Part shown: piece by piece, positions 1 through 36,763 of the stretch
How positions within the stretch are numbered: the first letter of the stretch is position 1
Layout: the number at the start of each line of letters is the position of its first letter
DNA from: an uncultured Actinomycetes bacterium
Lineage (GTDB): Bacteria > Actinomycetota > Acidimicrobiia > Acidimicrobiales > Microtrichaceae
Direction: 5' to 3'
DNA length: 36,763 nt
Assembly: GCA_903868545.1 (NCBI GenBank)
Contig: CAIPVR010000115.1
Location: forward strand, 1-36,763
Notes under the pieces: model-generated
The model's database searches: none
What the model was told of the DNA's origin: nothing
The model's input: only the letters and a program-made list of their open reading frames with translations
Made by a program: the position numbers and the translations under genes

Positions 1-1116
1 GTAGAACCCGGTGTCGAACCCCTCGGGGCGGCCGCCGCCGACGGCCACCTCGGCACCCTCGGCCACACCCGCCGCGATGTAGCCCTCGATGCGGCCGCGG
101 TGCACGTCGGTGATCACCGGGCCCACCACGGTGTCCTTCTCCGTGGGCGGGCCCACCTTCATGAACGCCGCCGCGCCCTTCAGGCCCTCCACGAGCTGGT
201 CGTGCACCGAGCGGTGGACGATCACGCGGGTGGGCGCCGTGCAGATCTGGCCGGAGTGGAAGCCCCACACCGACGCGATCCCGCCGATGGCGGCCTTCAG
301 GTCGGCGTCGTCGAACACGATGCAGGCGCCCTTGCCGCCGAGCTCGAGGAGGAGGCGCTTCATCTGGCCGCCGGCCACCTCGCCGATGCGCCGGCCCACG
401 GCGGTGGAGCCCGTGAAGGAGATCATGTCCGTCGCGGGGTGGGCGACGATCGCCTCCGACGCAGGGATGCCGGTGCCACCCACCACGTTCACCACGCCGG
501 GCGGGAAGCCCGCCTCGTTGAGCAGCTCGACCATCCGGAACACCGCGAGCGGGTCCTGCGGGGCGGGCTTGACCACCACGGTGTTGCCCATGGCGAGCGC
601 CGGGCCGATCTTCCCGCTCATGTTCACCATCGGGAAGTTGTAGGAGGTGATGCAGCTCACCACGCCCACCGGCACCCGGTTGGCCGCGGCGTTGATCACG
701 CCGCCGGGGGCCAGCACCGTCGACGGCATCACGGCCGGCGGCAGCGGGTCGAGGGTGGACTCGAGCGCGCCCTGCGCGTAGCGACGGAGGCGTGCCGCCG
801 ACTGCGGCACCTGGATGGTCTTCGTCGTCCGGTAGGTGGCGCCGGTCTCGGCCTGCACGAGCGGCACGAGCTCGTCGGCCGCGGCGTCGATCAGGTCCGC
901 CGCGCGGTCGAGCAGGGCGGCGCGCTCCTCGGGGGAGGTGCGTGACCACGCGGGGAGGGCGTCGGCCGCGGCCTGTACGGCCGCCTCGGCCTGGGCGACG
1001 GAGGCCTCGGGTGCCTCCCCCACCACCTCCTCGGTGGCGGGGTTGATCACCGCGTAGCGGCCCTCGGGTTCGACGGTCTCGCCGCCGATGATCAGCGAGT
1101 AGGTGCGTTCCGGCAT
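1..1116 (-). CDS. Aldehyde dehydrogenase family protein (3' end runs off the window)
   Basis: Read from the reverse strand (no stop in window, so absent from the ORF track): MPERTYSLIIGGETVEPEGRYAVINPATEEVVGEA...; contains FTGSTAVG, LELGGKG and catalytic-Cys segment FHSGQICTAPTR. Confidence 0.93.
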   Translation of the reverse strand, partial: MPERTYSLIIGGETVEPEGRYAVINPATEEVVGEAPEASVAQAEAAVQAAADALPAWSRTSPEERAALLDRAADLIDAAADELVPLVQAETGATYRTTKTIQVPQSAARLRRYAQGALESTLDPLPPAVMPSTVLAPGGVINAAANRVPVGVVSCITSYNFPMVNMSGKIGPALAMGNTVVVKPAPQDPLAVFRMVELLNEAGFPPGVVNVVGGTGIPASEAIVAHPATDMISFTGSTAVGRRIGEVAGGQMKRLLLELGGKGACIVFDDADLKAAIGGIASVWGFHSGQICTAPTRVIVHRSVHDQLVEGLKGAAAFMKVGPPTEKDTVVGPVITDVHRGRIEGYIAAGVAEGAEVAVGGGRPEGFDTGFY

Positions 1117-1139
1117 GGATCGGGACGCTAACGAAGAAG

Positions 1140-1154
1140 CTGACGCCCCGTCAG
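1140..1154. promoter_or_regulatory. Candidate operator CTGACG-CCC-CGTCAG upstream of aldehyde dehydrogenase
   Basis: Perfect 6-bp inverted repeat with 3-nt spacer; same arms occur upstream of three other genes here; its arm can serve as the -35 for a -10 TAGCGT (minus strand, 1130..1125). Confidence 0.7.
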
Positions 1155-1165
1155 GTCCGGGATGC

Positions 1166-1525
1166 TCAGGGACAGGTCGGCGGGCAGGTGGGCAGGTCCG
1201 GCGGCACCCCGGTGTCGGGCGGTGGGCCCGGGTCCTCGAGCACGCGACCCTCGACCGAGGGGTACACCAGCTCGATCGTGGTGGAGGGTGGGGTCGGCGC
1301 GGGTGGGGTCGGCGCGGGTGGGGTCGGCGCGGGCGGGGTCGGCGCGGGCTGGGTCGGCGCGGGCTGGGTGGTCGATGTGGCCACGGTGACGGACGGCGGC
1401 GAGGACGCGGGCGGTGTGCGGCCGTTGCCGGCCGGGTCGTCCGCCGTCACACCGTCGGAGCCGCACGAGGCCGTGAGCACCAGGGCGGCCGCCATCAGGC
1501 CCCACGCAACCGGTCGTCGGCCCAT
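1166..1525 (-). CDS. Small lipoprotein with Pro-Ala-Pro-Thr repeat tract, unknown function
   Basis: MGRRPVAWGLMAAALVLTASCGSDG... lipobox-like LTASC then (PAPTP/Q) repeats; alternative upstream start at 1570. Confidence 0.6.
   Translation of the reverse strand: MGRRPVAWGLMAAALVLTASCGSDGVTADDPAGNGRTPPASSPPSVTVATSTTQPAPTQPAPTPPAPTPPAPTPPAPTPPSTTIELVYPSVEGRVLEDPGPPPDTGVPPDLPTCPPTCP
1290..1370. repeat. 15-bp tandem repeat (GTCGGCGCGGGTGGG-like) encoding PAPTP repeats
   Basis: About 5 direct copies visible in the sequence, in frame with the lipoprotein. Confidence 0.85.
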
Positions 1526-1578
1526 CGCACGGTTCCGTCCCCGGCGAGACCCAACGTCACGATCCCCCATCCGACACC

Positions 1579-2823
1579 TCACTTGACGAGGACCGACGCA
1601 CTGTAGGTCGACGCGATCACCGAGACCGGGGTGCCGCAGGTCCTCGAACCAATGGTGCCCCACAGGACGCCGCGGACGTTCGCCTCGCCCGCGGCCGTGG
1701 CTTGGTACATCGCCGAACCGCTGTCGCCGCCCAACGCGCCCTGCCGGGTTCCGAAGTCGATGCAGAACGCCCGGAACGTCCGACCGCCGGAGGCCACCAG
1801 GAGGTTCACGTCGGAGACACCGGCACACTTCTCGGAGGCACTCGTGGCGCCCCGGAAGCACACGTTCTGCTCGAGCCACTGGGGGTCCCGGGCGCCCTTG
1901 ACCGAACGGTTCGCGCCGTAGACGAACCCGACGGCCGGCGAGTAGTAGAAGGCGGCGAAGTCCCCCGGCACCGTGCCCTGGCCCTGCCATCCGACGATCG
2001 TCGAGACCTGGGCACCCAGGCCGGCGGCTCCGTCGCCGACCGCACCGTGCACGGGCCGGCCATCGCCGTTCGAGCAGTGCGCGGCGGTCGTCATGAAGTT
2101 CCCGAGGGCGTTCCGCATGGCCACACCGGTCGTGCAGGCGTTGAACTGGGACGGCTGACCCGTCGGGATGAAGATGCGCTGACCCGACCACTCGGGGTTC
2201 GGGTAGTTCCGCCGGTCCATGGCCACGGACTGCACGGCCACATCGGCGCGCGCCGCCAGGTCGAAAACCCAGGCAGCGCCCTCCGGCGCCAGGACGGCCT
2301 CCTCGTCGAGGTACACCACCAGACTGTTGGCGGGGAGGCTCACCCCGATCGCACGGTCTCCCGGGTCCATCTGGTCGAGGGTCGCCACGACCTGCGCCTC
2401 GAGCGACCGAAGCTCGGCGAGCGACCGACGGGCGGCCACAACCTCGGTCGAGGGTCCGGTGACCGCGCTCGCGATCCGACGGTCGGCCTCGGTCGGGTCC
2501 ACCACGGCGACGACGGGCACGGGTCCTGACGCGGCCGGGCGATCCCATGCGCCGGCGTACCGGTCGCCGAAGCGCTGCTCGAACACGGCGGATGCCGTGG
2601 CGGCCGGGCCCTGGCCGCTCACCGCCGCGACCGACCCACGCCCACCCAGCGGTGCCGGTAGCTGCTCGGCCAGCGCGGCGACCCGTGCGCGGAGCTCGGC
2701 GGCCGAGGCGGTGCCCGCGGAGGCGGTCCCCTGGCCCCATGTGGCCAGGACGAGCGCGGCGGCGAAAGCCAGGCCCCGTGACGCACCCCGATGGCGACGG
2801 TTCCTTCTCCTCAGCCGGACCAC
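1579..2823 (-). CDS. Secreted trypsin/alpha-lytic-like S1 serine protease with N-terminal propeptide
   Basis: Signal-peptide-like N-terminus, TTAAHC (His) and GGDSGSAMY (Ser) motifs, paired cysteines. Confidence 0.85.
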   Translation of the reverse strand: MVRLRRRNRRHRGASRGLAFAAALVLATWGQGTASAGTASAAELRARVAALAEQLPAPLGGRGSVAAVSGQGPAATASAVFEQRFGDRYAGAWDRPAASGPVPVVAVVDPTEADRRIASAVTGPSTEVVAARRSLAELRSLEAQVVATLDQMDPGDRAIGVSLPANSLVVYLDEEAVLAPEGAAWVFDLAARADVAVQSVAMDRRNYPNPEWSGQRIFIPTGQPSQFNACTTGVAMRNALGNFMTTAAHCSNGDGRPVHGAVGDGAAGLGAQVSTIVGWQGQGTVPGDFAAFYYSPAVGFVYGANRSVKGARDPQWLEQNVCFRGATSASEKCAGVSDVNLLVASGGRTFRAFCIDFGTRQGALGGDSGSAMYQATAAGEANVRGVLWGTIGSRTCGTPVSVIASTYSASVLVK

Positions 2824-2922
2824 CGCTCCCCCTCCGGTCCGACGTCGGGTGACGCCGTGGAACCTAGCAGGGGCGTATCGATCCGACCATGGGTACGCGT
2901 CCCCGTCGGCCGGCGCCGAGGA

Positions 2923-4149
2923 TCAGGGCTCGAGGTAGTCCAGGCCGAGGAGTCGGATGGCGTTGCCGCGCACCAGTTTCCGCTGCACGTCGGCCGGCAG
3001 GTCGCCCATCTGCTTGAGGGCCACCTCCTTGGAGTGCGGCCAGGTGGAGTCGGAGTGCGGGTAGTCCGTCTCGAAGCAGACGTTGTCGACGCCCACGGCC
3101 TCGATGTTCGCGAGCCCGTAGTTGTCGTCGAAGAAGCAGCCGTAGATCTGGCGGAAGTAGTAGGTGCTCGGCGGCTCGGGCACCTTGTCGCCGATGCCGC
3201 CCCACCCGCGGTTCTCCTCCCACACCTTGTCGGCCCGCTCGATGATGTAGGGGATCCAACCGATCTGGCCCTCCGAGTACGACAGCTTCAGCTCGGGGAA
3301 CCGGTGCAGCACGCCGGAGAAGAGGAAGTCGGTCATGGAGGCCATCGCGTTGTTGAACGTGAGGGTGGAGCCCACCGCGGCGGGGGCGTCGGCCGAGGTG
3401 GAGGGCATCTTCGAGCTGGACCCGATGTGCATGTTCACCACCGTGCCCGTCTCCGCGCAGGCGGCGAAGAGCGGGTCCCAGTGGCCACCGGCGTCGTGCA
3501 CCGAGGGCAGGCCGAGGTACGGGGGGATCTCCGAGAAGGTGATGGCCCGGCCGCCGCGCTCGGCGTTGCGCCGCACCTCGGCCGCAGCGAGCTGCGGGTC
3601 CCACAGCTGCACGATGGCGAGGGGGATGAGCCGTCCGTCGGAGCCGGCGCACCACTCGTCGAACTGCCAGTCGTTGTAGGCCTTGACGCAGAGGTCGGCG
3701 AGTTCCTTGTCCTGGGCCTCGAGGAACCGCTGCCCGCAGAAGCGGACGAAGCTCGACGGGAACGACATCGACGCCTCGGTCCAGTTGGCGTCCATGTCGG
3801 CGAGGCGGGCGGCCGGGTCCCAGCAGCCCTGGCGCATGTCGTCGTAGGTGATCGGGACGACCTGCACCTCCTCGCGCTCGAAACCCACGGCGGCCTCGAG
3901 GCGGGTGAGCGGGAACATGTTCCCCTCGAAGGTCCACCAGTCGCCGACGGTGCCCTCGGGGTCCTCCCGGAAGGAGAACACGCCGCCGACGAAGCTCATG
4001 CTGCTCTTCCCGCGTGCCGAGCGCGGGCCCACCTCCTTGAACTTCTCGGGGAGGCGGTCCTGCCACACGTTCGGCGGCTCGATGACGTGGTCGTCGACCG
4101 AGACGATCTTCGGCAGGTCGGTCTGAGCGAGAGCGGGCTCCGGCGACAT
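2923..4149 (-). CDS. Amidohydrolase family protein (amidohydrolase_2 / TIM-barrel type)
   Basis: KIVSVDDHVIEPPNVW N-terminus, VNMHIGSSS, ETDYPHSDSTWP C-terminal metal-site region typical of the family. Confidence 0.88.
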   Translation of the reverse strand: MSPEPALAQTDLPKIVSVDDHVIEPPNVWQDRLPEKFKEVGPRSARGKSSMSFVGGVFSFREDPEGTVGDWWTFEGNMFPLTRLEAAVGFEREEVQVVPITYDDMRQGCWDPAARLADMDANWTEASMSFPSSFVRFCGQRFLEAQDKELADLCVKAYNDWQFDEWCAGSDGRLIPLAIVQLWDPQLAAAEVRRNAERGGRAITFSEIPPYLGLPSVHDAGGHWDPLFAACAETGTVVNMHIGSSSKMPSTSADAPAAVGSTLTFNNAMASMTDFLFSGVLHRFPELKLSYSEGQIGWIPYIIERADKVWEENRGWGGIGDKVPEPPSTYYFRQIYGCFFDDNYGLANIEAVGVDNVCFETDYPHSDSTWPHSKEVALKQMGDLPADVQRKLVRGNAIRLLGLDYLEP

Positions 4150-4169
4150 GCCGCGATGCTACCGCGCCG

Positions 4170-4189
4170 AACTGGAACGCGTTCTAGTC
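4170..4189. promoter_or_regulatory. Candidate KstR-type operator AACTGGAACGCGTTCTAGTC
   Basis: Contains TGGAACGCGTTCTA (4173..4186), an exact match to the published KstR pattern TNNAACNNGTTNNA; sits just upstream of a -10-like TAGCAT (minus strand 4161..4156). Confidence 0.65.
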
Positions 4190-4265
4190 ACCCCGGCCGG
4201 AACGGCGGGCGCACGAACCCGCGGCAACCGGATCCGTCTCCGGCCGGGCCGGGGCGCGGCCGCGC

Positions 4266-5096
4266 TCAGGACGACAGGTCGAGCAACGGCCCCAGCACCG
4301 GGTCCATCTGCGCCGACGGCAGGAGCGTGCCGCCGTCGAGCACGAGGTTCTGCCCCGTCAGGTAGCCGGCCGCGTCCGACAGCAGGAACGCGATGAGCCC
4401 GGCGGTCTCCTCCGCCGTGCCCACCCGGCCCATCGGCGTGCGCCCCTCGATCCCGGCGCGGGCCACCGGGTCCTGCACCAGCAGGTCGTTGAGCGGCGTG
4501 TGGACGAACCCGGGCGAGACGCAGTTCACCCTCACCTCCGGGGCCCACTCGAGCGCGGCGGACTTCGTCAGGGCGATCACCGCCGCCTTGGCCGCCGAAT
4601 AGGGCGCCTCGCCCCGAGTGGGCCGCACGCCCGACACGCTGGCGACGTTGACCACCGCCGCGGACCGGCCGGCGGCCACCGACTCCCGCAGGAGCGGCGC
4701 CGCGGACCGCAACGCGGCGTAGACGCCGGTGACGTTGACCCGCCAGATCAGGTCGAGCTCCTTGTCGGTGTAGGCCTCGAGGCGCTTCAGGTTCCCCACG
4801 CCCGCGTTGTTCACGAGCCCGGTCAGCCCGCCGAGCTCCTCGTGGGCCCGCCGCAGCGCGACGTCGAGCGCGTCGACGTCGGCCACGTCGGCCACCAGCG
4901 CGATCCCGCCGACCTCGTCCGCCACCGCGGCGGCACCTGCCGCGGTGCGGTCGAGCACACCGACCCTGGCGCCGGCGTCGGCGAGCACCCGACAGGTGGC
5001 GGCCCCGATGCCGGAGGCGCCGCCGGTGACGACCACCGCCCCGGCCCCGGCGCCCGACCCGGCGGGCGGCCCGGCGTCCGAACCTGCCGCACTCAT
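4266..5096 (-). CDS. SDR family NAD(P)-dependent oxidoreductase
   Basis: VVVTGGASGIGAATC, NNAGVG, YSAAKAAV, C-terminal GYLTGQNLVLDGG. Confidence 0.92.
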   Translation of the reverse strand: MSAAGSDAGPPAGSGAGAGAVVVTGGASGIGAATCRVLADAGARVGVLDRTAAGAAAVADEVGGIALVADVADVDALDVALRRAHEELGGLTGLVNNAGVGNLKRLEAYTDKELDLIWRVNVTGVYAALRSAAPLLRESVAAGRSAAVVNVASVSGVRPTRGEAPYSAAKAAVIALTKSAALEWAPEVRVNCVSPGFVHTPLNDLLVQDPVARAGIEGRTPMGRVGTAEETAGLIAFLLSDAAGYLTGQNLVLDGGTLLPSAQMDPVLGPLLDLSS

Positions 5097-5483
5097 GCCG
5101 CACCCGTGCCGGCCGGGCCACCCTCGGCGTCGCCACGCGGGCCGTCGATCACCACGGTGGGTTCCTCGGTGATGATGAACTCGATGCGGTCCATGTCGAT
5201 GAACCGCAGCTCGTCGGGAGCGACCAGCTCCGGGTAGAGCGGGTCGGAGATGAAGGCCGCGAAGTCGTCGATGGTGCGGAACCACTGCACCGCCACGCCA
5301 TCGAGGTCGTCGTTGCCCGACAGCCCGTCGGGACGGTGCCGCACGTGCTGCTCGTAGCGGACGATGTGACGGGCCAGGGCGGAGTCGCGGATGAGCGGGC
5401 CGTGCACGTCACGCCAGTGCGTGACGAACTCCTCGTGGGTGAGCCCCGGCTTGCGACGCAGGACGGCGAACATCTTGACCACG
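5093..5483 (-). CDS. EthD-domain / dimeric alpha-beta barrel protein
   Basis: (V/M)VKMFAVLRRKPGLTHEEFVTHWRDVHGPLI...; stop overlaps SDR start (ATGA). Confidence 0.75.
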
Positions 5484-5567
5484 GTGTTCCTCCTCCGGCC
5501 GCACCGTCCCGCACGGAGGTCCCGTCGGGCCGTCGGGCCGTGACGGGCCGAGGTTAGGCTCGCCCCC

Positions 5568-6023
5568 GTGACCTCGCGCCCCGACTCGCACGCACATTTC
5601 CGCCACCTGCCGATCTTCGCCGGCTGCACGGAGGAGGACCTCGCCGAGATCGACAGCGTGGCCGACGAGGTGCACGTGGAGGCGGGCCGCACGATCATCC
5701 GCCAGGGCGACCTGGGCCAGGAGTTCGCCGTCATCGTCGACGGCGAGGCCGACGTAGTGAAGGACGGCGCGGTGGTGGCCACCCTCGGTCCCGGCGCCTA
5801 CTTCGGCGAGGTGGCCCTCCTCGACGCCGTGGCCCGCACCGCCTCGGTGGTCGCCCGCACCGACATGACCCTCGAGGTGATCGACCGGCGCGGCTTCAAC
5901 ACCCTGCTGGACGACCTGCCGAGACTGGCCCGCTCGATGCTGCGGGGCACCGCCCGTCGCCTCGCCCAGCTCGAGGACGAGAACCAGGAGCTGCGCGGCC
6001 GGCTCGAGGGCGACGGCACCTGA
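5568..6023 (+). CDS. Cyclic-nucleotide-binding-domain protein (no HTH domain)
   Basis: FAGCTEEDLAEIDSVADEVHVEAGRTIIRQGDLGQEFAVIVDGEADV...GAYFGEVALLDAVARTASVVA; GTG start. Confidence 0.88.
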   Translation: MTSRPDSHAHFRHLPIFAGCTEEDLAEIDSVADEVHVEAGRTIIRQGDLGQEFAVIVDGEADVVKDGAVVATLGPGAYFGEVALLDAVARTASVVARTDMTLEVIDRRGFNTLLDDLPRLARSMLRGTARRLAQLEDENQELRGRLEGDGT

Positions 6024-6060
6024 CGGTCGCCGGTCCCCGCACGGGGTCTCGGCGCGTCAG
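6020..6060. terminator. Candidate bidirectional terminator hairpin between convergent genes
   Basis: CTGACG-gt-CGCCG-gt-CCCCG-ca-CGGGG-tct-CGGCG-CGTCAG; stem contains both stop codons. Confidence 0.6.
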
Positions 6061-7001
6061 GACATGACCTCGGGCCACACCTCCGCACCGAAGCGTTCGA
6101 TCTGGTCGCAGAGCTCGCCGGCCGAGCGGGCCAGGAACCGGAGCTGGAGCTGGTTCACCCCGAGCGCCGGGTACTTGCGGAGCCCCTCGGCCACCCGGCC
6201 CGGCTCTCCGCTGAGGGTCCAGCGGGACACGTCGAAGGCGGGCTCACCCACGTGGATGGGCTCGCAGTTCACACCCATGTCGAACCGCTCCGGCAGACCG
6301 GCCGCCTGACGCTCGGTGCGGATCATGTCGATGGCGGCGGCCGTGCCCATCTTCGGCGGGCCCTGGGGCAGCCAGCCGTCGCCGAACCGGGCGGCCCGAC
6401 GGATCGCCGCCACCGACGAGCCCCCCACCCAGATGGGCGGGCCGCCGGGACGTTCCGGTCGCGGCTGCATCCCCACGCCCACCTCGGCACCCGGGCCACC
6501 GATGGTCGGGTACTCCTCCTCGAACGCCACCCGGATCACCCGGATCGCCTCCTCCACCGCCGGGCCGCGGCCCTCGTAGTCGGCGCCCAGCAGCCGGAAC
6601 TCGCTCTCGAGGTGGCCGGCACCCACCCCGAGGATCGCCCGCCCGCCCGACAGCGCGTCGAGGGTGGCGAACGCCTTGGCCGTCATCAGCGGGTGCCGGT
6701 AGGGCAGCACGTACACGTGACTCAGCAGGTGCACCTGACCCGTGAGACCCCCGAGCCAGCCGAGCGTGGCCACGGTGTCGTACCAGACCGTCGACATCGC
6801 CTCGTCGGACGGGCGGGGGATCGCCACGTGGTCGCACACCGCCACGTAGAAGGCACCGGCGCGGTCGGCGGCCCGGGCGATGGCGGCGAGCTCGGTGGGG
6901 CCGCTCGCGGCCTCCCACGGCTGGGCGTAGATCGTCGACTGCGACTGGATGGGCAGCTGCATGCCCCACGCCAGGTTGCCGTTCGGGATGATGGCGGCCA
7001 C
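6057..7001 (-). CDS. LLM-class (F420-dependent-like) oxidoreductase
   Basis: GTG start with AGGAGG SD; LGVGAGHLESEFRLLGADYEGRG, IWVGGSSVAAIRRAARFGDGWLP typical luciferase-like F420 oxidoreductase motifs. Confidence 0.9.
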   Translation of the reverse strand: MAAIIPNGNLAWGMQLPIQSQSTIYAQPWEAASGPTELAAIARAADRAGAFYVAVCDHVAIPRPSDEAMSTVWYDTVATLGWLGGLTGQVHLLSHVYVLPYRHPLMTAKAFATLDALSGGRAILGVGAGHLESEFRLLGADYEGRGPAVEEAIRVIRVAFEEEYPTIGGPGAEVGVGMQPRPERPGGPPIWVGGSSVAAIRRAARFGDGWLPQGPPKMGTAAAIDMIRTERQAAGLPERFDMGVNCEPIHVGEPAFDVSRWTLSGEPGRVAEGLRKYPALGVNQLQLRFLARSAGELCDQIERFGAEVWPEVMS

Positions 7002-7146
7002 GGGACCTCCTGGCGGCGATCGATGGTGATCGACCGCGGTCGGGCGACGGACGCCGAACCCTAGGACCCGTCCCTCGGCCCGGGCGAAACCCCGGGGGTG
7101 GCGGATCGCGGACCGGTGACGGGGTGGCGGCGGTGCCGCCGGACCG

Positions 7147-7863
7147 TCAGGCCGCGGCCACGGTGAACGTGCCCGCCATGCCCTTCATGTCGTGCTGCAC
7201 GCCGTCGGCCGGGTCCTTCAGGATGCAGCGGAACGTGTACTCACCCGGTTCGGTGAACGTGATCGTGGCTCCGCCCGTGGCACCCGGCTCCAGTTCGGCC
7301 ACCTCGCCCACGGCCTCGCCGTCGGGGCCGAGCACCTCGAACTCGTGGCCCTGGGTGCCCGAGTTGGTCATCTCGAAGCGCACGGTCCGGCCCGTCGTGA
7401 TGCCCGACAGGTCGAGGTCCCGGTAGGTGAAGTCGGCGGCGTCGAACGCGACGGTCCGGTCGGGTGCTTGCTGGGCCCGGCCGCCCTCCCCGCTCACCGT
7501 GACCGTCGACTCGATGCCGTCACCCTCCTGGCCCGGTTTGCAGCGCAGCGTGTAGTCCCCCGCCGACAGGTCGGCGGTGAGGGTGCGGCTGGTCCCGGTG
7601 GTGACGTTCTCCACCTCGGCCACCACGTCGCCGTTCTCCCGCACCACGTACAACTCGTTCACCCGGCCGGCCTCGTTCGCGAAGTCGAAGGCGATCGGGC
7701 CGGCGGGCAGGTCGGTGCGCGCCGCGGTGCACGAATCATCGGTCCCGGTGACCGCCACCGTGGTGGCGGCCTCGTCGGAGGAACAGGCGGGCACCCCGAG
7801 GACCACGAGCGCGGCGAGCGGGACGGCACCGAGGACACGGCGGGCGGAGGGACGGACGGGCAT
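7147..7863 (-). CDS. Lipoprotein with two cupredoxin-like domains (EfeO N-terminal-like plus blue-copper-like)
   Basis: Lipobox-like VLGVPACSS; domain 1 ends YTLRCKPGQEGDGIESTVTV, resembling the EfeO N-terminal cupredoxin; domain 2 has GHEFEV...FRCILKDPADGVQHDMKGM. No peptidase-M75 segment. Confidence 0.82.
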   Translation of the reverse strand: MPVRPSARRVLGAVPLAALVVLGVPACSSDEAATTVAVTGTDDSCTAARTDLPAGPIAFDFANEAGRVNELYVVRENGDVVAEVENVTTGTSRTLTADLSAGDYTLRCKPGQEGDGIESTVTVSGEGGRAQQAPDRTVAFDAADFTYRDLDLSGITTGRTVRFEMTNSGTQGHEFEVLGPDGEAVGEVAELEPGATGGATITFTEPGEYTFRCILKDPADGVQHDMKGMAGTFTVAAA

Positions 7864-7930
7864 GGGGGCTCCTTCCACGGGTGGGTGGGCGCCGGGGCCG
7901 GAGGGCGCCCGGCCCGGCGCCACCGGCGGA

Positions 7931-8776
7931 TCAGACGACGACGGCGGACCGGTCGGCGTCGCCCGCCGGCGCGAGCGCCGGCCGGGGCCGGGCCGGCCGG
8001 AGGAACAGCACCAACGTGGGCACCAGGTAGGCGAGGTACACCGCCACCTGCAGCACCGTCATCTGCGGCGAGATGTTGAACACGCCCTTGAGCAGGGTGC
8101 CGAGGATGCTGTCCACGGAGTAGGGCAGGCTCCACGCCAGGTTCTCCATTCCCGGCAGGATGCCGGCCTCCTGGAGGTCGTGGACGCCGTAGGCCAGCAC
8201 CCCCGCCGCGATCACGATGAGCGCGATGCCGGTGACCTTGAAGAAGTTGCCGAGGTGCAGGCGCACCGCGCCCCGGTACAGGAGCCAGCCGAGGAACGCC
8301 GCCGTACCGAGGCCGAGCAGCGCACCGACGGCCGGACCGGCGCCGGCGCCCTGGGCCTGGAACGTGGGGTAGATGAACAGGGCGGTCTCGAGGCCCTCGC
8401 GGCCCACGGCCAGCAGCGCGGCGAGGCCCACGGCGAAGGCGCCGAGTTCGACGGCCTCCTGCATCTTGCCGTGCAGGTCGTCCTTGATCGTGTGCGAGGC
8501 CCGCTTCATCCAGAAGACCATCCAGGTGACGAAACCCACGGCGACGATCGACAGGATCCCCCCGAAGGCCTCCTGCGCCTCGAAGCTCATGTTGGCCGAG
8601 GTGAAGTGCAGCACGGCCCCGAAACCGAACGACAGCAGCACCGCCACACCCACACCGGCCCACAGCGCGGGGATGCGGTCGCGGTGGCCTCCCCGGACGA
8701 GGAACGTCATGAGGATGCTCACCACGAGCGCCGCTTCGAGGCCCTCTCGCAGTCCGGTCAGGAAGGTCTGCAGCAC
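7931..8776 (-). CDS. efeU: FTR1/EfeU family iron permease
   Basis: VLQTFLTGLREGLEAALVV and AVGREGLETALF: duplicated REGLE motifs of FTR1/EfeU, multiple TM segments. GTG start assumed. Confidence 0.9.
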   Translation of the reverse strand: MLQTFLTGLREGLEAALVVSILMTFLVRGGHRDRIPALWAGVGVAVLLSFGFGAVLHFTSANMSFEAQEAFGGILSIVAVGFVTWMVFWMKRASHTIKDDLHGKMQEAVELGAFAVGLAALLAVGREGLETALFIYPTFQAQGAGAGPAVGALLGLGTAAFLGWLLYRGAVRLHLGNFFKVTGIALIVIAAGVLAYGVHDLQEAGILPGMENLAWSLPYSVDSILGTLLKGVFNISPQMTVLQVAVYLAYLVPTLVLFLRPARPRPALAPAGDADRSAVVV

Positions 8777-8847
8777 GTCGTCCTCCGTCGCACCCGGTGC
8801 GCCCACCGGTGCCACCGGCAGCCTTCAGGCCTGGCTGCCACTACGTG

Positions 8848-8866
8848 ATAGGTAAGCCTTACACGC
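8848..8866. promoter_or_regulatory. Candidate IdeR/DtxR-type iron box upstream of efeU-like operon
   Basis: ATAGGTAAGCCTTACACGC matches TWAGGTWAGSCTWACCTWA at 14 of 19 positions by manual alignment. Confidence 0.65.
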
Positions 8867-8895
8867 TCGTCGGTGTCAACCCCGGCGAGGCGGAC

Positions 8896-9348
8896 TCACC
8901 CCAGACGACGGCGGAGGTCCATCTCCGCCCGCTCCACCAGTGCCTCGGCCGACTCCGGCGGCGAGGCGTCCGGGCGGGCCAGGCCCACTCCCACGGCCAC
9001 GCGGAGCGACAGCACCTGCCCGGCCACGTCCACCGGCAGCGCGGTGGCACCCTCGACCCGTTCCAGCAGGGACCCGGCCACGTCCGGCACCACCTCGGCG
9101 CCCACCAGCACGAACCGGCCCGGACCGTCGGAGGCGAGCAGGTCGCTCGAGCGCAGGATCCGGTCGAGGCGCTGCGCGATGTCCTCCATCGCCTCGAGTG
9201 CGCCGTCGGGGTCCGACGCGTGGAGGTCGTCGAAGCGGTCGACCTCGACCAGGTACACCGCCGGGGCGCGGCCCCCGGCCAGCAGCTCGGCCACCCGGGC
9301 CACGGCCTCGGCGCGGCCGGGTCGGGCGGACTCGACCTGTTCCTCCAC
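8896..9348 (-). CDS. Stand-alone degenerate GGDEF-like domain protein
   Basis: VYLVEVDRFDDLHASD...AQRLDRILRSSDLLASDGPGRFVLVGAEV...LRVAVGVGLARPDA...ALVERAEMDLRRRLG; GPGRF in place of GGDEF. GTG start with AAGGGAG upstream. Confidence 0.6.
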   Translation of the reverse strand: MEEQVESARPGRAEAVARVAELLAGGRAPAVYLVEVDRFDDLHASDPDGALEAMEDIAQRLDRILRSSDLLASDGPGRFVLVGAEVVPDVAGSLLERVEGATALPVDVAGQVLSLRVAVGVGLARPDASPPESAEALVERAEMDLRRRLG

Positions 9349-9416
9349 CCGACGCTCCCTTCTGCGGCAGCCGGCCGACGACCCACCCGGCCGTCGCACT
9401 CCGGTGAGCGGCGAGA

Positions 9417-10610
9417 CTACTCCCGGCCGGTCCCCCAGATGCCCACGAAGCTCACCATCTCGCCCGGGTAGCCACCCAGGTTGTGGGTGAGGGCCAGACC
9501 CCTGGCCGCGGTGTCGATCCGACGGTCCTCGGGGGCCTCGCCCCGCAGCTGCAGCCAGCACTCGAAGAGCATCCGCAGGCCCGAGGCACCCACCGGGTGC
9601 CCGAAGGACTTGAGGCCACCGTCGGTGTTCACCGGCAGGTCGCCGTGGAGGTCGAACACCCCGGCCTCGCAGTCCTCCCAGGCGTGGCCCCGCTCGGAGA
9701 ACCCGAGGTCCTCCATCAGCACGAGCTCGGTGGGCGTGAAGCAGTCGTGCACCTCCGCCATGGCGAGCTCGCGGCGCGGATCGGTGATGCCGGCCTGCGC
9801 GTACGCGTCGCGCGCCGCCCACTCGCACTCGGGGAAGTGCGTGTAGTCGTAGTCGGGGTCGAGGAGACCGGAACCGTTGCCGGCCACGAAGCTCAGGGCC
9901 TTCACGTACAGCGGCGAGTCGGTGTAGCGGTGGGCGTCCTCGGCGCGCACCACGATCGCGGCCGCACCGCCGTCGGCCACGCCCGCGCAGTCGAACACCG
10001 ACAGCATCCCGGCCACCTCGGGCATGCGGCAGATGGCGTCCACGTCCATCTCCCGACGGAACTGGGCACGGGGGTTGTGGGCGCCGTTGGCGTGGTTCTT
10101 CGAGGCGATGCGGGCGAGGGTTCGGCGGAGCTCCGTCGGGTCCACGCCGTACTTCTCCGCGTACGCGGGGGCCACCAGCGAGAACATGGCGGCCGCGGTG
10201 AGGGTGCGGTTGGTGCCGTCGTTCGGGATGGGGAAGGCGTTGAGGCCCTGGTAGCCGGAGTCCTTCACCTTCTCCACGCCCACCGCCGCGGCCACGTCGT
10301 AGGCACCGGAGGCCACCGCGTAGCAGGCCTGGCGGAGCGCCTCGGAGCCGGTGGCGCAGTAGTTCTCCACACGGGTCACCGGCTTGCCCTCGAGCTTGAG
10401 CGGCGCGGCCAGCGTGATGCCGCTCATGCCCGACTGGGCGGTGCCGAGCCACCAGGCGTCGATGTCGGGCACGCTCACGCCGGCCGACGCCGTGGCCTCC
10501 GCCACCGCGTCGATGGCGAGGTCGTCGGTGCTGCGGTCCCAGTGCTCACGGAACGGGGTGCACCCCATGCCGATGATGGCCACCCGGTCCTTGATCCCGT
10601 GACTCCCCAT
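9417..10610 (-). CDS. Thiolase family protein (SCP2-type acetyl-CoA acetyltransferase-like)
   Basis: RVAIIGMGCTPFREHWDRSTDDLA, VENYCATGSEALRQA (nucleophile Cys), EVHDCFT, GHPVGASG. Confidence 0.92.
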   Translation of the reverse strand: MGSHGIKDRVAIIGMGCTPFREHWDRSTDDLAIDAVAEATASAGVSVPDIDAWWLGTAQSGMSGITLAAPLKLEGKPVTRVENYCATGSEALRQACYAVASGAYDVAAAVGVEKVKDSGYQGLNAFPIPNDGTNRTLTAAAMFSLVAPAYAEKYGVDPTELRRTLARIASKNHANGAHNPRAQFRREMDVDAICRMPEVAGMLSVFDCAGVADGGAAAIVVRAEDAHRYTDSPLYVKALSFVAGNGSGLLDPDYDYTHFPECEWAARDAYAQAGITDPRRELAMAEVHDCFTPTELVLMEDLGFSERGHAWEDCEAGVFDLHGDLPVNTDGGLKSFGHPVGASGLRMLFECWLQLRGEAPEDRRIDTAARGLALTHNLGGYPGEMVSFVGIWGTGRE

Positions 10611-12058
10611 CACTGACCTCCCTCGGCGGTGGTGGTGGCCGCACCGGCGGCCGGGCCGGACCGCACGGGTCGGGCCTTCCAGAAGTAGTTGGCGATACCG
10701 TCGGCGGAGTTCAGACGCCGGAACGTCATCTCCACCGGCATGCCGATCGACACCTCGGCGGCCGTGGTGTCGGTGAGCTCCATCGGGAGGCGGCCACCGC
10801 CCTCGAAGTCGCACACCGCGAACACCACCGGCGGCGACGGCGAGTAGGCCAGCGAGTCCACCGTGAAGGTGGCCACGGTGGCGGGCACGTCGGCCATGGG
10901 GGCCGGGTCCATGTCGTCGGCGTTGCCGCCCACGAAGCTCACCCGCGCGGGCGGGAGGTGCAGCGCCCCCGACTCACGGTCGGCGGAGCCCACGAAGCCG
11001 TACTTCCAGTCGAGGCGGCGCTCGGCGGCCGAGGCCGACATGCGGGCCGGCTCGGGTCGGTTCGGCGGCTGCACCGGCAGGATCCCCCGCCAGGAGAGGT
11101 ACTTGGCGTAGGCGAGCGAGTCGTCGCCGCCGTCGAGCTGATCGGCCACCGTGGTCGCGGCGGCCGGGGCGCCGGTCCGCCGGAACAGGAACACGTCGGC
11201 CCCGTCGGCGAGGGCGACGAGCGCCACCACCTGGCCCTCCGCGGCGTCCTCGAGGAGCCGGGCGAGCAGCAGCAGCGGGTGCGCGGCGCCGCTGAAGCCC
11301 ACCGTGGCACCGAGGGCGTCCGCCACCTCCGCGCCCGCGGCACCCAGACGCTTGGCCAGCGCCGCGCCGGCCCGGGCGTGCGGCGCGGAGATCGCCACCC
11401 GGGCCACGCCGTCGGCGTCGATCCCGGCGTCCTCGAGCGCCGAGTCGAACGCCCGTCCCGCGAGCTCGTCGTAGCGCTGCTGGCCGAACCGTTCCTCCCA
11501 GGCCCGGGTGCGCACCTCGCCGGGCACCCGCCAGCGGTCGAGGAACTCACGGGTGGCGGACCCGGCTCCGAGGAACTCGGCGACCAGCGAGGCGGCGTCG
11601 CCGTCGCCCACCAGGACCGCCGCGCCGGCGTCACCCCCGTCGCGCTCGTCGGTCGATCCGGCGGGACCGGTGCGCACGTCCCCGGCGGCCACCAGGACAC
11701 CCGGCTCGGTGGATCGCAGCGCGGCGCGGAGGGCGGCGTTCGTGCCGCGCAGCGCGCCCGCCGCGTCGGCGGCCATCACCGTGGCGGGGAGCCGGAGCAC
11801 CGCGTGCAGGACCGTGGCGTTGGTCTTCTCCATGTACGTGGGGCTGGTGGTGGCGAACCACACCGCGCTCACCTCGTGGTCGACGGCGGCACGGAGGGCC
11901 CGGCGCGACGCCTCGACCGCCATGGTGGTGGCGTCCTCGTCGTAGGACGCCACCGTCCGCGTGCCCTTCCCGGCCGACCCCCCGAGCACGGCGGCGATGG
12001 CCGGGCGCTGCAGCCGCCAGTGGGGCAGGTACCCCGCGGTGCTGATGATCCCTCGCAT
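10610..12058 (-). CDS. HMG-CoA synthase-like protein fused to C-terminal OB-fold (DUF35-type) domain; nucleophile Cys missing
   Basis: MRGIISTAGYLPHWRLQRPAIA...ASYDEDATTMAVEASRRAL (HMGCS-like), C-terminal LAYSPSPPVVFAVCDFEGGGRLPMELTDTTAAEVSIGMPVEMTFRRLNSADGIANYFWKARPV (OB-fold). TGATG overlap with the thiolase start. Confidence 0.82.
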   Translation of the reverse strand: MRGIISTAGYLPHWRLQRPAIAAVLGGSAGKGTRTVASYDEDATTMAVEASRRALRAAVDHEVSAVWFATTSPTYMEKTNATVLHAVLRLPATVMAADAAGALRGTNAALRAALRSTEPGVLVAAGDVRTGPAGSTDERDGGDAGAAVLVGDGDAASLVAEFLGAGSATREFLDRWRVPGEVRTRAWEERFGQQRYDELAGRAFDSALEDAGIDADGVARVAISAPHARAGAALAKRLGAAGAEVADALGATVGFSGAAHPLLLLARLLEDAAEGQVVALVALADGADVFLFRRTGAPAAATTVADQLDGGDDSLAYAKYLSWRGILPVQPPNRPEPARMSASAAERRLDWKYGFVGSADRESGALHLPPARVSFVGGNADDMDPAPMADVPATVATFTVDSLAYSPSPPVVFAVCDFEGGGRLPMELTDTTAAEVSIGMPVEMTFRRLNSADGIANYFWKARPVRSGPAAGAATTTAEGGQ

Positions 12059-12127
12059 GGTTCCTCCGGGCCTCGGCCTCGCTCACCCGACCGGGACGGG
12101 ACGGGCGAGGGCCGAGTGTACGGCGAC

Positions 12128-12142
12128 CTGACGGGTCGTCAG
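12128..12142. promoter_or_regulatory. Candidate operator CTGACG-GGT-CGTCAG upstream of HMGCS-like/thiolase operon
   Basis: Perfect 6-bp inverted repeat, 3-nt spacer; arm CTGACG lies 16 nt upstream of -10-like TACACT (minus strand 12120..12115). Confidence 0.75.
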
Positions 12143-12174
12143 AAACCCTGCGGTCCCCCCACGGCGCAGGCGGG

Positions 12175-12203
12175 CTGACATCAAGACCCGGGAAAGATAC
12201 GGT
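12175..12203 (+). promoter_or_regulatory. Candidate promoter for TetR gene: CTGACA-17 nt-TACGGT
   Basis: Near-consensus -35 (12175..12180), 17-nt spacer, TANNNT -10 (12198..12203). Confidence 0.6.
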
Positions 12204-12215
12204 CATCCGGATGAC
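12202..12215. promoter_or_regulatory. Perfect 14-bp palindrome GTCATCCGGATGAC overlapping the predicted TSS
   Basis: Self-complementary; position suggests an autoregulatory operator. Confidence 0.5.
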
Positions 12216-12309
12216 AAGAGCTCACCCGAGCGGCAAGTCTGGTCGACGGGTGAGGTCGGGGTCCGCAGGGCGGGTCCCGCCGACGGAGACGGATCGGGGT
12301 TCGCGATGA
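12211..12309 (+). CDS. Putative 32-aa leader peptide (uORF), stop overlapping TetR start (ATGA)
   Basis: ATG at the predicted TSS: MTRAHPSGKSGRRVRSGSAGRVPPTETDRGSR*, ending within ATGA shared with the TetR ATG at 12306. Confidence 0.35.
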   Translation: MTRAHPSGKSGRRVRSGSAGRVPPTETDRGSR

Positions 12310-13079
12310 GCACACCAGCGCTGGGACGACGGGCCCGCAACCGGGCGGCCCGCCACGACCAGCTGGTCGCGGCCGCCACGGAACTGGTCACCGAGCACGG
12401 CCTCGACGGGCTGACCATGCAGGCCGTCGCCGACCGCGTGGACTGCGCCGTCGGCACGATCTACACGTACTTCGCCTCCAAGTCGGCCCTGATGGCGTCG
12501 CTCATGTCGAGCGCGGTCACCACGGTGCTCGGCACCTACCACCGAACGGCGGAGGACTGGGACGCCTTCCTGGTGGAGCGGTCCGTCGACGAGCCCACGG
12601 CGTCGCTGGTGCGGATCCTCGCCTACGAGCGCCTGTTCGTGAACCTGCCCGCCCTGCACCCGCGCGAGTTCGAGTTCATGCAGCTGCTGATCTCCACGCC
12701 GGAGCAGTACATCTCCGCCGACGACGTGAGCGGGGTCATGCCACAGGCCCTCACGCTGCTCACCGAGACCTACCAACTGCTGGACCAGGCCGTCGCCAGC
12801 GGCGCGCTCGCCCCGGCCGACGACCGGCCCGGCGACGACGCCCTGCGCCGCACCCTGCGGTGGGCCGGGGCCATGAACGGCACGCTGATGGTGTCGAACG
12901 TCGGCGGCCGCAACGCCCTACCCGACGAGGACGCCTTCGACGGTCGGCAGCTGAGCGAGCTGCTCACCTGCGACCTCCTGCTTGCGTGGGGCGCCCCGAA
13001 GGGCACGCTGCACGACGCGGTGGGCGTGGTCGACGACATGGCCGCCGCCGGCCTGCTCCTGCCCTCGCCGGGCGCCTGA
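12306..13079 (+). CDS. TetR/AcrR family transcriptional regulator
   Basis: RAARHDQLVAAATELVTEHGLDGLTMQAVADRVDCAVGTIYTYFASKSALM, classic TetR HTH. Confidence 0.92.
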   Translation: MSTPALGRRARNRAARHDQLVAAATELVTEHGLDGLTMQAVADRVDCAVGTIYTYFASKSALMASLMSSAVTTVLGTYHRTAEDWDAFLVERSVDEPTASLVRILAYERLFVNLPALHPREFEFMQLLISTPEQYISADDVSGVMPQALTLLTETYQLLDQAVASGALAPADDRPGDDALRRTLRWAGAMNGTLMVSNVGGRNALPDEDAFDGRQLSELLTCDLLLAWGAPKGTLHDAVGVVDDMAAAGLLLPSPGA

Positions 13080-13101
13080 CCGCAGCACCCCCCACTCCAC
13101 T

Positions 13102-13161
13102 CCCCCGCTTTGTGTCGCGCTGACGCACTCATCGCGACGCCGACGCGACACAGAGCCGGGG
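13102..13161. repeat. 60-nt palindromic intergenic element, copy A
   Basis: CCCCCGCTTTGTGTCGCG-24 nt-CGCGACACAGAGCCGGGG; same length and loop core GCACTCAT as copy B at 19743. Confidence 0.85.
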
Positions 13162-13171
13162 TTCGAGGTGG

Positions 13172-14317
13172 TCAGGCCGGAGCGGGTTCCCCGTCGAGGA
13201 CGGCCACGGCCACGAGTTCCTCGCAGCGACGTGTGTCGTTCCACGACAGCTGCAGCTGCTTGGCCCGCCGGAAGTAGAGCTGGATCTCGTACTCGAGGGT
13301 GAACCCCACGCCGCCGAAGATCTGCTGCGCCGTGGCGGTGAGGTCGCGGTACGAGTTGCAGGAGAAGAGCTTCGCCATCGGGGCCAGCTTCTGGAGCGAC
13401 CGGCCCGCGCCATGGGCCCACGCCGCCTCGTAGGTGAGGAGCTTGGCGCCGTCGTGCACCGTGCTGGCGTCCGCGAGGTAGTGCGACAGCGCCTGGAACG
13501 CACCGAGGGGCTTGCCGAACTGTTCCCGGTCCTTCGCGTACTGGTTGGTGACCTCGAGCGCGTGCTCCGCGCCGCCGTTGGCCAGCGCGGCGGCGATCAC
13601 CATGCCCTCCTCCATCGCCTTCGACCACGTGGACCAGCCGGTGCCGGCGTCGCCGACACGGTCGGCCGCGGCGACCTTCACGCCGTCGAGGTCCACGCGG
13701 TACTGGGTGTCGGAGGAGATCGTCATCTGCTGCGTGAGGGTCACGCCGTCCGCGGTGGGGTCCACCAGGAAGAGGTCGACGTCGGTGTCGCCGGCGCCGG
13801 TGCGGGCCAGCACCACCAGCCGCGACGCCACCCTGGCGAAGCGCACGTGGGCCTTGCTGCCCGAGAGGACGAACCCCTCACCGTCGGCGGTGGCGGTGGC
13901 CTGCACACCCTTCGGCGAGTAGCCGTTGCCCGGCTCCAGCCACGCCGGCACCACGATGGCGCTGCCGTCGACGATCCCGGGCAGCCATGCGGCTCGCTGC
14001 TCGTCGGACCCGGCGGCCGCCAGCACACCGGCGGCGAGCACGCAGCTCTCGAGGTACGGCACCGGCGCCAGCGCCGCGCCGAGCTCCTCGGCCAGCACCA
14101 CACCGTCGAGCAGCGACGACCCGGCCCCGCCGTACTCCTCGGGGAGCATCAGGCCGAGCAGGCCGAGCTCCGCGAGCTGGCCCCAGAGCTCCGGCGGGTA
14201 GCCGTCGGGGTCGTCCTCGTAGCGACGCACCACCTCGTTCGGGCTGTACTGGGCGCACACGCCGCGCACCATCTCGCGGAGCATGTCCTGCTCCTCGGTG
14301 AAGTCCAGATCCAGCAT
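13172..14317 (-). CDS. Acyl-CoA dehydrogenase family protein
   Basis: MLDLDFTEEQDMLREMVRGVCAQY...REQFGKPLGAFQALSHYLAD...QIFGGVGFTLEYEIQLYFRRAKQLQ. In-frame upstream ATG at 14353 possible. Confidence 0.92.
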   Translation of the reverse strand: MLDLDFTEEQDMLREMVRGVCAQYSPNEVVRRYEDDPDGYPPELWGQLAELGLLGLMLPEEYGGAGSSLLDGVVLAEELGAALAPVPYLESCVLAAGVLAAAGSDEQRAAWLPGIVDGSAIVVPAWLEPGNGYSPKGVQATATADGEGFVLSGSKAHVRFARVASRLVVLARTGAGDTDVDLFLVDPTADGVTLTQQMTISSDTQYRVDLDGVKVAAADRVGDAGTGWSTWSKAMEEGMVIAAALANGGAEHALEVTNQYAKDREQFGKPLGAFQALSHYLADASTVHDGAKLLTYEAAWAHGAGRSLQKLAPMAKLFSCNSYRDLTATAQQIFGGVGFTLEYEIQLYFRRAKQLQLSWNDTRRCEELVAVAVLDGEPAPA

Positions 14318-14350
14318 CGGGTTCTCCGTGTTCTCCGTGTGTGTCGTTCT

Positions 14351-14490
14351 CATGGCCGCCGGGCCGTCACCGGCTCATGGCCGCCGGGCCGTCACCGGCT
14401 CATGGCCGCCGGGCCGTCACCGGCTCATGGCCGCCAGGCCGTCACCGGCTCATGGCCGCCAGGCCGTCACCGGCTCATGGCCGCCAGGCC
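14351..14490. repeat. 25-bp tandem repeat (CATGGCCGCCGGGCCGTCACCGGCT), 5 full copies plus a partial sixth
   Basis: Copies start at 14351, 14376, 14401, 14426, 14451 and (partial) 14476; unit contains the stop codon of the gene ending at 14475. Confidence 0.95.
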
Positions 14491-14972
14491 GGGCCCGTGC
14501 GGGCCCAGGGGTTGTCGTCGGGGTCCACCGGCAGCGCCACCCGGGCGGTGCAGGTGGTGCAGGTGCGCTCGGCGCGGCCGTCGCCCGCCGCGGTGAGCGT
14601 GATGTCGAGCTCGGCCCAGGCGCAGCCGCTGTCGTCGGTGGAGGTGGCGGTCACCGTCGCGGCGAAGACCATCCGGTCGCCGGGGAACACCGAGTCGCGC
14701 ATGCGGAACGTCATGCGGCCGACGCGGCCCCGGGGCCCGGTCCAGTCGGTGACGAACCGCTCGAACCACGCGGCCTGGTTCGGGGTGTTGAGGAAGATGT
14801 CGGCCACGCCGTTGCGCTCGGTGGCGAACTTGTAGTCGTGGTGCATGGGCCGCCAGTCGCGGCTGGCCAGCGCACCGAGCACGACCGTGGTGGGGGTCAC
14901 CTCCACCGCGAGTTCGGGGAGCGCGAGGCCCGCCTGCACGTCGCCGGCGAGGACCGGGGCCGGCGCGCTCAC
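14475..14972 (-). CDS. MaoC-like hot-dog dehydratase domain protein
   Basis: GALASRDWRPMHHDYKFATERNGVADIFLNTPNQAAWFERFVTDWTGPRGRVGRMTFRMRDSVFPGDRMVFAATV; GTG start overlapping the previous gene. Confidence 0.82.
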   Translation of the reverse strand: MSAPAPVLAGDVQAGLALPELAVEVTPTTVVLGALASRDWRPMHHDYKFATERNGVADIFLNTPNQAAWFERFVTDWTGPRGRVGRMTFRMRDSVFPGDRMVFAATVTATSTDDSGCAWAELDITLTAAGDGRAERTCTTCTARVALPVDPDDNPWARTGPAWRP

Positions 14973-15514
14973 GACGCCCTCCGGTAGCCGAAGCCGGTGT
15001 AGGACTCCACGCCGACGACCTCGTCGCGCTGGTTGCGGAACTCCACGTCGATCACCCAGAAGCGGCCGGCGCCCAGCTTCGTCGTCTTGGGCCCGGAGAC
15101 CGACCGGAGGATCTGCGAGTTGGAGATCCGGTCGCCCACCCGGACCGGCTCGAGGAAGGTGATCGTGTTGTCGGTCATCACCGCCTCCGGCAGGTCGAAG
15201 GTGGCCTTCATGTCGAAGTGCACCTTCAGCGCCACCTGCTCGCCGTCCGCGCCCGGCTCCCAGAAGTGGGGGCGCATCCACAGCGACAGCGTGGTGGGCG
15301 GCAGGATCCGCCCACCGGTGAGCTCGTCGGCCACCGCCTCGTCCCAGTAGAGCGGGTTGCCGTTCTGCGTGGCGGCGAGGGTGTTGTAGGCGTAGCTGTA
15401 CTCCACGTCGAACGTGGCCGTCTCCGGGTACTGCGACACGCCGATGAGCGCGGCCACCGCGGCGGGCACGCCCTCGCCCACCGCTGATTCGCCCGCGCCG
15501 GCGGCCGGGCTCAC
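14969..15514 (-). CDS. MaoC/FAS1-like N-terminal dehydratase domain protein
   Basis: VSPAAGAGESA...FDVEYSYAYNTLAATQNGNPLYWDEAVADELTGGRILPPTTLSLWMRPHFW...RVGDRISNSQILRSVSGPKTTKLGAGRFWVIDVEFRNQRDEVVG. Confidence 0.82.
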   Translation of the reverse strand: MSPAAGAGESAVGEGVPAAVAALIGVSQYPETATFDVEYSYAYNTLAATQNGNPLYWDEAVADELTGGRILPPTTLSLWMRPHFWEPGADGEQVALKVHFDMKATFDLPEAVMTDNTITFLEPVRVGDRISNSQILRSVSGPKTTKLGAGRFWVIDVEFRNQRDEVVGVESYTGFGYRRAS

Positions 15515-16680
15515 GCCACCGCCCCTTCCGCGATGAGTCCCGCCACCCGGGACGGGTCCATACCTGCCTGCACGAGGACCTCCTCGGTGTCGGTCGCGGC
15601 ACCGTCGGGCACCTCGTACGTGCCGTCCACCGGCACCGTCCCGGCCCAGATGGGGGCGAGCTGGCGGAAGTCGCCCGCGGTGGCGTGGTGGGCGTCGGCC
15701 ACGGCACCCCGGGCGAGGTACTGCTCGTCGGCCACCGCCTCGGCCACGGAGTTGACCGGCGCCACGCACGTGTCGGCCGGACCGAGCTCGGCGACCCAGT
15801 CGTCGCGGGTGCGGGTGGCGAAGGCCGCAGCGAGGGCGGCACGGATCTCGTCCTGCACGGCGTCGTCGGTCTGCGCTGCCGCGTACTGCTCGAGGCCGAG
15901 CAGTCGGCAGAGGTTGGCCCAGAACTGGGGCTCGATCGCACCGACGCTCACGAAACGGCCGTCGGCGCACTCGTAGACGTCGTAACAGGCGTACCGGCCG
16001 GTGAGGATGTAGTGGCCCGGCCCCGGCTCGGTGCCGGTGGCGAGGTACTCGTCCGCGTAGAGGCTCATCATGGCGAGCACTCCGTCCGCGATCGACACGT
16101 CGAGGTGGCGGCCGGCACCGGTGCGCTCGCGCTCGAGCAGCGCCGCCATCACCGACATCGCCGCCTGCATGCCGCCGGCGGCGATGTCGGCCACCGTGGC
16201 GCCGGGCAGGGCCGGCCGGCCGTCGGCGCGCCGCCCGGTGCAGTCGAGGAAGCCGCCCACGCCGAGGTAGTTCACGTCGTGGCCGGCCCACGCCGACCGC
16301 GGCCCGGTCTGACCGAAGCCCGAGGTGGAGCAGTACACCAGCCGCGGGTTGCGCGCCGAGGTGGCCTCCCAGCCGATACCGAGGCGGTCGGCGACACCGG
16401 GCCGGAACGACTCGATGAGCACGTCCGCACCGTCGGCCAGGGCGAGGAACGCATCGCGGCCGCCGTCGGACTTGAGGTCGAACAGGGCACGGCGCATCCC
16501 GCGGTTGCCGGAGTAGGCGTAGTGGGGCGGGGTGATCTGCACCGCGCCGGCGCGGGGCACCGCGCCGACCTTGACCACGTCGGCGCCGTAGTCGGCGAGG
16601 ATCCGCGACGCCCGCGCCGCGGGCCCGACCGTGGCCAGGTCCAGGACGCGCACTCCCGTCAGCGCAGCTGCCACGCCCAT
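15511..16680 (-). CDS. CaiB/BaiF family CoA-transferase
   Basis: LTGVRVLDLATVGPAARASRILADYGADVVKVG...DVLIESFRPGVADRLGIGWE...LVYCSTSGFGQTGP. Confidence 0.92.
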   Translation of the reverse strand: MGVAAALTGVRVLDLATVGPAARASRILADYGADVVKVGAVPRAGAVQITPPHYAYSGNRGMRRALFDLKSDGGRDAFLALADGADVLIESFRPGVADRLGIGWEATSARNPRLVYCSTSGFGQTGPRSAWAGHDVNYLGVGGFLDCTGRRADGRPALPGATVADIAAGGMQAAMSVMAALLERERTGAGRHLDVSIADGVLAMMSLYADEYLATGTEPGPGHYILTGRYACYDVYECADGRFVSVGAIEPQFWANLCRLLGLEQYAAAQTDDAVQDEIRAALAAAFATRTRDDWVAELGPADTCVAPVNSVAEAVADEQYLARGAVADAHHATAGDFRQLAPIWAGTVPVDGTYEVPDGAATDTEEVLVQAGMDPSRVAGLIAEGAVA

Positions 16681-16704
16681 GGCTCAGGCAGCCGGGCCCG
16701 CGCT

Positions 16705-16734
16705 GCGGAATGGCGCCCCTGGGCGCCGTTCCGC
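16705..16734. terminator. Strong hairpin between acyl-CoA dehydrogenase and CaiB gene (terminator/attenuator-like)
   Basis: GCGGAATGGCGCC-cctg-GGCGCCGTTCCGC; 13-bp stem (12 Watson-Crick pairs plus one T/G position), 4-nt loop, no U-tract. Confidence 0.5.
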
Positions 16735-16771
16735 CTCACGGAGCGGAGTCGGGAGGACGGAGGCGGGCACG

Positions 16772-17995
16772 TCAGAAGTTCTTGGGGAGGCCCAGCCCGC
16801 GGCGGGCGATGATGTTCTTCTGGATCTCCGAGGAACCGCCGCCGATCGTGTCGATCACGGTGTAGCGGTAGGTCGACTCGGCCCGGCCCTCCATGGGGGC
16901 GTCCTCGGTGCCCACCCGCAGCTGGGCGCCGGCACCGCCGATGTCCATGGAGGCGTTCGCCAGACGCTTGGAGAACTCCGTGGCGAAGAGCTTGTACTCC
17001 GAGGCCACCACGGTGGGCGGCTGGAACGGCTCGCCGGCCTTCGCCTTGTGCTCCACCTTCACGGCCTCGGTCACGAACTTCAGGCCCATGACGCGGGCCA
17101 CCTCGGCCTCGGTGTGCAGGTTCGCCATCTTCGATCGCACGACCGGGTCGTCCTTCACCGGTTCGCCGTCGCGCTCGGCGGTGCGGACCCAGTCGGTGAG
17201 CACGTCGAGGCGCTGCTTGATCGGGCTGTACGTGAACATGGTGAAGCGCTCGAGGTCGAGCGCCTGGGAGATGTAGACGAAGCCCTTGTTCACCTCCCCG
17301 ACCACGTACTCGTCGGGGACGAACACGTTGTCGATGAACACCTCGTTGGTGCGCTCGTCGTTGCCGATCGTCCAGAGGCCGTTGATCGTGATGCCCTCCT
17401 GGTCGAGCGGGACCAGCATGAGGGTGATGCCCATGTGCTTGTTGTCGGGATCGGTGCGGGTGCCGAGCCAGTACCACTCCGCGAAGTGCGCCGAGGTGGT
17501 CCAGGTCTTCTGGCCGTTGAGCAGCCAGCCGGTGCGGCCGTCGGAGGTGGTGTGGCGCTCCGCCTTGAGGCGCATCGACGCGGCGTCGGAGCCGGCGTTG
17601 GGCTCGGAGTAGCCGACGGCGAACTCGACGTCGTTCTCGAGGATCTTCGGCAGGAACTCCTCCTTGAGGAAGTCCGAGCCGTGGGCGATCAGCGTCTTGC
17701 CGATGATGCCCACGCCCTTGCCGATCTGCGGGCCGCCGCGGCCGGCGAGCTGCTCGTTGAGGATGTACTCGTACACGCCCTCGCCGTCCTGGCCGCCGTA
17801 CTCCTCGGGCCAGGTGATGCCGAGCCAGCCCTTGTGGCCGAGCTCCTTCATGAACGCCCGCCGCTTCGGGGTGTCGACGATCTGGGCCATGTTCTCCCGG
17901 GTGACGTCGAAGATCTCCGGGTCGTCGTGGTCGTCGAGGAAGGCCTCCACCTCCTTGGCGAACGCCTGCTGCTCCGGGGAGAACTCGAAGTCCAT
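16772..17995 (-). CDS. Acyl-CoA dehydrogenase family protein
   Basis: MDFEFSPEQQAFAKEVEAFLDDH...FAVGYSEPNAGSDAASMRLKAE...DTIGGGSSEIQKNIIARRGLGLPKNF. Confidence 0.94.
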   Translation of the reverse strand: MDFEFSPEQQAFAKEVEAFLDDHDDPEIFDVTRENMAQIVDTPKRRAFMKELGHKGWLGITWPEEYGGQDGEGVYEYILNEQLAGRGGPQIGKGVGIIGKTLIAHGSDFLKEEFLPKILENDVEFAVGYSEPNAGSDAASMRLKAERHTTSDGRTGWLLNGQKTWTTSAHFAEWYWLGTRTDPDNKHMGITLMLVPLDQEGITINGLWTIGNDERTNEVFIDNVFVPDEYVVGEVNKGFVYISQALDLERFTMFTYSPIKQRLDVLTDWVRTAERDGEPVKDDPVVRSKMANLHTEAEVARVMGLKFVTEAVKVEHKAKAGEPFQPPTVVASEYKLFATEFSKRLANASMDIGGAGAQLRVGTEDAPMEGRAESTYRYTVIDTIGGGSSEIQKNIIARRGLGLPKNF

Positions 17996-18012
17996 GGTGG
18001 CTCCCGACTCGA

Positions 18013-18033
18013 AATCTGACGGACCGTCAGATT
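18013..18033. promoter_or_regulatory. Candidate operator AATCTGACGGACCGTCAGATT upstream of acyl-CoA dehydrogenase
   Basis: Perfect 21-bp palindrome (10-bp arms, 1-nt centre), overlapping -10-like TAGAAT (minus strand 18036..18031). Confidence 0.8.
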
Positions 18034-18068
18034 CTAGACGCCGGGGGCCCTCCGGCGCCCAGCCGCCC

Positions 18069-18773
18069 TCATCCGGGCGGCTTGCGGCCGGTCACCCCCG
18101 AGTAGAGCAGCCGGGCGAGCGCCCGGCGGATCTCCCGGGTGGTGGTGCCGTAGCGCTCGATGCCGTAGTGGTGGCCCGACACCTGCGCCAGCATCGCCAC
18201 GAGCACCGACGCCGAGGCGAACGGGTCCAGGTCGGCCGGCACACGCCCGGCGGCCTTCTGGTCCTCGATCACGTCAGCGATCGCCTCGGTGAACGAGTTG
18301 AGCAGGCGGACCCGGATCTCGCGGAACCGGTGGTCGCCCTCGGTGGCGGCGAGATCGATCACGGCGAGCAGGGCCCGGTGCTCGTCCCAGAAGTCGAGGA
18401 ACGCGGAGGCGATCCGCTCGCAGGTGTCGTAGGCCGCCCGACCCGCCCACGGCCCCTCCTTCACCGGCGAGATCAGCCGCGCCCGGCCCTCCCCCACCAG
18501 CTCGTCGGCCAGCGCCTGCAGCGCCGACTCGGCATCGGGGAAGTACTGGTAGAAGGTCGCCGGCGAGGTACCCGCGGCGCGGGCGATGTCGACCACCTTC
18601 AGGTCGCGGTACGAGGTGGTGCCGAGCAGCTCGCGGGTCTGGTCGAGCAGGCGGGCCCGGGTGGCGAGGCCACGGCGGCCCGGCACGCGGCCGTCCACGG
18701 CCCGCAGGTCGGCGGGGTCGGCAGGAGGGTCCGTGGCGGCCCTGCCGGGGGCGGGATCGGCGGCTCGCGGCAT
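18069..18773 (-). CDS. TetR/AcrR family transcriptional regulator
   Basis: TRARLLDQTRELLGTTSYRDLKVVDIARAAGTSPATFYQYFPDAESALQALADELV. Confidence 0.9.
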   Translation of the reverse strand: MPRAADPAPGRAATDPPADPADLRAVDGRVPGRRGLATRARLLDQTRELLGTTSYRDLKVVDIARAAGTSPATFYQYFPDAESALQALADELVGEGRARLISPVKEGPWAGRAAYDTCERIASAFLDFWDEHRALLAVIDLAATEGDHRFREIRVRLLNSFTEAIADVIEDQKAAGRVPADLDPFASASVLVAMLAQVSGHHYGIERYGTTTREIRRALARLLYSGVTGRKPPG

Positions 18774-18820
18774 GGGCGCCGAGGCTAACCGCCCGTCCGT
18801 CCGGCGGGCCGATCGACCCG

Positions 18821-18910
18821 GGCGGTCCGGTCAGGCCGGGCGGTCCGGTCAGGCCGGGCGGTCCGGTGAGGCCGGGCGGTCCGGTCAGGCCGGGCGGTCC
18901 GGTCAGGCCA
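18821..18910. repeat. 18-bp tandem repeat (GGCGGTCCGGTCAGGCCG), 5 copies
   Basis: Copies start at 18821, 18839, 18857, 18875, 18893; unit contains the stop codon (TCA on +) of the gene ending at 18903. Confidence 0.95.
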
Positions 18911-19697
18911 GGCGGCCCGCCGCCCAGTAGAGGAACCAGACGAACAGCGCGATGCCCGCGACGAACGCGAACATCGCCATCAACGCACCGACCACCAGGG
19001 TGAGCACCACCAGCCCCAGCACCGCGAGGCTCGAGCGGCGGGTGCCCCGCCGGTCGGCGAGGTCGCGCTCGATGAGGCGGACGTTGCGGTTGTTGGCCTT
19101 GTACGCCAGGTCGAACACGGCGCCGCCGAACGGGACGAGACCCACCAACCCCTCGAGACCCACGTTGAGCAGCATGCGCAGCGTGGTCGGCAGCGACACG
19201 CCGGCGCCCACCCCGGCGAACACCACCACCATCGACAGCACCACCCCGGCCGCGTCGCCGATGCCGGGCACGAAGGTCAGGATGCCGTCGAGACCCACCC
19301 GGCGGCCGTTGGTGGCGGGCACGGGGATCGAGTCGTCGAGCACCCAGGCCAGCCGCTTCACCCACTGGGGCAGTGGGCGTTCGTTGGGTTTGGGGCCGCG
19401 GCGGTGGGCGTCGCGTATGTCGCGCAGGGCCTGGGCGGCCTCGGCCTTCGCAGCCGCCATCGGCGGGAGCGACGGCACCGGCGACGCACCGGGCGACCGC
19501 ACCGGCGTCCCCGACGGCGGCGCCCAGTTGGGGGGTGGCCCGTCGGGTGCGGCCGCATCCGGGGGCGTGGACAGCTGATCCGACGGAGCGGCCGGGAGGG
19601 CCGGTGCCGCACCGGACGGCGTGCCGCTCCCACGCGGCCGCCAGTTGGGCGGCACCTCGTGGCCCTCGATCGGGCCCAGGTCGCGGACGTCGGACAT
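18903..19697 (-). CDS. DUF4112-like membrane protein
   Basis: LAWVLDDSIPVPATNGRRVGLDGILTFVPGIGDAAGVVLSMVVV...GLVPFGGAVFDLAYKANNRNVRLIER typical of DUF4112. Confidence 0.8.
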   Translation of the reverse strand: MSDVRDLGPIEGHEVPPNWRPRGSGTPSGAAPALPAAPSDQLSTPPDAAAPDGPPPNWAPPSGTPVRSPGASPVPSLPPMAAAKAEAAQALRDIRDAHRRGPKPNERPLPQWVKRLAWVLDDSIPVPATNGRRVGLDGILTFVPGIGDAAGVVLSMVVVFAGVGAGVSLPTTLRMLLNVGLEGLVGLVPFGGAVFDLAYKANNRNVRLIERDLADRRGTRRSSLAVLGLVVLTLVVGALMAMFAFVAGIALFVWFLYWAAGRLA

Positions 19698-19742
19698 CCG
19701 CACCATCCTGCCCGCTGCCCACCCCCTGTGGACGTCGCTCAC

Positions 19743-19802
19743 CCCCAGCTCTGTGTCGCGGACAGGCACTCATGGGTGTCGAATCGCGACACAGAGCTGG
19801 GG
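19743..19802. repeat. 60-nt palindromic intergenic element, copy B
   Basis: CCCCAGCTCTGTGTCGCG-24 nt-CGCGACACAGAGCTGGGG, perfect 18-bp arms; loop contains GCACTCAT as in copy A. Confidence 0.9.
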
Positions 19803-19828
19803 AGGGGCGGGGCGGGAGGGGGGCGTCC

Positions 19829-20689
19829 TCAGCGGATGAAGCGCTCCCCGTAGGACGCGATGAGTTCCTCGGCACGATCCACGTCGGGAGCGTTCAGCCC
19901 TGCGGCCATCCACGCCGAGGTGAGGATCGTGGTGACCCCCGCCGCCTCCAGCTCCTCCACGAGGTCGCTACTCGGCGCGGCCAGGGGCGAGGCGATGATC
20001 TCGAACGGACGGTCCGCCGTGCCCGCGTCCTCCCGGGCCTGCTGCAACGTGGCGCAGTGGGCGAGGAGCTCCGCGGGCGGGTAGTGCACGCCGAGCCAGC
20101 CGTCGCCGAGACGGGCGGCCCGGCGGAACGCCACGTCGGAGTGGCCGCCCACGTAGATCGGCACCGGGGCGGGCGGCGCCGGACGCATCTCCACCGGGTC
20201 GAAGTCGTAGAACTCGCCGTGGTGCTCCACCATGCCGCCGGCCCAGAGCGCCCGGCACACCTCCACCATCTCGTCCATCCGCTTGCCGCGGCGACGGAAC
20301 GGCTGCTCCAGCAGACCGAACTCCTCCTCCATCCACCCGGCGCCGATGCCGAGGCCGACCCGGCCACCGGACAGGTAGGCGGCCGTCCCGACCGCCTTGG
20401 CCACCACGAACGGGTTGCGCAGCGGCAGCACGTAGACGTTGGTGATGAACCGCAGCGACGTGGTCACCGACGACATCGCACCGATGGCCACCCACGGGTC
20501 CGGCCAGTCCTCGTCGGGGCTGAACAGCGGCGTGCCGTCCGGGGTGTAGGGGTACTTCGAGGACAGGTAGCTCGGGTAGACGACGTGGTCCGACACGGCG
20601 ACCGAGTCGAACCCGGCGGCCTCGCAGGCCCGCGCCAGGCGCGGCCAGTCGAGCGGCCGGGCCCCGATCATGGCCTGGCCGAACTTCAT
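19829..20689 (-). CDS. LLM-class (F420-dependent-like) oxidoreductase
   Basis: MKFGQAMIGARPLDWPRLARACEAAGFDSVAVSDHVV...LGIGAGWMEEEFGLLEQPFRRRGKRMDEM...IYVGGHSDVAFRRAARLGDGWLG. Confidence 0.92.
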   Translation of the reverse strand: MKFGQAMIGARPLDWPRLARACEAAGFDSVAVSDHVVYPSYLSSKYPYTPDGTPLFSPDEDWPDPWVAIGAMSSVTTSLRFITNVYVLPLRNPFVVAKAVGTAAYLSGGRVGLGIGAGWMEEEFGLLEQPFRRRGKRMDEMVEVCRALWAGGMVEHHGEFYDFDPVEMRPAPPAPVPIYVGGHSDVAFRRAARLGDGWLGVHYPPAELLAHCATLQQAREDAGTADRPFEIIASPLAAPSSDLVEELEAAGVTTILTSAWMAAGLNAPDVDRAEELIASYGERFIR

Positions 20690-21951
20690 GCCCCCGTCCC
20701 GTCGGCTGCCGCGCCGAGCGCACCGGCGGCCCGCAGCGCAGCCACCTTGTCGGCGTCGTAGCCGAGCACGTCGGAGAGGATCTCGTCGGTGTGCTGGCCC
20801 GCCGTGGGCGCCGGCGTGGGGTCGGGCACCGAGCCGTCCACGAACTTCACCGGGTGGGGGATCATGTCGGCGCCGTGCGTCTCGTGGTCCATGAACCCGA
20901 GCCGGTCCTGGAACTGCGGGTCGTCCGCCAGCGTCTTCGGGGTGTTGACCGGGGCGATCGTGGTGTTCACCTTCCCTGACCACTCCACCCACTCGGCGGT
21001 GGTGCGGGTGCGGAAGATCTCGACGAGCTCGCGGCGCATCTCGGTGTTGCCGCGGGCGTGGTCGCCGTACTTGGAGCCGGGCCACTTCTCGAACATGTCC
21101 ATGCGGCCCACGCCCTCACAGAAGTTCCTCCAGAACTCCTGCTCGGACGCCATGAAGAGCACGTGGCCGTCGGCGGACTCGTACACCTGGTAGCGGACAC
21201 CGCCCTGCATTCCGGCGGTGCCGGGGGCCCGGCGCTCGTAGTCGTCGGCCTTGTTGCCGGTGACCTCGCTCTCGGGTCGCTCGTAGGCCTTCCAGGTCTC
21301 CGAGCGGAGCCAGTCCATGGCGGCCGACGCGTCGGACTGGGCGATCTCGAGGAAGCTGCCCCGGCCGGTCTCCCGGGCCCGGAACACCCCGGCGAGCACC
21401 CCGAAGGCGCCGAACAGCGGACCGGCGTGGATCCCCACCGACGCGTGCTCGGGGATGTACGGGAAGCCCTCCTCGTCGTGGGCCACGTTCACGAGGCCCG
21501 CCCACATGTCGTAGGCGATGCCGTGACTGGGGAGGTTGGCGTAGGGCCCGGTCATGCCGTAGCCGGAGATGGTGCAGAACACGATCCGGGGGTTGATCTC
21601 CACCAGGTCCTCGAAGCCGAGGCCGCGGCGGGCGAGCGCGCCGGGCCGCATCGCCTCGATCACCGCGTCGGCGTCACGGACGAGGTCCCGGAAGATCTCC
21701 TGGGCCTCCTCGGTGCGCAGGTCGAGGGTGATCGACCGCTTGCCGCGGTGGATGTGCCAGTGGAGCAACGACGAGCCCTCGATGATCGGCCACGTCATCT
21801 GGCGGATGTAGTCACCCGACGGCGGCTCCACCTTGATGACGTCCGCGCCCATGTCGGCCAGGTGGGTGCCCACGGCTCCGGGACCCAGGAGCGACACCTC
21901 GATGACGCGCAGGCCGGCGAGCGGCGCCCCCGGCGTGGATGGATCGGTCAT
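20686..21951 (-). CDS. CaiB/BaiF family CoA-transferase
   Basis: LAGLRVIEVSLLGPGAVGTHLADMGADVIKVEPPSGDYIRQM...; ATGA overlap with downstream LLM gene. Confidence 0.94.
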   Translation of the reverse strand: MTDPSTPGAPLAGLRVIEVSLLGPGAVGTHLADMGADVIKVEPPSGDYIRQMTWPIIEGSSLLHWHIHRGKRSITLDLRTEEAQEIFRDLVRDADAVIEAMRPGALARRGLGFEDLVEINPRIVFCTISGYGMTGPYANLPSHGIAYDMWAGLVNVAHDEEGFPYIPEHASVGIHAGPLFGAFGVLAGVFRARETGRGSFLEIAQSDASAAMDWLRSETWKAYERPESEVTGNKADDYERRAPGTAGMQGGVRYQVYESADGHVLFMASEQEFWRNFCEGVGRMDMFEKWPGSKYGDHARGNTEMRRELVEIFRTRTTAEWVEWSGKVNTTIAPVNTPKTLADDPQFQDRLGFMDHETHGADMIPHPVKFVDGSVPDPTPAPTAGQHTDEILSDVLGYDADKVAALRAAGALGAAADGTGA

Positions 21952-21994
21952 CGGCCCTCCCGGACGCGAGTCGGCCCCCGGTGACGGGGCGCAC

Positions 21995-22015
21995 TATCTG
22001 ACGGGTCGTCAGATA
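21995..22015. promoter_or_regulatory. Candidate operator TATCTGACG-GGT-CGTCAGATA upstream of CaiB/LLM operon
   Basis: 9-bp perfect arms; overlaps -10-like TAGTAT (minus strand 22018..22013), the same geometry as the site at 18013. Confidence 0.8.
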
Positions 22016-22050
22016 CTACGCACCGTTCCCGGGGGCCTCCACGCCGGTCA

Positions 22051-22083
22051 GCAGGGCCCCGGGAGGGAGGAGCGGGGCCCTGC
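22051..22083. terminator. Candidate terminator hairpin downstream of Thr-rich lipoprotein gene
   Basis: GCAGGGCCCCG-11 nt-CGGGGCCCTGC, perfect 11-bp arms; no U-tract. Confidence 0.5.
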
Positions 22084-22106
22084 GTCGGCGGCGTGCGCCG
22101 CTCCGC

Positions 22107-23366
22107 TCAGCGGATCTGGTGGGACGCGGGGTCCACGATCATGGCGCTCGGGTCCACGACCTCGAAGCTGGTCAGGTTGAACCGCCGCAGCCCGGAGAGG
22201 TCGAGGTCGTTCCACCGGTCGTCCGGCTCGCCGACGATCGTGGCGCCGTTGTGGCCGGTGTCGGTGAGGACGGCGCCGTGCTGCTGGAGCGCCCGGGCCA
22301 CCACGAGCGCCTGGGGGCCGAGTCCGGAGAGGTCGGCGTCCGCCCGCAGCCGGAACCACGTGCCCATCGGCGCGTTCGCCGGGTTGGGGTCGCGGCCGTC
22401 GGTCCGCATCGCGGGCCACACCGGCGGCGCCGAGGAGATGGTGGGCAGCGACATGTGCAGGACGTGGTCGATGTCGCCGGCGGCCACCTCGTCGTAGCGC
22501 ACCAGGCCGTGGAGCATCGAGGTGCCGGCGGCCATCGTGGTACCGAGGCGACGGGGCTGGTTGGTGGCGAGGTCGAGGCGCACCAGCGTCTCCGCCGTCC
22601 AGGTGCCACCCCAGTTGTACTGGGAGTAGGGCGGCGAGGTGAACCAGGCCTCGTAGGACGAACAGGTCGCCGAGTCCACGACGAGGAGGTGCCGGTCCCA
22701 TGCGAGGCCCGGCGCACCCTCCACCAGTGGGTTGGCCGGCATCGGCACGGCCACGTTGTCGGACAGGTAGCCGTAGGTACCGAGCAGGAAGCCGGCCCGC
22801 GGGGCGGTGCGGGAGTCCACCACGTTCACCGGGTACCCACCCCGCGACCCCATCCAGATGCCGGAGGAGAAGCCCGGGTTGAGGGTCATGGCGGCGCCGC
22901 CGGCGGCGGCGATGGTGCTGGCCGAGTTCGGCTTCACCGGGAGCGAGGCGACGCTGGCGTGGAACACGTTGTCACGGGGGAACAACGGGCACCCGGCCAC
23001 CCGGGCCCGCTCGCCGGGGGTGATGAAGCTCCCGGCGGGCGGCGTGTCGCCCTGCACGGCGGTCGGGGGCTGGCTCGGCGGAGCGGCCACCGGCGCCGTG
23101 GTCGTGGTGGGTGGCACCGTGGTCGTCGTCGTCGACGTGGTCGTGGTGGTGATGGTCGTGGTGGTGGTCGTGGTCCGCCACGGGAACCACGACCGTCGGG
23201 CCGCGGCCACCTCGATGCCCAGCTCACTGCTGCTCTGGGTGGAGGTGTCGGTGCTCGACGGCGTGCACGCGGCGGGAACCGCCACGGCGGTGGCCACCGC
23301 ACCTGCCAGCAACCAGCGGGCAGGACGGCGACGCGGTGAACGAGGAACTGCGGTGTTCCGAGACAT
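22107..23366 (-). CDS. Secreted lipoprotein with Thr-rich linker, unknown function
   Basis: MSRNTAVPRSPRRRPARWLLAGAVATAVAVPAACTPSSTDT... lipobox AAC; TTTTTTTITTTTTSTTTTTVPPTTTT linker; about 290-aa C-terminal domain. Confidence 0.75.
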   Translation of the reverse strand: MSRNTAVPRSPRRRPARWLLAGAVATAVAVPAACTPSSTDTSTQSSSELGIEVAAARRSWFPWRTTTTTTTITTTTTSTTTTTVPPTTTTAPVAAPPSQPPTAVQGDTPPAGSFITPGERARVAGCPLFPRDNVFHASVASLPVKPNSASTIAAAGGAAMTLNPGFSSGIWMGSRGGYPVNVVDSRTAPRAGFLLGTYGYLSDNVAVPMPANPLVEGAPGLAWDRHLLVVDSATCSSYEAWFTSPPYSQYNWGGTWTAETLVRLDLATNQPRRLGTTMAAGTSMLHGLVRYDEVAAGDIDHVLHMSLPTISSAPPVWPAMRTDGRDPNPANAPMGTWFRLRADADLSGLGPQALVVARALQQHGAVLTDTGHNGATIVGEPDDRWNDLDLSGLRRFNLTSFEVVDPSAMIVDPASHQIR

Positions 23367-23518
23367 GCGATCAACCCCAGCGTCTGTTGGTCGGGACCTT
23401 GCTGGTCCGACGTGGACGCTCGTGGTATCGACGCGGTCCCGCGGGGCCTTGAGCGAACGTCGACCCCCGTCGGCACACCGCCCCACGGCGGGCGACGACG
23501 ACCGTGGCCGGGCGCGGA

Positions 23519-23550
23519 ACGGGGCCCGGACCGGCCGGCCCGGGCCCCGT
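23519..23550. terminator. Candidate terminator hairpin downstream of multicopper oxidase
   Basis: ACGGGGCCCGG-10 nt-CCGGGCCCCGT; no U-tract. Confidence 0.5.
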
Positions 23551-23588
23551 CGTACGGAGTGTCGGTGGGCGGCGGCGCCGCCCCGGGA

Positions 23589-25049
23589 TCAGCTGACGGT
23601 GATCGCGGTGACCATGCCGATCATCGCGTCGGCGGACTCGACGTGGTTGAGGATGTGGCAGTGCCACACCCAGACGCCGGGCTTGTTGGCCTGGAACAGC
23701 ACCGTGTAGCGCTCGCCCGGGGCGATCGTGACCGTGTCGGCCCAGTACGGCTCGTCCAGCGGGATCCCGTCACGGGCGATCACCAGCTGCGGGAACTGGT
23801 GCAGGTGCATCGGGTGGGCCATCAGACCCTCCGAGTAGTAGTTGAAGATCGCCCAATCGCCGACCTTCATCGAGTACGGCTCGGTGGCCGGGAAGCCCTT
23901 GCCGTTCAGCGACAGGCCGATCACCCCGGCGTCGTTGAGCACCATGTTCTTCTCCAATGCCGGCTTCACGTCGGCCGGCACGGTCAGGCCACCGATGGTG
24001 CGGCCCTTCGGGATCATCCAGTCCTGCCGGCCGCCACCGCCCGCGGGCGAGAAGATCATCGAACCCCACAGGCCGTTGGGGATGCCCTCCTGGGCGATGA
24101 TGTGCGGGTGGTACATCGCCACGGCGGGTTCGGTGACCGTGTACTCGTAGGTGTAGGTCTGGCCCGGCTTGATCGGCGGCTGCGTGAGCGGAGACACACC
24201 GTCCTGGTCGTTCGGGAGCACCATCCCGTGCATGTGCAGGTCGGTGTAGACGGGCAGCTTGTTGGTGAGGTTGATGCGGATCCTGTCGCCCACCTCGCCG
24301 CGGATGGTCGGGCCGGGCACGGTGCCGTTGTAGGTCCACGCCTTCACCGTCTCGCCCGGCGTGATCTCCCAGTCGGTGATCTCGGCGGTGATGTCGAACT
24401 GCTTGGTGCCGTTGGGCAGGACCGTGGGCGCCAGGTCCTGGCCACCGAGACCCTTCGTGTTCAGCTTGCCGGAGGTCACCTGGTCCACGAACGGCTGGAA
24501 CGACTTGATCATCTTCTGCGAGTTCTGCTCCGACTCGCTCGGCGTGGCCCCGGCATGACTGCCGGAGTCGGCCTTGGCCGTGGTGGAGGAGGCCTCGCCG
24601 CCGGCCGCCGCGGCCGACCCGCCGCCGGCGGCGGCACCCACGGTGAGGTCGGCCTCCATGCCGGCCGCCTGATGACCGGCGATCGAGCAGAAGACCTTGT
24701 ACGTGCCGGGCTTCAGGTCGGCGAGCGAGAGTTCCTCGGAACCGCCCGGCTGGATGTCCTTGGTGCCGCCGTCGCCCTCGATCCGGAGGTTGTGCACCTG
24801 GGTGCCGGCGTTGCTGACGTTCAGGGAGGAGCCCGCCGGCACGTTCAGGTTGCCGTTGATCTGGAACTCCGACAGGGAGATCTCGCTCGGACCGCCGCCC
24901 GATCCACCGCCACCGCCGTCGTCCTTGACGACGAACCCGATGGCGAAGATCACCAGGGCGACGGCGACGCCGCCGCCGATGATGGTGAGCAACGTGGAGT
25001 AGGGGTTCTCGCCCTTGCCTCGCTCGGGGGCCTCCGGGGCCTCGCTCAT
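23589..25049 (-). CDS. Membrane-anchored fusion: N-terminal cupredoxin plus two-domain multicopper oxidase
   Basis: N-terminal TM (LLTIIGGGVAVALVIFAIGFVV); cupredoxin VHNLRIEG...FCSIAGHQAAGM; MCO motifs DLHMHGM, MYHPHI, HPMHLHQF, WHCHILNHVES. SD AAAGGGGAGAAC before ATG. Confidence 0.9.
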   Translation of the reverse strand: MSEAPEAPERGKGENPYSTLLTIIGGGVAVALVIFAIGFVVKDDGGGGGSGGGPSEISLSEFQINGNLNVPAGSSLNVSNAGTQVHNLRIEGDGGTKDIQPGGSEELSLADLKPGTYKVFCSIAGHQAAGMEADLTVGAAAGGGSAAAAGGEASSTTAKADSGSHAGATPSESEQNSQKMIKSFQPFVDQVTSGKLNTKGLGGQDLAPTVLPNGTKQFDITAEITDWEITPGETVKAWTYNGTVPGPTIRGEVGDRIRINLTNKLPVYTDLHMHGMVLPNDQDGVSPLTQPPIKPGQTYTYEYTVTEPAVAMYHPHIIAQEGIPNGLWGSMIFSPAGGGGRQDWMIPKGRTIGGLTVPADVKPALEKNMVLNDAGVIGLSLNGKGFPATEPYSMKVGDWAIFNYYSEGLMAHPMHLHQFPQLVIARDGIPLDEPYWADTVTIAPGERYTVLFQANKPGVWVWHCHILNHVESADAMIGMVTAITVS

Positions 25050-25090
25050 GTTCTCCCCTTTCTGATGGCCGTTCAGGCGGAGAGTCTGCA

Positions 25091-25151
25091 CGGTGAACGG
25101 TTGCTGTGTCGACTATCTGCACTGTCGATTTCGTCACAGCAACCATCACCG
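25091..25151. promoter_or_regulatory. Large imperfect inverted repeat in the divergent MCO/PhyH intergenic region
   Basis: CGGTGA-ac-GGTTGCTGTG-26 nt-CACAGCAACC-a-TCACCG with nested TCGAC...GTCGA. Confidence 0.65.
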
Positions 25152-25224
25152 GGTCTGATTTCCGGTCGCCGATGACCGGAACGGCGGGCCGACGGCGGCG
25201 CGCAGGGGTCGGTACGATCCCGCC

Positions 25225-26094
25225 ATGTCCCTCCCCACCGGCGACACCGGGGCGGCGACCGGCCACGAGCCGGAGCCACACCCGTGGGCGGCGGGGTTCC
25301 TGTGGACCCCGACGACCGGCCCGTTCCGTCGGCTCACCGCGGTGCAGGCGGAGGCCTTCGACCGCGACGGCTTCCTCGTGTTCCCCGACGTGTTCACCGC
25401 CGAGGAGATGGCCCGCCTCGACACCGCGCTCGAGCCCGGCAACCGACTCGTGCTCGAACTGCTCGAACAGCTCCCGGGCCGACGGCTGTCGGTGGCCGGG
25501 GCGGACACACAGGTCGTCACCCCCAACCAGGTGGCCACGAACGAGGAGTTGCGACGTTTCTGCCACCACCCCGCCCTGGTCGACCTGTGCCACGACCTGA
25601 TCGGCCCCGACGTCCGCCTCTACTGGGAGCAGGCCGTCTACAAGCAGCCGCACTCGGCGGCGCCGGTGCTCTGGCACCAGGACAACGGCTACGCGTGGGT
25701 GGAGCCCCAGGCGTACCTCACCCTGTGGGTGGCGGTCACCGACGCCACGGTGCTCAACGGGTGCATCTCCGCGGTGCCGGGTGCGCACCTCGGCGGCACC
25801 CTGCGCCACCGCCACACCGACCTCGGCGAGGAGTGCGGTGCCGACCCCGACGCATCGGTCGACCTGCCGGTGTCGGCCGGCTCGGTGGTGGCGTTCAGCT
25901 CGCTCACGCCGCACGCCACCGGGGTGAACACCACCGACGAGGTCCGCAAGGCGTACATCGTGCAGTACGTCCCCGACGGCGCAGTGGTCGTGGAGGCGGC
26001 GCCCGACGGCGGCCCCGGCGGACGACGGACCCTCGACGACGAGGCCCTCCACCCGCTGGTGCTGAGCGACGGCGAGCCGGTGGCGGCCCGCTGA
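25225..26094 (+). CDS. Phytanoyl-CoA dioxygenase (PhyH) family protein
   Basis: LWHQDNGYAWVEPQ (HxD), VVAFSSLTPHATGVNTTDEVRKAYIVQY (distal His/Arg region). Confidence 0.88.
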   Translation: MSLPTGDTGAATGHEPEPHPWAAGFLWTPTTGPFRRLTAVQAEAFDRDGFLVFPDVFTAEEMARLDTALEPGNRLVLELLEQLPGRRLSVAGADTQVVTPNQVATNEELRRFCHHPALVDLCHDLIGPDVRLYWEQAVYKQPHSAAPVLWHQDNGYAWVEPQAYLTLWVAVTDATVLNGCISAVPGAHLGGTLRHRHTDLGEECGADPDASVDLPVSAGSVVAFSSLTPHATGVNTTDEVRKAYIVQYVPDGAVVVEAAPDGGPGGRRTLDDEALHPLVLSDGEPVAAR

Positions 26095-26095
26095 C

Positions 26096-27634
26096 GTGCT
26101 CGGCGCCAACCTCCGCGGCGCGGCGCAGCGGTTCGGCGGCCGCGCCGCGATGGTCCACGGCGACGACGTCCTGACCTACGGCGACTGGGACCGGCACGCC
26201 GACGAACTCGCGGCCGGACTCCGCTCCCGCGGTCTCGGACCGGGCGACCGTGTGGCCGCGGTCCTGCCGTCCGGACCGGAGTGGGCCGTGCTCGCCGCGG
26301 CGGCCGACCGCGCCGGGCTGGTGCTGGCCACCGCGAGCCCGGCGCTGGCCCCGCCCGAACGCGCCGCACTGGTGGAGCTCGCCCGTCCTGCGCTCGTGCT
26401 CGCCGGTCCCGACCTGGTGGAGGGACTGCCGCTCCGGCGGGCCGTGGAGGTGCTGGCGGCCGGCGGGCGGGGCCGTGAGCTGGCCCGGGCGGGTGCAACG
26501 GCGCCCGCCGATGCCGTGGAGGACCCCGAGGACACGTCGGCCGACGCGCGACCGTCGGTGATCTGCTTCACCTCCGGCACCACCGGCCGGCCGAAGGCGG
26601 CGTTGTTCCGCGTCCGACAGGTCAGGGCGGTGCAGTCCCTCGACCTCGGTGCCGCCGCCGCCGGATGGGGCGGTGGTGGGCCGATGCTGGCCTCCACCCA
26701 GTTCGCCCACGTGGGCATGGCGCTCAAGCTGCCCTGGTACGTACGCACCGGCGCCACCCTGCACGTGCTGGCGCGGTGGCGGGCCGACGACGCACTCGAG
26801 CTGGTGGCCCGGGAACGGATGGCCACCCTCGGCGTGGTGGCCCCGCAGCTGGCCCTGATGCTGCGGTCGCCGTTGATGAACACGCTCGACCTGAGCTGCG
26901 TGCGGCTGATCATCGCCGGCGGCGCCGCGTCGCCGCCCGCGCTGGTGGAGGAGGCCCGCCGACGCTTCGGCGCCGGGTACAGCATCCGCTACTCGTCCAC
27001 CGAGTCCGGCGGCGTGGGCCTCGCCACGGCGCCCGACGCGCCCGACGAGGAGGCGCTCCACACCGTCGGCCGGCCCCGGCCCGGCGTGGAGGCCCGGGTG
27101 GCCGACGAGCACGACGAACCCGTGCCCACCGGCGGGACCGGTGAACTGCAGCTGCGCAGCCCGGCCGTGATGGACGGCTACTGGGACGACCCCGACGCCA
27201 CCGCGGCCGCCCTCACCCCGGACGGATGGCTGCGCACGGGCGACCTCGCCCGGGCCGACGACGCGGGCCGGCTCGTCCTGTGCGGCCGACGCACCGAGAT
27301 GTACATCCGGGGCGGGTACAACGTGTTCCCCTCGGAGGTGGAGGCGGTGCTGGGCACGCATCCGGACGTGGCCTCGGTGGCGGTGGTGCCGCGCGCCGAC
27401 CCGGTGCTCGGCCAGGTGGGCGTGGCCGTGGTGGTCCCCCGCGGCGACCGTGCCCCCGACCTGGCGGCGCTGCGCGACCACGCGGCCGACCGGCTGGCCC
27501 GCCACAAGCTGCCGGAGGGCCTGGTGATCACCGACGCCCTGCCCCTCACGTCGGTGGCCAAGGTGGACCGCGCCGCGCTGGCCCGGATGGCGGAGCAGGA
27601 TGGCGACCCCAGCCACACGGAGGCCCCACGGTGA
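26096..27634 (+). CDS. AMP-binding acyl-CoA synthetase
   Basis: VICFTSGTTGRPKAALFR, YSSTESGG, GWLRTGDLARADDAGRLVLCGRRTEMYIRGGYNVFPSEVE; GTG start. Confidence 0.93.
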   Translation: MLGANLRGAAQRFGGRAAMVHGDDVLTYGDWDRHADELAAGLRSRGLGPGDRVAAVLPSGPEWAVLAAAADRAGLVLATASPALAPPERAALVELARPALVLAGPDLVEGLPLRRAVEVLAAGGRGRELARAGATAPADAVEDPEDTSADARPSVICFTSGTTGRPKAALFRVRQVRAVQSLDLGAAAAGWGGGGPMLASTQFAHVGMALKLPWYVRTGATLHVLARWRADDALELVARERMATLGVVAPQLALMLRSPLMNTLDLSCVRLIIAGGAASPPALVEEARRRFGAGYSIRYSSTESGGVGLATAPDAPDEEALHTVGRPRPGVEARVADEHDEPVPTGGTGELQLRSPAVMDGYWDDPDATAAALTPDGWLRTGDLARADDAGRLVLCGRRTEMYIRGGYNVFPSEVEAVLGTHPDVASVAVVPRADPVLGQVGVAVVVPRGDRAPDLAALRDHAADRLARHKLPEGLVITDALPLTSVAKVDRAALARMAEQDGDPSHTEAPR

Positions 27635-28122
27635 CCGACGACGTGTTCCCCGACCGCGACATGGACCACGCGGACAAGATCGACTGGCTCCTCGAGGAGC
27701 ACGGCTGGGTGGCCGAGCCGGTGGCTCCGGTCGAGGGCCCCGAGCCGCGCCCCGGTTACACCTACACCGTGGGCTTCGCGAGTCACTTCGGCCGGCCCGA
27801 GGTGGTGATCTTCGGGCTCACCCCGGTGGCGGCCCGCGGCCTGCTCGGCATGGTGGCCGACCAGCACGCCGGTGGGGTCGAGTTGCCGGTGGGCACGTTC
27901 GTCGGGCTCCTGGAGAACGACCTGCCCTGCGCGCTGCTGCCCGTGGCGCTCGAGGAGTGGGCGGGGCTGTTCCCCGACGACGAGCGGGTCCACGGCACGG
28001 GCGCCTACGAGATGCTGCAGTTCGTGTGGCCGGACCGTGGGGGGCGCCTGCCCTGGGACGAGGGTTACGAGGAGCGGCTCCGCCTCGCCCAACCCGTGAT
28101 CGGCGCCCTCCCCACCCCCTGA
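27631..28122 (+). CDS. DUF4262-like protein
   Basis: VTDDVFPDRDMDHADKIDWLLEEHGW...YTYTVGFASHFGRPEVVIFGL; GTGA overlap with upstream gene. Confidence 0.75.
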   Translation: MTDDVFPDRDMDHADKIDWLLEEHGWVAEPVAPVEGPEPRPGYTYTVGFASHFGRPEVVIFGLTPVAARGLLGMVADQHAGGVELPVGTFVGLLENDLPCALLPVALEEWAGLFPDDERVHGTGAYEMLQFVWPDRGGRLPWDEGYEERLRLAQPVIGALPTP

Positions 28123-28169
28123 CCCACCCTCCCTCTCGGGAATAGGGGTCCTCCGGTACCTCTCCGGTA

Positions 28170-28213
28170 CCCCGACAGCCGAGAACGTCGGGGCCGAGCG
28201 GGCCGAGCGGCCC
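28170..28213. terminator. Two tandem hairpins downstream of the DUF4262-like gene
   Basis: CCCCGAC-10 nt-GTCGGGG (28170..28193) followed by GGGCC-gagc-GGCCC (28200..28213). Confidence 0.4.
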
Positions 28214-28269
28214 GAACGCCGCCGAGCGCGGACCCTTCAGCACGGGACGCCGGCGGCCGATGGGAACCG

Positions 28270-29091
28270 GTGAGTTCGACCGTCCTGCTCAGCGCCACCG
28301 CCGTGCTCGGCGTCCTGGCGGGCTGGGCCCTGACCGTGCCCGTCCACCGCTACAAGGAACTCCGCCCGATGACGCCCCGCGACGTGGGCGCCGAGGTGGG
28401 CTCCACGGACGCACCCCCGCCGTTGATCCGGGCCGAGTACCGGGAGGCACGCTGCCCGGAGTGCCACCACGTGTACCGGGCCGCGGACGTGGTGCCGGTG
28501 GTGAGCTGGTGGCGGGGATGCCCGGGCTGCAGCACCCGTCCGCCCGCCACGGTGGTGCTCCTCCAGGTGTGGGTGCCGGTGGCACTGGTGCTCACCGTGG
28601 CGCTGCTCAACGGCTCGTGGGTGGCGCTCCCCTACGTGTGGATGGTGGTCGTGGTCTCGGCGATCGCGGTCATCGACCTCCGCATCTGGCTGATCCCGTG
28701 GTGGATGCCGTGGGTGGGCGCCGCGGTCGGCGTGGTGCTGATCGCCGCGGTGTCGCTGGCCATCGGGGCACCCCAGGCGGTGGTCTGGGCGCTGGCCGGC
28801 GCCGCCGGGTCCTTTCTCCTGTTCTTCGTCCTCTGGCTGGTCGCCCCCGGGAAGCTCGGCTTCGGCGACGTGCGGCTCGTGCTGCTGCTCGGCCTCTTCC
28901 TGGGCTGGCTGCACCCGCTCTACTGGGTCTACGGCCTGCTGTTCGGCGCCCTCATCGGCATCGCGATGGGGGTGGGCTCGCTGCTCGTGCACCGGGAGAG
29001 CCGCTTCCCGTTCGGCCCGGCCCTGGTGCTCGGGGCACTGGTGGCCGTGTGGCTCCACGGACCGATCCTCGCCAGTCTCGGCGCCGGCTGA
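28270..29091 (+). CDS. A24-type prepilin peptidase (leader peptidase)-like membrane protein
   Basis: CPECHHVY...CPGC zinc motif, AVIDLRIWLIP and GFGDVRLVLLLG (two active-site Asp motifs), multiple TMs. GTG start. Confidence 0.82.
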   Translation: MSSTVLLSATAVLGVLAGWALTVPVHRYKELRPMTPRDVGAEVGSTDAPPPLIRAEYREARCPECHHVYRAADVVPVVSWWRGCPGCSTRPPATVVLLQVWVPVALVLTVALLNGSWVALPYVWMVVVVSAIAVIDLRIWLIPWWMPWVGAAVGVVLIAAVSLAIGAPQAVVWALAGAAGSFLLFFVLWLVAPGKLGFGDVRLVLLLGLFLGWLHPLYWVYGLLFGALIGIAMGVGSLLVHRESRFPFGPALVLGALVAVWLHGPILASLGAG

Positions 29092-29265
29092 ACGAGCCCC
29101 CGCGACTGCCCCGCCACTACCCCGCCACTACCCCGCGACTCCCCTCGCTGCCCCCCACCGGCCGACGCTCACCGCACCGGCGGGGACGGGTAAGGTCGTG
29201 AGCGGACCCGGTCTGCGGGGGGCAGGGCGGCCACGGCCGTCGTCGGGTCCGGGGGGACCAGACGC

Positions 29266-30723
29266 ATGGTGGGTCGGGGTGGCCGACTCGTGGCGATCCG
29301 CACGACGCTCGCCGTGGCCGGCGCGGCCCTGCTGCTGGCGTCACTCGCCGGCCCGAGCGCCGCCGCCGGCTTCAACGCCGGCGACGCGCAGGCCAGCGCC
29401 GACACGTTCGCCCTGAACATCAAGGCGGCCAACGCCACCATCGGTTTCACCTACGGGCGCTCGATCGCCCAGTACCGCGACCGGACCGGCTCCGCCGAGG
29501 GCCGCGCCCTGGACCTGGGGGCGCTGCCCACCCTGTTCGGCGGCGAACAGTGCGACGGCTCACCCCCACTGCTCAACCCCGCCACCCTCCCGCCGCTCAC
29601 CCGGGCCGACTCGGCCGTGGCCGGCTCCGAGGCCTCCCGCCGGACGCAGGTGTTCCAGCCCGGGATCGACGGGGGCCCGGCCGGTGACCCGGCCGGGTTC
29701 CAGGACGCCACCGCCACCGGGTTGCCCTCCTCCCGGGCGATCACCGAGTCGGTGCCCACCGACATCTTCCTGCTGGCGCTCGACGGTGGGCGCACCGAGG
29801 TGACCACCCGACTCGAGAACCAGGTGCGCGAGGCGCGCGCCGTGGTCACCGCCGACCAGTTGCGCATCCTCGGCGGGCTGTTCACCATCAACCGTCCGCG
29901 GTGGGAGGCGGTGGCACGCAGCGGCGCGACGACCGCCACCACCGGTTCGTTCACCTTCGACTCGGCCACGCTGTTCGGCATCCCCCGCACCAACGCCGAG
30001 GTGCTGGCCGACCTCGCAGGTTTCAAGGACGGCATCGAGCAGCTGCTCGCACCGCTCGGCGTCCGGTTCGAGATGCCACAGGTGCAGGCGCGCGACGGCG
30101 GCGTGCGGGTCACCCCGATGGCGTTCCGGGTGGAGAACCCGCCGTTCGGCACGCAGGTGCTGATCCCGTTCCTGGGCCGGATCGACCCACTGGTGCAGGC
30201 GCTGCGGCAGGCCGCAGTGCGCGACGACTGCAAGAACCAGACGGCGCTGACCGTGCTCGACGTGCTGCTCGGCGTCCTCGGCGGGTCGGGTTCGATCGAG
30301 ATCCTGGCCGGCGGCGCCGACGCCGCGACCAACGATGTGGACTACACGGTGGCCCCCGTGCCCGAGGTGGCGGTCGCGGCCCCGGCACCGGCGGCCGAGG
30401 TGGCCGAGGGGTCGGTGGGGGTGGATCCGCTCCCCCCGACGGAGCTCCCGCTCGGTGACCTGCCGGCGCTCGAGCCGCTCGACACACCGCTCGCCCCGCT
30501 CGACGGGTTGGGGACCGCCCCGGCGGCGCTCACCAGTGGGCGGCGGGCCACGCGTGCGCCGGCCGCGGGGGTGGCGACGCTGCCCGCGTCGGGCACCACG
30601 TTCGAGGACGGCGCCGCGGGGCGGGCGGGGGTGGCCGTGGGTGCCGCCGCGCTCGCGGGCGCGCTGGCGATGTCGGCGGGCGACCGTCTGCTCGGTCGCC
30701 GCCGGAGGAGGTCGATCCCCTGA
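29266..30723 (+). CDS. Secreted/cell-surface protein with signal peptide and C-terminal LPASG-TM-RRRRR region, unknown function
   Basis: N-terminal signal (LAVAGAALLLASLAGPSAAAG), C-terminus LPASGTTFEDG...VAVGAAALAGALAMSAGDRLLGRRRRRSIP; TGATG overlap with next gene. Confidence 0.7.
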   Translation: MVGRGGRLVAIRTTLAVAGAALLLASLAGPSAAAGFNAGDAQASADTFALNIKAANATIGFTYGRSIAQYRDRTGSAEGRALDLGALPTLFGGEQCDGSPPLLNPATLPPLTRADSAVAGSEASRRTQVFQPGIDGGPAGDPAGFQDATATGLPSSRAITESVPTDIFLLALDGGRTEVTTRLENQVREARAVVTADQLRILGGLFTINRPRWEAVARSGATTATTGSFTFDSATLFGIPRTNAEVLADLAGFKDGIEQLLAPLGVRFEMPQVQARDGGVRVTPMAFRVENPPFGTQVLIPFLGRIDPLVQALRQAAVRDDCKNQTALTVLDVLLGVLGGSGSIEILAGGADAATNDVDYTVAPVPEVAVAAPAPAAEVAEGSVGVDPLPPTELPLGDLPALEPLDTPLAPLDGLGTAPAALTSGRRATRAPAAGVATLPASGTTFEDGAAGRAGVAVGAAALAGALAMSAGDRLLGRRRRRSIP

Positions 30724-32426
30724 TGCTGCCCAAGGACCGACTGTTCCGCGGCTACGGCCCGCTGATCGGGTTCGCCGCGATCTTCCTGGCGGTGGCCGTG
30801 CTCGTGCCGAGCCAGCAACGCGAGGTCCGCACCGTCGAGGGGGCGGGGGCCGCCTCCCGGCGCGCGGCGACGGCCGGGCCGGAGGCCGAGGTGGCCGGGG
30901 CGGAGGAGGAGGCGGTGGCCACCGACCCGGTCGCCGGCGACCCAGCCGCCGCGGGCATCGACCCCGCCGCCGGTGGGGCGGGAGGCTCCACCGGACCCGG
31001 TGGAGCCGGCGCCGCCGCGGGCGGCGGCGGGGGCGGGGGAACGAAGGGTCCGCCCGCACTGGCCGGCTGCGGCCCCGCGCAGGTGCCCGGCGATCCGTAC
31101 GCCCCGCCGTGCATCACCTTCAGCGGCAACAACGGCGGCGCCACGGGCCGGGGGGTCACCGGCGACACGATCACCGTGGCCGTTCGCATCCAGGGCTTCT
31201 CGAACGGCATCCTCGACGCCGTCTCGAAGGTGGCCGGCGCCACGATCCCGGACGAGAACGCCGACGTGATCGTCCGCACGGTGAACGGCCTCACCGAGTA
31301 CTTCAACAAGCGGTTCCAGTTCTACGGACGCAAGCTGAAGCTCGTCGTCTACAACGGCAAGGGCGACGTGCTGAAGGAGACGACCGGCGGCGGCCAGGAG
31401 GGCGCGCAGGCCGACGCGCTCAAGGTGGCCCAGGAGATCCAGGCGTTCGCGGACGTCTCGGCGGTCACCCCGGTGTACGCGGACGCGCTGGCCTCCAAGC
31501 AGGTGGTCAACGTGGGCGCCCCGTTCGTGAGCAGGGAGTGGCTCTCCCAGCGCCGGCCGTTCTCGTGGAGCCCGTTCCCCGACTGCTCGACGGTGGTGGA
31601 GAGCGTGGCCAGCTACTACGCGACGAAGCTCTACGGCTCACCGGCCGCGCTTGCCGGCGGCGACCTGCGGGGCCGGCCCCGCCAGGCCGCGATCATCGCC
31701 CCGGAGAACTCCTGGTACCAGGAGTGCGTGAACGCCGGCATCGGGATCCTGCAGAAGGCGGGCCGGGCCGGTGAGCTGGCGCTCACCACCAAGTACCAGC
31801 TCGACATCCCGCGCATGAGCTCCCAGGCCGACACGACGCTGCGCCAGCTCAAGGACCGCGGCATCACCACGGTGGTCTGCGGCTGCGACCCGCTGTTCCT
31901 CACGTTCCTGACCGCCAAGGCCAAGGAGCAGGGCTACTTCCCCGAGTGGGTGATCACCGGTGTGGCGTTCGTGGACAACGACCTGATCGGCCAGATCCTC
32001 CAGCGCGACGCCTGGTCCCGTGCGTTCGGCGTGTCCTTCGCCGGGCCCACCCAGCCCGCGGGCACCGGCCTCGGCTACCGCGCCTACAAGTCGGTGCGGA
32101 CCGACGAGCCGTCGATCGGCGTGGAACTGCTGTACAACCAGCTCGACCTGCTCGCGATCGGCATCCAGATGGCGGGCCCCGCGCTCACCCCGCAGTCGTT
32201 CGAGAAGGGGATGTTCGACTACCCGAGGCGCACCGGCCCGTCGGGCACCTGGGGCTTCGGGCCCGGCGACTACGCCACGGCCGAGGACGCACGGGAGGTG
32301 TTCTGGAACCCCGCGGCGGGCTCCGCACTGAACCGCCAGCCCGGCGCCTACCAGGACCCGAACGCCGGGGCCCGCTTCCCCATCGGCCGCTGGCCGGCCG
32401 CACCGCCGCGCTCGGCGGCCGGTTGA
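30723..32426 (+). CDS. Branched-chain amino acid-type ABC transporter substrate-binding protein with N-terminal TM anchor
   Basis: N-terminal YGPLIGFAAIFLAVAVLVP, Ala/Gly-rich linker, then ITVAVRIQGFSNGIL...type-1 periplasmic-binding fold segments (ALKVAQEIQAFADVSAVTPVYADALASKQVVNVGAPFVS). Confidence 0.8.
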   Translation: MLPKDRLFRGYGPLIGFAAIFLAVAVLVPSQQREVRTVEGAGAASRRAATAGPEAEVAGAEEEAVATDPVAGDPAAAGIDPAAGGAGGSTGPGGAGAAAGGGGGGGTKGPPALAGCGPAQVPGDPYAPPCITFSGNNGGATGRGVTGDTITVAVRIQGFSNGILDAVSKVAGATIPDENADVIVRTVNGLTEYFNKRFQFYGRKLKLVVYNGKGDVLKETTGGGQEGAQADALKVAQEIQAFADVSAVTPVYADALASKQVVNVGAPFVSREWLSQRRPFSWSPFPDCSTVVESVASYYATKLYGSPAALAGGDLRGRPRQAAIIAPENSWYQECVNAGIGILQKAGRAGELALTTKYQLDIPRMSSQADTTLRQLKDRGITTVVCGCDPLFLTFLTAKAKEQGYFPEWVITGVAFVDNDLIGQILQRDAWSRAFGVSFAGPTQPAGTGLGYRAYKSVRTDEPSIGVELLYNQLDLLAIGIQMAGPALTPQSFEKGMFDYPRRTGPSGTWGFGPGDYATAEDAREVFWNPAAGSALNRQPGAYQDPNAGARFPIGRWPAAPPRSAAG

Positions 32427-32427
32427 C

Positions 32428-35400
32428 GTGGAGCGCATCACCGCCAGCCCTGCGGGCCGCTGGGGCCTCGCCACCGTGGCGCTGCTGGCGGCGTGGGCGG
32501 TGGCCGCAGCGGTGCTGCCGAACGGCGCACCACCGGGCGAGGTGCTCGCCGGCGCGATCCTGGGCTCGGCCACGGGGCTCACCGCGGTGGGGCTCATCCT
32601 GATCTGGCGGGCCAGCCGCGTGATCAACTTCGCCAACGGGGCCATGGCCGGGCTCGCCGGGTTGGTGGCCGTGCACCTGTTCCTGAGCTGGGGATGGCCG
32701 TACCCGGTCACCTTGGTGGTGGCACCGCTGCTCGGCCTCGGCGTGGGCGCGCTCGTGGAGTTCACCGTGGTCCGCCGCTTCGCCGACGCACCGCGCCTGG
32801 TGCTCACCGTCGCCACCATCGGCGTGGCCCAGGTCCTCGGCGGTGTCGAGCTGCTGATCCCCGAACGGGTCTTCGGGGCGCGGGGCCTGGTGCTCGGCGC
32901 GTACGACACCCCGCTGAGCTCCCTGAGCTTCGAGGTGGGACCGGCCCTCATCACCGGCAACCACCTGTTGTGCGTGGCGGTGGTCCCGGTGGTGGTGGCG
33001 GTGCTGGGGTGGTTCCTCCGCCGGTCGCTCGCCGGCACCGCGGTGCGGGCCGCGGCGGAGAACACCGAACGGGCGCGGTTGCTCGGCATCCCGGTTCGTC
33101 GCCTCACCACGACGGTGTGGGCGATCGCCGGGGCGCTCGCGGCCCTCACCTTCGTGCTCCAGGCACCCTTCCTCGGTGCGTCCCCCTCGGCGGCGGCCGG
33201 CCCGGCCGTGCTGCTGCCGGCGCTCGCCGCGGCGATCGTGGCCCGCATGGAGAAGCTCACCGTGGCGTTCGCGGCAGCGGTGGTGCTCGGCGTGGTGCAG
33301 GAACTCGTCCGCTGGAACGCCGACACCCCGGCGCTGGTCGACGTGGTGGTCCTCGTGGTGATCCTGGTGGCGCTCCTCACCGACCGCGCCGCGAAGTCCC
33401 GTGCCCACGACGCCGACGGCGGCTGGCGCGACGCGGACCTGGTGCGGGCCCTGGACCCGGCGGTCGCAGCGCTGCGCAGCGTCCGGGCGGCCCGCGCGGC
33501 GGGCCTCGTCGTCCTGGTGGCCGCCGCCGTGCTCGTGCCGCTGTGGCTCGCACCCGGCGACGCGTTCTCCGTGTCGGTCGTGGCGGTCTGGGCCATGGTC
33601 GCGGTGAGCCTCGTGGTGCTCACCGGGTGGGCGGGCCAGATCAGCCTCGGACAGTTCGCCATCGTGGGCGTGGGAGCGATCGTCGCCGGCAACCTGCTCA
33701 CCCGCTGGAACGTCGACCTCTTCGTCACGCTGTTCGTGGCGACCGCGGCGGGCGCGCTCGTGGCGGTGCTGCTGGGCGTGCCGGCCCTGCGCATCCGGGG
33801 ACCGTTCCTCGCGGTGGTCACCCTCGCGTTCGCCGTGGTGCTCGACGGCTACGTGCTCAACCCCAACGTGTTCCCCGAGTTGATCCCCGAGTCCCTCACG
33901 AGACCGCTGCTGTGGGGACGGGTGGACCTCGCCGACGAGCGGGCGATGCTGTGGTGCTGCCTGGCCGCGCTCGCACTCGTGATCGCGCTGGCGCGCGGCG
34001 TGCGGCGGTCGCGGTCGGGCCGGCTCCTGATCGCGGCACGCGACAACCGCAAGGCCGCGGAGGCCGCTGCCGTGCCCACCCGCTGGGCCACCCTCTCCGG
34101 GTTCGTCTTCTCGGGCGCGATCGCCGGCCTCGCGGGCGGACTCCACGTGCTCCTGCTGCAGGGGGTCCGGGCCGGCTCGTACCAGCCGGTGATGTCGGTG
34201 GAGGTGTTCTCCGGTGCCACGATCGGCGGCCTCGGCTCACTCGGTGGCGCATCGGTCGGTGCCGCGCTGCTGCGCGGCGGCCAGGACCTCGACGCCACCA
34301 TCCGGCTCGTCGGTGCCGGAGTGGGCGTGCTGGTGGTCCTCTGGGTGCTGCCGGCGGGCCTCGCCGGTCTCGCGGCCCGCGCCCGCGACGCCGTGGCCCG
34401 CCGTCTCGCCACCCGAGCCGGACCCGCCACCGCGGCTCCCGGCGACGACACACCGGCCATCCCCTCCCCGGAGGTGGGCCCCGTGCCCACGGGACCGCCG
34501 GCGTTCGTCGGTGAGGTGCCGGCAGGCGACTGGCGGCCCCCGGTCCCGGCACTGGCGGCTCGGGGCGTGGACGTGAGCTACGGGCAACTCCAGGTGCTCT
34601 TCGGGGTGGACCTCGAGGTGGGCGACGGCGAGGTGGTGGCGCTGCTGGGCACCAACGGCGCCGGCAAGTCCACGCTCCTGCGGGCGGTGGCGGGCCTGTC
34701 GCCGTGCCGCGGCGAGGTGTCGCTGCGGGGCGAGCGCATCGACGACCTGTCGCCGGAGCGGATCGTGCGCTCCGGTGTGGCCCTCATGCCGGGCGGCCGC
34801 GCACTGTTCCCCACCCTCACGGTGGCCGACCACCTGCGGCTCGCCACGTGGACGTTCCGCACCGATACCTCCCGGATCCGCGACGACCTCGAGGACGTGG
34901 ACCGGCTGTTCCCGGTACTACGCGAGCGCCGGAACCAGCTGGCCGGCGACCTGTCGGGCGGGGAGCAGCAGCAGCTGGCGCTCGCGTGCACGCTCCTGTT
35001 GCGACCCTCCGTACTGCTGATCGACGAGCTGTCGCTGGGGCTCTCGCCCCTGGTGGTGGCCGCGCTGTGCGACGTGGTCCGCCGGCTGAACGAGACCGGC
35101 ATGACGATCGTGGTGGTGGAGCAGTCGGTCAACGTGGCCCTCACCCTGGCCGGGCGCGCGGTGTTCATGGAGAAGGGGCAGGTGCGGTTCGAGGGGCCGA
35201 CGCAGGACCTGCTCGAACGGCCGGACCTGCTGCGGTCGGTGTTCCTCGCCGGTGACACCGCCGGGAACGGCGACCACACCGCCGGGAACGGCGACGGCCG
35301 CGCCGACACCGCGGACCCGGACCGGCCGGTGGTCCCCATCGACCTGCGCGAGCTCCCGCCCTCGGCACCGGCGGGCGGCGACGGCCCGGTGCTCGTGGTC

Positions 35401-36186
35401 GAGGACCTCACGAAGCGTTTCGGGGGTGTGGAGGCGCTGAGCCACGTGGACCTCCGGGTGGAGCCCGGCGAGATCGTCGGCCTGATCGGGCAGAACGGGG
35501 CGGGCAAGACGACGCTGCTGGACTGCATCTCCGGGTTCCACCGCTCCGACCACGGCCGGATCCTGCTGCGCGGCACCGACGTGACGGAGTGGGCGCCGTT
35601 CGAACGGGCCCGTGGCCGGCTGGGCCGGACCTTCCAGGAGGCCCGCCTGTTCCCGTCGCTCACCGTGCTGGAGACCCTGGCCGTGGCCTGCGAGCGCACC
35701 GTGGAGAACCGGTCGCTGGTCGCGGACGCCACGCGCCAACCCGCCTCGTACCTCGCCGAGGCCGTGACGCTGCGCCGGGCGGCCGAACTGGTGCGGTTGC
35801 TGGGGCTCGGCCGCTACGAGCACACGCCCACCTCCGCCCTCTCCACCGGCACCCGCCGCATCGTGGAGCTGGGCTGCCTGCTCGCGGAGGACCCGGTGGT
35901 CATGCTGCTCGACGAGCCGTCGGCCGGCGTGGCGCAGAAGGAGACCGAGGCGCTCGGGCCGCTCCTGCGGCGCATACGGGACCACACCGGTGCCGCGCTC
36001 GTGGTCATCGAGCACGACATGCCGCTCCTGGCCGGGCTCTGCGGCCGGCTGGTGGCGATGGAGCTCGGCCAGGTGCTGGTGGAGGGTCCGCCGGCGGACG
36101 TGCTCGCCCACCCCGCCGTGGTGGCCGCCTACCTGGGGACCGACGCGGCGGCGATCCACCGCTCGGGCACGGCGTTCAGCACCTGA
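32428..36186 (+). CDS. Single-polypeptide Liv/HAAT-type ABC importer: LivH-like and LivM-like permeases plus LivF-like and LivG-like ATPases
   Basis: One uninterrupted 1252-aa ORF: LivH-like (RASRVINFANGAMAGLAG...), LivM-like (VVLTGWAGQISLGQFAIVGVGA...), NBD1 (GTNGAGKST at about 34648, LSGGEQQQ, VLLIDELSLGLSP), NBD2 (GQNGAGKTT at about 35488, LSTGTRR, VMLLDEPSAGV, IEHDM). Confidence 0.93.
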   Translation: MERITASPAGRWGLATVALLAAWAVAAAVLPNGAPPGEVLAGAILGSATGLTAVGLILIWRASRVINFANGAMAGLAGLVAVHLFLSWGWPYPVTLVVAPLLGLGVGALVEFTVVRRFADAPRLVLTVATIGVAQVLGGVELLIPERVFGARGLVLGAYDTPLSSLSFEVGPALITGNHLLCVAVVPVVVAVLGWFLRRSLAGTAVRAAAENTERARLLGIPVRRLTTTVWAIAGALAALTFVLQAPFLGASPSAAAGPAVLLPALAAAIVARMEKLTVAFAAAVVLGVVQELVRWNADTPALVDVVVLVVILVALLTDRAAKSRAHDADGGWRDADLVRALDPAVAALRSVRAARAAGLVVLVAAAVLVPLWLAPGDAFSVSVVAVWAMVAVSLVVLTGWAGQISLGQFAIVGVGAIVAGNLLTRWNVDLFVTLFVATAAGALVAVLLGVPALRIRGPFLAVVTLAFAVVLDGYVLNPNVFPELIPESLTRPLLWGRVDLADERAMLWCCLAALALVIALARGVRRSRSGRLLIAARDNRKAAEAAAVPTRWATLSGFVFSGAIAGLAGGLHVLLLQGVRAGSYQPVMSVEVFSGATIGGLGSLGGASVGAALLRGGQDLDATIRLVGAGVGVLVVLWVLPAGLAGLAARARDAVARRLATRAGPATAAPGDDTPAIPSPEVGPVPTGPPAFVGEVPAGDWRPPVPALAARGVDVSYGQLQVLFGVDLEVGDGEVVALLGTNGAGKSTLLRAVAGLSPCRGEVSLRGERIDDLSPERIVRSGVALMPGGRALFPTLTVADHLRLATWTFRTDTSRIRDDLEDVDRLFPVLRERRNQLAGDLSGGEQQQLALACTLLLRPSVLLIDELSLGLSPLVVAALCDVVRRLNETGMTIVVVEQSVNVALTLAGRAVFMEKGQVRFEGPTQDLLERPDLLRSVFLAGDTAGNGDHTAGNGDGRADTADPDRPVVPIDLRELPPSAPAGGDGPVLVVEDLTKRFGGVEALSHVDLRVEPGEIVGLIGQNGAGKTTLLDCISGFHRSDHGRILLRGTDVTEWAPFERARGRLGRTFQEARLFPSLTVLETLAVACERTVENRSLVADATRQPASYLAEAVTLRRAAELVRLLGLGRYEHTPTSALSTGTRRIVELGCLLAEDPVVMLLDEPSAGVAQKETEALGPLLRRIRDHTGAALVVIEHDMPLLAGLCGRLVAMELGQVLVEGPPADVLAHPAVVAAYLGTDAAAIHRSGTAFST

Positions 36187-36197
36187 GGCCCCGCGCG

Positions 36198-36229
36198 GAA
36201 CGGTCCGACCCCGGGAGGCCGGACCGTTC
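36198..36229. terminator. Candidate terminator hairpin after the ABC transporter gene
   Basis: GAACGGTCCG-12 nt-CGGACCGTTC. Confidence 0.55.
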
Positions 36230-36236
36230 ACCGTGT

Positions 36237-36268
36237 GCGGTGCCGGGACCACGCCGTCCCGGCACCGC
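36237..36268. terminator. Candidate terminator hairpin for the convergent sortase-substrate gene
   Basis: GCGGTGCCGGGAC-6 nt-GTCCCGGCACCGC, perfect 13-bp arms. Confidence 0.6.
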
Positions 36269-36273
36269 CCGGA

Positions 36274-36763
36274 TCAGGCGACGTTGCGGCGGCGGGTGGC
36301 GCCACCGAGCAGGGCCATGCCCACCAGGAGGAGGCCGCCGCCGAACACCAGCAGGAGGCTCGAGGAGTTGCCCGTGTAGGCGAGGCTCGCCCCGCCGGAG
36401 CGGGTGACCGTCGCACCCGCCACCTGCAGCGGCACGGTGGTCTCGGCGGCCACGGCCGTCGCCGCTTGGGCGGTCGACGCCTCGGTGGTCGACGGCCGGA
36501 TCGTGGTCGCCGGCGCCACCGTCGGCGACGGCACCGTGGTCGACGTCGTCGGCGCCACCGTGGTCGACGTCGTCGGCGCCACCGTGGTCGAGGTCGTGGA
36601 GGACGTGGTCGAGGTCGTCGAGGTCGTCGTGGTCGAGGTCGTGCTCGGCACCGTGGTCGACGTCGTGGTCGACGTGGTCGAGGTCGTGCTCGGCACCGTG
36701 GTCGACGTCGTGGTCGACGTGGTCGAGGTCGTGCTCGGCACCGTGGTCGACGTCGTGGTCGAC
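36274..36763 (-). CDS. Thr/Ser-rich surface protein with class-E-sortase-like LAYTG anchor (5' end outside window)
   Basis: C-terminus SLAYTGNSSSLLLVFGGGLLLVGMALLGGATRRRNVA preceded by Thr-rich repeats; reading frame open to the window edge. Confidence 0.75.
   Translation of the reverse strand, partial: STTTSTTVPSTTSTTSTTTSTTVPSTTSTTSTTTSTTVPSTTSTTTTSTTSTTSSTTSTTVAPTTSTTVAPTTSTTVPSPTVAPATTIRPSTTEASTAQAATAVAAETTVPLQVAGATVTRSGGASLAYTGNSSSLLLVFGGGLLLVGMALLGGATRRRNVA
36530..36763. repeat. Tandem repeats (45-bp unit and 24-bp unit) encoding Thr/Ser-rich tract
   Basis: GTGCTCGGCACCGTGGTCGACGTCGTGGTCGACGTGGTCGAGGTC repeated at 45-bp period; GTCGACGTCGTCGGCGCCACCGTG repeated at 24-bp period. Confidence 0.9.

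Follow-up and report, generated by a model that had tools for sequence, protein, structure and literature searches.

A close known counterpart of the system described here is the LivJ/K-LivHMGF importer of E. coli, which is built of the same four core domains and served by a type I binding protein. In E. coli the four domains are the products of separate genes arranged H-M-G-F, whereas our locus carries them in one ORF in the order H-M-F-G, so that the order of the two NBDs differs, and its substrate-binding protein (SBP) is anchored by a transmembrane (TM) segment. Two NBDs per chain, as in the protein studied here, are also found in OppD/DppD of M. tuberculosis and RbsA/NupO of B. subtilis. 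However, the transmembrane domains (TMDs) of those systems reside on separate polypeptides, while the present chain includes them too. Fused NBDs are comparatively uncommon among prokaryotes, and in RbsA/NupO they are accompanied by degenerate ATP sites (PMC11466899). In the open-access literature searched we found no paper describing the four-domain architecture.

The window, i.e. the whole stretch of DNA that was analysed, comprises 36,763 nt from the genome of an uncultured Actinomycetes bacterium of the family Microtrichaceae. The importer gene, its parts and the two genes preceding it are as follows:

29266-30723, + strand: conserved secreted/membrane protein with no Pfam family, homologues of which lie beside the SBP gene in related loci
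30723-32426, + strand: SBP of 567 aa with an N-terminal TM anchor, a Gly/Ala-rich tether and a predicted type I periplasmic-binding fold
32428-36186, + strand: four-domain fused Liv/HAAT importer, LivH-LivM-LivF-LivG (ORF, Pfam and slice matches)
32545-33375, + strand: LivH-like transmembrane domain, BPD_transp_2 (domain and slice match)
33391-33432, + strand: low-confidence H-M loop (pLDDT < 50, model residues 287-300)
33571-34275, + strand: LivM-like transmembrane domain, BPD_transp_2 (Pfam and slice match)
34426-34536, + strand: M-F linker, variable and of low confidence (pLDDT < 50, model residues 632-668)
34558-35211, + strand: LivF-like NBD, best curated models UrtE/LivF (curated models, slice match, motifs)
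35236-35334, + strand: F-G linker, variable and of low confidence (pLDDT < 50, model residues 902-934)
35389-36141, + strand: LivG-like NBD, UrtD/LivG models (curated models, slice match, motifs)

The importer ORF starts with GTG and encodes 1252 aa without a single internal stop, reading LivH-LivM-LivF-LivG as the first-pass annotation had proposed. Two stretches of BPD_transp_2 (E 1.2e-52) and two of ABC_tran (E 3.7e-56), the domain content on which that proposal depended, were found in a Pfam search, and BCA_ABC_TP_C was placed at the C-terminal end, as a tail on the LivG domain. When slices of the protein were compared with LivF, LivG, LivM and LivH of E. coli MG1655, each was closest to its own counterpart: the H slice to LivH (1.9e-8), M to LivM (4e-11), F to LivF (3e-52) and G to LivG (1e-55). 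The probability that an uninterrupted ORF with four ordered domains arose by chance is negligible. The protein thus combines two BPD_transp_2 TMDs of the LivH and LivM type with NBDs of the LivF and LivG type, both with intact Walker A and B motifs, the latter NBD bearing the BCA_ABC_TP_C tail. Both NBDs score below the NCBIfam cut-offs for the E. coli proteins (NBD1, 260 vs 441 bits for LivF; NBD2, 274 vs 362 bits for LivG); they are homologues of E. coli LivF and LivG but not the E. coli equivalogs. That the fusion fixes stoichiometry and forces a heterodimer, as suggested earlier, can fairly be inferred. However, the separate subunits of E. coli Liv already pair as H/M and F/G heterodimers, and therefore fusion would alter the assembly, not the kind of complex.

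The two Walker A motifs named in the first reading, GTNGAGKST (34648-34674) in NBD1 and GQNGAGKTT (35488-35514) in NBD2, are indeed intact. The remaining motifs differ between the two domains: NBD1 has the signature LSGGEQ, the Walker B sequence IDEL and Gln at the switch position, NBD2 a degenerate signature, LSTGT, the Walker B sequence LDEP and a switch His. Among the fused proteins examined, both Walker A motifs and the Walker B aspartate-glutamate are kept in all except one that is cut off by its contig, and the Q-loop and switch residues are conserved. NBD1 of these proteins consistently shows the canonical LSGGEQ and the switch Gln, and NBD2 LSTG[T/M/S]RR and the switch His. Because NBDs usually pair head-to-tail, the canonical ATP site would consist of the NBD2 Walker motifs and the NBD1 signature, and the other site would be degenerate. 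We considered this asymmetry (LSTGT, Q-switch) as a consequence of the fusion and rejected the idea, since it is family-wide: the LSTG signature in LivG and the Gln switch in LivF are equally present in unfused systems, both HM + FG and HMG + MFS-F (see below).

The domain folds are supported by prediction. AlphaFold2, run on residues 36-1235 (1200 residues) with 36 family sequences, returned the confident monomer that the first-pass annotation had proposed as a check (pTM 0.83, mean pLDDT 84.7), with pLDDT values below 50 confined to three stretches, i.e. the H-M loop and the M-F and F-G linkers. In Foldseek, the NBD pair was matched best by DppD and OppD, the subunits of M. tuberculosis DppABCD/OppABCD in which two NBDs are fused; these matches span about half of the chain, with a TM-score by target of 0.56-0.68. 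For the whole chain, there was no good match to any solved structure among the Foldseek matches listed.

The SBP gene ends at 32426, a single nucleotide before the GTG start of the importer gene, and in nearly all loci of the window's clade with enough flank it lies next to the fused gene. Its product begins with a conserved hydrophobic TM anchor, RLFRGYGPLIGF, which opens with RLFRGYG; no lipobox-like Cys follows this anchor, and a low-complexity tether stands there instead. The window SBP gave no direct sequence match to Pfam or the PDB, and Peripla_BP_6 was matched in 24 of its 47 homologues. The SBP model reached a pTM of 0.79, with pLDDT above 90 over most of the core, and matches LivJ-type binding proteins. 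It resembles leucine-, aromatic-acid- and urea-binding proteins about equally, so that the substrate cannot be read from the fold. Judged by its homologues and predicted fold, the protein encoded with the importer is an SBP of the type I periplasmic-binding fold. Homologues of the gene preceding it (29266-30723) occur in 14 related loci, and this gene apparently belongs to the same operon as the SBP and importer genes. Its product matches no known domain in Pfam and has a signal-like N-terminus, an LPASG-like motif, a C-terminal hydrophobic stretch and an Arg tail. In several family members a gene for an AMP-binding CoA ligase lies upstream; as a speculation, the solute could be a carboxylate that is activated with CoA.

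With its observed domain content and order, intact catalytic motifs, recurrence (see below) and genomic partner, the locus very probably encodes a HAAT (Liv/Urt) ABC importer that depends on an SBP and unites its four core domains in one polypeptide. The membrane-tethered binding protein from the upstream gene would capture a small solute outside the cell and dock onto the transmembrane pair formed by LivH and LivM. LivF and LivG, tethered by flexible linkers, would close head-to-tail on ATP, and this closure may drive transport, presumably inward and at the expense of ATP. A small amino acid, amide or carboxylate as substrate would fit the family. By all the evidence gathered here the mechanism is ordinary, i.e. 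the single-chain importer would work like the textbook system.

How widespread such a fusion might be had been left to a survey of architectures, and within the scope of ours, i.e. the phylum of the window together with a search of plasmids and a scan of genome contigs by pattern, it proved recurrent in the window's class and order rather than unique. The one-ORF HMFG architecture was seen at about 40 other loci with 42-78% identity. A search of the window's own genome and 40 relatives found it in much of its own family (57-78% identity) and in two other families of the order (46-52%), and the H-M-F-G order in single ORFs was confirmed by domain scans with HMMs built from the fused proteins themselves. 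In an even sample of 99 genomes from the order, 18 had a match at E <= 1e-190; by domain scan, 17 of these were HMFG and one (L149) an incomplete MFG reading. Further examples come from elsewhere in the class (L152, L153, L154, L157), and a single one from another class of the phylum (L162, confirmed with Pfam). In the plasmid collection, no place covering 80% of the fused protein was found among the best 5000 records. A different fusion was seen in L166 (genome G234, same phylum), where HMF form one ORF and G lies in an overlapping one.

A continuous frame could also be produced by a sequencing frameshift or an assembly error that joins separate genes. The window's genome is a 335-contig draft, and in the closest split relatives the two genes overlap by only 4 nt (RTGA) in different frames, so that one indel would join them. 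However, the same one-ORF fusion recurs in many members of the window's family and across many of the order's other families, in genomes that were assembled separately, and the linkers of the fused relatives differ in length yet always stay in frame. The occurrence in so many separate assemblies rules out, to a probability that we put close to nil, a fusion of this origin; the single-chain HAAT importer is real, conserved and recurrent, not a one-off. A genuine single ORF might still yield, also or mainly, two products (HM and FG), either by internal initiation or by proteolysis of a linker. The linkers are variable and predicted to be disordered, and the M-F linker of the window contains in frame a Shine-Dalgarno-like arrangement, GGAGG-N8-GTG. 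Nevertheless, this site is absent from all close relatives, and linkers contain sites of this sort no more often than other regions do (0.32 vs 0.30 per 100 codons). The idea that translation restarts at a conserved site within the M-F junction was therefore rejected, and the production of two polypeptides seems quite unlikely.

As to the kind of importer, the Urt-type urea transporters were the other candidate, given that NBD1 passes the UrtE equivalog cut-off (293.6 vs 285.8 bits) while failing that of E. coli LivF. NBD2, on the other hand, fails the UrtD cut-off (277.4 vs 304.1 bits), so that only one of the two Urt equivalogs is recognized, the binding protein does not match UrtA in sequence, and its fold is no nearer to UrtA than to other type I binding proteins. 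We therefore regard a urea importer, as opposed to an amino-acid-type one, as very improbable.

The single-chain importer has close two-gene counterparts. In L034-L037 and L136, HM and FG genes encode the same domains in the same order, without an MFS domain and with a homologous SBP neighbour where flank is present; the proteins of L034-L037 share about 55-57% identity with that of the window in the best segment. They differ from the single ORF of the window in being encoded by overlapping genes, the stop of HM and the start of FG sharing the 4 nt mentioned above and FG lying in another frame. As the overlap is so short, a small indel at the junction would fuse the pair. The fusion junction relative to these two-gene systems is the M-F linker, whose length varies from 47 to 151 aa among the fused relatives. 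A 72-row tree built on the concatenated H, M, F and G domains, on which gains and losses are not separable, requires 7 changes between the fused and split states, at least 5 of them forced by well-supported branches, and a single clade of all fused rows was rejected (p-AU 5e-57; LG+G4 quick tree with some long branches). Recurrent fusion (or fission) of the overlapping HM/FG pair is the best explanation for the four-domain architecture. The window's own genome holds HMFG beside several other arrangements: G, F, H and M as separate genes (L110), HM plus MFS-F (L111), HM with separate G and F (L112 and L114), F plus HMG (L113), and HM for which no NBD genes were picked up (L115). Across the family, four genes, HM + G + F, HM + FG, HMG + MFS-F and HMFG make up a natural series in which the effect of covalently fusing an ABC importer can be studied.

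A Major Facilitator domain (MFS_1; Pfam E 1e-31 to 1e-41) is fused N-terminally to the LivF-like NBD in many relatives. The fused gene is MFS-F where its neighbour is HMG, and MFS-F-G where its neighbour is HM. The following MFS-LivF and MFS-LivF-LivG genes represent such systems:

L111, 4062-6341 (own genome, contig C145)
L041, 2264-5329
L054, 8049-11114
L060, 4546-6747
L067, 4225-6732

These systems (L041, L054, L060 and that of the own genome) have homologous HM and NBDs with the same asymmetry of NBD motifs, and differ by the MFS in front of the LivF-like NBD, which the window protein lacks. Such fusions are common in the actinobacteria sampled. In a scan that includes a few duplicate rows, MFS was present in 33 of 43 FG ORFs and in 45 of 60 F ORFs, some of the F ORFs with no match being long enough to hide a diverged MFS domain, and in none of 43 HMFG ORFs. 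On the tree, its presence requires 5 changes. It is conceivable, though we consider it rather doubtful, that the LivF/LivG motor of this actinobacterial family is an exchangeable module, tied covalently to an MFS carrier in some systems and to the LivHM permease in others, never to both; if true, the full fusion would mark the loss of a hybrid ABC/MFS transport mode. A search of the open-access literature for MFS-ABC fusions found nothing relevant.

A natural single-chain importer allows the role of each of two unequal ATP sites in a Liv-type transporter to be tested by mutation without subunit exchange, and constitutes a convenient single-gene target for structural work.

Two further genes of the window were noted. 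The region 23589-25091 (- strand) encodes a multicopper oxidase with an N-terminal cupredoxin-like domain (Pfam Cu-oxidase_3 and Cu-oxidase_2). Downstream of the importer gene, an open-ended ORF (36274-36762, - strand) encodes Thr/Ser/Val-rich repeats, an LAYTG motif, a hydrophobic stretch and an Arg-rich tail at the end, resembling a sortase-anchored surface protein.
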